Shown here: piece by piece, positions 1 through 64,000 of the stretch
Numbering within the stretch: the stretch's first letter is position 1
How the letters are laid out: every line of letters starts with the position of its first letter
NCBI RefSeq assembly: GCF_008014745.1
Contig: NZ_VPFD01000031.1
Location: 1 to 64,000, forward strand
Length of the DNA: 64,000 bases
Source of the DNA: Massilia arenae
GTDB lineage: Bacteria; Pseudomonadota; Gammaproteobacteria; Burkholderiales; Burkholderiaceae_D
Direction: 5' to 3'
Position numbers and translations under genes: made by a program
The notes under the pieces: generated by a model
The model's database searches: none
Told to the model about the DNA's origin: nothing
What the model saw: the letters and a program-made list of their open reading frames with translations, nothing else

Positions 1-70
1 GGCACGGACTCGAACGCTTCGGAAGCATAACGCAAGGCTGGAAGCTTGCACAGATGTGGGCTTAGCCTAG

Positions 71-91
71 CGCGAAGGCGGGAACCCAAGT
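71..91. repeat. Half copy of the intergenic inverted-repeat element
   Basis: This stretch carries one arm (core GCGAAGGCGGGAACCCAAGT) of the element that occurs as full inverted pairs at 3022-3107, 24251-24354 and 27321-27425. No matching second arm is visible before the window start, so this is a solitary or decayed copy next to the slyD 3' end. Confidence 0.6.
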
Positions 92-114
92 CACTCAGCC
101 CACCACCAACCCAA

Positions 115-648
115 TTACTGCAGCGGCTGGCTACGGAAGTGGTCGCCTTCGTCGCTGTCGTCCATCTCATGATGATGACCGCCAGCGCCATGCACGTGGC
201 CGTGCTGGATTTCCTCGGCGGTGGCCGCGCGCACGTCGATCACCGACAGATCGAAGCGCAGCGCCATGCCGGCCAGCGGGTGGTTGCCGTCCAGGACCAC
301 CTTGTCTTCGGCGATCTCGGTCACGGTGAAGATCACTGGCTCGTCGTCGCCGCCTTCAGCCACGCCTTCGAACTGCATGCCGACTTCGATCGGCTCAGGC
401 AGGCGGGCGCGCTCTTCGACCTTGACCAGCTCTGGCTCGTAGTCGCCAAACGCGTCGTCCGGTTCTACCTGGATCGTTGACGAATAGCCGACTTCCTTGC
501 CGTCGAGCTCTTCTTCGATCTTCGGCAGGGTATTTTCGTAGCCGCCGTGCAGGTAAACCATTGGCTGCACGCCTTCTTCGATGAGGTTGTTCTGGGCATC
601 CGACAGCTTGTAGTTAACCGTCACGACTGTGTCTTTGGCAATCTTCAT
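115..648 (-). CDS. slyD: FKBP-type peptidyl-prolyl isomerase SlyD
   Basis: This 177-residue protein is a cytoplasmic prolyl isomerase and chaperone of the SlyD type, which also handles nickel. The N-terminal FKBP core begins MKIAKDTVVTVNYKL and is split by an inserted-flap segment (about residues 65-125, with the SlyD-typical DAFGDYEPELV). The C-terminal tail (about 149-170) is rich in His and acidic residues (HGHVHGAGGHHH), the metal-binding tail of SlyD, shorter than in E. coli. The gene is divergent from roxA with only 77 bases between the two starts, so both promoters lie there. The family assignment is firm; the metal role is inferred from the tail. Confidence 0.95.
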   Translation of the reverse strand: MKIAKDTVVTVNYKLSDAQNNLIEEGVQPMVYLHGGYENTLPKIEEELDGKEVGYSSTIQVEPDDAFGDYEPELVKVEERARLPEPIEVGMQFEGVAEGGDDEPVIFTVTEIAEDKVVLDGNHPLAGMALRFDLSVIDVRAATAEEIQHGHVHGAGGHHHEMDDSDEGDHFRSQPLQ

Positions 649-725
649 CGCACATCCTTTCGTAGTAAGGCTCGGATTATACCCCCGATGGGTTCCGTCA
701 CTTGTCCGGCTGGTTATAATGACGC

Positions 726-1847
726 ATGAAAAAATTACCGCTTCTCGGGAATATCACTCCCGCCGAGTTTCTGCGCGATTATTGGCACAAGAAACCGCTC
801 CTGATCCGTGGCGCGATCCCCGGCTTCAAACCCCTGCTCAAATTCGAGAAACTGGCCGAGATGGCGCGCCAGAATCACGTCGAAGCGCGCCTGGTCACCC
901 AGAAGGACGGCAACTGGGACATGCAGCACGGCCCCCTGGCCGAACTCCCGGCCCGCACCGAACCTAACTGGACGATGCTGGTGCAGGGCGTGAACCTGTA
1001 CGACGAGCGCGCCGACGAGCTGCTGCGCCAGTTCCGCTTCGTGCCCGATGCCCGCCTGGACGACTTGATGATCAGCTTCGCCACCGATGGCGCCGGCGTC
1101 GGTCCCCACTACGATTCCTATGACGTGTTCCTGTTGCAGGCCCACGGCAAGCGCCGCTGGAAGATCGGTTCGCAGCAAGACCTGACCCTGGTCGAAGGCT
1201 TGCCGCTCAAAATCCTGGCCAATTTCAAGCCCGAAGAAGAATTCGTGCTCGAACCGGGCGATATGCTGTACCTGCCGCCGCATTATGCCCACGACGGCAT
1301 TGCCGAAGGCGAATGCATGACCTATTCGATCGGCTTCCGCTCCCCTTCGTTCCAGGAATTAGGAGAAGCCTTCCTGCAATTCATGGCCGACTCCATCGAT
1401 TTGCCTGGCCGTTATGGCGATCCGGAACTGAAGCCGGCCAAGAACCCGGCCGAGATTCCACGCGATATGCTCGACACCGTCACCGAAGAATTGAACAAGG
1501 TGCGTTGGGACGAGGAAGACGTGACCGTGTTTCTGGGCGAGCATATGTCCGAGCCGAAGCACAATGTGTTCTTCACCGGTCCGGCGAAACCATTGACCGT
1601 GGGCCGCTTCATGGAGACCGCGGCCAAGCGCGGCATCAAGCTGTCGAGCAAGACCCTGATGCTGTACCGCGGCAAGCACGTCTTCATCAACGGCGAATCG
1701 TTCGCCGTCGGCCGCGCCGACAAGGCGGTGCTGGACGTGCTGGCCAACGAGCGCCGCATCGCTGGCGCCGTGCTCGACAAAGCCACCGACGACGTGCTCG
1801 AAGCCCTGTACACCTGGTACCAGGACGGCTGGGTCGAGCTGGGCTGA
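726..1847 (+). CDS. roxA: Cupin/JmjC ribosomal oxygenase (50S protein L16 arginine hydroxylase type)
   Basis: This 373-residue protein belongs to the 2-oxoglutarate/Fe(II) oxygenases of the RoxA/YcfD group, which hydroxylate an arginine of ribosomal protein L16. The JmjC-type iron site is visible as H128-x-D130 (in PHYDSYDVF) with the distal His at 189 in LPPHYAHDG. The winged-helix C-terminal dimerisation part follows from about residue 250. Length and start (MKKLPLLGNITPAEFL) fit the family. A small gene follows after 14 bases and is probably co-transcribed. Substrate L16 is taken from the family, not from this sequence. Confidence 0.92.
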   Translation: MKKLPLLGNITPAEFLRDYWHKKPLLIRGAIPGFKPLLKFEKLAEMARQNHVEARLVTQKDGNWDMQHGPLAELPARTEPNWTMLVQGVNLYDERADELLRQFRFVPDARLDDLMISFATDGAGVGPHYDSYDVFLLQAHGKRRWKIGSQQDLTLVEGLPLKILANFKPEEEFVLEPGDMLYLPPHYAHDGIAEGECMTYSIGFRSPSFQELGEAFLQFMADSIDLPGRYGDPELKPAKNPAEIPRDMLDTVTEELNKVRWDEEDVTVFLGEHMSEPKHNVFFTGPAKPLTVGRFMETAAKRGIKLSSKTLMLYRGKHVFINGESFAVGRADKAVLDVLANERRIAGAVLDKATDDVLEALYTWYQDGWVELG

Positions 1848-1861
1848 GGGACGGGGTGTCG

Positions 1862-2341
1862 ATGAGCGAACCACGCACGATTGCCTTCGACACCCGCCTC
1901 GACTGCGAGGCGCACTTTCACGCGTGCATCGAAGCGGCGCAAAGCACCCTGGCCGTCTTCGATCCGGATGTCGCGGTCTTTCCACTCGGCAGCACCAGCA
2001 TCGACACCGCGCTGCGGGCATTTCTTGCCCGTGACGGCCGGCTGCGCCTGGCGCTGCACGATCCGTCCCACGTCGAGCGCCACTATCCGCGCTTCCTGCG
2101 CCTGCTGCGCGACTACGGCCACCTGTGCGAATGCCGGCAAACCCCACGCAGCCTGCGCCAGCTTACCGATTCCTTCTGTATCGGCGACGACCGGCACATC
2201 GTGCGCCGCTTCCACAGCGACCACATGCGCGGTGAGGCGAGCTTCGACAATCCAGCCGCCTGCGAACTGTCGCAGCACCGTTTCGATGCAGTTTGGCAAG
2301 AGTCACATCTCGCATTGCAAATGTCCAGGACGGGTTTATGA
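1862..2341 (+). CDS. Conserved hypothetical protein downstream of roxA
   Basis: This is a 159-residue soluble protein without signal peptide or membrane segment. I do not recognise it firmly. The layout (an HACIEAAQSTLAVFDPD-like opening, then a strand and an RRFHSDHMRGE segment near the end) weakly recalls a single phospholipase-D-like half domain, but no HxK motif is present, so catalysis is doubtful. The ATG at 1862 is chosen over an in-frame GTG six bases upstream. It follows roxA by 14 bases on the same strand and most likely shares its transcript. Confidence 0.8.
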   Translation: MSEPRTIAFDTRLDCEAHFHACIEAAQSTLAVFDPDVAVFPLGSTSIDTALRAFLARDGRLRLALHDPSHVERHYPRFLRLLRDYGHLCECRQTPRSLRQLTDSFCIGDDRHIVRRFHSDHMRGEASFDNPAACELSQHRFDAVWQESHLALQMSRTGL

Positions 2342-2492
2342 GCGGGCGCAATAATTGCCTGAAAAACGCCAGATAGTTACATAGCGTGATGTTTCTTAGC
2401 CACGTTGCATCTTGTAACAATATGAAGCTTATTCATCCGCAAATTTCTTTCGTTACGGCATGTGTTCGCTATTGCGAAACTGTAAAATTGTC

Positions 2493-2498
2493 TATAAT
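2493..2498 (+). promoter_or_regulatory. TATAAT -10 box upstream of the Ala-rich lipoprotein
   Basis: A perfect TATAAT stands in an AT-rich stretch about 135 bases before the lipoprotein start. The best -35 at normal spacing is poor, so the promoter is tentative. The rest of the 292-base gap 2342-2633 holds the palindrome described separately and no ORF that I believe. Confidence 0.45.
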
Positions 2499-2569
2499 AT
2501 CAATCAGGAAGGTTCCGTTGCGTCTATGGCGTTAACGCTATTTGTGAAAGCACGAGAATTCCACAGAGA

Positions 2570-2589
2570 AATAATTACCGGTAATTATT
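2570..2589. promoter_or_regulatory. Perfect 20-bp palindrome in the lipoprotein 5' region
   Basis: AATAATTACC is followed directly by its reverse complement, centred between 2579 and 2580. It lies 45 bases before the start codon and downstream of the TATAAT, so it would act as an operator or as an mRNA hairpin in the leader. Confidence 0.55.
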
Positions 2590-2633
2590 AATCGCAACAA
2601 GTGTTCGACTCTTGTAAATACTAAGGAAAAATC

Positions 2634-2912
2634 ATGAAAAAAACCCTGCTGATCGCCTCCCTGTTCGCTGTTACCCTGGCTGCTTGCGCTAAGAAAGAAG
2701 AAGCTCCAGTCGCACCAGCTGCTACCGAAACCCCAGCAGCTGTCGCACCAGCTGACGCAACCGCTACCCCAGCTGCTGACGCAACCGCACCAGCTGCTGC
2801 TGACGCTGCTGCCGCTGACGCTGCTGCTGCTGCTACCACCGCAACCGACGCAGCTGCTGCTGCTCAAGGTTCGGCTGAGCAAGCTGCTGACGCTGCTGCT
2901 ACCACCAAGTAA
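2634..2912 (+). CDS. Small alanine-rich lipoprotein
   Basis: This 92-residue protein has a lipoprotein signal (MKKTLLIASLFAVTLAAC, lipid-modified Cys at 18), then a short charged stretch (KKEEAP) and a tail of Ala, Thr, Asp and Pro in low-complexity runs such as ADAAAA. It should be anchored in an envelope membrane with an unstructured periplasmic tail. The DNA is a slippage-prone GCTGCTGAC-type repeat, and the Ala codons are mostly GCT/GCA, unlike the GCC/GCG of the neighbours. A strong terminator follows at 2934, so the gene is monocistronic. Function unknown. Confidence 0.85.
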   Translation: MKKTLLIASLFAVTLAACAKKEEAPVAPAATETPAAVAPADATATPAADATAPAAADAAAADAAAAATTATDAAAAAQGSAEQAADAAATTK

Positions 2913-2933
2913 TTCCTTACTTCGGTAAGAAAG

Positions 2934-2957
2934 ACCGGCCTGCGGGCCGGTTTTTTT
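2934..2957 (+). terminator. Rho-independent terminator after the small lipoprotein
   Basis: A 7-bp stem, ACCGGCC with GGCCGGT, encloses a TGCG loop and is followed by seven T. Confidence 0.9.
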
Positions 2958-3021
2958 ACGTCTGTACCTTTTATGGCGCGCGCAAACAGCTAGCTAATGC
3001 GCTACCGCTAGCCCAAAAAAA

Positions 3022-3107
3022 GTCGTCCCCGCGCAGGCGGGGACCCAAGTACTACCGGCGCTATCGAAACGCTGGCAAACTTAGGTCCCCGCCTGCGCGG
3101 GGACGAC
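3022..3107. repeat. Long inverted-repeat intergenic element, copy 1
   Basis: Arms of 29 bases at 3022-3050 and 3079-3107 (core GTCCCCGCGCAGGCGGGGACC) are inverted complements with one mismatch and enclose 28 bases. Similar pairs lie at 24251-24354 and 27321-27425. All sit between genes, here between a + gene and the bamC 3' end. Confidence 0.85.
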
Positions 3108-3135
3108 GTGTTGAAGCCGGTGGCCGGCTCCAGGA

Positions 3136-4341
3136 TTACTTCAGCTCGGTATGCAGCAGGCTCAGGATCTTGCCCGCGGTCGGCGAGGTGTCCGCCTGGC
3201 CTTCGTTGTTCTGCACCGTGACCTTGCTGACGTTGGCTCCCTGCTCGGTCTTGACCAGCACGCGGTAGCGCTGGGCTTCCTTGAGCTCGTCTTCCGACTT
3301 GCCGCCCCACGAGAACAGGCGCTTGAAGAAGCCTTCCTTCTGGTCGGCCGCGTCCGGATCGACGTAGCGCACGAAGTAGACGCCCTGCACGCGGTCGCGG
3401 TCCTCGACGGTGAAGCCGACGCGGTCCAGCGCCAGGCCGACACGGCGCCAGGCGCGGTCGAAGCCTTCGTCGACCTCGACCGTGTCGCCCACCAGCTTGG
3501 CGTGCTGCGGCGCCACCGGTGCATTGGCGACCGTCGCTTCGGCCGTCGCCACTTCCTTGGTGCCGGTCAGCATCGCGACCATGCGGCCCAGGAATTGCGA
3601 TTCCAGGCCAGGATCGTTGGGACGCGAGGTCCAGGTGGTGGTTTCGCTCTGCGGGCCGGTCAGGACTTCCTCGGCGCCGCGGTGGCTGACCCAGATCTCG
3701 GTCGAGCCGTCCGGCAGGCGCTCGAGGCGGGTGCGGAACTTGTCGCGCTCGCCGGTCGAGTAGGCGCGGTCGAACACGCGGCCAATCGCGTTGCGGATGA
3801 AGTCTTGCGGGATCTTCGAACGGTTCTCGACCCAGGCGGTTTCCATGGTGCCGGTCGTGGCCGACTCGGTCTCGACGGCGAAGCCCTGCTCTTCCCAGAA
3901 CTGGCGCAGCTGCGGCCACAGTTGTTCCGGGGTCTGCTTGACCACCAGCCAGCGCTGGTCGCCGTTGCGCTGCACGCTGATCGCGTCGCTCGAGATCGGT
4001 CCGATCTGCTGGTTGCTCGCCGCGACGCCCGGGACGAAGCCGCCGCCCGTGCCGGCGGCAGCGGCCGCCGCCTGGCCCGACGCGGTGGCGACGCCACGGC
4101 CGTCAGGGATGGCGTAGCGATTGTCGCGCTGCAGCTTGGTCAGATCGGGCGGCACGTCCAGCGGCGCGGCTTTCTTGGCGCCCTTGTAATCGACCTTGTC
4201 GCCTTCAAAGATGGTGGTGCAGGCCGCCAGGCTGAAAGCGAGCGCGGTCAGCGTCAGCACGCGTGCGGCAGCAGGAGCAGAAGCCAGTGGCGAGAAATTG
4301 GAACGCGCGGAGTTGAATGCCGAGTACTTGCTTTTAGTCAT
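3136..4341 (-). CDS. bamC: Outer membrane protein assembly lipoprotein BamC
   Basis: This 401-residue lipoprotein is the BamC/NlpB subunit of the BAM complex, which folds beta-barrel proteins into the outer membrane. The signal ends at LAAC (Cys 41), preceded by an unusually long N-terminus of about 25 residues before the hydrophobic core. Then comes the unstructured family segment LDVPPDLTKLQRDNRY and two helix-grip domains (about 130-240 and 285-390). It directly follows dapA (46 bases), the usual gammaproteobacterial and betaproteobacterial pairing. A short imperfect hairpin (CCCGAACCC/GGGTCCGGG, 4365-4386) lies between them, but without a T run. A later start cannot be excluded. Confidence 0.93.
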   Translation of the reverse strand: MTKSKYSAFNSARSNFSPLASAPAAARVLTLTALAFSLAACTTIFEGDKVDYKGAKKAAPLDVPPDLTKLQRDNRYAIPDGRGVATASGQAAAAAAGTGGGFVPGVAASNQQIGPISSDAISVQRNGDQRWLVVKQTPEQLWPQLRQFWEEQGFAVETESATTGTMETAWVENRSKIPQDFIRNAIGRVFDRAYSTGERDKFRTRLERLPDGSTEIWVSHRGAEEVLTGPQSETTTWTSRPNDPGLESQFLGRMVAMLTGTKEVATAEATVANAPVAPQHAKLVGDTVEVDEGFDRAWRRVGLALDRVGFTVEDRDRVQGVYFVRYVDPDAADQKEGFFKRLFSWGGKSEDELKEAQRYRVLVKTEQGANVSKVTVQNNEGQADTSPTAGKILSLLHTELK

Positions 4342-4387
4342 GTCGTTCGATATCAGGTCAGGAACCCGAACCCTTGCGGGTCCGGGA

Positions 4388-5266
4388 TTAGGAATGAACG
4401 CCGGCTTCCACCAGGGCGGCGCGCACGGTCTCGTGGTACTGGGCGGACAGCGGCGCGAGCGGAAGGCGCAGGCCGGCGGGCATCTTGCCCATTTCGGCCA
4501 GCGCCCACTTCACCGGCACCGGGTTCGGTTCGACGAACAGCTTGCCATGCAGGCCGAGCACGCGGTTGTTGATCTCGACCGCACGGGCGACGTCGCCTGC
4601 CATCGCGGCCACGCACAGTTCGTGCATCGCGCGCGGGGCGACGTTGGCCGTCACCGAGATATTGCCGGCGCCGCCGCAGAACATCAGGGTCATCGCGCTC
4701 GGATCGTCGCCCGAATAGACGGCGAACGATTTATCGACCATCTTGAGCAGTTCGATGCCGCGGCCGATATTGCCGGTGGCGTCCTTGATGCCCACGATAT
4801 TCTCGATCGGCGCCAGGCGCGCGACGGTCTCGTTGGCCATGTCGGCCACGGTACGGCCCGGCACGTTATACAGGATGATCGGCAGGTCCACGCTTTCCGC
4901 GATGGTGCGGAAATGGCGGTACATGCCCTCTTGCGTCGGACGGTTGTAATAAGGAACAACCTGCAGCGAGGCGTCGGCGCCGCATTCCTTCGCGTGGCGG
5001 GTCAGCGCGATCGCTTCCGCGGTCGAGTTGCCGCCGGTGCCGGCGATGACCGGGATGCGGCCGGCGACGTGATCGACGGCCAGCTTGACGAGTTCGCAAT
5101 GCTCTTCCGGCGACACGGTGGCGGATTCGCCCGTCGTGCCCACGATGACGATCGCGTCGGTGCCTTCCGCGACGTGCCAGTCGATCAGCTTGCGCAAGGA
5201 ATCGCGGTCAAGGCTGCCGTCTTCGAACATCGGAGTGACGAGTGCTACGATACTGCCCTTAATCAT
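4388..5266 (-). CDS. dapA: 4-hydroxy-tetrahydrodipicolinate synthase
   Basis: This enzyme condenses pyruvate with aspartate semialdehyde in lysine and diaminopimelate synthesis. The 292-residue chain (start [12 protein letters not shown]; a further ATG seven codons upstream is less family-like) shows GTTGES with Thr44/Thr45, the catalytic Tyr133 in ILYNVPGR, the substrate Arg138 and the Schiff-base Lys161 in VGIKDATG. It is followed by bamC and probably shares its transcript. Confidence 0.96.
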
Positions 5267-5319
5267 AATCTTGGCCGTGCCATTCATTAAAAAATCTGAT
5301 TGTAGCGGATAGCCCGCCG

Positions 5320-5913
5320 CTATGGTTCATTCCTGACCACAATATGGTCGAGCCGGGCCTCGGTTTTGGCAAATGCCGGACCGGCCGCGCACAGGCGCTG
5401 CACCTGGGCCGGATGCGGACGTTCCACATGGCCGTCCTCGTAGGCCAGCACCTGCAAGCCACCGTCTTGCGCCAGCCCCAGCAGTTCGCCAGGCGCCAGC
5501 AGGAAGGCAGGATTGGATGGTTTGCCGTAGATCTGGTTCCCCTGCGCGAAAGTTTCGTAGATCAGGATGCCGTCCGGCCGCAGGCTGGCCGCAAGAAAGG
5601 CGAACAGGGGCCGGTGCAGGTAATTGGTGACCACGATCGCCGAAAAACGCCCCGCCTCGAAGGGCCAGGGCGAACCGTCGGCCTCGAGGTCGTAAGCCAT
5701 CGTCGTGACGTTCTCGCCCGCGCTGGCGGCCAGCGCCTCGGGTTTAAGGTCCAGCGCCAGCACCTGCAGGCCGCGCGCCGCCAGCAGGCGCGTGTGGCGG
5801 CCGTTGCCGCAAGCCAAGTCGAGCGCCTCGCCCGGCGGCGCCAGGGAAACGAAGCGTTCCACCCATGGCGACGGCGGCAGAGTCTGCATATTCACACGCG
5901 GCGCGTCTGGCAT
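5320..5913 (-). CDS. Class I SAM-dependent methyltransferase
   Basis: This 197-residue Rossmann-fold methyltransferase shows motif I as [10 protein letters not shown] (about 31-40), motif [12 protein letters not shown] and motif [14 protein letters not shown]. The pattern resembles the TehB/thiopurine-type group of small-molecule methyltransferases; the substrate cannot be told. It begins 4 bases after the stop of the upstream site-2 protease gene, so the two are translationally linked, and the run continues from the YciO-type gene. A second Met at codon 9 is a possible start. Confidence 0.88.
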
Positions 5914-5917
5914 GGCG

Positions 5918-6571
5918 TCAGAACAGCACGGAGGTGAACGGCAGGACCATCAGGTCCACGATCCAGCGGCCCAGCTGCATTACCGGCACCACCCAGTAGC
6001 CCACCAGTTGCAGGAACACCAGGCCCAGCACGACGAAGAAGCCGTAGGGCTCGATGCGGGCGAATTTCCAGGCCAGGCTGTTGGGCAGCATGCTGGTCAA
6101 GACCCGGCCACCGTCCAGCGGCGGGATCGGCAGCAGGTTGAAGGCCATGATCAACAGGTTCGTCAGGATGCCGGCCTCGGCCATGCGGCGTGGGAAGGCC
6201 TCGTTGACGCCGAAGAACACCAGCAGCGCCGCGAACAGCAGCCAAAACGCAGCCATGATCAGGTTGGCGATGGGACCGGCCAGCGCGACCCAGGCCATGT
6301 CGCGTTTCGGATTGCGCAGGCGGCCGAAGTCGACCGGCACCGGCTTGGCGTAGCCGAACACGAAGGGCGTGAACAGATACATCATGATCGGAATCACGAT
6401 GGTGCCCCAGATGTCGACGTGCACCAGCGGGTTCAGGCTCATGCGGCCCTGGGAATAAGCGGTGTTGTCACCGAAAAATTTGGCGGCGTGGGCGTGGGCG
6501 GCTTCGTGCAGGGTAATCGCAAAAAGGACGGGCAGCGCGTAGACGGCGATGTTGCGTATCGTTTCATCCAT
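5918..6571 (-). CDS. Site-2 protease family (M50) membrane metalloprotease
   Basis: This 217-residue integral membrane protease has the zinc motif HEAAH (His22, Glu23, His26) in the first membrane helix and the third ligand in PIPPLDGGRVL (Asp153), both characteristic of S2P-type intramembrane proteases. About five membrane helices are visible. It is the compact form without PDZ or CBS domains, so no substrate can be inferred. It lies in a same-strand run with the YciO-type gene upstream and a methyltransferase 4 bases downstream. Confidence 0.9.
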   Translation of the reverse strand: MDETIRNIAVYALPVLFAITLHEAAHAHAAKFFGDNTAYSQGRMSLNPLVHVDIWGTIVIPIMMYLFTPFVFGYAKPVPVDFGRLRNPKRDMAWVALAGPIANLIMAAFWLLFAALLVFFGVNEAFPRRMAEAGILTNLLIMAFNLLPIPPLDGGRVLTSMLPNSLAWKFARIEPYGFFVVLGLVFLQLVGYWVVPVMQLGRWIVDLMVLPFTSVLF

Positions 6572-6629
6572 AAGAGGGATTCTATCAGAGGCCGGTACGC
6601 ACTTGTCCTGTGGAATTCTTAAGGCGGCA

Positions 6630-7253
6630 TCAGAGGCCGAAGGCTGCCGGATCGCCCCTGCCCTCGCGCACCAGTTCCGGTTCGGGGCCGGTGAGGTCGA
6701 TGATGGTGGTCGCCTCCAGCAAGCCGGCGCCGCCGTCGATGATCAGCTCGATCTGTTTTTCCAGGCGCTCGCGCACTTCTTCCGGGTCGGACAGCATGTG
6801 GTCATCCCCCGGCAGTTGCAGGGTGGTGCCGATCAGCGGCTCGCCCAGTTCTTCGAGCAGCGCCAGCGTGATGCGGTTCTCGGGCACGCGCAGGCCGATC
6901 GTCTTGCGCGACGGGTGCGACAGGCGGCGCGGCAGTTCGCGCGTCGCCTCCAGGATCACCGTGTACGGGCCCGGCATCGTGGCCTTGAGCAGGCGATACT
7001 GCGTGTTATCGACGCGCGCGTATTGCGCGACCTCGGACAGGTCGCGCACGAGCAGCGTCAGGTGGTGCTTGTCGTCGATGCCGCGGATCCGGCGCAGCTT
7101 GTCGACCGCCGCCTTGTCGTCCAGGCGGCATACCAGCGCATACGCGGAATCGGTCGGCAAGGCGACGATGCCGCCGCTGCTGACGATCTGCGCCGCCTGC
7201 TTGATCAGGCGGGCCTGGGGATTCTCGGGGTGGATCTGGAAATATTGGCCCAT
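6630..7253 (-). CDS. YciO/YrdC/Sua5-family protein (threonylcarbamoyl-AMP synthase fold)
   Basis: The 207-residue single-domain protein matches the YciO branch of the Sua5/YrdC family: GGIVALPTDSAYALVCRLDDK near the N-terminus, then the KHHLTLLVRDLSEVAQYA segment and the MPGPYTVILEATRELPRRL core that binds nucleotide and RNA. True YrdC makes threonylcarbamoyl-AMP for tRNA t6A; the role of YciO is less certain, so I do not assign the t6A reaction. It lies between htpX (18 bases upstream) and the site-2 protease on the same strand. Confidence 0.88.
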   Translation of the reverse strand: MGQYFQIHPENPQARLIKQAAQIVSSGGIVALPTDSAYALVCRLDDKAAVDKLRRIRGIDDKHHLTLLVRDLSEVAQYARVDNTQYRLLKATMPGPYTVILEATRELPRRLSHPSRKTIGLRVPENRITLALLEELGEPLIGTTLQLPGDDHMLSDPEEVRERLEKQIELIIDGGAGLLEATTIIDLTGPEPELVREGRGDPAAFGL

Positions 7254-7271
7254 CTAAACGTCCTTGATTGA

Positions 7272-8147
7272 TTAACGCAGTTGCTGGAGCGCGGCGATGC
7301 GCTGTTCCATCGGCGGGTGGGTCGAGAACAGCGCGCCCCAGCCGCCGCCGCTACCGGAAATGCCCGACGCCGACATCGTCTTGGGCAGCGCGCCCGGCGC
7401 CAAACCGCCCAGGCGGGCCAGCGCATGCTGCATCGGTACCGGACTGCCCATCAGTTTCGCGGCGCCGGCGTCGGCGCGGAATTCGCGCTGGCGCGAGAAC
7501 CAGGCAACGATGATCGAGGCCAGCAGGCCGAACAAAATTTCGAGCACAATCACGCTGGCAAAGTAGCCGATGCCGGGGCCCTCGCCCTCCTTACGGAACA
7601 ATACCTTGTCGACGAAGAAACCGACCACACGCGCCAGGAACACGACGAAGGTATTCACCACGCCCTGGATCAGGGTCAGGGTGACCATGTCGCCATTGGC
7701 GATGTGCGCCACCTCATGGCCGAGGACGGCTTCGACCTCGTCCTGGTTCATGCTCTGCAGCAGGCCAGTCGAGACGGCGACCAGCGCCGAGTTCTTGAAC
7801 GCGCCCGTAGCGAACGCGTTCGGCTCGCCCTCATACACGGCGACTTCGGGCATGCCGATGCCGGCGCGCTCGGACAGGCGGCGCACGGTCTGCACCAGCC
7901 ATTGCTCGGTAGAGTTGGCCGGCTGCTCGATGACGCGCGCACCGGTCGACCACTTGGCCATCGGTTTACTCATCAGGAGCGAGATGATGGCGCCGGTGAA
8001 ACCGATCACCACTGACAACACGGCCAGTTCGCCGACATTGATGCCCTGTGCCGAGACACCCCGGCCCAGGCCGAACAGATTCATCACCAGCGTCAGTACC
8101 AGCACGACGGCAAGGTTGGTGGCAAGGAACAGAACGACACGCTTCAT
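7272..8147 (-). CDS. htpX: Membrane zinc metalloprotease HtpX
   Basis: HtpX is an inner-membrane M48 protease that removes misfolded membrane proteins. This 291-residue chain has two N-terminal membrane helices, the zinc motif HEVAH (about residues 144-148), two further hydrophobic segments (about 160-210) and the third-ligand region [14 protein letters not shown]. The ATG at 8147 is preferred over one at 8156, because a GGAG lies nine bases before the former and abuts the latter. It heads the run toward the YciO-type gene. Confidence 0.95.
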
Positions 8148-8244
8148 GGCAGACATCTCCGCTAAGTTGATGGCAAGATGCCAAGATTGGGCTGGACCGC
8201 GCGAAATTCAAGGCCCAGCCATTATCGAACCGGGCCTTGACGCC

Positions 8245-9357
8245 TTACCTCTGCAGGAAAAAGCGCAGCATCTCGCGCGAGGCGTTGGGGCCGAGCGCAT
8301 CGGTATGCGAACCGGCCGCATCACCGCCCGCCCAGGTGTGGCCCGCGCCGTGCACGATCCAGTGCTCCGCCATCGCCCGCCCTTCTTCGTCGCGCCAGGT
8401 GCGGTGAGTAGCGCGGCGCCCGCCCTGGGTGGATTCGGTCTCGCTCGCATGCAGCGGCGTGGCGCGCAAGCCGGCGTGGGCGCCGACAAATTGCTTCAGC
8501 ACTGCCTCGCCATTGCCCTGATTGACCACGTGGTCGGCATCGCCATGGAAGACGATCACCGGCACCGCCTCGCGCAGGCTGCGCCCGCGGCCGGGCTTTT
8601 TCATGGCTTGCAGGCCCGTGATCATGTCGCGCGCGCTGCCCGCCGGCAAGCCGGAATGGACGCCGATCGCGGCGAACAGTTCCGGATACTCGGCGCCGAG
8701 CACCGCCGCCATCGCGCCGCCGGCCGACATGCCGGCCACGAACACCTGCGACGGCTCGGCATCGTATTCCCGCATCACCTCGCGTGTCATGCCCGCCAGG
8801 ATTCCGGGTTCGCCCGCATCGCGCGCCTGGTGGCCCGGCTCGAACCAGTTCCAGCAATGTGAATGGTTGGCGCGGCCGTCCTGCTCGGGGTACAGCACCA
8901 GGAAGCCGAATTCTTCGGCCAGCGCGTTCATGCCGGTGCCGACCGCGAAATCGTCCGGGTTCTGGGTGCAGCCGTGCAGCATCACGACCAGCGGACGGCG
9001 GCCCTCGGCCGGTTTTGCGGGAATGTACAGCTTGTAGCGGCGGCTGCCCGCTTCGCCCGCGTGGCTACCGGCGATGAAGCGGCCGGGCGCTGCCTTCGCG
9101 GACGCCGATGGGCGCGCCGCAGGCCGGGGCGGGACGAAGCGCTTTCCCGCACTCCGGCTCCAGTCGGGCGCCGGGTTCAGGTCGACGAATTCCGGCTGGC
9201 GCGCAAACGCGCTGGCTGCGGGATGCGCCTGGGGAGTGGCCAGGCCGGCCTGCGCCAGTGCCTGCTGGATCACGGCGGTCGCGCCAGACATGTCCTTGCC
9301 GCGCACCATGCGCGCCGATTCCAGCATCTGGCCGATAAAACGATCGAGGTTTTTCAT
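8245..9357 (-). CDS. PHB depolymerase-like extracellular esterase (alpha/beta hydrolase)
   Basis: This 370-residue protein matches the PHB depolymerase/feruloyl esterase family: oxyanion segment VVMLHGCTQNPDDF, the nucleophile Ser in GMSAGGAM (about residue 211), an acid in VFHGDADHVV and a final His in GAGHTWAGG. No classical signal peptide is visible; the first about 90 residues look like a helical extension, so location is open. The start MKNLDRF is 1 base downstream of the stop of the ribbon-helix-helix gene, so the two form an operon and the palindromic operator at 9797-9825 probably controls both. Confidence 0.85.
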   Translation of the reverse strand: MKNLDRFIGQMLESARMVRGKDMSGATAVIQQALAQAGLATPQAHPAASAFARQPEFVDLNPAPDWSRSAGKRFVPPRPAARPSASAKAAPGRFIAGSHAGEAGSRRYKLYIPAKPAEGRRPLVVMLHGCTQNPDDFAVGTGMNALAEEFGFLVLYPEQDGRANHSHCWNWFEPGHQARDAGEPGILAGMTREVMREYDAEPSQVFVAGMSAGGAMAAVLGAEYPELFAAIGVHSGLPAGSARDMITGLQAMKKPGRGRSLREAVPVIVFHGDADHVVNQGNGEAVLKQFVGAHAGLRATPLHASETESTQGGRRATHRTWRDEEGRAMAEHWIVHGAGHTWAGGDAAGSHTDALGPNASREMLRFFLQR

Positions 9358-9358
9358 A

Positions 9359-9790
9359 TCAATTCCCATAACGGGTGTAAATGCGGTCTGCCAGCGCCTG
9401 CCGGACCGCCGGGGCGGCAACGAAGGCGCCAAGCACATGGATCGAGGCGATCGCCTGCACGGCAAGCTCTACCGGCACGTCGTCTTCGATCACGGCCAGA
9501 CCGAGCACATTAATTTCAAGCTGTTCCCCCTGAGCCACTACCTGCTCGAGTTCGCGCAGCGAATAACGGTGCAGGCCCATGACGTAGCGCTTGCGCACGA
9601 CGGCCTGGCGGATCACGTCGGCATGCTGCTGCAACAGATTGCGAATCGCCGCACGGACGAGGTCGGTGCGATTGGAATAAAAGCCTTCGTCGACCAGAAG
9701 ATCGACCTGGGCCAGGTCGACCAGGCCGACATTGACGGTGACCTTGTCGCTATCAGGCAGCCTTGCTTGGGACAATGCTCGCTTTACCAT
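9359..9790 (-). CDS. Ribbon-helix-helix (CopG-type) transcriptional regulator
   Basis: This 143-residue regulator begins with an RHH DNA-binding domain (VTVNVGLVDLAQVDLLVDEG, then YSNRTDLVRAAIRNLL). The rest, about residues 55-143, is a mixed segment that may bind an effector. It overlaps functionally with the downstream esterase gene (1-base gap). Three ATACTCC-type half-sites in its promoter, 11 bases apart, point to autoregulation. The partner signal is unknown; no toxin gene accompanies it, so I do not call it an antitoxin. Confidence 0.85.
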   Translation of the reverse strand: MVKRALSQARLPDSDKVTVNVGLVDLAQVDLLVDEGFYSNRTDLVRAAIRNLLQQHADVIRQAVVRKRYVMGLHRYSLRELEQVVAQGEQLEINVLGLAVIEDDVPVELAVQAIASIHVLGAFVAAPAVRQALADRIYTRYGN

Positions 9791-9796
9791 CTACTC

Positions 9797-9825
9797 ATAC
9801 TCCTATAATACTCCAATTGGAGTAT
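9797..9825. promoter_or_regulatory. Probable RHH operator: three 7-bp half-sites at 11-bp spacing
   Basis: ATACTCC occurs at 9797-9803 and 9808-9814 and its inverse GGAGTAT at 9819-9825. The last two form an 18-bp perfect palindrome (9808-9825). The array sits 7 to 35 bases before the regulator start codon at 9790. RHH proteins typically bind such tandem short half-sites. Confidence 0.7.
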
Positions 9826-10017
9826 ATTATGCCGATAAGTGGTAACGCACAAGCTTTTCCAGCGGGATTGGAACCTATGGTCCATTTAGCAAAAGTTCCC
9901 GGAGCCGGCTGGCGCAGTGAGAGGTATCAAGCTCGCACCGTCTGCGCGCACGCGTGTATTGAAGTGCCTTGAACGCTCCATTAGGCTCTCCTTACCACGT
10001 CATTCCGGGGGCTCATC

Positions 10018-10476
10018 ATGGACTGCAAGTCGACTGATCGCATTGCCTTCAAACAGCAGCTTTTTGCCCGTGAAGAACTCTCCCGGCGCTGGCCGGCACT
10101 GAACAAATACATCAGTTCCACGACCACGCTCGAAGCGGCCTATATCAATACGGAACAGCTGATTGGCAACCGCCTCGAGATCTCGCGTGGCACGGCCCAG
10201 GAGGCGCTCGACTTCTACAACAAGGTGGTGCAGGACGGCCGCTACATCGATCGCCTGCTGGAAGCGCCACAAGAAGTGGCGGAGAAACTGAAATTGCCGC
10301 TTTCCGAGGACGCCATCAAGCGGCTTGTCACGGTCAACGAATTACTTCCCCCTGGAGGCACGGTAATGAATATCGCCGTGGTGGCCATCGCAGTGGCCGT
10401 GACCGTCGTGATCGTCAAGGGCATCGATCCGCTGGAAGAACTCGTCATTGACCAGCGCGGCTTCGTGAGACTGTAG
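10018..10476 (+). CDS. Candidate RiPP precursor: NHLP-like leader, PPGG, Val/Ile/Ala-rich core
   Basis: This 152-residue protein precedes a radical SAM RiPP-maturase-type gene by 3 bases. Residues 60-105 (TAQEALDFYNKVVQDG, then RLLEAPQEVAEKLKLPLSED) look like the C-terminal part of nitrile-hydratase-like leader peptides. A PPGG (111-114) would be the cleavage point, giving a 38-residue tail: a very hydrophobic stretch of V, I and A (116-133), then IDPLEELVIDQRGFVRL. The leader-GG-VVxAVxV layout recalls proteusin precursors such as polytheonamide. A GGAGG (10354-10358) before an in-frame ATG (10366) could also start a 36-residue membrane peptide. Family membership is an inference; a plain membrane protein is the alternative. 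Confidence 0.65.
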   Translation: MDCKSTDRIAFKQQLFAREELSRRWPALNKYISSTTTLEAAYINTEQLIGNRLEISRGTAQEALDFYNKVVQDGRYIDRLLEAPQEVAEKLKLPLSEDAIKRLVTVNELLPPGGTVMNIAVVAIAVAVTVVIVKGIDPLEELVIDQRGFVRL

Positions 10477-10479
10477 CGC

Positions 10480-12411
10480 ATGGAGACATCGGCGCCGAAC
10501 GTCGTGCTGGCCAGCCTGCCGTGGGCAACCTACGCCGAGCCCTCGCTGGGTCTGGCGACATTGAAGGCGGAACTGGACCGAGCGGGTATCGCTTGCCGGG
10601 TGCGCCACTTGAACCTGCGATTGCTGCGCTATGTCAGTGCGCAATCGTGTTCGATGCTGGCCACGTTCTGGGGCATCAATGAATTCCTGTTTACGGGACT
10701 ACTCGACGGCGAACTGGACGACGAGCAAGCCGCATGTCTTGCCGAGCGCTGCGCCGTGCATGCGGCGACGGTCCAGCAAGACCGCTACCGCTCGACCGAA
10801 GCGCTGCTGCATCTTTGCCTCCACCTGCGCGACGACGTCATGCCGCGCTACCTGGCCGAGTGCGCCGACGACATCCTGGCCTTGCACCCCACGCTGGTGG
10901 GATTCACTTGCATGTTCGACCAGACCCTCGCGTCCGTTGCCCTGGCACGCCTGCTCAAGACCCGGCGCCCCGGCCTGCCCGTGGTCCTCGGTGGCTATGC
11001 GCTCGAAGGAATACCTGGCGATAACGTACTGCGCAGCTTCCCATGGATCGATGCCGTGGCGCGCGGGGACGGCGAACCGCAAATCGCCCGCCTGGCCTGG
11101 GCATCGGTGGGAAAGGACGACTTTGCCCGGATTCCCGGCATCCAGCTTCGCCCGGGGCCGGGAGCCATGCAAACGCCTGCCCCCAAGGGGCTGGCGGCTG
11201 AGCTTGACCGCAACCCGCCACCCGACTACACCGACTGGTTCGCCGACCTCGACGCCCTTCAGTCCGACGAAAGCATCACCGTCCACAGCAAGGTGCTGCC
11301 GGTGGAGGCGTCACGCGGTTGCTGGTGGGGCCAGCACAAGCACTGCGTTTTCTGCGGCATCGACGAAGACACCCTGCGTTATCGCGCCAAATCGCCGGGG
11401 CAGGTGCTGGCCATGCTGGACGCCATGCGCCAACGCCATGGCGATCGCATCTATCGCTTCTCGGACTATATCCTTCCGCGCCAGTACTACCACGACATGC
11501 TCGACCAGCTGGCGCAGACTTGCCCGCGGCTGCGCCTGATGGGCGAAATCAAGGCCAACCAGAGCGACGAGCGCCTGGGCCGTTTCGCGGCAGCGGGCTT
11601 CGTCGAACTCCAGCCTGGCATCGAATCGTTCTCGTCCGACGTGCTCAAGCTGATGGACAAGGGGGTGCGCGGCATTCATAACGTGCTGACCCTCAAATCC
11701 GGCTACCGGCACGGCATCCAGATCAATTACAACATCCTGTATGGTCTACCCGGCGAGCAGGCGACCTGGTATCGCGCCATGTTGCGTCAACTGCCCAAGC
11801 TATATCACCTGACGCCGCCAGTCAGCCGCACCGAAACCATCGTCACCCGCTTTGCCCCCTTGCAAGCTGACCCGACGCGCTTCGGCCTGTCGAGCAAGCC
11901 GCGCCATCATCGCTGCTACGACGTCATGTTTTCCCAAGCCTTCCAGGATGAACACGATTTTCGGCTGGACGACTATGCCTACTATTTCGCGCGCGGCTTC
12001 GACTACCCGCAAGACCTCGGGATTCTCTATCGGATGCTGGTGGAGCAGGTCGACCACTGGAAGGAGCAGCATCGGGAACGGGATGTCTATCTCTATTACG
12101 TCGATGACGGAGAAGCGCTGACCGTGCACGACAGCCGCTTCGGCGCCGAATGCATCAGGCGCTTCGACGGTCTCGAGCGGCGCCTGCTGCTCGCCTGCGA
12201 TGACGCGACCCAGACGCTGGAGGCCATCGCGCTGGCATTGCCGGAATTTCACCGGAACGCCATCGCGCCTGCCGCCCAGCTGCTGGCAGACGAGTATCGC
12301 CTGCTTTGGCGCGAAGGCGAACACTATCTATCCCTGGCGCTGCCCCAGGAAGTCTGGCAGCGCCATCAGGCGAGCAACTGGCCAAAGAGCTGGACCGCGA
12401 ACTACTGCTAG
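10480..12411 (+). CDS. B12-binding radical SAM protein, RiPP maturation C-methyltransferase type
   Basis: This 643-residue enzyme has a cobalamin-binding-type N-terminal domain (about 1-205, with PVVLGGYALEG and AVARGDGEPQIARLAW), a radical SAM core and a helical C-terminus of about 200 residues. The cluster cysteines are C281-x7-C289-x2-C292 within SRGCWWGQHKHCVFCGI, the spacing and CWWG signature I know from the ribosomal-peptide maturation radical SAM family 1. Members are thought to methylate unactivated carbons of precursor peptides. The start lies 3 bases after the stop of the candidate precursor, so the two are translationally coupled. No peptidase, transporter or second modifying enzyme is adjacent. 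Confidence 0.85.
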   Translation: METSAPNVVLASLPWATYAEPSLGLATLKAELDRAGIACRVRHLNLRLLRYVSAQSCSMLATFWGINEFLFTGLLDGELDDEQAACLAERCAVHAATVQQDRYRSTEALLHLCLHLRDDVMPRYLAECADDILALHPTLVGFTCMFDQTLASVALARLLKTRRPGLPVVLGGYALEGIPGDNVLRSFPWIDAVARGDGEPQIARLAWASVGKDDFARIPGIQLRPGPGAMQTPAPKGLAAELDRNPPPDYTDWFADLDALQSDESITVHSKVLPVEASRGCWWGQHKHCVFCGIDEDTLRYRAKSPGQVLAMLDAMRQRHGDRIYRFSDYILPRQYYHDMLDQLAQTCPRLRLMGEIKANQSDERLGRFAAAGFVELQPGIESFSSDVLKLMDKGVRGIHNVLTLKSGYRHGIQINYNILYGLPGEQATWYRAMLRQLPKLYHLTPPVSRTETIVTRFAPLQADPTRFGLSSKPRHHRCYDVMFSQAFQDEHDFRLDDYAYYFARGFDYPQDLGILYRMLVEQVDHWKEQHRERDVYLYYVDDGEALTVHDSRFGAECIRRFDGLERRLLLACDDATQTLEAIALALPEFHRNAIAPAAQLLADEYRLLWREGEHYLSLALPQEVWQRHQASNWPKSWTANYC

Positions 12412-12469
12412 CCGTCGCTACCGATGCATGCCCGCGCCCGCGCCGTCGCAGCAGGCGAAGGCGCCCACC

Positions 12470-14215
12470 TCAGTTCCTGACGATGCGCGAGGATGCCGGG
12501 GTGTGGATCTTCTTGAACTGCAGCCCCCGGGCTTCGTCGCCAATGATCTGGAAGCCGGTCACCTCTTGATTACTGCCGCGCTCGAACCTGAGCCCGCCCA
12601 TGAACGGCTTGTTGCCCGAAAACCTGTTGGCGTCGAGCGGCTTGAAGTCGACCTGGCCGACGCGCAGATTGCGTGCGCTGAGCCCCCCTTTGCTGACCGT
12701 GAAAACATAGGAAGCATTGAGCTCTTCGTTATGGAAGGTGCCTGCGAACTGCTCCAGTTCCCGATCGGTGTACGACACGGGCTTGTAGGATTCGAACACC
12801 ACCGGGTCGCTCGCCCCCATGCTGTAGTGCATTTCCGGTCCCTGCTTGCCATCGACGAACTCGACGAAATAATGGTCGTCGCCCTCGATCTTCAGCTGGA
12901 ATCTCGCGCCGCCCAGGGGAATCAGTTCACGCCCCGGCGCTCCGCCTGCCCGGCCGTAATACAGGACGTCGTCCTTGACGTAGATAACAGCAGGAACCGC
13001 CCGGACTGCGGTCCAGTAATTGCCCGCGTATTGCGCGAGCTGGGCCGGCGCGACCTTCACGCGCCCGATGCGCGAATAGTCGATCGTCAGAGGCTCGAGA
13101 AACTGTTTTTCGAGCAGGACGGACGCCAGCCGCATGCCATAACTTCCGCTGTAGTCCAGCCCCGAGCTCAGTACGACGACCGAAACATCGTGATCGGGAA
13201 AGCTGAACACCGAACTCGCGTAGCCGCCAACGCCGCCGATCTGGTATTTCTTCGAGATACCTCTCTCCTGGCCCGCATGCTGCTGGCCGTAGGTCGAGAC
13301 CCTGGCGATATCGCGGATGACCACCCCGCTATCGAGCTTGATCGGCTGGTTCAGCTTGTCGGCCAGGGCCTGATTGCCGGGCGCGGGCGCTGCCAGGCTG
13401 GCGCGCCAGAGCGACAGATCGCGTATCGAGGAATACAGATTGACCAGGCCGGGGGTGTTGCGTCCGCCCACATCGTGTTTGTAGACGCCATCTCCCGCAC
13501 TCCGGTAAGGAACCGCCCTGTTGGCCATGAACTGGGCGTCGTCAACCACGAACCGCGTGTTCGCCATGCCCAAGGGCGTAAAGATATTCTTCTTGCTAAA
13601 GACATCGAAGGACTCTCCGGAAACGACTTCGACGATCCTGGCCAACAGGATGAACCTGCTGTCACCGCCTGGCGAGAATTCTTCGCCTGGTTTGAAATTC
13701 AATGTCTTCTGGCTCTTGATCAGGTCAAGAACGGCTGCGTTCTGCCCGGGCCCGCTCGCCTCCCACCCTGCCAGGGCTTGCAAGACCTTGTAGCCGGCGA
13801 CCCCGTCGGTCGAGCTCAGCAGGTGATTGACGGTGATTTTTTCGCCAAGGTCGGGCAGCTCGGGCAGATACTTTCTGATGTCGTCGCTCAGCTTGATCTT
13901 GCCCTGGCTTTCCAGCATCAGGGCAGAATAGGCAATGAATTCCCATGCGAGCGTATCGATCTGGAAGCTGGTATCGACAGTTGCCGGAATACCGTGCTCC
14001 AGATTGGCATGGCCATAGGCCTTCTGGTACACCAGCTCCCGGTTCTTGAACATGGCCACCGCGAGCGCCGGCCGGGGAACACTGAAGTCGCTGAACACCG
14101 CATCGAATTTCTGCATGGTGGCGGCGTCGATGCTGTTGCTGGCATGCGCCGGCAGCGACAGCGGTGCGAGACATGCCAGCACAAAACGCATTGCCATGAG
14201 ACCGTGATTCTTCAT
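12470..14215 (-). CDS. Exported beta-lactamase/serine-hydrolase-fold protein without catalytic motifs
   Basis: A signal peptide (to ALPAHA, about residue 26) leads a 581-residue class C beta-lactamase-like protein. Family landmarks are clear: TSFQI, GKIKLSDDIRKYLPELPD, ITVNHLLSSTDG, FTPLGMANTRF and VVVLSSGLDYSGSYG. Yet the SxxK nucleophile site reads TLAW (88-91), the YxN position reads FSP (180-182), and the HxG region reads GGVGGYASS. A C-terminal beta domain (about 395-581) follows. It is probably a non-catalytic periplasmic or secreted binding protein. It converges on the RiPP locus with 58 bases between stops. A DJ-1-like gene lies upstream. Confidence 0.85.
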   Translation of the reverse strand: MKNHGLMAMRFVLACLAPLSLPAHASNSIDAATMQKFDAVFSDFSVPRPALAVAMFKNRELVYQKAYGHANLEHGIPATVDTSFQIDTLAWEFIAYSALMLESQGKIKLSDDIRKYLPELPDLGEKITVNHLLSSTDGVAGYKVLQALAGWEASGPGQNAAVLDLIKSQKTLNFKPGEEFSPGGDSRFILLARIVEVVSGESFDVFSKKNIFTPLGMANTRFVVDDAQFMANRAVPYRSAGDGVYKHDVGGRNTPGLVNLYSSIRDLSLWRASLAAPAPGNQALADKLNQPIKLDSGVVIRDIARVSTYGQQHAGQERGISKKYQIGGVGGYASSVFSFPDHDVSVVVLSSGLDYSGSYGMRLASVLLEKQFLEPLTIDYSRIGRVKVAPAQLAQYAGNYWTAVRAVPAVIYVKDDVLYYGRAGGAPGRELIPLGGARFQLKIEGDDHYFVEFVDGKQGPEMHYSMGASDPVVFESYKPVSYTDRELEQFAGTFHNEELNASYVFTVSKGGLSARNLRVGQVDFKPLDANRFSGNKPFMGGLRFERGSNQEVTGFQIIGDEARGLQFKKIHTPASSRIVRN

Positions 14216-14291
14216 ATGGATCGATTCCTGTGTTTATTGTAGTGACCAGCCTGTTTCAGCTGGCTGCAAACGATGTGCGGGGATTCGCCGC

Positions 14292-15089
14292 TCAGGTTTT
14301 CCTCTGGATTGCCTTGATCACTTCCTGGGCGACCGACACGGTCGCCGAAGGGTCCTGTCCGGTAATGATGTTGCCGTCGACAATGTAGAAATTCGCCGCC
14401 CATTTTTTTGAATACTCAAAATTCCCGCCCTGCCGGCTGACTTCCTTGTCGATCGAAAATGGGAAGGTCTTGTAGTAATCGGCCTTTGTGTTTTCGAACA
14501 AATCGGGAAAGCCGGTGATGTTTCGGCCGGCCAGCAGCGAGCTGCCATCGATGTTTTTCAAGTTGACGATGCCCGCAGTGCCATGACAGATGGCCGACAC
14601 CACGCCACCACTGCGGTAGATTGCAGTGGCAATTTCTTGAATGTCCTTGTTGTCGGCCACCCCGAACATGGCGGATCCGCCACCGCTGTAATAGACCGCC
14701 CTGTAGTCGCCGGCCCTGACTTGCCGTGGATGACGGGTATTCTTGAGAAGACTCATGAATTGCGCGTCATACAAGTGCGCTTTTTGGATTTCATTTGCCG
14801 TGTCAATATAATTTAGTGGAATAGCCCCTCCTTCCGGACTCACCACATCCACCACATAGCCGTTCTTCCGAAACACATCATAGGCAATCACAATTTCTTC
14901 GAAATGATTGGCGGCGCTGATACTGGTATTTCCATACGTATGCTGGTTTGACGTGACGATCAGGATTTTCTGCCCTTGCCCGGACGCAGCGTTAGTGTCC
15001 GGGGATACCGGCGATGCGAATGCGCACTCAGGCTGGAATAGCAGGAGATAAAGCGCCATTAATATCTGAAAGAAGAAAGGTCGACACAT
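14292..15089 (-). CDS. Exported DJ-1/PfpI-family protein
   Basis: This 265-residue protein carries a type 1 glutamine-amidotransferase-like (DJ-1/PfpI) domain with the conserved nucleophile Cys168 in SAICHGTAGI and the acidic pair in HFEEIVIAYDVF. Members include chaperones, glyoxalases and proteases; the activity cannot be fixed here. Unlike most members it starts with a signal peptide (MCRPFFFQILMALYLLLF...CAFA), so it should act in the periplasm or outside. The ATG at 15089 is preceded by AGGTGA. It lies downstream of a membrane AraC regulator and upstream of the degenerate serine-hydrolase gene, all on the minus strand. Confidence 0.85.
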   Translation of the reverse strand: MCRPFFFQILMALYLLLFQPECAFASPVSPDTNAASGQGQKILIVTSNQHTYGNTSISAANHFEEIVIAYDVFRKNGYVVDVVSPEGGAIPLNYIDTANEIQKAHLYDAQFMSLLKNTRHPRQVRAGDYRAVYYSGGGSAMFGVADNKDIQEIATAIYRSGGVVSAICHGTAGIVNLKNIDGSSLLAGRNITGFPDLFENTKADYYKTFPFSIDKEVSRQGGNFEYSKKWAANFYIVDGNIITGQDPSATVSVAQEVIKAIQRKT

Positions 15090-15293
15090 ACATTCACCTG
15101 AAAATGTAGAAATACCTGTTACCGAAGGTAGATACGGTTGCCCGGCCGCGCACCCGCCCGGATCGGTTGTCCGGGAGCGATACGCGGCGTCGGTAGCCAA
15201 TATAGGATTGCCGCCTGGCGCCGAGTTCATGAACCATGATTTCGGACTCCGGATACATGATTCCGCAGCCGCAGGCACGCGCAGCGCCGCGGC

Positions 15294-16475
15294 TCACCCG
15301 GGGCGGGAGCAAGAAACGATCGGGGGGAGAGGTTGCCGCAGCTTGGGCTGGGTGGCGTATTTCCAGGGCCCGGACAGCGGCCCGGAAAGGCTACGACGCG
15401 GCGTACCCACGGTGCGATCCGTACAGGATGGAAGTGAAGCAGATGCACGGGCGGCGCGATAGCTCGCCGGCGTCTGTCCGGTGGTCTTTTTGAATGCAGC
15501 GAAGAAGGTGGAGGTCGAATTAAAACCGCTGCACTCGGCAACGAGTCCCATATTCATGCGAGATTCACTGATCAACAAGTCCTGGGCATGCTGGATGCGG
15601 AACTCATTGATATACAGATTAAAACTTTTACCCAGATTCTCGTTGATTACCTGGGACACCGTGGTTTGCAGATTCCCGACCTTTTTTGCCAGCAACGCCA
15701 GGCTCAGATTGGGATTCAGGTAGAGCTGCTGTTCACGCATCACCCGGTTCAGCGATTCGATCAGCTCGCCAGCATCCTGGCCAGTCAATTTGCGATTCTG
15801 GTATTTTTCTTTCTTGGCGACCTCGGCCTTCGCTCCATGGTGCACGATCCAGGACAAGATCGCGACGTGTACCGAGAAGGTGAATGACAAGGCGCCGACA
15901 ATATACGAGGTCAGTGGCGTAGTCACATACGCGGCCAGCAGCAGGAAACTACCGGAATATACGCTCAACAACAATATATTGCCGCGGATAAGCTTGCCGT
16001 CCGCATCGCGCAACACCGCACGCGATTGCCACAGCTTCTTCCCCGCCAATAGCAGATACGCAAACCAATACCCATGGATGCCGCAGACATAGTAAAACCA
16101 TGCGTTTGGATACTGGGAATACGGGAAATTCACCGCGATCAGGATGATGCAGGATGCCGACAGGAGATGCCAGCGCCAGCGATCGTTTGCGGCGCTGGCC
16201 TTCAGATCGGCCAGGTGACTATCTACGTAAAGATAGGTCAAGGGCCCGATCAGCAGGCAGGCCGCCAGTCCGATCTGCAGAAACTCGATGGCGAGATCGG
16301 GATTGAAGTAATAGAACGTCGATTTGACTGTGCGAAAACCGACCGAGATCAACAAGGCGCCCAGCATGGCATGCGTGAGGCGGTTGCTGCGGCGAGTAAA
16401 AAAATACAGCGCCAGGAATACGCCATTGACCCCACCAAGGACGCTGAACAAAAAGAGTAACTGGCTCGACATCAC
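15294..16475 (-). CDS. Membrane-bound AraC-family transcriptional regulator
   Basis: This 393-residue regulator has about seven hydrophobic segments in its first 225 residues, then an AraC HTH domain (about 240-340: LSLALLAKKVGNLQTTVSQVINE, then FNSTSTFFAAFKKTTGQTP). Such fusions sense a signal in the membrane and bind DNA directly. The last about 50 residues after the HTH (SLPSCTDRTVGTPRRSLSGP onward) are Pro/Ser/Arg-rich and unlike the family, possibly a read-through after loss of the original stop. The exported DJ-1 gene 204 bases downstream is a likely target. The 15090-15293 gap shows no clear site. Confidence 0.87.
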   Translation of the reverse strand: MMSSQLLFLFSVLGGVNGVFLALYFFTRRSNRLTHAMLGALLISVGFRTVKSTFYYFNPDLAIEFLQIGLAACLLIGPLTYLYVDSHLADLKASAANDRWRWHLLSASCIILIAVNFPYSQYPNAWFYYVCGIHGYWFAYLLLAGKKLWQSRAVLRDADGKLIRGNILLLSVYSGSFLLLAAYVTTPLTSYIVGALSFTFSVHVAILSWIVHHGAKAEVAKKEKYQNRKLTGQDAGELIESLNRVMREQQLYLNPNLSLALLAKKVGNLQTTVSQVINENLGKSFNLYINEFRIQHAQDLLISESRMNMGLVAECSGFNSTSTFFAAFKKTTGQTPASYRAARASASLPSCTDRTVGTPRRSLSGPLSGPWKYATQPKLRQPLPPIVSCSRPG

Positions 16476-16512
16476 TCAGGTCGCCCGTGGATTTATCGAC
16501 GGTGGAGCAGGA

Positions 16513-17346
16513 TCAGAACCAGTCATGCCACACCGGCGTCACGTTCGACGGCAGCGGCGGCAATTCAGCGAACTCGACCCTCGCCTCTCCCGGCGCGTGG
16601 AAATCGGTGCCGCGCGAGGCCAAGAAGCCATAACGCCGCGCCAGCTCGGCATAGATCCCGTACTGGTCGGGCGTATGGCTGCCGGTGACGACCTCGATGG
16701 TCTTGCCGCCCAGCTGGCGGAACTCATCGAACAGGACGCCTTGCGCCGTGTCGCTGAAACGGTAGCGGCCCGGATGGGCAATGACGGGGATGCCGCCCGC
16801 GCCGCGGATCCAGCCCATCGCCTCGGCCAGCGTGGCCCAGCGGTGCGGCACATAGCCGGGCCGGCCTTCGGTGAGGAAACGGCGGAATACTTCGGAGGTG
16901 GTGTCGCACACGCCGATCTCGCACAGGAAGCGCGCGAAATGGGTGCGCGACATCAGGTCGGGATTGGCGACGTAGCGCAGTGCGCCCTCATAGGCGCCGG
17001 GAATGCCGGCCTGCTCCAGTTGGGCCGCCATTTCGCGCGCGCGCTGCTCGCGGCCGTTGCGGGTCGCGGCCAGGCCGGCGATCAGGGCCGGATTGTCTTC
17101 GTCGACCTGCAGGCCGACCACGTGCACGGTCTCGTTGGCCCAGGTGACCGAGATCTCGACCCCGGCCACGAAGCGCATGCCCAGTTCTCCCGCCGCCTTG
17201 CGCGCGGCCTTGATGCCGCCGACCTCGTCGTGGTCAGTGAGCGCCCACACGTCGACCCCGCCCTTGCGTGCGTAGGCAGCCACGTCGGAAGGAGCGAGTA
17301 CGCCGTCGGAGACGGTGGAATGGCAGTGCAGGTCGACTTTCAGCAT
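16513..17346 (-). CDS. PHP-domain 3',5'-nucleoside bisphosphate phosphatase / RNase AM type
   Basis: A 277-residue PHP phosphoesterase begins VDLHCHSTVSDG (metal-binding His7 and His9), then has ALTDHDEVGG and FVAGVEISV, with metal-binding His in VIAHPGRYRF and FLASRGTDFHAPGE. This matches the YciV/RNase AM family, which removes the 3' phosphate of pAp and trims 5' ends of RNA. The ATG at 17346 is chosen because homologues start right before this motif; the longer ORF adds 40 unlikely residues. It is the last gene before the divergent LysR gene's stop on the same strand. Confidence 0.9.
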   Translation of the reverse strand: MLKVDLHCHSTVSDGVLAPSDVAAYARKGGVDVWALTDHDEVGGIKAARKAAGELGMRFVAGVEISVTWANETVHVVGLQVDEDNPALIAGLAATRNGREQRAREMAAQLEQAGIPGAYEGALRYVANPDLMSRTHFARFLCEIGVCDTTSEVFRRFLTEGRPGYVPHRWATLAEAMGWIRGAGGIPVIAHPGRYRFSDTAQGVLFDEFRQLGGKTIEVVTGSHTPDQYGIYAELARRYGFLASRGTDFHAPGEARVEFAELPPLPSNVTPVWHDWF

Positions 17347-17398
17347 GGGGCGAATGTGGTATCTGGAACGACACATTGTACGCGCATTTAGCTGCCCG

Positions 17399-18271
17399 CT
17401 ATCGCGGTTCGAGCCCCACTCCCAGCCGCTCGGCGAACGCACGGAATGCCGGCGTCGCGAAGCCATCCCGCCACACCAGGCAGGTATCGAGACGGCCCAA
17501 TGGCAGGGTCTTCAACGAAGCCGGCGCACCGCCCAGCGCCAGCACGCTGGCCGGCAACACCGTCAAGCAGGCGCCGGCGGCCACGCAGGCGATCATCGCG
17601 TGATAGGAGTTCATTTCCTGCACCCGCCAGGCCGGGTCGCCGGCGATGCCCAGTCGGTCTTCCGCCAGGCTGCGATAGGTGCAGCCCGGCGGGAATGCGG
17701 CCAGCGAGCGCGCCCTCACCTGCCGCGCGTCCTCGACTTCAGATTCGCCGGGCGGCAGCAGCAATAGCAGCTCTTCGACCCAGACCGGCATCGATTGCAG
17801 CCCCATCTCGATGAGCTCAGCACCATCGTCCGGCCAGGCGGCAAAGGCGCAGTCGAGCGCACCGGTCCTCACCTGCTCGACGATCTGACGCGACGGGCCG
17901 GTGCGCAAGACCAGCCGCGTGGCCGGATGGTCGACGTGGAAAGCCGCCAGCACGCCCGGCAGCCGGCTGGCCGCCGTACTCTCCATGCTGCCGATCCGCA
18001 GCACGCCGCCCGAGGCGCCATTCGACACGACTTGCCGCGCCTCGTCTTCCAGCGCCAGCAGCCGTTCAGCGTAGACGAGGAACTGCTCGCCCGTCGGCGA
18101 CAACGCGATGCGCTTGGCCGTCCGCACGAATAGTCCAGCGCCAAGGTCCGCCTCGAGTTGCTGGATGCGGGTCGTCACATTCGACGGCGCCCGCCCCAGC
18201 CGCGCCGCGGCCTGCGTGATGCTCAGCTCCGCCGCCACGGCGCAAAAAATGCGCAAAGATTCAGTTTCCAT
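17399..18271 (-). CDS. LysR-family transcriptional regulator
   Basis: A 290-residue LysR regulator has an N-terminal winged HTH (METESLRIFCAVAAELSITQAA, then NVTTRIQQLEADLGAGLFVRT) and a periplasmic-binding-like effector domain from about residue 90. It is divergent from the nitronate monooxygenase gene with 77 bases between. That gap holds a perfect T-N11-A palindrome (18308-18324), so it very probably controls the monooxygenase and itself. The inducer is unknown, possibly a nitroalkane-type substrate. Confidence 0.92.
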   Translation of the reverse strand: METESLRIFCAVAAELSITQAAARLGRAPSNVTTRIQQLEADLGAGLFVRTAKRIALSPTGEQFLVYAERLLALEDEARQVVSNGASGGVLRIGSMESTAASRLPGVLAAFHVDHPATRLVLRTGPSRQIVEQVRTGALDCAFAAWPDDGAELIEMGLQSMPVWVEELLLLLPPGESEVEDARQVRARSLAAFPPGCTYRSLAEDRLGIAGDPAWRVQEMNSYHAMIACVAAGACLTVLPASVLALGGAPASLKTLPLGRLDTCLVWRDGFATPAFRAFAERLGVGLEPR

Positions 18272-18307
18272 ATATCTTTTGTCAAAACAGAATGATACCA
18301 TCACTTG

Positions 18308-18324
18308 ATTCTCAAATTGAGAAT
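18308..18324. promoter_or_regulatory. LysR box between the LysR gene and nitronate monooxygenase
   Basis: ATTCTCAA-A-TTGAGAAT is a perfect 8-1-8 inverted repeat containing the T-N11-A pattern of LysR operators. It is 37 bases from the LysR start and 25 from the monooxygenase start. Confidence 0.75.
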
Positions 18325-18348
18325 AAAAGTCAAACGAAAGGAGCCGCC

Positions 18349-19416
18349 ATGCAACCGTCCCATCCATTCTTTTCTCAGCTGTCCGTCGCGCATCCGATCA
18401 TCCAGGCGCCGATGGCTGGCGTAGGCACGCCGCGCTTGGCGGCGGCGGTATCCAATGCCGGCGCGCTGGGTTCGCTGGGGATCGGTGCGAGCACGGCCGC
18501 GCAGGCGCGCGCGACGATCGAGGAAACGCGGGCGCTGACGGGGAAGGCGATCAATGTGAACGTGTTCTGCCACGCGCCGGCCCAGCGCGATGCCGCGCGC
18601 GAGTCGGCCTGGCTGGGCCACCTGGCGCCGCTGTTCGCGGACGCCGGCGCGGCGCCGCCCTCCTCGCTCGATGAAATCTACCGCAGCTTCAACGATGACG
18701 AAGAGTCGTTCCGGATGCTGCTCGACCTGCGCCCGCAAGTCGTCAGCTTCCACTTCGGCCTGCCCTCGGGCGAACGCCTGGCGGCGCTGCGCGCAGCCGG
18801 CATCCGCACCATGGCCACCGCCACCAACCTGGATGAAGCGCTGACCATAGAACGGGCGGGAATCGACGCGATCGTGGCGCAAGGCATCGAAGCCGGAGGC
18901 CACCGAGGCATGTTCGACCTCGATGCGACCGACGAACGGCTGAGCATGGCGGTGCTGGTGCGCCTGCTGGTCAAACGGACGGGGCTGCCGGTGATCGCCG
19001 CCGGCGGCATCATGGACGGCGCCGGCATCAAGGCGGCGCTGGACCTCGGCGCGGCGGGAGCGCAGCTCGGCACCGCCTTCATCCTGACGCCCGAATCGGC
19101 GGCCAACGACGCCTATCGCGCCAACCTCCAAAGCGAACGCGCAGCCACCACCGCCCTGACCGCGGCGATCTCGGGACGGCCGGCGCGCGGCATCGTCAAT
19201 CGCCTGGTGCGCCATGGCGCGTCCGGCGTCCCGGCCGCCTACCCGGTGGCCTATGACGCGGCCAAGCAGTTGCACGCGGCGGCGGCGAAGGCGGGCAACC
19301 ATGAATATGCGGCGCACTGGGCCGGGCAAGGGGCGCCGCTCGCGCGGGCCATGCCGGCGGCGGAACTGGTGGAGACGCTGGTGCGTGAACTCAATGCCAG
19401 CGGCGACGCCGCCTGA
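18349..19416 (+). CDS. Nitronate monooxygenase (2-nitropropane dioxygenase family)
   Basis: This FMN enzyme oxidises alkyl nitronates such as propionate-3-nitronate and so detoxifies nitro compounds. The 355-residue TIM barrel shows QAPMAGVGTPRLAAAVSNAGALGSLG at the start, GIEAGGHRG (catalytic-loop His) and the FMN-phosphate segments VIAAGGIMDG and GAAGAQLGTAF. The start at 18349 follows a good AAAGGAG. It is divergent from its likely LysR regulator. A small reading frame overlaps its last 23 bases. Confidence 0.92.
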   Translation: MQPSHPFFSQLSVAHPIIQAPMAGVGTPRLAAAVSNAGALGSLGIGASTAAQARATIEETRALTGKAINVNVFCHAPAQRDAARESAWLGHLAPLFADAGAAPPSSLDEIYRSFNDDEESFRMLLDLRPQVVSFHFGLPSGERLAALRAAGIRTMATATNLDEALTIERAGIDAIVAQGIEAGGHRGMFDLDATDERLSMAVLVRLLVKRTGLPVIAAGGIMDGAGIKAALDLGAAGAQLGTAFILTPESAANDAYRANLQSERAATTALTAAISGRPARGIVNRLVRHGASGVPAAYPVAYDAAKQLHAAAAKAGNHEYAAHWAGQGAPLARAMPAAELVETLVRELNASGDAA

Positions 19417-19762
19417 TGCCGGCCAGCCTGCCCTCGCCCTTCACCTGATGGGCGAGCTGCAGCGCTACCGCGCGCAAGGCGGGCCGGTCGGCCCGGTGGC
19501 GCAGCGCTTCGTGCTGGCGATCGACGCGGCGGACGACGTCGGGATCGCCCCGGACGTCATGGCCCGGCTCGCGATGCTGGCGCAGGCGCCGGAAGCGCTG
19601 GACGACGCCGAGCTGCGCTGGGTGCGCAATCAGCTGCCGGAAATCGTGCGCCAGGTTGCCCTGGTCAGTCCGGCACCAGCATGGAACGGATCGTCCCCTG
19701 CTTCGCCAGCACGTAGTCATGCCCCGCCAGCACCAGGTTCGTGGTCGGCTGGATCACCTTGA
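19394..19762 (+). CDS. Small hypothetical protein overlapping two neighbours
   Basis: This 122-residue frame starts inside the end of the monooxygenase gene (23-base overlap; another Met at 19448) and runs about 98 bases into the 3' end of the opposite-strand flgO-like gene. Residues 19-90 (MGELQRYRAQGGPVGPVAQ onward) have normal high-GC codon choice and a helical, acidic composition, which favours real coding. The last 30 residues (Pro/Ser/Ala-rich) are just antisense to flgO, suggesting the original stop was lost. I do not recognise a family. Confidence 0.45.
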   Translation: MPAATPPDAGQPALALHLMGELQRYRAQGGPVGPVAQRFVLAIDAADDVGIAPDVMARLAMLAQAPEALDDAELRWVRNQLPEIVRQVALVSPAPAWNGSSPASPARSHAPPAPGSWSAGSP

Positions 19763-20207
19763 CGTTGATGAAGATGGTATCGCGCGTCTCGGCATACGAA
19801 CCCACGACCACCGCCTGCGCGTTGTGCGTGCCGGCCACTTCGCCCAGCTCGCGGGTGAGCATCAGCTCGCCCTGGTTGCGCTTCAGGTAGACGCTGTTGC
19901 GCAGCTTCATTTCCAGCACCGGCAGGCCGCCCTGGGCCAGGCGGGTGGCGATCTGCTCGGACACCACGCGGCCCAGCATCGAGCTATGTTCGAGGGCGTC
20001 GATATTGACGAGGGTGGCCATGATCAGTGGCTGGTCGCCGGTCAGCTTGCCAGCCAGCTGGGCCTGCAAGGCGTCGGCCGCACGGTAGTTGGCGGCGACG
20101 AAATCGTTCGCGCTCACCGACGTGTAGTTGGGTTGCTCGACCAGCGCGCAGCCGCCCAGCAGCAAGGACAGGCCCAGCGCGGCCGCCGATAGTTTCAATG
20201 TGCGCAT
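19665..20207 (-). CDS. FlgO-family outer-membrane lipoprotein
   Basis: A lipoprotein of 180 residues (lipobox LLGGC, Cys20) matches the FlgO domain: a segment with AANYRAADALQAQL, then PLIMATLVNIDALEHSSMLGRVVSEQIATRLAQ and the closing VVVGSYAETRDTIFINVKVIQPTTNLVLAGHDY. FlgO of Vibrio is needed for flagellar stability, but many homologues sit outside flagellar clusters, as here. A second lipoprotein gene ends 7 bases before its start, so the two are co-transcribed. Confidence 0.85.
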   Translation of the reverse strand: MRTLKLSAAALGLSLLLGGCALVEQPNYTSVSANDFVAANYRAADALQAQLAGKLTGDQPLIMATLVNIDALEHSSMLGRVVSEQIATRLAQGGLPVLEMKLRNSVYLKRNQGELMLTRELGEVAGTHNAQAVVVGSYAETRDTIFINVKVIQPTTNLVLAGHDYVLAKQGTIRSMLVPD

Positions 20208-20214
20208 GTTCAGC

Positions 20215-20898
20215 TCAATGGTCCTTGACCGCGAAGGTCTTCGATGTCGGCACCGGCGCGGCCAGGGCGGCGTCGTACAGCGCCAGGTCCTCGTCGCTGG
20301 TGTAGTAGACCGAGGTGTTGCGCGCGTAATAGCGCTGCTCGTCGGCGACCGAGACGGTCACGATCATTTCGGTCTTCGGCGTATCGCCCGGCGCGAACTG
20401 GGCGGTGAACCAGCGATGCGCGTCGAAGCCATAGACGCCGGCCGTGAGCAGCCACTCGGGGCTGTGCTGGATGCTGGTCAGGACCCAGGCGCCGCTGGCC
20501 AGCGCCGTCGGCAGCCCGGCATAGCGGTACTGCGGACGGTCGGCCGAGAAGGCGACCACTTGCGTGTCGAGCTCGATCTTGAGCGCTCCCGGCACCGGAT
20601 TCTTGACGATCACGAAACCATCGTTGACCAGGGCCGTGACCAGGTGCGACTTCACGCCCGTGCTGAAGATCGACGGTTGCAGCGGATCCACGTACAGGGA
20701 GCGGCTCGGCGCCGTCTTCAGGGTTGGGCCCAGCTCGGTCGCCATATGGCGCGCGATCACGCCCCAATGGGCCGCGGCCTGGAGCTTGGGCTGCTGCGTG
20801 CTGGCGAAATTGGTGGCCACGGGGGCCGGGCTGTAGGGCATGGCGCAGCCTGCGAGCAGCAGGCCGGCGGCGAGCGCGCTGGCGCCTCGATAAGCCAT
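20215..20898 (-). CDS. Lipoprotein of unknown function, operon with the FlgO-like gene
   Basis: This 227-residue protein has a lipoprotein signal (LAAGLLLAGC, Cys18) and no recognised domain. The body contains DGFVIVKNPVPGALKIELDTQVVAF and later RYYARNTSVYYTSDEDLALYD, giving an alpha/beta pattern like other LPS- or flagellum-related small lipoproteins. The ATG at 20898 (after AGGATTCACG) is chosen because the lipobox fits; the open frame extends much further upstream without sense. It precedes the FlgO-like gene by 7 bases. Confidence 0.8.
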   Translation of the reverse strand: MAYRGASALAAGLLLAGCAMPYSPAPVATNFASTQQPKLQAAAHWGVIARHMATELGPTLKTAPSRSLYVDPLQPSIFSTGVKSHLVTALVNDGFVIVKNPVPGALKIELDTQVVAFSADRPQYRYAGLPTALASGAWVLTSIQHSPEWLLTAGVYGFDAHRWFTAQFAPGDTPKTEMIVTVSVADEQRYYARNTSVYYTSDEDLALYDAALAAPVPTSKTFAVKDH

Positions 20899-21062
20899 CG
20901 TGAATCCTGTCGGTCTGTGGTGCGACCGGACTGGCGCACGCTCGGGGGCGACTGTATCACAGCAGTTTCCCTCAGGCAATTTATCTGTTAAGGATGAGGT
21001 GTGGATACAACGACAATGGCGCCCGCGGCGCCATGGATGACACGCCGTCGATGCAATGGCAG

Positions 21063-21629
21063 TTAGTTGGTGACCACGACGTCGGCCTCGAGCCAGACCG
21101 GTGGTTTGGCATTCAGGATGGCCCCCGGGTTCGGCGTCAATCCGAACGCCAATGTTGCGGGTATGCCGCTCACCCTGACCTCTCCGCTGGAATCGGCCAG
21201 CGGTTGCGGCCCGCACAGGTCGGGACACAGTGGCGCGGCGCCTGGCGGCACGACACTGACGAATGCGCTGGCAAAGGTCACGGGGCCGCGCGCAACAGCC
21301 ACCGTTCCCCGCACCTCCACCGGTAAATATCCGCCTTTCCACGGCATCCGGCAACCGGCGATCTCCCGGCCATATGCGCGAGCGGCAGTGCCGTCGTCGG
21401 CATAGACAGGGACTTTCCCGCTGACCTCGCAGAGCCTGGTCCGCTTGCTGACACGTCCATTCCTTGTTTCGAGCAGGTGAACGCTCACCTTCATGCTGGC
21501 CTCGCGCACCTGCTTTGGTTCCGGTGGCGGAGGCGGCGTGGCGTATGCGGTCGAAGCGCTCAACAAAAGGAGCGCCAGCAGGCGCTGACGGCGCGCCCTG
21601 CGCATATGGGCCGATCCGGGCATATTCAT
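21063..21629 (-). CDS. Hypothetical secreted protein
   Basis: This 188-residue protein starts with a signal sequence (RRQRLLALLLLSASTAYA) followed by a Pro-rich linker (PPPPPEP) and a beta-rich domain with four cysteines (about residues 69, 94, 134 and 138), so it is probably periplasmic or secreted with disulfides. I do not recognise a family. It is alone: the 164-base gap to the downstream lipoprotein and the 35-base gap to the upstream hydrolase show no clear terminator. Confidence 0.65.
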   Translation of the reverse strand: MNMPGSAHMRRARRQRLLALLLLSASTAYATPPPPPEPKQVREASMKVSVHLLETRNGRVSKRTRLCEVSGKVPVYADDGTAARAYGREIAGCRMPWKGGYLPVEVRGTVAVARGPVTFASAFVSVVPPGAAPLCPDLCGPQPLADSSGEVRVSGIPATLAFGLTPNPGAILNAKPPVWLEADVVVTN

Positions 21630-21664
21630 GGGCGATCAGTGTGAAGATGGTTTATCGGACGTTC

Positions 21665-22546
21665 TCAACCTGCAACCAGGAATTCCTCGACCATGGCGGC
21701 CAGCAGTTCTGGCTGGTCATGGTGCAGCATATGGCCGGCCTGCGGCACCATGCGCGGCGTGACATTCCGCAAGTAAGCCATCCTGCGGTCGACTTCGGCA
21801 CGCGCCTGGTCCTTCGCCCCCATCCAGCGCCACATATCGGTGTCCTCGGCCTCGACCCACAGCACCGGCGCCGTGATCGCGCTCCAGCAGGCCATGATTT
21901 CGTCGACGTGGTACAGCAGCGGCGAACTCATTTTATGCGCTGGATCGCCCAGGATCTTCCACAGGCCGTCGCGGTCTTGTTCCGCCCAGTGGGCGGCCAG
22001 GAAGGCGGCGCGGTCCTGCGCCAGGCGCGGATTGGTCTTGCGCAGGCGTGCCGCCACCTCGTCCAGGCTGGCGTAGCCGCGCATCTCGGGCGGCTCGCGC
22101 AACTCGTCGAGCCACTTGGCCACGCGGCCCGGGTACTGTTTCGGGTGCGTGGTCGGCAAGCCGAAGCCTTCCAGGTTGATCAATTTCGCGATGCGCTGCG
22201 GCCGCACGCCGGCGTAGATGCCGGCGATATTCCCGCCCATGCTGTGGCCGAGCATATTCACCGCCTCGCCCGGGGCATAATGGTCGAGCAACACGTCGAG
22301 GTCAGCTACATAGTCGGGGAACCAGTAGGTGTCTGCACCCGAACGCGCGCTCTGGCCGAAGCCGCGCCAGTCGGGCGCGATCACGTGCCAGTCCCCTTTC
22401 AGGCAATCGACCATGAACTGGAACGAGGCCGACACGTCCATCCAACCGTGCAGCATGAACAGCTTGGGCGCGCCGGGCGAGCCCCAGTGGCGCACGTGCA
22501 TGCGCAGGCCGCGAACGGTAAGGAATTCGGAACGGGAAGGTTTCAT
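21665..22546 (-). CDS. Alpha/beta hydrolase
   Basis: A 293-residue serine hydrolase shows an oxyanion motif LHGWMDVSASF, a DWRGFGQS segment, the nucleophile elbow GHSMGG (Ser about 106) and a closing PQAGHMLHHDQPE with the catalytic His. It has no signal peptide and is cytoplasmic. It resembles MhpC/epoxide-hydrolase-like members, but substrate cannot be assigned. It is divergent from the gamma carbonic anhydrase gene. Confidence 0.9.
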   Translation of the reverse strand: MKPSRSEFLTVRGLRMHVRHWGSPGAPKLFMLHGWMDVSASFQFMVDCLKGDWHVIAPDWRGFGQSARSGADTYWFPDYVADLDVLLDHYAPGEAVNMLGHSMGGNIAGIYAGVRPQRIAKLINLEGFGLPTTHPKQYPGRVAKWLDELREPPEMRGYASLDEVAARLRKTNPRLAQDRAAFLAAHWAEQDRDGLWKILGDPAHKMSSPLLYHVDEIMACWSAITAPVLWVEAEDTDMWRWMGAKDQARAEVDRRMAYLRNVTPRMVPQAGHMLHHDQPELLAAMVEEFLVAG

Positions 22547-22696
22547 GCTATTCCTGAAATTAGTACGGTCGTTCGGATGTGGTTCGGATGATTATACGGG
22601 CCGGCGGTTGAATTCGCGCATCGCGGCCCCATCTGCCGGACTTCGGGACAGGTCGGGCGGTAAAATAGCGCCATTTCCACCTACGCGAGCACATCC

Positions 22697-23221
22697 ATGG
22701 CTATTTACCAGCTGGGCGAGCATGCGCCCGAGATCGATCCGTCGGCGTTTGTCGCCGACACGGCCACCCTGGTGGGCAGGGTCAGGCTCGCAGCGAATGC
22801 ATCGGTATGGTTCGGCACCACGCTGCGCGGCGACAACGAGCCCATCACGATCGGCGAGAACAGCAATGTTCAGGAAGGCACCGTGATGCACACCGATCCG
22901 GGCTATCCGCTCGACATCGGCAAGAACGTGACGATCGGCCACCAGGCCATGCTGCACGGCTGCACGGTGGGCGACGGCTCGCTGATCGGGATCCAGGCCG
23001 TGGTGCTCAACGGCGCGCGGATCGGCAAGGGATGCCTGGTCGGCGCCGGCGCCCTGGTCACGGAAGGCAAGGAATTTCCCGATCACTCGCTGATCCTGGG
23101 TTCGCCCGCGAAGGTGGTGCGGACACTGACACAAGAAGACCTGCTGCGCCTGGAAGGCAATGCCGCGAACTATGTTGCGCGCGGCCAGCTGTTCAAGGCG
23201 CAGCTCAAGAAAATCGGATAA
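22697..23221 (+). CDS. Gamma-class carbonic anhydrase family protein
   Basis: A 174-residue left-handed beta-helix protein with hexapeptide repeats shows the metal-ligand histidines of the family in GTVMHTDPG and GHQAMLHG, and the [18 protein letters not shown] segment. YrdA-like members are trimeric and sometimes hydrate CO2. It lies 3 bases before hslO on the same strand. A carbonic anhydrase would help cyanase elsewhere in the window by supplying bicarbonate, but they are 20 kb apart and no link is shown. Confidence 0.93.
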
Positions 23222-23224
23222 AGA

Positions 23225-24193
23225 ATGACGACTACGGATACTGGCACCACCAACAGGGACACCCTGCAAAAATTCATCTTCGACAATGCGGCCGTGCGCG
23301 GCGAGCTGGTCGAGATTTCGGACACCTGGCGCGAGATCCAGGCCCGTCACGCTTACCCGAAGGCGGTGCGTTCGGTGCTGGGCGAGATGGTGGCGGCCGG
23401 CGCCCTGCTGTCGGCCAACCTCAAGTTCAACGGTTCGATCGTGATGCAGATCCACGGCGACGGCCCGGTGCGCCTGCTGGTGGTCGAATGCGACGCCGAC
23501 CTGCGCATGCGCGCCACGGCGAAACTGGCGCCCGACGTCGAGATCGCGGACGACGTCACCCTGGGCGATATGTTCAATGCCAACGGCAAGGGCCGTTTCG
23601 TGATCACGCTCGACCCGGCCGACAAGGTCCCGGGCCAGCAGCCCTACCAGGGCGTGGTGCCGCTCGACGGCGACGACATGGCGACCGTGATCGAGAACTA
23701 CATGCTGCGCTCGGAGCAGATGGACACGCGCCTGTGGCTGGCGGCCGACGACAAGGTCGCGCGCGGGCTGCTGCTGCAAAAGCTGCCGCGCCACAGCGGC
23801 AAGGACGACCAGGTCAAGCAGGCCTCCGAGGCCGAAGACCTGGAAACCTGGAACCGCGCCGCCATGCTGGGCCAGACCGTCAAGCGCGAAGAGCTGCTGT
23901 CGACCGATATCTCGACGCTGCTGCATCGCCTGTTCTGGGAAGAGACCATCCGCGTGTTCGACCCGGTGCACCCGCAATTCCATTGCAGCTGCAACCGCGA
24001 GAAGGTCGGCAATATGCTCAAGATGCTGGGCCAGGACGAAGTCGAATCGGCGCTGGCCGAGCTGGGCGAACTGGGCATCAACTGCGATTTCTGCGGCAAG
24101 CACTACGCCTTCGACAAGGTCGACTGCGCGCAACTGTTCGCCAGCGACAGCCCGGTGCAGACCTTGATTCCGCCGAGCGGTAGTACGCATTAA
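23225..24193 (+). CDS. hslO: Redox-regulated chaperone Hsp33
   Basis: Hsp33 is a cytoplasmic holdase switched on by oxidation. This 322-residue protein has the N-terminal chaperone domain and the C-terminal redox switch with zinc cysteines as CSC (in FHCSCNREKV) and CDFC (in GINCDFCGKHY). It begins 3 bases after the gamma carbonic anhydrase gene, so the two are co-transcribed. A hairpin at 24228-24254 and a repeat element follow its stop. Confidence 0.96.
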   Translation: MTTTDTGTTNRDTLQKFIFDNAAVRGELVEISDTWREIQARHAYPKAVRSVLGEMVAAGALLSANLKFNGSIVMQIHGDGPVRLLVVECDADLRMRATAKLAPDVEIADDVTLGDMFNANGKGRFVITLDPADKVPGQQPYQGVVPLDGDDMATVIENYMLRSEQMDTRLWLAADDKVARGLLLQKLPRHSGKDDQVKQASEAEDLETWNRAAMLGQTVKREELLSTDISTLLHRLFWEETIRVFDPVHPQFHCSCNREKVGNMLKMLGQDEVESALAELGELGINCDFCGKHYAFDKVDCAQLFASDSPVQTLIPPSGSTH

Positions 24194-24227
24194 GCTATCG
24201 ACGTCGTTCTTCTACTGACGCCAGCAC

Positions 24228-24254
24228 GTCGTTACTGCCACTGGCAGTAACGAC
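24228..24254. repeat. 27-bp near-perfect palindrome joined to repeat copy 2
   Basis: GTCGTTACTGCCA and its exact reverse complement flank a single C. It follows hslO by 34 bases and lies directly against the left arm of the repeat element, as if inserted at the GTCGT edge of that arm. Confidence 0.75.
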
Positions 24255-24354
24255 TCCCCGCGCAGGCGGGGACCCAAGCTCGCATGCACGCTGCCTGCCT
24301 CGAACGCAAGTGGCAACGCAAATGCCTTGGGTCCCCGCCTTCGCGGGGACGACG
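24251..24354. repeat. Long inverted-repeat intergenic element, copy 2
   Basis: The left arm CCCCGCGCAGGCGGGGACCC (within 24251-24279) and the right arm GGGTCCCCGCCTTCGCGGGG (within 24328-24354) are inverted. The spacer is unlike those of the other copies. It lies between the ends of hslO and the epoxide hydrolase gene. Confidence 0.85.
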
Positions 24355-24390
24355 TTTACAGGCTGACAAAGGAACGCTTCATTCAGCGCA

Positions 24391-25521
24391 TCAACGCACG
24401 CTGCGAAAACCCTTGCGCAGCTCGTCGGCGAACATTTCCGGCTGCTCCATTGCGGGATAGTGGCCGCCCTTCTCTACCTCGTTGTAGTACATCAGCGTCG
24501 GATAACGCTCTTGCACCCAGCGCCGACTAGCCATGTGCAGGTCGCACGGGAACTGGCTGAAGGCCACCGGCACGGCAAGCTCGCGCTCCTTGAAGGTGCG
24601 CATGCTCTCCCAGTAGATGCGGGCCGACGACCCTGCGGTGCCGGTCAGCCAGTACCAGTCGACGGTGTCGAGGATGTCGTCCATGCTCACCGCGTCGGTC
24701 GGATCGCCGTCGTGGTCCATCCAGCGCCAGTACAGGTCGAGCAGCCACGCCGCCTGGCCAACCGGCGAGTCGGTCAGCGCATAGGCGATCGTCTGCGGGG
24801 TCTGGATCTGCATCAGCTGGTAGCCGGACTGGTTTTCCTTGAAGTCGCGCACGCGCCGTAGCCCTTCTTCTTCCTGCGCGTCGCGCGCTTCCATCCCCTC
24901 GACCACCGGCAGCATATTGAAGTGCACGGCCTTGACCGCCGGTAGCCCGATGCCGCCCAGTTCATTCGTGATCGAATATCCCCAGTCGCCGCCCTGGGCC
25001 ACGAACTGCTCGTAGCCGAGGCGGCGCATCAACTCGACCCAGGCGTGCGCAATGCGTTCCGGCGTCCAGCCGGGTTCGCGCGGCTTGCCCGTCAGGCCGA
25101 AGCCCGGCATCGACGGCAGGACGACGTGGAAGGCGTCAGCCGGGTCATGCCCATGCGCCCGCGGATCGGCCAGCATCCTGGCGGCCCTCACGTTCTCCAC
25201 CACCGATCCCGACCATCCGTGCGTGATCACCAGCGGCAGCGCATCGGGTTCCGGCGAGCGGATGTGGAGGAAGTGGATATCGAGGCCGTCGATAGTCGTC
25301 GACGACGGCTCGAGCGCGTTCAGCCGCGTCTCGGTCGCGCGCCAGTCGTGCCGGTCGCGCCAGTAGTCGGCCAGTGCCCGCAGCCTGGCCAGCGGTACGC
25401 CCTGGCTCCAGTCGTCGACGGTTTCCTTGTCTGGCCAGCGCGTGCGCGCCAGGCGCTGGCGCAAGTCATCGAGGTCGGCCTCGGGAATGGCGAAGGGATG
25501 CGGTCGAATGGCGTTGCTCAC
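24391..25521 (-). CDS. Epoxide hydrolase family protein (EHN plus alpha/beta hydrolase)
   Basis: A 376-residue enzyme has the N-terminal EHN domain (FAIPEADLDDLRQRLARTRWPD) and an alpha/beta hydrolase core: LVITHGWSGSVVE for the oxyanion site, nucleophile Asp in AQGGDWGYSI, and the closing GGHYPAMEQPEMF with the catalytic His. It resembles microsomal-type epoxide hydrolases, which open epoxides to diols. It starts with GTG (25519-25521), which overlaps the stop of the ankyrin gene (GTGA), so the two are translationally coupled. Confidence 0.92.
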   Translation of the reverse strand: MSNAIRPHPFAIPEADLDDLRQRLARTRWPDKETVDDWSQGVPLARLRALADYWRDRHDWRATETRLNALEPSSTTIDGLDIHFLHIRSPEPDALPLVITHGWSGSVVENVRAARMLADPRAHGHDPADAFHVVLPSMPGFGLTGKPREPGWTPERIAHAWVELMRRLGYEQFVAQGGDWGYSITNELGGIGLPAVKAVHFNMLPVVEGMEARDAQEEEGLRRVRDFKENQSGYQLMQIQTPQTIAYALTDSPVGQAAWLLDLYWRWMDHDGDPTDAVSMDDILDTVDWYWLTGTAGSSARIYWESMRTFKERELAVPVAFSQFPCDLHMASRRWVQERYPTLMYYNEVEKGGHYPAMEQPEMFADELRKGFRSVR

Positions 25522-26567
25522 GGCTGGTCTCCTCGTTGATCGTCGGTTGGGCTTTGTGCACGCTTGCGCTCTCTCTCGGCCAGCAGGTCGGCGATAGCGT
25601 CGTCACCGTAGTGCAGCGCCAGCTCGCGCGGCGTCAGGCCTGTATGCCCCCTCAGATCGTGACGGGAGCCCGCTTCGCACAAGGCCCGTACCGCATCGAC
25701 CTGCTGTTGCCACACCGCGTCGTGGAGCGCGCACAGGCCGTTGTAGGGCCCCTGCGCATTCAGCTCGGGCAAGGGCCGGGCGCCACGCCGCGGCTCGGCC
25801 AGCAGGCGGACGATGTCGGCGTGGCCGAAATAGGTGGCGTCGTGCAGGGCGGTGCCGCCCATCAGGCCGATCATGCGGGTCGGATCGGCGCCGGCCTCCA
25901 GCAGCAGGTGCGCGATGTCGAGATGTCCCTCGCGCGCGGCGATGCCCAGCGGCGTGTAGTTGTCATCGAGGCTGCCGACCATCGGCACCTGTTCGTCGAG
26001 ATTCGCGCCGGCGGCGATCAGCCGCTCGACCTCGGCCCGGTCGCCGGCCTTGACCGCCGCGACGAGGGTCAGCGCGGCGACGCGCCCGGCGTCGGCGTCG
26101 ATCCTGGCCTCGATCAGGCGCGCGATGGCGTCAAGGCCATCGCCGCGTGCGATGTCGAGCGCCGTCTGCGCCCAGTGGTTGCGGATGTTCGGCCTGGCGC
26201 CGCGCTCCAGCAGCCGCGCCACGGCGCCGGGATGCTTGTGGAGCACCGCGTCCATCAACGCCGTATTGCCGAGCACGGGCGACTGCTGGTCGATGAAGGC
26301 GCCATGGTCGAGCAGGAAGCCGATGACGTCGGCATTGCCGGACTGCGCCGCCTTGTGGAGCGCACTCGCCCCCATGCGGGGATCGAGCGCCAGCACGTCG
26401 GCGCCGGCGGCGAGCAGCATCGACACCATGTACGACTGCCCCAGGCCGGCCGCGATCATCAGGGGCGTGAAGCCCTCGGGGTCACGGCGATCCGGGTCAG
26501 CGCCGGTGCGGAGCAGTGCGTTCGCGGTGGGAAGGTCTCCCGCGCGAACGGCAGCATGAAGGGGCAT
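25518..26567 (-). CDS. Ankyrin-repeat protein
   Basis: This 349-residue protein consists almost entirely of about nine ankyrin repeats (for example EGFTPLMIAAGLGQSYMVSMLLAAGAD and NTALMDAVLHKHPGAVARLLERGA). There is no signal or membrane segment, so it is a cytoplasmic protein-binding scaffold. The ATG at 26567 begins directly at the first repeat (MPLHAAVRAGD). It is coupled by a 4-base overlap to the epoxide hydrolase gene, which suggests it assists or inhibits that enzyme; that role is an inference. Confidence 0.9.
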   Translation of the reverse strand: MPLHAAVRAGDLPTANALLRTGADPDRRDPEGFTPLMIAAGLGQSYMVSMLLAAGADVLALDPRMGASALHKAAQSGNADVIGFLLDHGAFIDQQSPVLGNTALMDAVLHKHPGAVARLLERGARPNIRNHWAQTALDIARGDGLDAIARLIEARIDADAGRVAALTLVAAVKAGDRAEVERLIAAGANLDEQVPMVGSLDDNYTPLGIAAREGHLDIAHLLLEAGADPTRMIGLMGGTALHDATYFGHADIVRLLAEPRRGARPLPELNAQGPYNGLCALHDAVWQQQVDAVRALCEAGSRHDLRGHTGLTPRELALHYGDDAIADLLAERERKRAQSPTDDQRGDQP

Positions 26568-26783
26568 ACCATCCTCCCGTATGATTGCTATCGAAAGCCA
26601 CAGTTGATAAGTTACCGATAGTAGGGAGGAATCGACAGGTCTGCCGTTAGATAGAACACAGATGCGGCCACAGATGGCGTCCATCGCGTTTTTGCCCGAA
26701 ATGGTAAGCTCATGCTGTTATGACACTGTTGCATTTTCAGACATCAGCACCACGTACCCATTACTGACATACGGAGGAAGCAC

Positions 26784-27299
26784 ATGAATATCGATATTGG
26801 CATCAGCACCGAAGACCGCGCAAAAATCGTCGACTCGCTGTCGGGCGTCCTGGCTGACAGCTATATGCTGTACCTGAAGACCCACAACTTCCACTGGAAC
26901 GTGACCGGCCCGATGTTCCAGACCCTGCACGTGATGTTCCAGGAGCAGTACACCGAGCTGTGGAACGCACTGGACGATATCGCCGAGCGCATCCGCGCCC
27001 TGGGCCATTTCGCACCGGGCACCTACCAGCGCTACGCCGAGCTGTCGACCATCAAGGAAGAAGCGAACGTGCCGGGCGCGCAAGAGATGATCCGCCAGCT
27101 GGTCGCAGGCCAGGAAGCGGTGGCGCGCACCGCCCGTGCGGCCTTCCGCATCGCCGACGCCGCCGACGACCAGCCGACCGCCGGCATGCTGGCGACCCGC
27201 ATGGAAATCCATGAAAAGAATGCGTGGATGCTGCGCGCCTTCCTGGAGCAAGGCGCGGGCCATACCCAGGGTGAAGCGTCGTCGGATTCGAAGAACTGA
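26784..27299 (+). CDS. dps: Dps-family DNA-binding ferritin-like protein
   Basis: A 171-residue ferritin-like protein of the Dps family forms dodecamers that store iron and protect DNA from peroxide. The ferroxidase residues are visible in KTHNFHWNVTGPMF and in the WNALDDIAERIRALG helix. The N-terminal tail is short and not lysine-rich, so strong DNA binding is not evident. The 216-base gap upstream separates it from the divergent ankyrin gene; I see no confident OxyR site. Repeat copy 3 follows. Confidence 0.93.
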   Translation: MNIDIGISTEDRAKIVDSLSGVLADSYMLYLKTHNFHWNVTGPMFQTLHVMFQEQYTELWNALDDIAERIRALGHFAPGTYQRYAELSTIKEEANVPGAQEMIRQLVAGQEAVARTARAAFRIADAADDQPTAGMLATRMEIHEKNAWMLRAFLEQGAGHTQGEASSDSKN

Positions 27300-27320
27300 T
27301 GATCTGAACCAGCGTCAGCA

Positions 27321-27425
27321 CGTCGTTCCCGCGGAGGCGGGAACCTAAGCCCTTCGCTTTATTGACAACGTCGAGCGCAGCCTCGGTGCTGGCAAACTTA
27401 GGTTCCCGCCTTCGCGGGAAAGACG
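27321..27425. repeat. Long inverted-repeat intergenic element, copy 3
   Basis: The left arm (CGTTCCCGCGGAGGCGGGAACC, edges 27321-27349) and right arm (GGTTCCCGCCTTCGCGGGAA, edges 27397-27425) are inverted and enclose about 47 bases. The core differs from copies 1 and 2 by GTTCCC for GTCCCC in both arms, a compensated change that keeps the hairpin. It lies between dps and the antitoxin-like gene. Confidence 0.85.
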
Positions 27426-27460
27426 TTGTTCAAGGGTGGTGGTGACACCACTGCTGCGGC

Positions 27461-27745
27461 TCAATCGCCGCTGCGCCCACCACTCATATGCAAATCGACC
27501 ACCTTCATGATCTCGAGCGTGAGATCGAGGTCGAACTCGCCCGACGCCAGGGCGGCGCCCAGCTGCTCGCGCGGTACGCCGACCGCGGCGGCCAATGCGC
27601 CCAGCCCCGGCGCCTGCGACACCGCCTTCAAGGCGGCGCCAATGATGGCGCCATCGCCATCTTCGAAAGCATCGGCCAGGCAGTCCGCAATCGCATCGAG
27701 CGAATCGAGGCTGGCGGGATCGATCGGGGAATTCTGTTCACTCAT
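27461..27745 (-). CDS. Orphan antitoxin-like HTH protein
   Basis: A 94-residue protein resembles the C-terminal HTH region of the HigA-type addiction-module antidotes (COG3636 type): LDAIADCLADAFEDGDGAIIGAALKAV, then LGALAAAVGVPREQLGAALASGEFDLDLTLEIMKVVDLHM. It begins 9 bases after the ftsB stop on the same strand and is probably the last gene of the pyrG-kdsA-eno-ftsB run. No toxin (RelE/HigB-like) gene is adjacent on either side, so an ordinary DNA-binding role is likely. Confidence 0.75.
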   Translation of the reverse strand: MSEQNSPIDPASLDSLDAIADCLADAFEDGDGAIIGAALKAVSQAPGLGALAAAVGVPREQLGAALASGEFDLDLTLEIMKVVDLHMSGGRSGD

Positions 27746-27754
27746 AAGGTTTGA

Positions 27755-28108
27755 CTAGTGTGTCGGCGCGGGCTTGGCGCCGTCCTTCGGGGGCGGCGGC
27801 GGAGGCGGCACGGTCATCGACTCGACCGGCTGCTCGTTCTTGCGCAGCACCTGCACGAAGATCTCGCCCTGCTTGATCATGCCCAGGTCGTAGCGCGCGC
27901 GCTCTTCGACCGCGCCGGTGCCATCCCTCAGGTCAACCACCTCCGAGGCCAGCTTGGCGTTCCTCGCGGTGAGCTGCTCGGTCTTGAGCCGCGTGGCCTC
28001 GACCTGGCCCTGCATGTCGGCCACGGACAGCCAGCCTCCCTTGCCGAGCCAGAGTGGGTACTGGATCAGCACGAGCAGGACGGCAAGGGCGATCGTGATC
28101 AGGCGCAT
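27755..28108 (-). CDS. ftsB: Cell division protein FtsB
   Basis: FtsB joins FtsL and FtsQ in the divisome at the inner membrane. The 117-residue chain has one N-terminal membrane helix ([22 protein letters not shown]), a coiled coil (about 30-65) and the family segment [26 protein letters not shown] Pro-rich tail ([10 protein letters not shown]) is added. It follows eno, the usual betaproteobacterial order, with a strong hairpin in between (28130-28182). Confidence 0.94.
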
Positions 28109-28129
28109 GGCAAAAAGAGAAACGAAAAC

Positions 28130-28182
28130 GGCCGGTGGACCGACGGTGGGTGGCTATGCCCACCACCGCCGGTCCACCGGCC
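28130..28182 (-). terminator. Hairpin terminator or attenuator between eno and ftsB
   Basis: Arms GGCCGGTGGACCG... (28130-28153) and its near-complement (28159-28182) form an about 23-bp stem. In the minus direction it is followed by an interrupted T tract. It should end or reduce eno transcription before ftsB. Confidence 0.7.
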
Positions 28183-28189
28183 TGATGGA

Positions 28190-32158
<3,969 letters not shown>

Positions 32159-32275
32159 TCAAGGCAGCAACACCCTCCGATGGACTGTCGTCGCCCGATC
32201 ACAAACCGACTATTCTGGGTGCATTTTCGTTTCGGTTGGGCAATAATTGTAACCGGTCGGAAGAGACAATATTTT

Positions 32276-32283
32276 GCCGATAA
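32276..32283 (+). promoter_or_regulatory. Possible sigma-28 -10 element before the chemoreceptor
   Basis: GCCGATAA, the sigma-28 (FliA) -10 consensus, occurs 93 bases before the chemoreceptor start. A TAAA-type -35 is not found at the usual 15-base spacing, so the call is weak. The rest of the 290-base gap 32087-32376 shows no ORF. Confidence 0.3.
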
Positions 32284-32376
32284 CAGTCGTAATGACAGTT
32301 CTGGTGCCATAAGCACAATAAAGCCGCACGGATGCCACCAATCCGGCGGAAAACCCCTATCTAGATTACATAAAAC

Positions 32377-34110
32377 ATGGGCAATTTCATCAAACTCAAC
32401 ATCGGTACGCGCCTGGCCGCCGGCTTCGCGCTGACGCTACTGATGACCGTCATCATCGCCACCGTCGGCGTCTGGCGCCTGAACCAGGTCGCGCACGAGA
32501 CAGAAGCGATTCTGGCAGAACCGCTGGCGAAGGAGCGCATGATCGCCGAGTGGTACACCCAGATCTTCGCCGCCGTGCGCCGCACCGCCGCCATCGTCAA
32601 GAGCAGCGACCCGTCGCTGACCGACTTCTTCAAGGAAGACGCGGCCGCCACCGGCAAGCTGTCGGCCGACCTGGTCAAGCAGATCGAACCCCTGATCAGC
32701 GGCGACGACGAGACCGCCCTGTTCAAGTCGGTGATGGAGCACCGCACCGCCTACAGCAAGGCGCGCGACGGCGCGGTCAAGGCCAAGGCCGAAGGCAACG
32801 TCGAACTGGCGGAACAGATCCTGACCCAGCAATTCAACCCGGCCGCCAAGGCCTACCAGGAGCGCGTCAAGGAACTTGTCGACCTGCAGCACAAGCGCAT
32901 CGCCGCCAGCGCCGAGCTGATCGCCAGCACCGCCAGCCGCGGCAACTTCGTGATCGGTTCGCTGGCCGCCGGCGCCCTGCTGCTGGGCGGCGTGTTCGCC
33001 TGGCTGCTGACCCGCTCGATCACCCGTCCGCTGCGCCAGGCGGTGCACGCCGCCGAGCAGGTGGCGGCCGGCGACCTGACGGTCGAAATCGACAGCAAAG
33101 CGACCGATGAAACCGGCGCCCTGCTGCGCGCGCTGGGCCATATGAATACCTCGCTGTCGAAGATCGTCGACGAAGTACGCAGCGGCACGCAGACCATCAG
33201 CGGCGCCTCGAGCGAAATCGCGGCCGGCAGTTTCGACCTGTCCAGCCGCACCGAACAGCAGGCCGCGGCACTGGAAGAAACCGCCGCCTCGATGGAAGAA
33301 CTGACCGGCACCGTGCGCCAGAACGCGGACAACGCGCGCCAGGCCAACCAGCTGGCGATCGCCGCCTCGAGCGTCGCCACCCAGGCTGGCCAGGCGGTTG
33401 ACCAGGTGGTCGCCACCATGGGCTCGATCAACGATTCGTCGCGCAAGATCGTCGACATCATTTCGGTCATCGACGGCATCGCCTTCCAGACCAATATCCT
33501 GGCGCTGAACGCGGCCGTCGAAGCGGCGCGTGCCGGTGAACAGGGCCGCGGCTTCGCGGTCGTGGCATCGGAAGTGCGCACGCTGGCGCAGCGCTCGGCC
33601 GCTGCCGCCAAGGAAATCAAGCAGCTGATCGGCGACTCGGTCGAGAAGGTCGACACCGGCACCAAGCTGGTCGACCACACCGGCGCGACGATGCGCGAAG
33701 TGGTCGACTCGATCCAGCGCGTGACCGACATCATGGGAGAGATCTCGTCGGCGAGCCAGGAACAGATCACCGGCATCGACCAGGTCAACCAGGCCATGGG
33801 CCAGATGGACAATGCGACCCAGCAGAACGCGGCGCTGGTCGAGGAAGCCACCGCCGCCACCGCGGCGCTGCAGGACCAGGCGCAGCGCCTGGCGCAGGTG
33901 GTCGACGTGTTCAAGCTCGATCCGCGCCATGTGACCCCGGCGGCGCCGGTGACGCCGGTGAAGCGTCCGCCGGCACGTCCGGCGCTGGCCAAGCCGGTGG
34001 CGAAAGCCGCGGCAAAGCCTGCACCAAAGGCCACGCCTGCTGCTACCAAGGCAGCCGGCAAGCCCGCCGCACCAGCCAAGGTCAATGAAGCGGAATGGGA
34101 AGAGTTCTAA
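32377..34110 (+). CDS. Methyl-accepting chemotaxis protein
   Basis: This 577-residue transmembrane chemoreceptor has an N-terminal membrane helix (about 10-32), a four-helix-bundle type periplasmic domain (about 33-188, MCP_signal/4HB type), a second helix (about 190-212), a HAMP domain, and a signalling domain whose tip reads [31 protein letters not shown] Pro/Ala/Lys-rich linker ends in EAEWEEF, a C-terminal W-x-x-F pentapeptide of the kind that tethers CheR/CheB. The ligand is unknown. A strong terminator follows. Confidence 0.95.
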
Positions 34111-34130
34111 GCTTCTGTCGCGCCTGAACA

Positions 34131-34167
34131 AAAGCCGCCGTCGCCGCCCTGGCCACGGCGGCTTTTT
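34131..34167 (+). terminator. Terminator after the chemoreceptor, likely bidirectional
   Basis: An 11-bp perfect stem, AAAGCCGCCGT with ACGGCGGCTTT, is followed by more T. The A run on the left gives a T run in the opposite direction, so it can also end the minus-strand lipoprotein gene. Confidence 0.9.
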
Positions 34168-34174
34168 CATTGGT

Positions 34175-34642
34175 TCACTCGAGTACGAGTTTGCCCCGGG
34201 CTAGCCCTCCCTGCCCCTCGCCATCACGCAGCGACCGGAACACCGCACGGTCCCGCGAAAGAGGTTGCCCTGCCGGCACAGGCGTGAAGTCCCCGTTCGC
34301 GCGCGAATGCCGGGCGTAATACACCAGGCGTCCCTCCGCCAGGAACGCGATCGACATGTCGCCGTCGTCCTGGGACTCGAAAGGAATCTGGCGTTCACAA
34401 TGTTCTTCCTGGATGCCCAGCGTCGTGCACACGTGCCGGCGCGCCGTGTAGGGGCCGAACAGATAAACCTGATCCCACGCGAATGACGTGGCCTCGGCAA
34501 GGCGGATGGTCTCCGACTCGCGCTCGTCGACGAGCTTGCCGATCGCCTTGCTCACCCTGGCGTCGTCACTGCAGCCGGCGGCCATGATCGACACTGCGCC
34601 AAGCGTCAAGGCGGACAGGGTAATAGCGGAAAATCGTTTCAT
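34175..34642 (-). CDS. Lipoprotein of unknown function
   Basis: A 155-residue lipoprotein has the lipobox IMAAGC (Cys24). The body contains an ATSFAWDQVYLFGPYT segment and a C-H-type pair (RHVCTTLGIQEEHCER) with a probable disulfide between two cysteines. The middle part is beta-rich. I do not recognise a family. It converges with the chemoreceptor over a shared terminator and is divergent from the sugar symporter. Confidence 0.75.
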   Translation of the reverse strand: MKRFSAITLSALTLGAVSIMAAGCSDDARVSKAIGKLVDERESETIRLAEATSFAWDQVYLFGPYTARRHVCTTLGIQEEHCERQIPFESQDDGDMSIAFLAEGRLVYYARHSRANGDFTPVPAGQPLSRDRAVFRSLRDGEGQGGLARGKLVLE

Positions 34643-34672
34643 CGTGGCTCGCTGCAGATATCAATTCGGTAT

Positions 34673-34701
34673 TTGACATGTAGTCTACTCGACGGCATAC
34701 T
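34673..34701 (+). promoter_or_regulatory. Sigma-70 promoter of the GPH symporter/GH94 operon
   Basis: TTGACA (34673-34678) and CATACT (34696-34701) are separated by 17 bases. The predicted transcription start near 34708 places the GntR-type operator at the very start of the transcript. Confidence 0.65.
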
Positions 34702-34709
34702 TACAGCAG

Positions 34710-34725
34710 ATGTTAGCGCTCACAT
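34710..34725. promoter_or_regulatory. GntR-type operator before the symporter gene
   Basis: ATGTTA-GCGC-TCACAT matches the gluconate-repressor consensus ATGTTA-N4-TAACAT with one mismatch. It overlaps the expected transcription start and lies 25 bases before the ATG. Confidence 0.75.
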
Positions 34726-34750
34726 AATTAGACAAGATCTGGAGACAAGC

Positions 34751-36127
34751 ATGTTCAAGCGCGGGCCCGAGACACCTGCAGCAGCGAACGCCCCCCTCGG
34801 CTGGCGCGAAAAGCTCAGCTATGGCGTGGCCGATATGGGCTTCAATTTTTACTGGGCCAATATCGCGACCTTCCTGCTGATCTTCTACACCGACACCTTC
34901 GGCATCTCGGCGGCGCAGGCCGCCACCCTGCTGGCCTCGATCAAGCTGATCAACGCCTTCACCGACCCGCTGATCGGCGCCGCCGCCGACCGCACCAGCA
35001 CCCGCTTCGGCAAGTTCCGCCCCTACCTGGTCTGGATGTCGATCCCGCTCGGCGCCGCCGCCGTGCTCACCTACACCACGCCCGATCTCGACGCCGACGG
35101 TAAGCTCATCTGGGCCTACGCCAGCTACCTGGCGATGATGGTGTTCTACACCTGCGTCAACATCCCGTATAACGCGCTGTCCGGCGTGATGTCGGCTGAC
35201 CCGCAGGAGCGCTCGACCATCAACGGCCTGCGCTTCATCTTCGCCTTCGCCGGCTCCACCCTGGTGACGGCCGCCACGCCGGCCATGGTGGGGTGGCTGG
35301 GCGCCGGCGACGACGAACGCGGCTGGCAGCTGACCATGGTCGCCTGGAGCATCGCCGCCGCGCTGATGTTCCTGATCACCTTCGCCAACACCCGCGAGCG
35401 GATCGCGCCGCCGCCCGGCCAGAAGAGCGACGTGCTGCGCGACATCCGCGACCTGGCCGCCAACCGTCCCTGGGTGGTGCTGTTCGTGCTGGCCCTGGTG
35501 ATCATGGTGACCATCACCCTGCGCACCACCACCTCGGCCTATTACTTCAAGTACGTGGTCGAACGCCCCGAGCTGATGGCCAGCTTCGTGCCGACCTATA
35601 TGATCTTCGCCGCCATCGGCGCGGCCTGTACGCCGCTCATGACCCGCTACGTCGACAAGAAGCTGCTCATGATCGTCCTGATGAGCGCGACCGCCGTGTT
35701 GTCGGCCTCATTCTTCCTGATCCCCGGCGACCGCATCGACCTGATGTTCGCGCTGCAGGCGGCTACCGGCTTCGTGCTCGGGCCCAAGTCGCCGCTGGCG
35801 TTCTCGATGTACGCCGACACCGCCGACTACAACGAATGGACCACTGGCCGCCGCGCCACCGCCATGACCTTCGCCGCCGCCACCTTCTCGCAAAAGCTGG
35901 GCACCGCGGTCGCGGTGAGCGTGATCGGCGCCGTCTTCACCGCCCTTGGCTACGTGCCGAATGCGGCGCAGACCACCGGCTCGCAAGCCGGCATCGTGTG
36001 GCTGATGTCCTTCGTGCCGGCCTCCTTTGCCCTGCTGGCGGTGCTGGTCATGTGCTTCTATAACCTCGACAGCAAACTACTGGCGCGCATCCAGGCCGAC
36101 CTGACAGCGCGCAAGGCTGCGCCATGA
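34751..36127 (+). CDS. GPH-family sugar:cation symporter
   Basis: This 458-residue protein with 12 predicted membrane helices belongs to the glycoside-pentoside-hexuronide:cation symporters (MelB/LacS-like). It has the family opening [29 protein letters not shown] and the [22 protein letters not shown] loop. It is followed with a 4-base overlap by a GH94 phosphorylase gene, so its substrate is probably a beta-glucosyl disaccharide or aldobionic acid. The ATG at 34751 is preceded by CTGGAG. Confidence 0.9.
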
Positions 36128-38493
36128 ACACACAGGAGATTCCATCCATGCTGCACCCGCAAGACGACCGCTACGTGCTCACCAGCCCCACCGCGATGCC
36201 GCAGGCCGGCGGCTTCCTGTGGAACCGCAGGATGATGATCCAGTCGACCTGCCGCGGTTACGCCACCGCCCAGTTCATGCAGCCGGAACCGAGCAAGTAT
36301 TCGCACGCGCCGAACATCCAGGCCAAGTCCTTCATGCAGCCGGAGCAGCATTACTACGCCCACCATCCGGGCCGCTTCTTCTACGTGAAGGACGAAGACA
36401 CGGGCGAGCTGTTCTCGGCGCCCTATGAGCCGGTACGCGGCGGCGTTGACCGCTTCGAATTCTCGGTCGGCCGCCACGACCTGCGCTGGACCGTCGAGAA
36501 GTTCGGCATCCGCATCGAACTTGTGCTCGGCCTGCCGGTGGACGACGTCGCCGAGCTGTGGTCGATGGAAGTGACGAACCTGTCGGACCGCCCGCGCCGC
36601 ATCAGCGTCTATCCCTATTTCACGATCGGCTACATGTCGTGGATGAACCAGTCGGCCGAGTACCGCCACGACCTGGGAGGCATTGTCGCTTCCAGCGTCA
36701 CGCCCTACCAGAAGCTGGAAGACTACTTTAAAAACCGCCTGTTCAAGGACCGCACGGTGCTGCTATGCGAGCAGGCGCCGGACGCCTGGGAGGTTGGCCA
36801 GATCGCCTTCGAAGGCGAAGGCGGCCTGCATGCGCCGTCCGCGATCGCGGGCGAACGCCTGGGCTGCGGCGACGCGCGCTACGAGACGCCGGCCGCCGTG
36901 GTCCAGTACCGGCTGGCGCTGGCGCCGCACGAAGCGGCCACACGCCGCTTCCTGTTCGGCCCCGCCTTCGACGATGCCGAGATCGCATCCCTACGCGAAA
37001 AATACCTGAGCGAACAAGGCTTCGCCGCCGCGGCGCGTAACTACGCGGCCTATATCGCCGAAGGCGAAGGCGTGCTCCGGATCGCGACCCCGGACCGGGA
37101 GCTCGACAACTTCGTCAACACCTGGCTCGCGCGCCAGGTCTACTACCACGGCGACGTCAACCGCCTCTCCACCGACCCGCAGACCCGCAACTACCTGCAG
37201 GACAATATGGGCATGGCCTTCGTCAAGCCGGCGGTGGCGCGCACCGCCTTCCTGCAAGCGCTGAGCCAGCAGGAAGCCAATGGCGCGATGCCGGACGGGA
37301 TCCTGCTGTTCGAAGGTGCTGAGCTGAAATACATCAACCAGATCCCGCACACCGACCACTGCGTGTGGCTGCCGGTATGCCTGCGCGCCTATCTCGACGA
37401 GACGGGCGACGACGCCATCCTCGATGTGCCGGTCGCCACCCACGACGGCGCAGTGAAAACCGCGTTCGAACGCATCTCGCTGGCGATGGACTGGCTGCTA
37501 CAGCGACGCGACGCGCGCGGCCTGTCCTATATCGAGCAGGGTGACTGGTGCGATCCGATGAATATGGTGGGCTACAAGGGCCGCGGCGTCTCGGGCTGGC
37601 TGACGGTGGCGGCGGCCTACGCGCTGAACCTGTGGGCCGACGTGTGCGCGGCGCGCGGCGACGCCGCTTCGTTGACGCGCTACCGCGCTGGCGCCGAAGC
37701 GATGAACGGCGCCGCCGAAGCCCACCTGTGGGACGGCGCCTGGTTCGCACGCGGCATCACCGACGACAACGTCAAGTTCGGCGTCGCCAGCGATACCGAA
37801 GGCCGCATCTACCTCAACCCGCAAAGCTGGGCCTTCCTGTCGGGCGCCGCCAGCGCCGAACAGCGCGCACTGATGCTGGACGCGATCGACGAGCAGCTGC
37901 GCACGCCCTATGGCGTGCAGATGTTCGCGCCGCCCTATAGCGGCATGCGCGAGGACGTCGGCCGCGTCACGCAAAAGCATCCCGGCTCGGCCGAGAACGG
38001 CGCCGTGTACAACCACGCCTCGGTGTTCTACATCTACAGCCTGTACACGATCGGCGAAGCCGACCGCGCCTTCGACGCGCTGCGCAAGATGATCCCCGGC
38101 CCCGGCCTGGACGACTACCTGCAGCGCGGCCAGTTGCCGGTGTTCATCCCCAATTACTACCGCGGCGCCTACAAGGAGTATCCGCGCACCGCCGGGCGCT
38201 CGAGCCAGCTGTTCAACACCGGCACCGTGGCCTGGGTCTACCGCTGCCTGATCGAGGGCCTGTGCGGCCTGAAAGGCGACCTGCAAGGGCTGACGGTGGC
38301 GCCGCAACTGCCGTCGGGCTGGGACGGCATGACGGTGACGCGGCGCTTCCGCGGCGCGACCTTCGAGGTCGACATCAAGCGTGGTGCGGTCGACCGGGTC
38401 GAGGTGATATGCGACGGTGTCGCCCTGCCTGCAGCCCGCATCGACAGGATCGAAGCGGGCCGCACGTATCGGCTTGAGGTAAGCGTGCCGTAG
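36124..38493 (+). CDS. GH94 glycoside phosphorylase, probably aldobionate (cellobionic acid) phosphorylase
   Basis: This 789-residue cytoplasmic enzyme matches GH94: an N-terminal beta-sandwich (about 1-290), a helical linker and an (alpha/alpha)6 barrel with the general-acid region [20 protein letters not shown] (Asp474 or Asp477), then a C-terminal beta domain. GH94 enzymes split beta-glucosyl disaccharides with phosphate to glucose-1-phosphate. Length near 790, the [17 protein letters not shown] opening, gluconokinase nearby and shared gluconate-type operators favour cellobionic (or laminaribionic) acid as substrate, giving gluconate. A cellobiose- or laminaribiose-phosphorylase is the alternative. 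An ATG at 36148 after AGGAG is a possible start. Confidence 0.85.
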
Positions 38494-38495
38494 GG

Positions 38496-40283
38496 TTACT
38501 GCATCGTGTGCGCCTGCTGCTGCGTATCCACCGCGAACCCGCGCTGCGCGTCCCAGTAGGTGAACCAGTAGCGCACCACGTCCCCGATCTTCAGCCCGCC
38601 CGCCGTGTAGGTGTTGTTGGCGCCGCTGAGCTGCATCCGCACGTTCTGCTGCGGCCCGTTGTTGACGGTGTAGTGCACGTCGGCCCAGCCGCCGGTGGTG
38701 GTGCGGAACTGCAGCATCGTCGATGAAGTCTGGCTGACCGAGGTCGGGCCGCTCGGCTCCGGCTGCGGCGGCGGCGTGGTGCCGCCGCCGCCCGACTCCC
38801 ACACGATGTCGTCGATCGCGAACTGGAAGCTCGATGATGGCAGCGCGCCGTCGATGCTCGAGATCATGAAGATATCGTGGAGCGACTGCGCCGCGACCAG
38901 GGGCCCGAGCAGGGTCGAGACGGGAATCGAGGCCTGGCCCCACTGGCCGTTGCGCGTCAATCCAAATGCCGTGGTGTTGGCCGGGAAGTTCACCCAGTTC
39001 TGGTTGGTATAGGTGTCGCCGATGCCGATGCGGAAGCCCACGTTGGCCGGGATCCGGATGCGAAACTTCACGGTGCCATTGGCGCGGTAGTTACTCAGGT
39101 TGCGCGCCTGGCGCGCCTGGATGCCGCCGCCGAACCACTGGCCCGGCGTCGTGTAGTTCCAGGCGATGACGTTATTGCCCTCGAACGGCGCGGTGTTGCC
39201 GGTGCCGGTGGAGGCGGCGTTCCACATGAAGATGTCGGAACTCGTCCCCGCCACCAGCTTGTCGTTGACCGCCGTGGTGTCGGTGAACACGCCGAACTTG
39301 CCGGCGACTTCGGGCACGGTCTGGTCGCCCAGCTTCACCTGGCCCTTGCCGTCCATCTGGTAGACGCGCACATAGTCGACGTACATGGTGCCGGGCAGCG
39401 GCGCCGTGACCTGGCCCGGATTGGCGGCGTCGGTGAAGTTGCCGCCCACGGCCATGTTCAGCAGCAGGTAGAACGGCGCCTGCAGCGCGCTCGAATTGAC
39501 CGGCAGCGGCGCGTTGTACATATTGTGCTCGACGCCGTTGTCGACCGTCGTGAAGCGCATCTGGCTCTCGTCCCAGTAGAAGCGGTAGGTGACGAAGCGG
39601 TTCGCGAGCGAATTCTGGGGCACGTACCAGTTCTTGGTCTGCCACGCGGTCGAGGCGGCGCAGCTTTCGTTGCCGGGCACGCAGGCGGCCTGCTGCCAGG
39701 TGATCACGTTCGAGCCGACGAAGTGGTTCGACGACGGCGCGTTGCCGTGCGCCCGCTCGGACGCCCGGTGGCCAGCCTCCATGATGTCGATCTCGCCGTT
39801 GCGCGGCCAGGTCTGCGGGCTCACGCCCAGCATCCAAGCGGCCGGCCACAAGCCGGTGCCGAGATTCGGCGCGGCCATGCGCACCTCGATCATCCCGTAC
39901 TGCACCTGCACCTTGTTCTTGGTGTCGAGCCGGGCCGAGGTGAAGACATTGCTGCCGATCGTCTGGCTGCGCGCCTGGATCGCCAGCGCGCGCGTGCCCG
40001 ATTCGAAGGGCACGTTGACGATGCTGGCGTTGTTGGGGCTGTAGTACTGCAGCTCGGCGTTGCCGTAGCCGCACAGGCCGATCTGGCAGCCGTTACCGTC
40101 CTGCAGGTTCCACACGCCGGTGTTGACATTGTTGCCGTTGAATTCCTCCGACCACAGCAGCTGGCCGATCACCGGGTTGGTGACGCTGGCCGCGGCGTGT
40201 GCCCCACAGGCCAGCAGGATGCCGGCGGCAAGCGCGTGGAAAGGTTTCCATCTCGAGCGATGATTCTGGTTCTGCTTATTCAC
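38496..40283 (-). CDS. Secreted GH16 endo-beta-1,3-glucanase with a CBM56-like domain
   Basis: This 595-residue secreted laminarinase has a signal peptide (to about residue 31), a GH16 domain (about 38-310) with the catalytic signature E164-x-D166-x-x-E169 in NGEIDIMEAGH, a middle beta-sandwich (about 330-500, ending IDDIVWES), a Gly/Thr/Pro linker and a C-terminal domain like CBM56 (GGWADVHYTVN...YWFTYWD), which binds beta-1,3-glucan. Its stop is 2 bases from that of the convergent GH94 gene. It would release oligosaccharides for the neighbouring uptake genes. Confidence 0.92.
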   Translation of the reverse strand: MNKQNQNHRSRWKPFHALAAGILLACGAHAAASVTNPVIGQLLWSEEFNGNNVNTGVWNLQDGNGCQIGLCGYGNAELQYYSPNNASIVNVPFESGTRALAIQARSQTIGSNVFTSARLDTKNKVQVQYGMIEVRMAAPNLGTGLWPAAWMLGVSPQTWPRNGEIDIMEAGHRASERAHGNAPSSNHFVGSNVITWQQAACVPGNESCAASTAWQTKNWYVPQNSLANRFVTYRFYWDESQMRFTTVDNGVEHNMYNAPLPVNSSALQAPFYLLLNMAVGGNFTDAANPGQVTAPLPGTMYVDYVRVYQMDGKGQVKLGDQTVPEVAGKFGVFTDTTAVNDKLVAGTSSDIFMWNAASTGTGNTAPFEGNNVIAWNYTTPGQWFGGGIQARQARNLSNYRANGTVKFRIRIPANVGFRIGIGDTYTNQNWVNFPANTTAFGLTRNGQWGQASIPVSTLLGPLVAAQSLHDIFMISSIDGALPSSSFQFAIDDIVWESGGGGTTPPPQPEPSGPTSVSQTSSTMLQFRTTTGGWADVHYTVNNGPQQNVRMQLSGANNTYTAGGLKIGDVVRYWFTYWDAQRGFAVDTQQQAHTMQ

Positions 40284-40400
40284 GTCGACTCCTCCTATTT
40301 CACTACAAGAAATGCGGTCGTGCCGTACGGCCGTGCCGCGGCTTGTTAACTTGCTCGTTGGTCTCGAATGCTGTCGTGCGGATTTGTGCGGAATGCGTGA

Positions 40401-40416
40401 TTGGAAACCTTTCCAA
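40401..40416. promoter_or_regulatory. TTGGAAA-CC-TTTCCAA operator-like palindrome upstream of the glucanase
   Basis: Perfect 7-bp arms flank CC, 118 bases upstream of the glucanase start. The pattern is typical of LacI-family operators but differs from the GntR-type sites, so a second regulator is implied. Confidence 0.5.
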
Positions 40417-40526
40417 ACAGGAAAGGAAAATATAGTCTGATTTTCGGGACGTGTCTATCCGATGTGAATGGCGTGCGCGATTACCCCGCCGGCATATGCA
40501 TGCGGCGGGGAATTGGAGGCGCTGGA

Positions 40527-41039
40527 TTAAACGCTGGCGAGGATCTGCGCGACAAGTTGCTCCTGGCTGTCGCGAATGTCGAGGGTGATGCCGGCTTCGT
40601 CCGGCTGCAGCGGTTCGAGCGTGCTCAACTGGCTGTCGAGCAGCGACGGCGGCATGTAGTGGCCGGGACGATTGCTGACGCGCTCGAGTAGTACCTCACG
40701 CGGGCCGGCCAGGTGCGCAAAGCGCACGTCGCCGCCCCCGCTACGCAGCAGGTCGCGATAGGCGCGCTTGAGCGAGGAACATGACAGCACCGCCCCTCCC
40801 TCGCGTGCGGCGAGCTTGTCGCGCAGGTTCAGGAGCCAGTCGCGACGATCGTCGTCGGTCAGCGGGACACCGGCCGACATCTTGGCGACATTGGCCTCCG
40901 AATGGAAGGCATCCCCTTCGATGAACGGAACGCCGAGTTCAAATGCCAGCTTCGCGCCGATGCTGCTCTTGCCGCAGCCGCTCACACCCATGACTATCCA
41001 GGCCGTTCCCTTGTTGTCGTCTCGCGCTTGTGTCGTCAT
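40527..41039 (-). CDS. gntK: Gluconokinase
   Basis: GntK phosphorylates D-gluconate to 6-phosphogluconate. The 170-residue P-loop kinase has Walker A MGVSGCGKSSIGAKLA (about residues 17-32), the EGDAFHSEANVAKMSAGVPLTDDDR gluconate segment and the SCSSLKRAYRDLLR motif. It is preceded immediately by an exact GntR operator (41046-41061). It would consume gluconate from an aldobionate phosphorylase. Confidence 0.95.
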   Translation of the reverse strand: MTTQARDDNKGTAWIVMGVSGCGKSSIGAKLAFELGVPFIEGDAFHSEANVAKMSAGVPLTDDDRRDWLLNLRDKLAAREGGAVLSCSSLKRAYRDLLRSGGGDVRFAHLAGPREVLLERVSNRPGHYMPPSLLDSQLSTLEPLQPDEAGITLDIRDSQEQLVAQILASV

Positions 41040-41045
41040 TTCTAT

Positions 41046-41061
41046 ATGTTAACGCTAACAT
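41046..41061. promoter_or_regulatory. Exact GntR operator before gluconokinase
   Basis: ATGTTA-ACGC-TAACAT fits the consensus ATGTTA-N4-TAACAT without mismatch. It ends 6 bases before the gntK start codon, so binding would block expression directly. Confidence 0.85.
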
Positions 41062-41108
41062 CGATAAGGGGATTGTAGCGTCTGCGCACGAAGGATGTAA
41101 AGCGGTCA

Positions 41109-41125
41109 TGCACCACGGTTGGGCA
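41109..41125 (+). promoter_or_regulatory. Possible NtrC-binding site upstream of the cyanate operon
   Basis: TGCACC-N5-TGGGCA resembles the NtrC consensus TGCACC-N5-GGTGCA with two mismatches. It lies about 110 bases upstream of the sigma-54 -24 element, the usual enhancer distance. A second imperfect inverted repeat (41139-41167) also lies here. Confidence 0.4.
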
Positions 41126-41232
41126 GATGCGCGGCGCCGGTGCCTGCTGATGCAAATCGCAGGCGCCGGCTGCCAATGAAAAAAACTGGTTTCGGCTTTG
41201 AAATGAATGACTTGGCCGCGTGCGATTCCAGA

Positions 41233-41247
41233 TGGCACAGGTCTTGC
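41233..41247 (+). promoter_or_regulatory. Sigma-54 promoter of the cyanate operon
   Basis: TGGCAC-AGGTC-TTGC matches the -24/-12 consensus exactly, with 10 bases between GG and GC. Transcription would start near 41259, about 70 bases before the first gene. Confidence 0.8.
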
Positions 41248-41329
41248 TGTCGACAATGATCAAGCATCGTCATGCCCGCCTCGCCGTTTCATTTTTTTGC
41301 GTCATCACCACTACCAGGGATCTTCGCCA

Positions 41330-42724
41330 ATGAAAGATGAGAATCTGTACCGCCCCTATTCGACCGAGTCTTCACTGAACGGCTGCGCCTGCGGCAAGCA
41401 CGGCTCCCAGGACGAGCACGACCGCCAGACGCAAGCCGCCCGGTTGCGGCGCGCGGGCGACGCCGAAGCGCTGTCGGGCGACTTCGTCGAGGCGGCCGCG
41501 GTACGCGCCCTGTTTCCCCATGAAGCCACGCGCCGCAACCTGATCAAGGCGGTGGGCGGACCGACACTGATGGCGGCGATCGGTTCGCTGCTGCCGCTGG
41601 CCAGCCTGCAGGCCAATGCGATGGAAAAATCGGGCGCGCTCGAGAAGAAGGACCTCAAGATCGGCTTCATCCCCATTAACTGCGCCACGCCCTTGATCAT
41701 GGCCGACCCGATGGGCATGTACAAGGCGCAGGGCCTGAACGTCACCCTGAGCAAGACCGCCGGCTGGGCGCTGGTGCGCGACCAGATGATCAACCGCGAG
41801 CTCGATGCCTCGCACTTCCTGGCGCCGATGCCGCTGGCGATGTCGATCGGCCAGGGCGGCACGCCGCAGCCGATGCGCGTCGCCACCATCCAGAACATCA
41901 ACGGGCAAGCGATCACGCTCGCGCTCAAGCACAAGGACAACCGCGATCCGCGCAACTGGAAGGGCTTCAAGTTCGCGATCCCCTTCGAGTATTCGGTCCA
42001 CAACTTCCTGCTGCGCTACTACCTGGCCGAGCATGGACTGGACCCGGACCGCGACGTCCAGCTGCGCGTGACGCCGCCGCCCGAGATGGTCGCCAACCTG
42101 CGCGCCGGGAATATCGACGGTTTCCTCGGCCCCGATCCGTTCAACCAGCGCGCCGTGTTCGACCAGGTGGGCTTCATCCACATTCTCACCAAGGACATCT
42201 GGAACGGCCATCCCTGCTGCGCCTTCGGCGCCTCGCAGGCCTTCATCGACCAGAACCCGAACACTTTCGCCGCGCTGTACCGCGCCATCCTGAACGCCAC
42301 CGCGATGGCGCACAAGCACGAGAACCGGGCCGAGATCGCCAAGGCCATCTGCAAGCCGGCCTACCTGAACCAGCCCGAGACGGTAGTGCTGCAGGCGCTC
42401 TCGGGCCGCTTCGCCGATGGCCTGGGCAAGGTGCGCAATGAGCCGGACCGCGCCGACTTCGACGCCCTGCCCTGGTATTCGATGGCGACCTGGATGCTGA
42501 CGCAGATGAAGCGCTGGGGCTACCTGAAGGACGACGTCAACTACAAGGCGCTGGCCGAACAGGTGTTCCTGCTGACCGATGCGCGCAAGCAGATGGCGGC
42601 CCTCGGCATGCCGGCGCCGGCCGCCGCGGCGAACGGCTACCGCCCGTTCACGATCATGGGCAAGACCTATGACCCGGCCAAGCCGCAGGCCTACCTGGAC
42701 AGCTTCGCGATCAAGCGCGCCTGA
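41330..42724 (+). CDS. Cyanate/nitrate-type ABC transporter substrate-binding protein (Tat-exported)
   Basis: This 464-residue CmpA/NrtA-family binding protein carries a long N-terminal leader with a CxC (Cys19, Cys21) followed by a twin-arginine motif (Arg68-Arg69 in ATRRNLIKAVGG), so it is probably exported folded. The mature part (from about 97) shows KIGFIPINCATPLIMADPMGMYKAQGLNV and the lobe-closing GNIDGFLGPDPFNQRAVFD. It heads a four-gene run: binding protein, permease, ATPase, cyanase, the order of cyanobacterial cynABDS. Cyanate is therefore the likely ligand; nitrate or a related anion is the alternative. Confidence 0.88.
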   Translation: MKDENLYRPYSTESSLNGCACGKHGSQDEHDRQTQAARLRRAGDAEALSGDFVEAAAVRALFPHEATRRNLIKAVGGPTLMAAIGSLLPLASLQANAMEKSGALEKKDLKIGFIPINCATPLIMADPMGMYKAQGLNVTLSKTAGWALVRDQMINRELDASHFLAPMPLAMSIGQGGTPQPMRVATIQNINGQAITLALKHKDNRDPRNWKGFKFAIPFEYSVHNFLLRYYLAEHGLDPDRDVQLRVTPPPEMVANLRAGNIDGFLGPDPFNQRAVFDQVGFIHILTKDIWNGHPCCAFGASQAFIDQNPNTFAALYRAILNATAMAHKHENRAEIAKAICKPAYLNQPETVVLQALSGRFADGLGKVRNEPDRADFDALPWYSMATWMLTQMKRWGYLKDDVNYKALAEQVFLLTDARKQMAALGMPAPAAAANGYRPFTIMGKTYDPAKPQAYLDSFAIKRA

Positions 42725-42738
42725 CACCGGAGAAGCCC

Positions 42739-43617
42739 ATGCACAAGCAACTGAGGTTCAGGGCCGCGCTGTTGTCGCTGGCGCTGCTGCTGGTCGTGGT
42801 CGGCGTGTGGCACATCGCCACCGCGCCGCGCGCCGCGGCGCCAGTGGCGGCGATGAGCGCCGAGGAAGCCGAATACGCGGCCCTGATGGGACAGGCGCCG
42901 GCCGCTGCCGATGCTGCCCCGGCGCCCGATGCCGGCAGCGGCTTTCCCACGCCGGCCCAGTTCGCGCGGCTGGCGGCCGGCCACCTGGGCGATCCGTTCT
43001 ACGACAACGGCCCCAACGACCGCGGCATCGGCATCCAGCTGGGGCATTCGCTGGTGCGCGTCGGCCTGGGCTATCTGCTGGCGATGCTGGTGGCGATCCC
43101 GCTGGGCTTCGTGATCGGCATGTCGCCCCTGCTGTACCGCGCGATCGACCCGTTCATCCAGGTGCTCAAGCCGATCTCGCCGCTGGCCTGGATGCCGATC
43201 GCCCTCTACACGATCAAGGATTCGTCGATCTCGGGCATCTTCGTGATCTTCATCTGCTCGATCTGGCCCATGCTGATCAACACCGCCTTCGGCGTGGCCG
43301 GCGTGCGCAAGGACTGGCTCAACGTCGCGCGCACGCTCGAAGTGTCACCGCTGCGCAAGGCCTTCCTGGTGATCCTGCCGGCAGCGGCGCCGACCATTAT
43401 CACCGGCATGCGCATCTCGATGGGCATCGCCTGGCTGGTGATCGTCGCGGCCGAAATGCTGATCGGCGGGAACGGCATCGGTTACTTCTTGTGGAACGAG
43501 TGGAACAACCTGTCGCTGGCGAACGTGCTCTTCGCCGTGCTCATGATCGGCATCGTGGGCATGGCGCTGGACCTGATGTTCGCCGCGCTGCAAAAGAAGG
43601 TGACCTATGCCGAATGA
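42739..43617 (+). CDS. Cyanate ABC transporter permease
   Basis: A 292-residue inner-membrane permease has an extra N-terminal helix (about 9-28) and a periplasmic loop rich in Ala and Pro (about 30-75), then the ABC transporter core with five helices and the EAA-type cytoplasmic loop (WLNVARTLEVSPLRKAFLVILPAAAPTIITG). It follows the binding-protein gene by 14 bases and overlaps the ATPase gene by 11 bases. Confidence 0.92.
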   Translation: MHKQLRFRAALLSLALLLVVVGVWHIATAPRAAAPVAAMSAEEAEYAALMGQAPAAADAAPAPDAGSGFPTPAQFARLAAGHLGDPFYDNGPNDRGIGIQLGHSLVRVGLGYLLAMLVAIPLGFVIGMSPLLYRAIDPFIQVLKPISPLAWMPIALYTIKDSSISGIFVIFICSIWPMLINTAFGVAGVRKDWLNVARTLEVSPLRKAFLVILPAAAPTIITGMRISMGIAWLVIVAAEMLIGGNGIGYFLWNEWNNLSLANVLFAVLMIGIVGMALDLMFAALQKKVTYAE

Positions 43618-44494
43618 CCGCTTCGTCCAGGTCGACGGCCTGGCCAAGACCTACCGCGCCGGCCAGCCGCCGGTATTCGAGGGGGTGAGTTTCGCGATCG
43701 AGCGCGGAGAGTTCATCTGCATCATCGGCCATTCGGGCTGCGGCAAGAGCACCATCCTGAACGTGCTGGCGGGGCTCGAAGCGGCCAGCGCCGGCACCGT
43801 GATCATGGACGGCCGCGAAGTCACCGGCCCCGGGCTAGACCGCGGCGTGGTGTTCCAGAACCATGCCCTGCTGCCGTGGCTGAGCGTGGAAGACAATATC
43901 GGCTTCGCCGTGCGTTCGCGCCACCGCGACTGGCCGCGCGACAAGGTGCGCGAACACGGCGCGCGCTTCATCGAGATGGTGGGCCTCTGCGCCGCGGCGC
44001 GCAAGAAGCCGTCCGAACTCTCGGGCGGCATGAAGCAGCGGGTGGGCATCGCGCGCGCCTTCGCGGTCGAACCCAAGATGCTGCTGCTGGACGAACCGTT
44101 CGGCGCGCTCGACGCGCTCACCCGCGGCACGATCCAGGACGAGCTGCTGGGCATCTGCGCGGCGACGCGCCAGACCGTCTTCATGATCACCCACGACGTC
44201 GACGAAGCGATCCTGTTGGCCGACCGCATTTTCTTGATGAGCAACGGGCCTCAGGCGCGGATCGCCGAGATCGTCGTCAACACGCTGCCGGCCGACCGCA
44301 GCCGCGCCACGATCCACCGCGATCCCCAGTTCTACAAGATCCGCAACCACCTGGTCGATTTCCTGGTGCGCCGCTCGAAGATGCTGCAGCAGTCCGGCGC
44401 CGACGATGCAGAACTGCTCGAGACCCGCATCGTGCATCCCGGCCTGGAGGACGATGCAGCGCCAGACCACTACCCCGCCCGGGCTTCGGCCTGA
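43607..44494 (+). CDS. Cyanate ABC transporter ATPase
   Basis: A 295-residue ATPase of the NrtD/SsuB/TauB group shows Walker A IIGHSGCGKSTIL, Q-loop VVFQNHALLPWLSV, signature LSGGMKQRVGIARA, Walker B MLLLDEPFGALD and H-loop FMITHDVDEAI. The C-terminal 40 residues exceed most SsuB-like ATPases. It overlaps the permease gene and is followed by cyanase after 39 bases. Confidence 0.93.
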   Translation: MPNDRFVQVDGLAKTYRAGQPPVFEGVSFAIERGEFICIIGHSGCGKSTILNVLAGLEAASAGTVIMDGREVTGPGLDRGVVFQNHALLPWLSVEDNIGFAVRSRHRDWPRDKVREHGARFIEMVGLCAAARKKPSELSGGMKQRVGIARAFAVEPKMLLLDEPFGALDALTRGTIQDELLGICAATRQTVFMITHDVDEAILLADRIFLMSNGPQARIAEIVVNTLPADRSRATIHRDPQFYKIRNHLVDFLVRRSKMLQQSGADDAELLETRIVHPGLEDDAAPDHYPARASA

Positions 44495-44533
44495 GCGTCC
44501 GCCCTTACTACCACCACATCGATGGAGCCAAAC

Positions 44534-44983
44534 ATGATTTCATGCCGTGAAGACGTCACCAAAATGATCTTGTCCGCCAAGGTCCGCAAGGGCATCAAAT
44601 GGCGCGACGTGACCGAGGCCACCGGCCTGTCGAAGGAATGGACCACCGCCGCCTGCCTGGGCCAGATGACCTTGACCAAACCGCAGGCCGAGGCGGTCGG
44701 CAAGATCTTTGAACTCTCTGACGAAGCCATCGCCTGGCTGCAGATCGTGCCCTACAAGGGATCGCTGCCCACGGCGGTGCCGACCGATCCGCTGATCTAC
44801 CGCTGGTACGAGCTGGTGAACGTGTACGGCACCACGATCAAGGAACTGATTCATGAGGAATTCGGCGACGGCATCATGAGCGCCATCGATTTTTCGATGG
44901 ACATCCAGCGCACCGAAGACCCGAAGGGCGACCGCGTCAACGTGGTCTTGTCCGGTAAATTCCTGCCTTATAAGAGCTACTAA
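44534..44983 (+). CDS. cynS: Cyanase
   Basis: Cyanase converts cyanate and bicarbonate to CO2 and carbamate, which yields ammonia. The 149-residue chain has the N-terminal HTH-like half and the catalytic domain, with the residues corresponding to Arg96, Glu99 and Ser122 of E. coli in YRWYELVNVYGTT and GDGIMSAIDF. The ATG at 44534 is preferred over 44522 because a GGAG lies 6 bases before it. It is the last gene of the cyanate run, and its stop is 11 bases from that of the convergent repressor gene. Confidence 0.96.
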   Translation: MISCREDVTKMILSAKVRKGIKWRDVTEATGLSKEWTTAACLGQMTLTKPQAEAVGKIFELSDEAIAWLQIVPYKGSLPTAVPTDPLIYRWYELVNVYGTTIKELIHEEFGDGIMSAIDFSMDIQRTEDPKGDRVNVVLSGKFLPYKSY

Positions 44984-44994
44984 GCTTCGTCAGG

Positions 44995-46029
44995 TCAGGC
45001 GCTCTCGCGCTCGCGCAAGGTAAATCCCAGGTCGATGCGCTTGCGTTCGGGCTCCTGGCCCTTGATCACCTGCAGCAGCAGGCTGGCGGCCTCGAAGCCG
45101 ATCTGGTAACGCGGCGTGTCGATGGTGGTGAGCGATGGCATCATCCACGCCGATGCCGGCAAGTCGTTGAAGCCGCAGACGGCGATGTCCTGCGGGATGC
45201 GGATGCCGTGGCGCTGGCAGTGGTAGACGGCGCCGTGGGCCAGGTCGTCGTTGCAGCAGAAGACGGCGTCGCAGTCGGGCATGTTCGCCATCATCTGCCC
45301 CATCAACTCGGCGCCGAGCGCGATCGTGGAACGCTCCGGCACCATCAGCTCGAGCCGTGGATCCGCCAGGCCCGCCTCGACCATCGCGGCCCGATAACCG
45401 TCGGCGCGGCGCAGGGTGCGCTCATCCAGCTGGGCGCCGATGAAACCGATGCGGCGGTAACCCTTCCTGAGCAGGTGGCGCGCCATCTCCATGCCGGCCT
45501 CGAATTGCGAGAAGCCGACCGACAGCGCGCCGGCCTCGTCGGACAGGTCCATCATCGACACCGACGGCACCTGCGACGCCTCCATCATCTTCGCCACGGC
45601 CGGGCTGTGGGCCTGGCTCGAGAACAGGATGCCGTCCGGGCTCGATTGCAGGTAGGTGCGCAGCAGCTTTTCTTCCTCGGCCTGCGAATAATAGGTATTG
45701 CCGATCAAGAGCTGGTACTGGCCCGGCGCGACGGCGTCGTGGATGCCTTCGAGGACGGCGGTGAACACGGCGTTGGAAAACGACGGCACCAGCACCACGA
45801 TCACGTGCGATTGCGACGAGGCCAGCGCGCGCGCGGCGCGGTTGGGCACGTAGCCGAGTTCCGCGACCGCACGCTCCACCTTGACCCGGGTGACCTCGGA
45901 GACCATCTGCGGCTGGCTGAGCGCGCGCGAGGCGGTCATGATCGACACGCCGGCCATGCCCGCCACCTGCTCGAGCGTGGCCCGTCCCGTTCCCCTGCCC
46001 TTGCTGCGGCTCGTTTTATCCATGGTCAT
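44995..46029 (-). CDS. gntR: LacI-family repressor, GntR (gluconate) type
   Basis: A 344-residue LacI regulator has a headpiece HTH (ATLEQVAGMAGVSIMTASRALSQP) and a periplasmic-binding-like sensor domain. It shares with E. coli GntR the segments GAQLDERT, DAVFCCNDDLAHGAVYHCQRHG and the closing IDLGFTL, so gluconate is the expected inducer. Exact and near-exact GntR operators lie at 41046-41061 (gntK) and 34710-34725 (symporter/GH94). The gene is cut off from them by the cyanate operon. A second ATG at 46023 is possible. Confidence 0.88.
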   Translation of the reverse strand: MTMDKTSRSKGRGTGRATLEQVAGMAGVSIMTASRALSQPQMVSEVTRVKVERAVAELGYVPNRAARALASSQSHVIVVLVPSFSNAVFTAVLEGIHDAVAPGQYQLLIGNTYYSQAEEEKLLRTYLQSSPDGILFSSQAHSPAVAKMMEASQVPSVSMMDLSDEAGALSVGFSQFEAGMEMARHLLRKGYRRIGFIGAQLDERTLRRADGYRAAMVEAGLADPRLELMVPERSTIALGAELMGQMMANMPDCDAVFCCNDDLAHGAVYHCQRHGIRIPQDIAVCGFNDLPASAWMMPSLTTIDTPRYQIGFEAASLLLQVIKGQEPERKRIDLGFTLRERESA

Positions 46030-46247
46030 CCTGTTGTGGCGTTCTTCATTCCTGGTTCCATTCTATCAACAACGGGCAAGCCTTTTGTGACCACCTTGGC
46101 CAGCATGGAAACCGGACCGAAAGTCAGTTAGTGATTTTACTGATTTTATCGTTGTATTTTTGCTGAATTTGGGGTCGAAGCCGCAGACGGCCTCATCAGC
46201 TGTCGCTATACTTTTTCATGCCCTGTTGCCTTGTTGAAAGAACCTAT

Positions 46248-47870
46248 ATGCGCCTGAACACGCCGATCACCAATAACGAATACCAGCTGGCCGACAGCAA
46301 GACCATCGTCTCGACCACCGATTTGCAGGGCAATATCCGCTATGCGAACCCGTATTTCGTGCAGGTGAGCGGCTTCACCGAGGATGAGCTGATCGGCGCG
46401 CCGCAGAACATCCTGCGCCATCCGGACATGCCGGTGGAGGCCTTCGCCGACATGTGGCAGGCGATCCGCGCCGGGCGGCCGTGGAGCGGCATGGTCAAGA
46501 ACCGCTGCAAGAACGGCGACTATTACTGGGTGTATGCGAACGTGACGCCGGTGCTCGAGAACGGCCAGGCGGCCGGCTATATGTCGGTGCGCACCAAGCC
46601 GACCCGCGAGCAGGTACGCGAGGCGGCAACGCTGTACGCCGAATTCAAGGCCGGCAACCCGCGCGGCCTGGTATTGCGCAACGGCCGCGTCGAACACGGC
46701 GGCCTGCGCGGCCGCGTCGCGACGCTGGGACGGCTGCCGCTGCGCACCCAGGTCAACGGCGGCATGGGTCTGTTGACGCTGCTGCTGGCGGCGATCACGC
46801 TCGAATGCTGGCGCGACGGCCTGCCGGCGTGGACCTTGCTGTCGCTGGCCGCCTCGCTGGCCATGGTGCTGGGCCTGTGGGCCAGCCTGCACCGCAACGT
46901 GCTGGCGCCGCTGGCCGAGGCCTCCGGCTTCGCGCGCCGCCTTGCCGGCGGCGACCTCACCTGCCGCCTGGCGCCGCGCCGCGACGACGAGATGGGCCAG
47001 CTGGTGGCGGCCCTGCGCCAGTCGGCCGTCAACCTGTTCAGCGTGATCGGCGACGTGCGCGCCAACTTCGACGAGATCCGCCACGCCACCGGCGAAATCG
47101 CAACCGGCAACCTGGACCTGTCGAGCCGCACCGAGACGCAATCGTCAAGCCTGCAGGAGACGGCGGCCAGCATGGAGCAGCTGACCCACAACGTGGCGCA
47201 GAGCGCCGACAGCGTCAACGCGGCCAGCGACCTGGCGCGCCGCGCCGCCGCGACGGCCGGCAATGGCCAGCGCACCGTCGTCGAGGTGGTGAGCACGATG
47301 GAGGCGATCAGCGCCTCGTCGCACAAGGTGCTCGACATCGTCGGCATGATCGACGGCATCGCCTTCCAGACCAATATCCTGGCCCTGAACGCCGCCGTGG
47401 AAGCGGCGCGCGCGGGCGAACAGGGCCGCGGCTTCGCGGTGGTGGCGGGCGAAGTGCGCACGCTGGCCCAGCGCAGCGCGGTGGCGGCCAAGGAGATCAA
47501 GGCGCTGATCGACGCCTCGATCGCCAATGTCGACAACGGCAACCGCCTGAGTGTGGCGGCCGGCGCGGCGATCCAGGAAGTGGTGGGCGCGGTCGACCAG
47601 GTGACGCGCGTGATGGACGAGATCGCAGGTGCGACGCGCGAACAGTCGAGCGGCATCGGCCAGGTGAACCAGGCGGTGACGCAGCTCGACGCGATCACGC
47701 AGCAGAACGCGGCCCTGGTGGAAGAAGCCGCCGCCGCGACGGCGACCCTGGCGCGGCAGACCGACGAGGTGTCGCAGGCCTTGCAGGTGTTCCAGTTGCA
47801 GGCGGGTGCGCCGGGACGCAGCGCCCGCACGGCCGCCGGCAAACACGCCATGAAACTGGCCGCGGCGTAA
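46248..47870 (+). CDS. Aerotaxis-type chemoreceptor with PAS domain
   Basis: This 540-residue receptor has an N-terminal PAS domain (about 20-120: [46 protein letters not shown], typical of the FAD-binding Aer PAS), a hydrophobic hairpin (about 180-220), a HAMP segment and a signalling domain with [30 protein letters not shown]. It should sense redox or energy state rather than an external ligand. It has no CheR-tethering pentapeptide. Its stop is directly adjacent to that of the convergent dnaE2. Confidence 0.93.
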
Positions 47871-51071
<3,201 letters not shown>

Positions 51072-51094
51072 GCTGGGGGCTGTTAAACAGCTAA

Positions 51095-51114
51095 TACTGT
51101 ATAAAAACACAGTA
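51095..51114 (-). promoter_or_regulatory. LexA (SOS) box of dnaE2
   Basis: TACTGT-ATAAAAAC-ACAGTA has perfect consensus arms CTGT-N8-ACAG extended by TA on both sides. It lies 23 bases upstream of the chosen dnaE2 start in the gap 51072-51198. Confidence 0.9.
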
Positions 51115-51198
51115 TAACCGAGCTCACTACGCCAGCGACTCAAATGTGGCGTTGAACGCGTGGGCGGCGAAGCCTCCCACCCTACCAGCATCGACTAT

Positions 51199-53340
51199 TC
51201 AGGCATGGGTGGGAAAGGGGCGCGGCATAGGGCCGAGGGACGAGCTGGAAGGATCTTGTGCCGCCATCCGCGCGCGCAGGCTGGACACGCCACCACCGTG
51301 TGCACGGCGCATGATCGGCTGATCGACGCCGATCATGCGCTCATACGCCAGCATCAACGCCGTGCCGCCCGTGGAATTGACGTAGTCGAGCATATCCATC
51401 GTGGTCTCGTAAGCCCAGTCGGAGAAGCTCTCACCCGCCTCGGCCCCTGCCGTCGCACCGGCACTCGTGACGCCGCCCTGCACTTTCGTCAGGATCGTGA
51501 CGATGGCCCACGAAATCCCCATCCATCCAGTCGTCGCAAGCGTCATGCGCAGCACCGGCATGAGGATGCCCGCCTCGTGGATCGCCTTGAGCACGCCGAG
51601 CAAGGCGCTCGCCGGCATCGCGCGGTTGCAGTCAATGGTCGCGATCAGGATCGCGATCTTGTTCATCACTGCCGGATAACGCCGCAGAAAGCGGTACAAG
51701 GCGAGACCGATCTGCTGCTCGTCGCCGAGCAGCCGCCCAAGGCCGGCCGCCAGAAAGCAGCCGCCAGTGAGCTTCCACACCACTTTCACCAGCTTCATAT
51801 CGACCGGTCCGTCCAGCATCGTCGCGCTGGCGAAGGCTTGCAAATGGCTGGCATTGCCGGCCCGCGTGGGGTTCAGCAGCAAGTTGAAGCAGGTGGAAAA
51901 ATTGGTGTCGTAGCTGCCGTCCACCGCGATGGCGCCGCTTGCGGTCACCGCAATGAACGGCGCTCCCGCGCCACCGACGACGCCGATATTGATGGCGCCA
52001 TTGGCCTGGAGCGATGCCATCAACTGGATTGCATCCTGCGCGCTGCCGCCGGCGCGCAAGATGCCGTCGCTATCCGCGCTCAGGTAGCTGCCGTCACGGC
52101 ATTGCAGGGCGATGGCGGGCGCATCCTGGGCCTCGGGTACGCCGATGGTGAACACCTCGGCCGCGTCGCTCGATGTCCCGAGCGCCGTGATCTGGCCGTC
52201 GGCAGCGATCGACCAGTAACCGCCTGCCGCGGTCTGGAGCTTGATCTCGTCGCCGGCGGCGAGCGCTCCGGCCAGCGAGACGAAGTTTCTGTCGGAGGTA
52301 AACGTTGGCTCGGGCTGGGTGATCGAGACCGACGTATCTTCAGGCACGTTGACGCTCGATACCCCCGCCACGCCCCAGCTGTAGACCATCGAGAACGACT
52401 TGACGGCGGCTGGCCAGGTGTCGCCGAAGGTCAGGCTGTCGGCCGTGAACGACAGGCTTCCATTCTCCACCAGCGCTGCGACCTTTTCCGTGACGTCGAC
52501 CGGTCCGTAGGCGGCGGCGATGATGTTCAGGGCGCGCGGGTCGAGCGACGCTTGCCCGGTGGGAGCGGCCGGGTCGTAGTCGATGTGCAGGGTCTGGTTC
52601 TCGGTCGTCGCGGCCATTTGCGGCTTGCGGTCGGCGTACTGGTAGACCACGTGCAGGGTCTTGCGCATCGCCGGCCAGCCATCGCCGAATACGCTGCTGG
52701 ATGCGGCGACGGACAGCCTGCGCCGGCTCACGCTGGCGCGGACGATGTCGGTGACGTCCTTCAAACCATAGAAGGCGCTCAGGATGTGCAGCGGCGGACG
52801 GTAGCTGAGCGCATAGGGATTGCCTTCGACGACGATGTCGATGAATGGAATCTGGCCGCAATAGCTGGCCACGATGACGAAGGTGTTGCGCTTGCCGTTG
52901 CCGTCTTCGCCGAGCGTGGCGCTGTCGGCGACCAGGGACAAGGTTCCAGCCGAGTGGTCGGCCAGGTTGCGTACCGTCGCACTCACGTCGGAGCAGCCGA
53001 AGCTGGCGCCCCACACGGTCAGTACCGGCTGGGCGGCGTTGTCTTGCGGCGCTGGAGCAGGAGCCCGGATAGATTGCTCGAACTGCTGGGCGCCGATGTT
53101 CAGCGTCTGGCCTTCCGAAGCAGTAGCCACGAACGTCGGGCCGCCGTCATAGCGATAGACGACGGTCAGCGTCTTTTCGTGACCAACCCAGGTGTCGCCG
53201 AACGTCTGGTTACTTGCCAAAACAGACAGGGTCTCTGGAAAAGCCTGACGGTTGACTTGCTTGATGACCTGCGCGGTGACCTGCTTGAGTCCATAAGCCG
53301 CGCCAACAATCTGCAGAACGCCTGTGCTTTGGGTAGCCAT
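51199..53340 (-). CDS. Four-repeat beta protein with a beta-trefoil-like and a helical domain, unknown function
   Basis: This 713-residue protein has no signal peptide. Four tandem units (about residues 8-83, 107-181, 185-255, 271-343) share the pattern A-x-Y/F-G-x-x-D-V-T/S, then LS-x-x-A-x-x-x-x-F/L-G-D/E, then K/R-T-F/L-x-V-VY. They faintly recall the C-terminal domain of DnaJC11-like proteins. A fascin- or beta-trefoil-like segment (about 352-488) and a helical region with amphipathic and hydrophobic stretches (about 505-620) follow. A perfect sigma-54 promoter drives it (53441-53456). Neighbours are a Ser/Thr kinase and a sigma-54 activator. Activity is unknown; a secreted or membrane-acting effector is a guess. 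Confidence 0.75.
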   Translation of the reverse strand: MATQSTGVLQIVGAAYGLKQVTAQVIKQVNRQAFPETLSVLASNQTFGDTWVGHEKTLTVVYRYDGGPTFVATASEGQTLNIGAQQFEQSIRAPAPAPQDNAAQPVLTVWGASFGCSDVSATVRNLADHSAGTLSLVADSATLGEDGNGKRNTFVIVASYCGQIPFIDIVVEGNPYALSYRPPLHILSAFYGLKDVTDIVRASVSRRRLSVAASSSVFGDGWPAMRKTLHVVYQYADRKPQMAATTENQTLHIDYDPAAPTGQASLDPRALNIIAAAYGPVDVTEKVAALVENGSLSFTADSLTFGDTWPAAVKSFSMVYSWGVAGVSSVNVPEDTSVSITQPEPTFTSDRNFVSLAGALAAGDEIKLQTAAGGYWSIAADGQITALGTSSDAAEVFTIGVPEAQDAPAIALQCRDGSYLSADSDGILRAGGSAQDAIQLMASLQANGAINIGVVGGAGAPFIAVTASGAIAVDGSYDTNFSTCFNLLLNPTRAGNASHLQAFASATMLDGPVDMKLVKVVWKLTGGCFLAAGLGRLLGDEQQIGLALYRFLRRYPAVMNKIAILIATIDCNRAMPASALLGVLKAIHEAGILMPVLRMTLATTGWMGISWAIVTILTKVQGGVTSAGATAGAEAGESFSDWAYETTMDMLDYVNSTGGTALMLAYERMIGVDQPIMRRAHGGGVSSLRARMAAQDPSSSSLGPMPRPFPTHA

Positions 53341-53440
53341 ACTTGAATCTTCTTTCCGGAATGAATAACATGCTTTGCGACAATTGCGATGGCAGGCGCG
53401 ACGATCTTCGTTACGTCTTCCCTCGTGGTACGCAATAGTT

Positions 53441-53456
53441 TGCAAGCTCCGTGCCA
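53441..53456 (-). promoter_or_regulatory. Sigma-54 promoter of the four-repeat protein gene
   Basis: Read on the minus strand: TGGCAC-GGAGC-TTGCA, an exact -24/-12 match with 10 bases between GG and GC. Transcription would start near 53430, about 90 bases before the start codon at 53340. Confidence 0.85.
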
Positions 53457-53519
53457 CCCTGAAACATGGCGTCAAAGCAACAAAATCAAGGATTTAGTCG
53501 ACTATTTATGCCTGTTGGG

Positions 53520-53563
53520 TGTAAAACAACGGGTGTTTTTACATGTCAACGAGTAAGTTGACA
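53520..53563. promoter_or_regulatory. Two inverted repeats, probable activator-binding sites
   Basis: TGTAAAACA (53520-53528) pairs with TGTTTTTACA (53534-53543) with a one-base bulge; TGTCAAC (53544-53550) pairs exactly with GTTGACA (53557-53563). They lie 64-107 bases upstream of the -24 element, a usual enhancer distance. The rest of the 317-base divergent gap 53341-53657 shows no ORF. Confidence 0.6.
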
Positions 53564-53657
53564 CGCTGGTTGCCTGAATCGAAGTTAAGAATGTGTATTC
53601 GGCAAGTTTCTTTTCCTGTAGTATTTACGGCGCCTGCGCCGACCAAACGAGCCGCAA

Positions 53658-55829
53658 ATGACTTCATCGCCTGACCTGATTGCCACTCCCAGTAACGAGC
53701 GATATCGCCTCGGTAAGCTGCTTGGCAATGGCGGTTTCGGCGACGTGCATGAGGCGTGGGATCCGGCGCTGCAGCGCACCGTTGCCATCAAGCGCCTGAA
53801 GCCTGACCTGGTGCGCGACCAGCCGGATAATCTGCTGCAAGAGGCGCGCCTGGCGGCATCGCTGCGGCATCCTGCCTTCATCCAGATTTACGCACTCGAA
53901 GACGACGGCCATAGCAAGTCGATCGTGATGGAGCTGGTTGGAGGGCAAACCCTGCATCAGCTGCTGTCCACGACCAAGCTGTCGCGGGATCAGATACTCG
54001 ATATCGTTTGCCAGTTGGCGGATGCGATGGCGCAGGCACATGCTGCGGGCTTGATTCATGGTGACTTGAAGCCGGCTAATCTGATGATCGAGCCGTCGGG
54101 ACAGTTGCGCATCATGGACTTTGGACTGGCGCGCAAGATTGATCCGCTGGCGACCGAGTCGGGGGATGTGCTGCAGACCCAAGGCACTATCGCTTACCTA
54201 GCGCCGGAAATTCTGAATGGTAAGCATCCGAGCACGCTCAGCGATATCTATGCTGTCGGCGTAATGATGTACGAGATGATGCGTGGAGAACGGCCATTCG
54301 CACATTTACATGGGTTGGCTTTGGCTGCCGCCCAAGTGCAATCATCCTGTGCTCAGTGGAACTTTTCAGCGGATGACGAACAAGATATGGTAACGCTGGT
54401 ACGCGCAATGTGCGCGCCAGACCCTACTATGCGCATACCAACAATGCAGTCCCTCAAAGACGCTGCGCAGAAGATGGGTGAGCTTGGATCGACAGCGCCC
54501 ACCTCACACACGCTGTCCTCATTCCCGTCGATTCCAGTGATGTCTCGCCGTGCTTGGCACAGGTTCTTATCCTACGCCGCGGGAGGATTGTTACTACTAT
54601 GCGGCACAGTGTATCTGTCTAAATCCGTGGGCTTGCCTCACCAGTGGTCACCTCCAATCTCCGATGCTGCGCGAATGTCAAATGGCATAGCTGCATTACG
54701 TCATTTTGATCGGGATGGCAGCCTAGATAGCTCTATCGAAAACTTTGGTGCCATATTAGAAAAAAATCCGAGGCACGCAGCTGCAGCTGCCGGCATGGCG
54801 CTGGCTTATACTTTGCGCTATGCAGGTGATCGCAGCGACGCAAGCTGGTTACAACGAGCTGATGCTAGTGCTCAAGCAGCGCTAGAACTGGATGACCAAT
54901 TATCACTCGGCTATGCCGCAAAATCTTTTGTACGTTATCAGCAGGGAAAGGATGACGAAAGCCTGCGGTTTGCAGAGCGAGCCCTGCAACTAGATCCATC
55001 AAACCTATTTGCGCTCAATACAAAAAATGGGGCTCTGATGTACCTGCAACGCTATCAAGAGGCTGAACGCAGCATCGTAGTCGCACGTGAAGCCCACCCG
55101 ACAGAACGTTTATTCATCGACCAATTGGGCGAACTGCGTTTCCGCCAAGGAGATTACGCCAGTGCTGAAAAGATTTTTAGAAAAAGTATCCAACTTGAGC
55201 CAGACGCAGTATATGCCTACGCAAATCTGAGCGCTGTGCTACAGAAGCAAGGAAGAGACGATGAGGCATTAGAGGTACTACAACAAGGACTGCAGGTCCG
55301 CCCTAGCGGAGTACTTTACACAAACCTCGGAAATGCCCTGTTTAACCGGGGTGACTATATTGCATCCGCTAGGGCATTCGAGCATGCTGTTTCCGCCACG
55401 AAGGGCAACAGCATCGCACATCTCAGATGGGCAAATCTGGCCGACACTCTACGCTGGATCCCAGGTCGCGAACGAGATTCTCAACAAGCCTATCGAAACG
55501 CAGCGGCCCTTACAAAATCACTGCTCGAGCGCGCGCCAAACGATACTACATTAATTTCCCGTATGGGTTTGTATAGCGCTAAGCTTGGCGATAAAATGAC
55601 CGCCGCGCAACTTAGCCAGCGAGCCGTAGCTGCCAGTCCTTCCAATCCGGATATCCGCTTCCGGGCTGCCGTTGCCTATGAAATCACAGGTCAACGCAAG
55701 GCTGCGTTAGCCGAACTGACCAAAGCACAGCAGCTTGGTTATCCTACTAAACTAATCGGTACCGAACCCGATTTATTGGCGCTGCGGGGCGATCCGCGGT
55801 TTGATTTACTTCGTATGGAAAGGGAATGA
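53658..55829 (+). CDS. Membrane Ser/Thr protein kinase with TPR domain
   Basis: This 723-residue protein has a Hanks-type kinase domain (about 15-275), one membrane helix (about 303-320) and an outward TPR array (about 340-700, e.g. AEKIFRKSIQLEPDAVYAYANLSAVLQKQGRDDEALEVLQQ). Kinase motifs are intact: GNGGFGDV, Lys45 in VAIKRL, catalytic Asp136 in HGDLKPANL, DFG 154-156 and the APE-like LAPEIL. HRD is HGD, as in kinases not regulated by activation-loop phosphorylation. The 3' two-thirds is visibly AT-richer. Coupled by ATGA overlap to the next gene; divergent from the repeat-protein gene. Confidence 0.92.
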   Translation: MTSSPDLIATPSNERYRLGKLLGNGGFGDVHEAWDPALQRTVAIKRLKPDLVRDQPDNLLQEARLAASLRHPAFIQIYALEDDGHSKSIVMELVGGQTLHQLLSTTKLSRDQILDIVCQLADAMAQAHAAGLIHGDLKPANLMIEPSGQLRIMDFGLARKIDPLATESGDVLQTQGTIAYLAPEILNGKHPSTLSDIYAVGVMMYEMMRGERPFAHLHGLALAAAQVQSSCAQWNFSADDEQDMVTLVRAMCAPDPTMRIPTMQSLKDAAQKMGELGSTAPTSHTLSSFPSIPVMSRRAWHRFLSYAAGGLLLLCGTVYLSKSVGLPHQWSPPISDAARMSNGIAALRHFDRDGSLDSSIENFGAILEKNPRHAAAAAGMALAYTLRYAGDRSDASWLQRADASAQAALELDDQLSLGYAAKSFVRYQQGKDDESLRFAERALQLDPSNLFALNTKNGALMYLQRYQEAERSIVVAREAHPTERLFIDQLGELRFRQGDYASAEKIFRKSIQLEPDAVYAYANLSAVLQKQGRDDEALEVLQQGLQVRPSGVLYTNLGNALFNRGDYIASARAFEHAVSATKGNSIAHLRWANLADTLRWIPGRERDSQQAYRNAAALTKSLLERAPNDTTLISRMGLYSAKLGDKMTAAQLSQRAVAASPSNPDIRFRAAVAYEITGQRKAALAELTKAQQLGYPTKLIGTEPDLLALRGDPRFDLLRMERE

Positions 55830-56416
55830 TGACACAACCTTTAATGACATTGACAGCACGCCTTGACGTTAACCAAGTAGACGACGGCGTTAATTGGGTA
55901 TTCACCGATCTTGACTTAGCCGGAAATTCCGATCACAACTCGAAAGAAGTTCAATGGAACCGAGATATTGATTTCTCGGCTGGCCAACAGTTTCGGATCG
56001 CAATTGTCGCGAGCGATAAAGAAAAAACCGGATTCGAATCGCTCGAAGTAGTCGACTGCTGCATAATTACTCGCCCTCAAATTCTTTGCTGCGGGCAAGA
56101 TATACGTACGTATTATGCTCCTCCATCTATCTTTATTGGCAAAGACGGCGAGCAACTTGGCGCTCTATACCAGATTGATCCATCAGCATTTTCAGTGCAT
56201 AGCACAGGTATAGATCCCAAGAAAGGCCGACAAATTACGTTGCTGTGGAACGATCAATTGACCGTTGGCCAATACAATGGCTTTTGGGAACTGTCTTTTT
56301 ACCTTACGGTTCGCATCAAACGCACTGGTGAAGAAACGCAGCAGCTGAGGGTTTTCTATTTCGATCCAGAAACGGAAGTCGGAAACGGGACAAACCCTCC
56401 AAGAGCTCCAATTTAA
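55826..56416 (+). CDS. Small beta-rich hypothetical protein coupled to the kinase
   Basis: A 196-residue protein without signal or membrane helix. It is mostly predicted beta (LTLLWNDQLTVGQYNGFWELSFYLTVRIKR) and has two CC pairs (78-79 and 88-89) around a short segment. Codons are AT-rich (many ATT, GAA, AAA) compared with the region outside the cluster, which suggests horizontal origin with the kinase 3' part. I do not recognise a family. It overlaps the kinase stop by 4 bases and converges on the sigma-54 activator gene with 4 bases of overlap. Confidence 0.75.
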   Translation: MMTQPLMTLTARLDVNQVDDGVNWVFTDLDLAGNSDHNSKEVQWNRDIDFSAGQQFRIAIVASDKEKTGFESLEVVDCCIITRPQILCCGQDIRTYYAPPSIFIGKDGEQLGALYQIDPSAFSVHSTGIDPKKGRQITLLWNDQLTVGQYNGFWELSFYLTVRIKRTGEETQQLRVFYFDPETEVGNGTNPPRAPI

Positions 56417-57978
56417 ATTTCATACTCGGAATCCAAATTTAAGAACCCGATATGTCGTCTTAATGCCTCTGCCGGTGTCATCAGGTGCGAGGCACACCGC
56501 TGGAGATCGCCCTTACAAGCCGTCCAGGCCGCACGAATTTCGTCCTCCGATATATTCGAAGGAAAACGGATCCGCGGGTGAGCCTCCAGCAATTTATAAA
56601 CCGTAGGCCGCGAAACCCCCAACGCCTTGGAAGCCGCCAGGATCTGCCACTGACTTTTCTCCATCGCCTCCACGAGATCGTCATCGCTCAACTCCGACAC
56701 CTTGCGCCGCGCCGGTCGCGAAGCAGAAGCAGAAGCAGAAGCAGAAGCAGACGAAGAAGCCACAGTAGCATTAGGAAGAGCAACTACCTCCGCCACAACA
56801 GGCACCACCACCGCCTGCTCCAACACCGGCACATTCCCCGCCTGCAAATCCAGCGCCACCCTCCGCATCGCATGCCCCAACTGCCGCACATTCCCCGGCC
56901 AGTCCCCATTAAACACTTGACTCAGCAACTCAAATGGCAGATTCCACCCATCCCCCGGCGCCTCGGCCTCCAGAAAATGCCGCATCAACACGCCCATATC
57001 CTCACGCCGCTCACGTAACGCCGGCACCCGAATCACAAACGCCTCAAGACGCCGCCGCAAAGCCTGGTTAAACCCACCCTCCCCCAGATCTTGATCGGTC
57101 GCCGCGACGATCCGCGCATTCGACCTCGCATCCGCGCCCGCCCCAAGCGGCCGATATTCGCCACTCTCCAGCACGCGCAACAGCATGGCCTGCACAGACG
57201 CCGGCGTATCCCCGACCTCGTCCAGGAACAAGGTCCCATCCTCGGCCTCGGCAAACCACCCGCGCCGACCACTGGTCGCGCCGGTGTACGCCCCCTTGAC
57301 CGCGCCGAACAGCTCGGCCGCCGCCAGCGACTCACTCAAGGTCGCCATATTGATCGCAACAAACCGCCCGTTCCGACGCCCACTGAGCGCATGAATCGCC
57401 TGCGCCGCCACTTCCTTGCCGCTGCCGGTCTCGCCCAGCAACAGCACCGGCATGCTGGTCCCCGCCACCTGCGCTATCGCCTCGCGCATCTTGATCGCGC
57501 CATCGCCCACGCCGATCAAGCCAGGCACGTTCACCGCGCGCGGCAGGCTGCGCATCAAATGCAGGCACACGAAGATCTGGCTCCCGAGCCCGATCACGAT
57601 GCCGCGCTCGAGCTCACTCGCCGTGAAGCGATCGGTCCCGTTCGACGGCCGCCCATTGAGCTCCAGCCCCATCTTGCCGCGCACGTGATCGATCTGGATA
57701 CCGCCCTCGGCGACGAAGCGGATATGCACCGGCTCGCGCGTGATCGACCGCTCGCCCAACGGCGTGCCTTCATGCCCCGCGCCCGGACGTACGGAAAGCG
57801 GCGCAAACAGCGGCGCAAACCGGTTCAGCGCGATCGCACCGCCCGCGGCTGGGCCTAGCATCTGCTCGCCGATGCGTTCGCGCTGCGGGTGCCACAGAAC
57901 CGTGATGCCGAGCACCGGCGCCGAGGCGAAGTCCTCGGCCATCCCATAGCTGGTCAGTGTCGCGTCGGGATCGCTCAC
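56413..57978 (-). CDS. FHA-domain sigma-54-dependent transcriptional activator
   Basis: This activator has an N-terminal FHA-like domain (about 30-140; FHA domains bind phosphothreonine), an AAA+ domain with Walker A LLGETGSGKE, the sigma-54-contacting GAYTGA (GAFTGA-type), Walker B GTLFLDEVGD and the arginine-finger region RRRLEAFVIRVPALRERREDM, then a Ser/Ala linker coded by a hexanucleotide repeat and a Fis-type HTH (ILAASKALGVSRPTVYKLLE) plus about 45 further residues. The GTG at 57978 (521 residues) is preferred; the ATG at 58128 lies in upstream regulatory sequence. It presumably receives a signal from the neighbouring kinase. Confidence 0.88.
   Translation of the reverse strand: MSDPDATLTSYGMAEDFASAPVLGITVLWHPQRERIGEQMLGPAAGGAIALNRFAPLFAPLSVRPGAGHEGTPLGERSITREPVHIRFVAEGGIQIDHVRGKMGLELNGRPSNGTDRFTASELERGIVIGLGSQIFVCLHLMRSLPRAVNVPGLIGVGDGAIKMREAIAQVAGTSMPVLLLGETGSGKEVAAQAIHALSGRRNGRFVAINMATLSESLAAAELFGAVKGAYTGATSGRRGWFAEAEDGTLFLDEVGDTPASVQAMLLRVLESGEYRPLGAGADARSNARIVAATDQDLGEGGFNQALRRRLEAFVIRVPALRERREDMGVLMRHFLEAEAPGDGWNLPFELLSQVFNGDWPGNVRQLGHAMRRVALDLQAGNVPVLEQAVVVPVVAEVVALPNATVASSSASASASASASRPARRKVSELSDDDLVEAMEKSQWQILAASKALGVSRPTVYKLLEAHPRIRFPSNISEDEIRAAWTACKGDLQRCASHLMTPAEALRRHIGFLNLDSEYEI
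56721..56750. repeat. Hexanucleotide tandem repeat in the activator gene
   Basis: AAGCAG occurs five times in a row. On the coding strand it writes alternating Ser and Ala in the linker between the AAA+ domain and the HTH. Copy-number change would lengthen the linker without a frameshift. Confidence 0.85.
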
Positions 57979-58118
57979 GCTTGTCCGCTCACGAAGTTGG
58001 CGCCGAGGGCATCGAGATTTTCCTGAAACATGGGCAAAGTAGGCACAATCCGCTTGATGAAAAATATACACAAATTCTAACCGATTGGAACGGCCTGGCG
58101 ACCTCTCCCGACCCTGCA

Positions 58119-58134
58119 AAATTGTCATGATTTG
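58119..58134 (+). promoter_or_regulatory. Repeated 16-bp motif upstream of the PhzF-like gene
   Basis: AAATTGTCATGATTTG recurs with one change at 59006-59021 upstream of the TonB-dependent receptor. It lies 74 bases before the PhzF-like start. Confidence 0.5.
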
Positions 58135-58207
58135 GTCAGCGCGAGCAGCCGATTCAATCTATGATCCATCCGACCCTGCTCACCGCGCCAGACCAGAAGG
58201 AAAACCC

Positions 58208-58999
58208 ATGCAAGTCCACACCCTGCGCTGCTTCGGCGCCACCGCAAACGCTGGCAATCCTGCTCTCGTCATCGAAGACGATCCGTCACAGCCAGATGCA
58301 CGCCAGGCCTTCGCGCGCGAACACAACACCACCTGCGTCTGGATCGATCCGCCACAGGAAGACGGCATGGCGGCCATCGTCGACTTCTACTACCCGCACA
58401 CGCGCAGCCCCCTGTGCCTGCACGCCACGCTGGCCGCGGCAGCGCGACTGTTCGCACGGCCAGGCGCGAACCCGCCATTGACGGTGAAAACCGCCATGCA
58501 CGGCCAACCGCTCGCCCTGACCCGCGAGGGAGAACACCTGTTCGTACGCCTGTCGCCGCAGCCCGCCCCGCAACCGGCACTCACGCCCGAGCTGCCGGCA
58601 CGCCTGCTCGGCATCCCCGCAGCAGCCATCGTCGCCGCGCCGCAAGTGGCCTCGATCGGCAGCCCGAAACTGCTGGTGCAAGTGCGCGACCCGGACACCC
58701 TGCACGCGCTGACGCCCGACCTGGACGCGATCACGCAGTGGGGCAAGGAAAACGGCGTCAACGGCCTGTACGCCTTCGCAGGCGATGCGGATGCACAGGT
58801 CTTCGAAGGCCGCAACTTCAACCACCTCGACCCACGACTCGAAGACAGCGCCACCGGCGTCGCGTCCGGCGCCCTCACCGTCCTGCTCGGCCGCGGATTG
58901 ACCGTGCGCCAGGGCCGCGCAACCGGCCACGATTGCCTGATCCGCACCCGGATCGAAGACGGCGCCGTACTGGTCGGCGGCCGTGTCGAGACGATTTGA
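58208..58999 (+). CDS. PhzF-family protein lacking the usual catalytic Glu
   Basis: This 263-residue protein follows the PhzF/diaminopimelate-epimerase-like fold: NAGNPALVI, FYYPHTRSPLCLHATLAAAARLF (the usual PLCGHATL) and the closing RLEDSATGVASGAL (usual EDPATGSAAGAL). In the family the segment after AREHN carries the catalytic Glu of NLSE; here it reads NTTC (Cys43). The enzyme may thus be inactive or altered. It shares an upstream 16-bp motif with the following receptor gene. Confidence 0.85.
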   Translation: MQVHTLRCFGATANAGNPALVIEDDPSQPDARQAFAREHNTTCVWIDPPQEDGMAAIVDFYYPHTRSPLCLHATLAAAARLFARPGANPPLTVKTAMHGQPLALTREGEHLFVRLSPQPAPQPALTPELPARLLGIPAAAIVAAPQVASIGSPKLLVQVRDPDTLHALTPDLDAITQWGKENGVNGLYAFAGDADAQVFEGRNFNHLDPRLEDSATGVASGALTVLLGRGLTVRQGRATGHDCLIRTRIEDGAVLVGGRVETI

Positions 59000-59005
59000 C
59001 ACGTC

Positions 59006-59021
59006 AAATTGTCACGATTTG
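59006..59021 (+). promoter_or_regulatory. Repeated 16-bp motif upstream of the TonB-dependent receptor
   Basis: AAATTGTCACGATTTG is 15/16 identical to 58119-58134. It overlaps an inverted repeat ATTTGAC-AC-GTCAAAT (58994-59009) that reaches into the PhzF-like stop codon. It lies 117 bases before the receptor start. Confidence 0.5.
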
Positions 59022-59137
59022 TCGTAACTTGGTCGAATAAGTTCTAGCTATAGCCATACTCCGTTGCGTTATTGATACATTACGATGGTTACCGAAGAAA
59101 CAATTGAGTAATATCCGAATTTCCTTCGGAGAAAAAT

Positions 59138-61534
59138 GTGATTAAACTCAAAATAATGTCTGGTTCGGTGCTGTTTGCCTTATATGGTAGCGCCGCCGTG
59201 CTTTCCCTCGTCCCCGCCATCGCCCACGCGCAAACCGCGCCAAGCGTCGCCAGCGGTGAAATCATGCCAAGCGTCAGCGTGGTCGGTTCACGCCGCGTCG
59301 GCGCCGCATCGAGCACCGACACCCCGGTCGCCATCGATTTCATTCCGATGACGAAGGCCGCCGAACAAAGTGGCCAGTTCGACCTGGCCCAGGTGCTCTC
59401 CAACCTGTCGCCTTCGTTCAACTCGACCCGCCAGACCGGCGCCGACGGCGCCGACCTGATCGACTCGGCCGCCCTGCGCGGCCTGGGTTCGGACCAGACC
59501 CTGGTGCTGGTCAACGGCAAGCGCCGTCACACGGTGGCGCTGGTGAACCTGTTCGGCGCGCGCAACCGCGGCAATACCGGCACCGACATGAACGCGATCC
59601 CCGTGATGGCGATCCGCGAAGTGCAGGTGCTGCGCGACGGCGCCGCCGCCCAATACGGCTCCGACGCGATCGCCGGCGTGATCAACATCGACCTCAAACG
59701 CAGCCTCGGTTGCGAATCGGTGCTCGGCTACGGCCAGTACACCGCGGGCGACGGCGAGAACTGGCTGGCGTCGGCCTACTGCGGCGTGGCGGTGGCCGGC
59801 GGCGTGCTGGGCATCACCGGCGAATACTACGATCGCGGCCGCTCCAACCGCTCCGAAGCGGGCAACCCGCGCATCATCGGCGACACCAAGTCCGAGAACC
59901 AGACCGTCTACCTGAACGGCGAATTCCCCACCGGCCCCGGCAAGCTGTATTTCACGGCCGGCGCGCAAAAGCGCGACGCTTCCTCGGCCGCCTGGGCGCG
60001 CGAAGGCCTCGGTTCCGAAGACATCCCGTCGCGTAACTCGGCGGCGATGTACCCGGACGGTTTCGTCCCTTTCATCGACGGCGACGTCGACGACCGCTGG
60101 GGCACCGTCGGCTACCGCTGGGCGGTGGGCGAATGGAATGCCGACGTCTCGCAGACCTATGGCTACAACCGCCTGAAGTACGACATCAACAACACCCTCA
60201 ACGCCTCGATCGCCAACCTTGACCTGCTCAATGGCGGCCAGGGCACGAGCGCCAGCCGCTTCTACGCCGGCGGCTTCTCGTTCCAGCAGTCGACCACCAA
60301 TCTCGACATCAGCCGCTTCTACGGCGACGTATTGAAGGGCATGAACGTCGCCTTCGGCCTCGAGCATCGCCGCGAGAACTACAAGATCTTCGCCGGCGAA
60401 ACCGGCTCGTGGATCGACGCCGATGGCGTGGGCGAAGGCGGCAATGCCGGCAGCCAGGGCTTCCCGGGCTTCCAGCCGGGCGACGAGACCGACAGCGACC
60501 GTCACAGCAACGCGGCCTATGCCGACATCGAGCTTGAGGTGACCGACCGCTTCAAGGTGCAGACCGCCGTGCGCCACGAACGCTATTCGGACTTCGGTTC
60601 GACCACCACCGGCAAGCTGGCCGCCGCATACCGCCTGGCGCCGAGCGTGCTGCTGCGCGGCTCGGCCAGCACGGGCTTTCGCGCGCCGTCGCTGCAGCAG
60701 ATGTACTTCTCGTCGACCTTCACCGACTTCGTCGGCGGCCAGCCGCTGGACGTGGTGCTGGCGCCGAACGGCGGCCCGGTCGCCAATGCCGCCGGCATCC
60801 CGCAGCTGAAGGACGAGGAATCGAAGAGCTACACGCTGGGCCTGACCTGGTCGCCGACGCAGTCGACGTCGGTCACGGCCGACCTGTACCGCATCGACAT
60901 CGACGACCGCATCGTGCTGTCGGGCCGCTTCGACGCCGACAACTACCCGGCGCTGGGCGCCACCCTGCAGCAACTGGGCGTAGGCCAGGCGCAGTTCTTC
61001 GTCAACTCGGTCGACACCAAGACGCAAGGCCTGGACCTGACCGTGTCCAACCGCAGCAAGGTGGGCATCGGCAACCTGACCACCTTCCTGGCTGTGAACT
61101 TCAGCAAGACCGAGGTGCAGCGCGTGAAGGCGCCGGCGGCACTGGAAGGTTTCGAGGACGTGCTGCTGTCGGAACGCGAGCGCCTGTTCATCGAAGAAGG
61201 CGCGCCGCGCCGCAAGGCCACGCTGGGCCTCGACTGGACCCAAGGCCAGCTCGAGACTTCGCTGCGCGTGATCCACTTCGGTCCGCAGACCCTGGGCACC
61301 TTCTCGGGCCCGCCGGTGCCGAACCAGCACTATGAGTCGAAGACTTCGGCCGACCTGTCATTCACCTGGGCCTTTACCGAGAAGACCCGGCTGACGGTGG
61401 GCGGCACGAACATCTTCGACGTCAAGCCGACCCGCCAGGATCCGAACGAGACCGACAACGGCTTCAAGTACGAGAGCGTGCAGTTCGGCCTGAACGGCGC
61501 GGCGATGTTCGCGCGCCTGGCGCACAAGTTCTGA
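59138..61534 (+). CDS. TonB-dependent outer-membrane receptor
   Basis: A 798-residue TonB-dependent receptor has a signal peptide (to AHAQ, about 32), a plug domain (about 45-190, with VSVVGSRRVG as TonB-box-like start, LRGLGSDQTLVLVNGKRRH, then AAAQYGSDAIAGVINIDLKR) and a 22-strand barrel ending in the usual terminal aromatic (ARLAHKF). No N-terminal signalling domain is present. The substrate is unknown; no siderophore, B12 or polysaccharide genes adjoin it. A clear terminator follows. Confidence 0.93.
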   Translation: MIKLKIMSGSVLFALYGSAAVLSLVPAIAHAQTAPSVASGEIMPSVSVVGSRRVGAASSTDTPVAIDFIPMTKAAEQSGQFDLAQVLSNLSPSFNSTRQTGADGADLIDSAALRGLGSDQTLVLVNGKRRHTVALVNLFGARNRGNTGTDMNAIPVMAIREVQVLRDGAAAQYGSDAIAGVINIDLKRSLGCESVLGYGQYTAGDGENWLASAYCGVAVAGGVLGITGEYYDRGRSNRSEAGNPRIIGDTKSENQTVYLNGEFPTGPGKLYFTAGAQKRDASSAAWAREGLGSEDIPSRNSAAMYPDGFVPFIDGDVDDRWGTVGYRWAVGEWNADVSQTYGYNRLKYDINNTLNASIANLDLLNGGQGTSASRFYAGGFSFQQSTTNLDISRFYGDVLKGMNVAFGLEHRRENYKIFAGETGSWIDADGVGEGGNAGSQGFPGFQPGDETDSDRHSNAAYADIELEVTDRFKVQTAVRHERYSDFGSTTTGKLAAAYRLAPSVLLRGSASTGFRAPSLQQMYFSSTFTDFVGGQPLDVVLAPNGGPVANAAGIPQLKDEESKSYTLGLTWSPTQSTSVTADLYRIDIDDRIVLSGRFDADNYPALGATLQQLGVGQAQFFVNSVDTKTQGLDLTVSNRSKVGIGNLTTFLAVNFSKTEVQRVKAPAALEGFEDVLLSERERLFIEEGAPRRKATLGLDWTQGQLETSLRVIHFGPQTLGTFSGPPVPNQHYESKTSADLSFTWAFTEKTRLTVGGTNIFDVKPTRQDPNETDNGFKYESVQFGLNGAAMFARLAHKF

Positions 61535-61557
61535 TCGCACCCCGATCGGACAGCAAA

Positions 61558-61585
61558 CGGCCCGCGATCATCGCGGGCCGTTTTT
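61558..61585 (+). terminator. Terminator after the TonB-dependent receptor
   Basis: A 10-bp perfect stem (CGGCCCGCGA with TCGCGGGCCG) around TCA is followed by five T. Confidence 0.93.
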
Positions 61586-61587
61586 AT

Positions 61588-61746
61588 TCAGGGCTTGCCG
61601 AAGCGCTCGGCCAGCAGGCGAAGCAGGACCAGGTACACGACGCAGGCCAGCAGGAACAGCGCGCCGTGTGGCATGGCGCGCTTTACGTACTCATACGAAA
61701 AGCCGAGCAGTACGATGCCGATAATGTAGATATGGGCCTTCCGCAT
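61588..61746 (-). CDS. Small membrane protein
   Basis: A 52-residue protein starts MRKAHIYIIGIVLLGFSYEYV and has two hydrophobic segments (about 5-20 and 27-44) around a short polar loop. The start at 61746 is preferred because GAGGAT lies just before it at proper distance; ATGs further upstream are less suitable. Function is unknown. Divergent from the primase-like gene at 61835. Confidence 0.6.
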   Translation of the reverse strand: MRKAHIYIIGIVLLGFSYEYVKRAMPHGALFLLACVVYLVLLRLLAERFGKP

Positions 61747-61834
61747 GGTCATCCTCGCGCGTCGAAAAGACGATACACGGTAGCATGACCGGCGCCGATA
61801 TATCATGCCTGTCTTTTGATTCAACAAGAATGTC

Positions 61835-62614
61835 ATGCAAAAACTGATCGCCGAACTGATGCGGCTTTATCTTCCCGCCGACGCGCCACCGGCCGACGTC
61901 CTGACGCTGCACGTGCTCGGCCAGCGGAACGTGCCGGTCAGCCTGACGGGTGGCGACGGCCAGACGCGCGCCATGATGATCCCCTTCCGCAAGACCAAGG
62001 GCGCCGAGAGCGACGCCCACTGGCTGCGGCTGTGCGAAGTCGCCAACACGCTGCAGGAAACGCTCGGCCTGCCCGCGCCTGCGGTGAGCATTTCGGGCGG
62101 CGACGCTTATTACCTGTGGCTGTCGCTGGCGGAGCCGGTGCCGGCCGACCAGGCCCAGACCTTCCTCGAACGCCTGCGCGACGCCTGGTTCCCCGAGATC
62201 GAGCTGGATACGGACGCCGTGCGCGCACCGATCGCGCTGCCGCCCTGCCTGCATCCGCGCACCGGCAAGTGGGCCGCGTTCATCCATCCGGGCATGGGCG
62301 CCTCGTTCGCCGACGAGGCGGGGCTGGACATGCCGCCGCCGCCGCTGGGACAGGCGGCCTTCCTCGAAGGGCTGGAAAGCATCGGCAAGGAACAGTTCGA
62401 GCAGGTCTTCCAGGCGCTCGATGGGGCGCACCAGAACAAGCCGATGGCGGTGCCGGCCCCTGCTGCCGCGCCAGCGCCGTCCGCTCTACGGCATGCGCCG
62501 GCGCCAGGCTTGCTGCTGAAGGACGCGACGCTGGAAGACATCGTGCGCCACCTGCATGCGATGAATATCGAGCCGACGTTCAGGCACCTGCTTCCGTCGG
62601 ACCGTTACGACTAA
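61835..62614 (+). CDS. Hypothetical protein with a weak archaeo-eukaryotic primase-like pattern
   Basis: A 259-residue cytoplasmic protein. The central part (about 85-180) reads AVSISGGDAYYLWLSLAEPVPADQA and later ALPPCLHPRTGKWAAFIHPGMG, which recalls the SGxxxxHLWLxL and LPxxLHPxTG segments of primase-polymerase (AEP) domains. The N-terminal metal-binding DxD/DxE pair typical of AEPs is not evident, so activity is doubtful. The C-terminal about 60 residues are a Pro/Ala linker and a helix. Family assignment is only a hypothesis. Confidence 0.7.
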   Translation: MQKLIAELMRLYLPADAPPADVLTLHVLGQRNVPVSLTGGDGQTRAMMIPFRKTKGAESDAHWLRLCEVANTLQETLGLPAPAVSISGGDAYYLWLSLAEPVPADQAQTFLERLRDAWFPEIELDTDAVRAPIALPPCLHPRTGKWAAFIHPGMGASFADEAGLDMPPPPLGQAAFLEGLESIGKEQFEQVFQALDGAHQNKPMAVPAPAAAPAPSALRHAPAPGLLLKDATLEDIVRHLHAMNIEPTFRHLLPSDRYD

Positions 62615-62628
62615 GGGCGCGCTAGGCC

Positions 62629-63759
62629 CTATTTGGTGACGGCGATCATCGAGCGTTTGCCGCCCTTGAAGGTATACAGCGTGATGGTGCCATCGCGAAT
62701 ATCGCCACGCTGATCGAAAGCGATCGGCCCGGTCACGCCCTTGTACTGGATCTTGGCCAGCACCGGCAAATATTTGGCCGGCGCCGACGATCCGGCCTTC
62801 ACCATCGCTTCTGCCATGGCCATCGTCGCGTCGTAGGCATACGGCGCATTGATCTGCACGTCGATGCCAAAGCGCTTCTTGTAGTCGGCGCGGAACTTGT
62901 CCATGCCGGCCTTGGCGTCGCCCTGCACGCCGCCCGCTTCCGCGCACACCACCTGGCCGTCCGTCATGGTGCCGCCCGACAGCTTGAAGATCTCGTCCGA
63001 GCAGATGCCGTCGCCGCCCATCACGCGCACGTTCATGCCCAGCTGCTTCATCTGGCGCAGCATCGGGCCGGCGGTCGCGTTCATGCCGCCGAAGAACACC
63101 AGGTCCGGCTTGGTGGCGCGGATGCGGGTGACGATGGCGCTGAAGTCGGTCGCCTTGTCGTTGGTGAACTCGCGCGCGACGACGCTGCCGCCGGCCTTTT
63201 GCAGGCTGCGCGAGAACTCGGTCGCCAGGCCCTGGCCGTAGGCGGTGCGGTCGTCCACCACCGCCACCCGCTTGGCCTTCATCGGGCCGGTGGCATAACG
63301 GCCCAGGGCCTGGCCCAGTTGCACGTCGTTGGCGATCACGCGGAAGGCCGTGTTGTAGCCCTGCTGGGTGTATTTCGGGCTGGTGCTCGAGTGTGAGATC
63401 TGCGGGATGCCCGCGGTGTTGTAGATCTTGGAAGCCGGGATCGTGGTGCCCGAGGTCTGGTGACCGATCACGCCATTCACCTTGGCGTCGACCAGCTTCT
63501 GCGCCACGCTCGTGGCCTGCTTCGGATCGGCCGCGTCGTCCTCGGCCACCAACTGGAAGGTAACCTTCTTGCCGCCAATGGTCACGCCTTTGGCGTTGAG
63601 CGCCTCGATCGCCATGCGCGCGCCGTTCTCGGTGTCCTTGCCAAAATAGGCCACCGGGCCGGTCAGGCCCGCCACGTGGGCGATCCGCACCACTTCCTGG
63701 CTCGAGGCCACGCCGGCCAGGGTCGACAGCACGGCTGCCATGATTATCTTCTTGTTCAT
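62629..63759 (-). CDS. Branched-chain amino-acid-type ABC transporter substrate-binding protein
   Basis: A 376-residue periplasmic binding protein of the LivJ/LivK type has a signal peptide (MNKKIIMAAVLSTLAGVASS) and the two-lobe body with RIAHVAGLTGPVAYFGKDTENGARMAIEALN, GVIGHQTSGTTIPASKIYN, ISHSSTSPKYTQQGYNTAFRV and the hinge segment RVAVVDDRTAYGQGLA. The start at 63759 is preferred (GAGGAACCG before it). Ligands of this family are branched-chain amino acids, amides or urea; none is fixed here. No permease genes are visible downstream in the window. Confidence 0.92.
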   Translation of the reverse strand: MNKKIIMAAVLSTLAGVASSQEVVRIAHVAGLTGPVAYFGKDTENGARMAIEALNAKGVTIGGKKVTFQLVAEDDAADPKQATSVAQKLVDAKVNGVIGHQTSGTTIPASKIYNTAGIPQISHSSTSPKYTQQGYNTAFRVIANDVQLGQALGRYATGPMKAKRVAVVDDRTAYGQGLATEFSRSLQKAGGSVVAREFTNDKATDFSAIVTRIRATKPDLVFFGGMNATAGPMLRQMKQLGMNVRVMGGDGICSDEIFKLSGGTMTDGQVVCAEAGGVQGDAKAGMDKFRADYKKRFGIDVQINAPYAYDATMAMAEAMVKAGSSAPAKYLPVLAKIQYKGVTGPIAFDQRGDIRDGTITLYTFKGGKRSMIAVTK

Positions 63760-64000
63760 CGGTTCCTCGTTCATTGCGATGCGGGCCGCGCGTGTGGCCC
63801 GCCGAACCGATCATTCTACCGCGAGCAGGCGCGGCGCGTGAAAGTGGACATTGGTGATGTTTGCCTTGCATCGGCTCGGGTATGCTGTTGCGCCTGCCCT
63901 TGCACGGATGCCCAACCGGCGCGAACAAGCGCGGTCAAAATAACCACCTCGAGCGGAGAACATCATCGTCAGTCCAGCCAGAACAAGTGGATCCTGCCTC
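63760..64000. other. Terminal intergenic region, no gene called
   Basis: These 241 bases upstream of the binding-protein gene hold its promoter region. I see no convincing coding start before the window end, though a gene could begin near 63960. Confidence 0.5.

What the first reader, a model, noticed from the sequence alone, without database searches (positions are those of the whole stretch)
10018..12411. Minimal RiPP locus: proteusin-like precursor plus B12 radical SAM C-methyltransferase
Seen: a 152-residue protein with a leader-like helix region (60-105), PPGG (111-114) and a Val/Ile/Ala-rich tail ends 3 bases before a 643-residue enzyme with a cobalamin-type N-domain and C281-x7-C289-x2-C292 in SRGCWWGQHKHCVFCGI. 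Known: this radical SAM family (RiPP maturation radical SAM protein 1) modifies precursors with nitrile-hydratase-like leaders; polytheonamide's PoyA has a similar GG-then-Val/Ala core methylated by B12 radical SAM enzymes. Inferred: the tail is a C-methylated hydrophobic RiPP from a locus with no peptidase, transporter or second tailoring enzyme. The core differs by an acidic, charged end (IDPLEELVIDQRGFVRL).
Basis: partly seen in the sequence, partly recalled or inferred. Interest (0 to 1): 0.9.

Follow-up and report, generated by a model that had tools for sequence, protein, structure and literature searches.

The report
Two-gene peptide C-methylation cassette
A small protein and the vitamin-B12-dependent radical enzyme encoded right after it form a two-gene unit, found here in fifteen bacteria of several phyla, that most likely adds methyl groups to an oily stretch of the small protein; it matters because the end of the protein, usually the variable part of such products, keeps one pattern in all of them.

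Summary
The two genes are as described. The 643-residue enzyme is a clear TIGR03975 member (460 bits, cut-off 282) with an OxsB/TsrM/TokK-like fold. The 152-residue protein passes no leader model (best E 0.018) but belongs to a family of 15 members, each directly before such an enzyme, in five or more phyla; 13 of them were found through the enzyme. Nine other TIGR03975-like loci lack it. The family shares an Os1348/NHLP-like block, a Val/Ile-rich, Leu-poor hydrophobic stretch and a C-terminal pattern [VI]xD(x5-7)[KR]Φ (15 of 15; 0 of 304 control ORFs). The "unusual acidic end" is this pattern. PPGG is not conserved. No third gene is common to the loci. A relative has the site without the pair. 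Best reading: a minimal RiPP-like substrate/enzyme cassette that C-methylates the hydrophobic stretch; the product may stay in the membrane. The chemistry is inferred, not shown. New variant of a known kind.

The parts
10018..10476 (+). precursor-like protein, 152 aa (short form of the family)
   Evidence: homologous ORF directly before the enzyme in all 15 members found
10234..10344 (+). Os1348/NHLP-like block of the leader (residues 73-109, DGR...P...LS...)
   Evidence: NF038399 E 0.018 at residues 69-107; D73, P84 and S96 invariant in 14 rows; PDB profile hit to Os1348 6lk7 at E 0.073
10372..10416 (+). Val/Ile/Ala-rich hydrophobic stretch (residues 119-133), putative modified region
   Evidence: V+I 0.59 and no Leu in the best 17-residue window; residues 116-135 identical at 18 of 20 places in P. 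guangdongensis against 67 of 115 in residues 1-115 (Fisher p 0.006)
10420..10473 (+). C-terminal tail (residues 135-152) with pattern V143-x-D145-x5-R151-L152
   Evidence: 15 of 15 members match [VI]xD(x5-7)[KR] plus a hydrophobic end, 0 of 304 control ORFs; letters of residues 136-152 are only 10 of 17 identical to P. guangdongensis
10480..12411 (+). B12-binding radical SAM enzyme, TIGR03975, 643 aa
   Evidence: TIGR03975 459.9 bits over cut-off 281.85; Radical_SAM over and B12-binding under cut-off; model pLDDT 89.7; fold matches OxsB, TsrM, TokK
11314..11355 (+). [4Fe-4S] cluster motif RGCWWGQHKHCVFC (Cx7Cx2C)
   Evidence: cysteines invariant in 14 aligned enzymes
12091..12333 (+). C-terminal winged-helix-like domain (residues 538-618), possible leader-binding (RRE-like) domain
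   Evidence: three strands, three helices, two strands in the model; of ten C-terminal pieces scanned only L036 (wHTH families) and L035 (PqqD E 0.085) gave such hits, the window none
9827..12491 (.). segment without counterpart at the same site of relative G011
   Evidence: window 9702-9826 and 12492-12600 align to L093 7376-7501 and 7139-7248, with 127 unaligned bases between

Best explanation
This is a self-contained two-gene RiPP-like cassette. The small protein is a dedicated substrate: an NHLP/Os1348-type helical leader, a V/I-rich hydrophobic stretch, and a C-terminal tail with a kept pattern. The enzyme, probably docking the leader with its C-terminal winged-helix domain, uses the [4Fe-4S]/SAM radical and methylcobalamin to add methyl groups to unactivated carbons, most likely beta-carbons of Val/Ile in the hydrophobic stretch, as PoyC does in polytheonamide. 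With no peptidase or exporter common to the loci and a tail that keeps its pattern across phyla, the product is probably not a hypervariable secreted antibiotic but a molecule with one conserved job, perhaps at the membrane, either uncleaved or trimmed by a housekeeping protease. Shown: genes, families, pairing, conservation, presence or absence of both genes together at one site. Inferred: substrate role, leader docking, C-methylation, its place, and the fate of the product.
For: TIGR03975 over cut-off in 10 of 10 paired enzymes scored with the model (window; G060, G247, G257; L035, L036, L040, L041, L042, L045; the other 5 were not scored); precursor before the enzyme in 15 of 15 members and no precursor match (all E over 1) at 9 of 9 other TIGR03975-like loci, of which the three annotated ones have Nif11, CefA or pheganomycin-type precursors; 14 paired enzymes and 9 others split by a 100/100 branch; V+I 0.57 and Leu 0.05 on average in the best hydrophobic windows of 15 members against 0.29 and 0.23 in 37 control windows; Cx7Cx2C in 15 of 15, as reported for PoyC, which methylates Ile and Val (PMC11285071, passages); fold of B12 radical SAM enzymes; tail pattern; site without the pair in G011.
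Against: No leader model passes its cut-off in any of the 15 precursors; the precursor model is poor and matches no solved fold; the RRE role is an argument from topology; Cx7Cx2C is also in 7 of 9 other TIGR03975-like enzymes, so it does not mark Val/Ile methylation. In letters the tail is no better kept than the leader between close relatives (10 of 17 against 67 of 115), and the leader block has more invariant columns than the tail. TIGR03975 enzymes serve very different precursors. The hydrophobic stretch could be a plain membrane anchor.
Confidence: 0.55

Rival explanations
1. Protein-type methylation: the hydrophobic stretch is only a membrane anchor and the enzyme modifies one or a few residues of the tail or near it, as MgmA modifies a single residue of a large protein; the product is a full-length, tail-anchored membrane protein.
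For: One Asp and the classes of three further tail positions are kept in 15 of 15, while the hydrophobic stretch is kept in kind but not in letters outside close relatives; no protease common to the loci; MgmA is among the fold matches.
Against: Val/Ile bias and near-absence of Leu are unusual for a plain anchor; the hydrophobic stretch is the best kept part between Massilia and Pseudoduganella; annotated TIGR03975 loci go with RiPP precursors.
Confidence: 0.22
2. Classic secreted proteusin: cleaved at a double glycine, exported and acting on other cells, peptidase and exporter being supplied from elsewhere.
For: GG at the NHLP motif-2 position (9-11 residues after the serine) in 4 of 15 members; the genome has one C39 peptidase domain, on another contig; M48 and M50 peptidases lie near the pair here and an RND pump lies 133 bases before the precursor in L034.
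Against: PPGG not conserved in the two nearest relatives; no peptidase or exporter common to the loci; tail pattern kept rather than hypervariable.
Confidence: 0.1
3. The pair is a RiPP-type pair but the chemistry is not methylation (cross-link, epimerisation, oxidation).
For: B12 radical SAM enzymes outside TIGR03975 do other chemistry: OxsB, the best PDB hit, is a ring-contraction enzyme (recalled), and ApyD, a weak profile relative (78.5 bits, cut-off 750), belongs to a pathway of macrocyclic peptides (recalled; listings).
Against: NCBI names TIGR03975 a C-methyltransferase; 12 of 15 members have no Cys in the last 60 residues, and aromatic residues there number 0-5.
Confidence: 0.12
4. Adjacency by chance; the small protein is unrelated to the enzyme.
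For: No leader-family hit over cut-off.
Against: Adjacent in 15 of 15 across phyla; no match at 9 other TIGR03975-like loci; both genes absent together at the site in 9 of 9 relatives' stretches.
Confidence: 0.01

Closest known systems
Polytheonamide / aeronamide proteusins (PoyA with PoyB/PoyC; aer cluster)
   Same: Long NHLP-type leader, Ile/Val of the core methylated by a B12 radical SAM enzyme with Cx7Cx2C (PMC11285071, passages)
   Different: Those pathways also dehydrate, N-methylate and epimerise, here there is one enzyme; PPGG not conserved; tail pattern kept; leader only remotely NHLP. PoyA, PoyB and PoyC were not compared directly
TIGR03975 loci with Nif11, CefA or pheganomycin-type precursors
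   Same: Same enzyme family
   Different: Different precursors; enzymes on the other side of a 100/100 branch
Os1348 (Pseudomonas sp. Os17, PDB 6lk7; NF038399)
   Same: Sub-threshold profile match of the leader block in 11 of 15 members; PDB profile match E 0.073
   Different: 85-residue protein beside an acetyltransferase and a protein with a peptidase MA match; 'radical SAM' does not occur in the main text of that paper (search inside PMC7726476)
MgmA (methyl-coenzyme M reductase glutamine methylase, 9ccb)
   Same: B12 radical SAM methylase acting on a protein; fold match E 4.4e-12
   Different: Only a weak profile relative (26 bits to TIGR04014, cut-off 360); substrate is a large enzyme

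Membership tests
TIGR03975 RiPP maturation radical SAM C-methyltransferase | Score over the curated cut-off over the full model | tested here: met
   459.9 bits against 281.85, model positions 1-606 of 606
TIGR03975 RiPP maturation radical SAM C-methyltransferase | Transfers methyl to carbon of a precursor peptide | not testable with these tools
   needs an enzyme assay or MS
NHLP precursor TIGR03793 | Leader model over cut-off | tested here: not met
   Not listed for the window protein; L035 15.0 and L041 11.9 bits against 50.9
NHLP precursor TIGR03793 | Motif 2 ending in Gly-Gly, followed by a hypervariable core (Haft et al. 2010, PMC2887384) | tested here: not met
   GG at the motif position in 4 of 15, not in the window; tail pattern kept
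NF038399 Os1348 family, NHLP clan | Domain score over 40 bits | tested here: not met
   Window 15.2 bits; best member L044 30.3 bits, E 3.2e-7: remote relation, not membership
Polytheonamide-type proteusin | Dehydration, C- and N-methylation and epimerisation in one pathway | tested here: not met
   One radical SAM enzyme; of 14 neighbouring window proteins scanned by Pfam none is a radical SAM epimerase or a dehydratase of that kind; one class I methyltransferase of unknown target at 5320-5913
Polytheonamide-type proteusin | B12 radical SAM enzyme with Cx7Cx2C | tested here: met
   motif for PoyC from PMC11285071; not specific, as 7 of 9 other TIGR03975-like enzymes have it
RRE-containing radical SAM enzymes | PqqD-like recognition domain | tested here: inconclusive
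   winged-helix topology in the model; PqqD E 0.085 in L035 only, no family for the window piece

The most novel reading that the evidence does not exclude
A rare, horizontally moved family of uncleaved, membrane-anchored proteins whose transmembrane segment itself is C-methylated (tert-leucine-type residues), with the C-terminal tail as the working or recognition part: a B12-dependent membrane-protein modification system rather than a secreted natural product.
Probability: 0.2. Interest if true: 0.85.

Novelty: new variant of a known kind. Interest (0 to 1): 0.58.

Why it matters
If right, this is about the smallest possible C-methylation unit: one substrate, one enzyme, easy to express, and apparently passed between phyla as a pair. 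A tail pattern kept over that distance suggests a kept function, unlike the hypervariable cores of many RiPPs, so it can be tested directly, and it gives a simple system to ask how B12 radical SAM enzymes choose aliphatic carbons. No Pfam (9 of 15 members scanned) or NCBIfam model (15 of 15) covers the precursors over cut-off.

Tried and rejected
PPGG as a cleavage site: rejected as a family feature. Solved fold for the precursor: none. Precursor on plasmids: none for the window's (E up to 0.1) or L039's (E up to 0.01). Viral contigs: 20 pattern stretches, none confirmed. Further copies in the own genome: only an E 0.45 match, fetched but not studied. Rfam families over gathering score in 9000-13000: none. 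Consensus promoters or terminators in 9600-12700: none. Defence models: enzyme none; precursor 14 bits, E 0.0048, to a CARF/HEPN model, taken as chance. Foreign base composition: not striking (pair 62.5% GC, window 63.7%, precursor alone 57.5%). RRE by profile: inconclusive.

Literature: no paper holds Massilia, radical SAM, RiPP and precursor peptide together; 3 papers hold TIGR03975 or Os1348. Further searches. I saw passages of PMC7726476, PMC8326336, PMC11285071, PMC9062424 and PMC2887384, and section 8 of the last (94); other papers only as listings. That this family is unpublished is only 'not found in these searches'.

Limits of the counts: the 14 loci were found by similarity to the window enzyme, so pairing and clade are partly by construction; L043 was left out of the pair count because its contig starts inside the enzyme; L070 came and is not in the tree; the tail pattern was written after seeing the 15 sequences, and its 304 control ORFs were not filtered for coding; the 37 hydrophobic control windows come from 7 stretches; the genome searches scored only part of the first-look candidates in some genomes (e.g. 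24 of 54); starts of the long forms, L042 and L045 were chosen by me.
Full report
What is there. On the left, other strand, lies a ribbon-helix-helix regulator of family RHH_8 (9359-9790); on the right, other strand, a beta-lactamase-fold serine hydrolase (12470-14215). So the transcription unit can hold just these two genes. Further left, also on the other strand, lie a PHB-depolymerase-type esterase, an M48 peptidase (7272-8156), a Sua5/YrdC protein, an M50 peptidase (5918-6571) and a class I methyltransferase (5320-5913); M. timonae has the same order, so I take them as backbone genes.

The enzyme. It scores 459.9 bits against TIGR03975 (cut-off 281.85, whole model), with Radical_SAM over and B12-binding under the Pfam cut-off. 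Of the other paired enzymes, the nine that were scored all pass too. The motif is Cx7Cx2C, a spacing that the review PMC11285071 calls unique for PoyC (passages); it is in 15 of 15 paired enzymes but also in 7 of 9 other TIGR03975-like enzymes, so it does not single out this clade. A model of mean pLDDT 89.7 matches OxsB, TsrM, TokK, MgmA and CysS. Residues 538-618 form three strands, three helices and two strands, the look of a winged helix; a leader-binding role is inferred, with weak profile support in two of ten pieces scanned.

The small protein. Alone it hits nothing over a cut-off: NF038399 (Os1348 family, NHLP clan) at E 0.018, residues 69-107. Fourteen loci with relatives of the enzyme showed the rest. 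Reading the ORFs before the enzyme gave six clear homologues. A profile of those seven C-terminal parts, run on six-frame translations of all loci then held, hit the ORF directly before the enzyme in the other seven usable loci at E 6e-21 to 3e-10, and nothing else below E 1. Thus 13 of the 14 loci (L043 starts inside the enzyme) plus the window have the pair. A 15th member, G1548 (L070), was found with the precursor profile and has the enzyme directly after it. Records: Massilia timonae, Pseudoduganella guangdongensis, a Pseudoduganella MAG, Duganella, Jannaschia, Roseococcus, an alphaproteobacterial MAG, two Bacteroidales MAGs, Rhizohabitans (Actinomycetota), an Armatimonadetes MAG, a Rokuibacteriota MAG and a MAG named only 'bacterium'; G1548 is unnamed.

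Anatomy of the family. There is a short form (131-218 aa; window, L033-L037, L042, L045) and a long form (275-286 aa; L038-L041, L044, L046, L070) with an extra N-terminal domain. The six long forms scanned, and L036 and L045, show a second, weaker match of the leader block before the main one (7-22 bits). All 15 have the block D[GN][RQ]...P...[SN], whose end resembles NHLP motif 2, ELSDEQLDAVAGG (Haft et al. 2010, section 8). A Gly-Gly at the motif-2 place (9-11 residues after the serine) is in 4 of 15 (L038, L039, L041, L046); the window's PPGG lies at 17 and is PPGS and TPGS in its two nearest relatives. NF038399 is listed for 11 of 15 members, TIGR03793 for L041 and L035, neither for L034 and L045, all under cut-off; the best is L044, 30.3 bits, E 3.2e-7. 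A profile of seven members finds Os1348 (6lk7) in the PDB at E 0.073. I read this as a remote NHLP-clan leader, not as membership.

Next comes a hydrophobic stretch rich in Val and Ile: mean V+I 0.57 and Leu 0.05 over the best 17-residue window in 15 members, against 0.29 and 0.23 in 37 hydrophobic control windows (Mann-Whitney p 3e-8 and 8e-8). Between window and P. guangdongensis 18 of 20 of its residues are identical, against 67 of 115 in the leader (Fisher p 0.006). Last comes the tail: all 15 end in [VI]xD(x5-7)[KR] and a hydrophobic residue (13 with exactly five between), 0 of 304 control ORFs do (pattern written after seeing the sequences). Five members end in DRSGxxK[FL] and L041 in DVSGMQKI; the window has VIDQRGFVRL. 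In letters the tail is not better kept than the leader: 10 of 17 to P. guangdongensis, and only its Asp is invariant, while the leader block has three invariant columns. What is kept is the pattern, over a distance at which NHLP cores are described as hypervariable (passages).

Pairing and spread. At nine other TIGR03975-like loci (four on plasmids; five in four genomes of the window's GTDB family) the precursor profiles give nothing better than E 1.7; the three annotated ones have Nif11 proteins, CefA and a pheganomycin precursor. The 14 paired enzymes and the 9 others are split by one 100/100 branch. The cassette is rare. Precursor matches: 2 of 101 genomes (own and M. timonae); own genome only in 300 of the order and 398 of the phylum; around other carriers 1 of 113 and 1 of 200 (the carrier itself), 2 of 200 (carrier and G1548) and 2 of 31 (both already known). 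In the window's GTDB family 8 of 392 genomes have TIGR03975 over cut-off and 4 of these 8 have the cassette.

The site. Nine relatives' stretches around the regulator gene have neither gene of the pair (9 of 9). G011 has the clearest site: LysR, PHP, AraC, a remnant match to DJ-1, serine hydrolase, regulator, esterase and M48 peptidase in the window's order, and window 9827-12491 has no counterpart, 127 unaligned bases standing there. In G004 and G025 the PHP gene lies 192 and 156 bases from the regulator. M. timonae has the pair but not AraC, DJ-1 and serine hydrolase. So the two genes came or went together.

No third partner. Among ORFs within 8 kb of 15 enzymes (less where contigs end), cross-locus matches outside the pair at E up to 1e-4 number nine: the downstream ORF of the two Bacteroidales (46% identical), and eight between scattered genes, among them ABC-type ATPases and nitronate monooxygenases; window against M. 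timonae (97 syntenic matches) was left out. Single loci do have transporters near by: an RND pump 133 bases before the precursor in L034, and an ABC ATPase with an FtsX-like permease after the enzyme in L046.

How it probably works. The leader is held by the enzyme, the SAM radical takes a hydrogen from an unactivated carbon, and methylcobalamin gives the methyl. The V/I bias points to Val/Ile beta-carbons. What the product does is open; the kept tail pattern and the lack of a common peptidase or exporter argue for a kept task, perhaps at the membrane, and against a hypervariable antibiotic. The genome has one C39 peptidase domain on another contig, and M48 and M50 peptidases near the pair, so cleavage in trans is not excluded. 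The modification itself is not shown by any search.

Noticed in passing
window 9808-9825: Perfect 18-bp palindrome ATACTCCAATTGGAGTAT just before the RHH_8 regulator gene and upstream of the precursor; G011 has ATACTCCATATGGAGTAT at the same place. Likely operator of the regulator; it might also touch expression of the cassette.
   Followed up: partly
window 12470-16475: AraC regulator, DJ-1/PfpI and serine hydrolase genes between the PHP gene and the cassette, missing in M. timonae; in G011 AraC and serine hydrolase are present and DJ-1 only as a 41-residue match.
   Followed up: partly
L036:3398-3961 and L037:2812-3378: Hydrophobic ORF overlapping the end of the enzyme gene in both Bacteroidales (46% identical, no Pfam family over cut-off); possible partner of the cassette there.
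   Followed up: partly
L038-L041, L044, L046, L070: Extra N-terminal domain (GGGDGGG...TENGVRPIPPF...GGFTCGSTGKPPIPLPWPP and the like) on the long-form precursors; no Pfam family over cut-off in the six scanned.
   Followed up: partly
L045:5645-7195 and 7202-7543: The enzyme of the alphaproteobacterial MAG seems split: the following ORF resembles, by eye, the C-terminal winged-helix part of the others.
   Followed up: no
L055, L056: Two TIGR03975 enzymes of the window's GTDB family in which the pattern used for the cysteine motif found nothing.
   Followed up: no
L044:6304-7038: Two small ORFs (153 and 87 aa, no Pfam family) directly before the Duganella precursor, about 9 bases apart.
   Followed up: no
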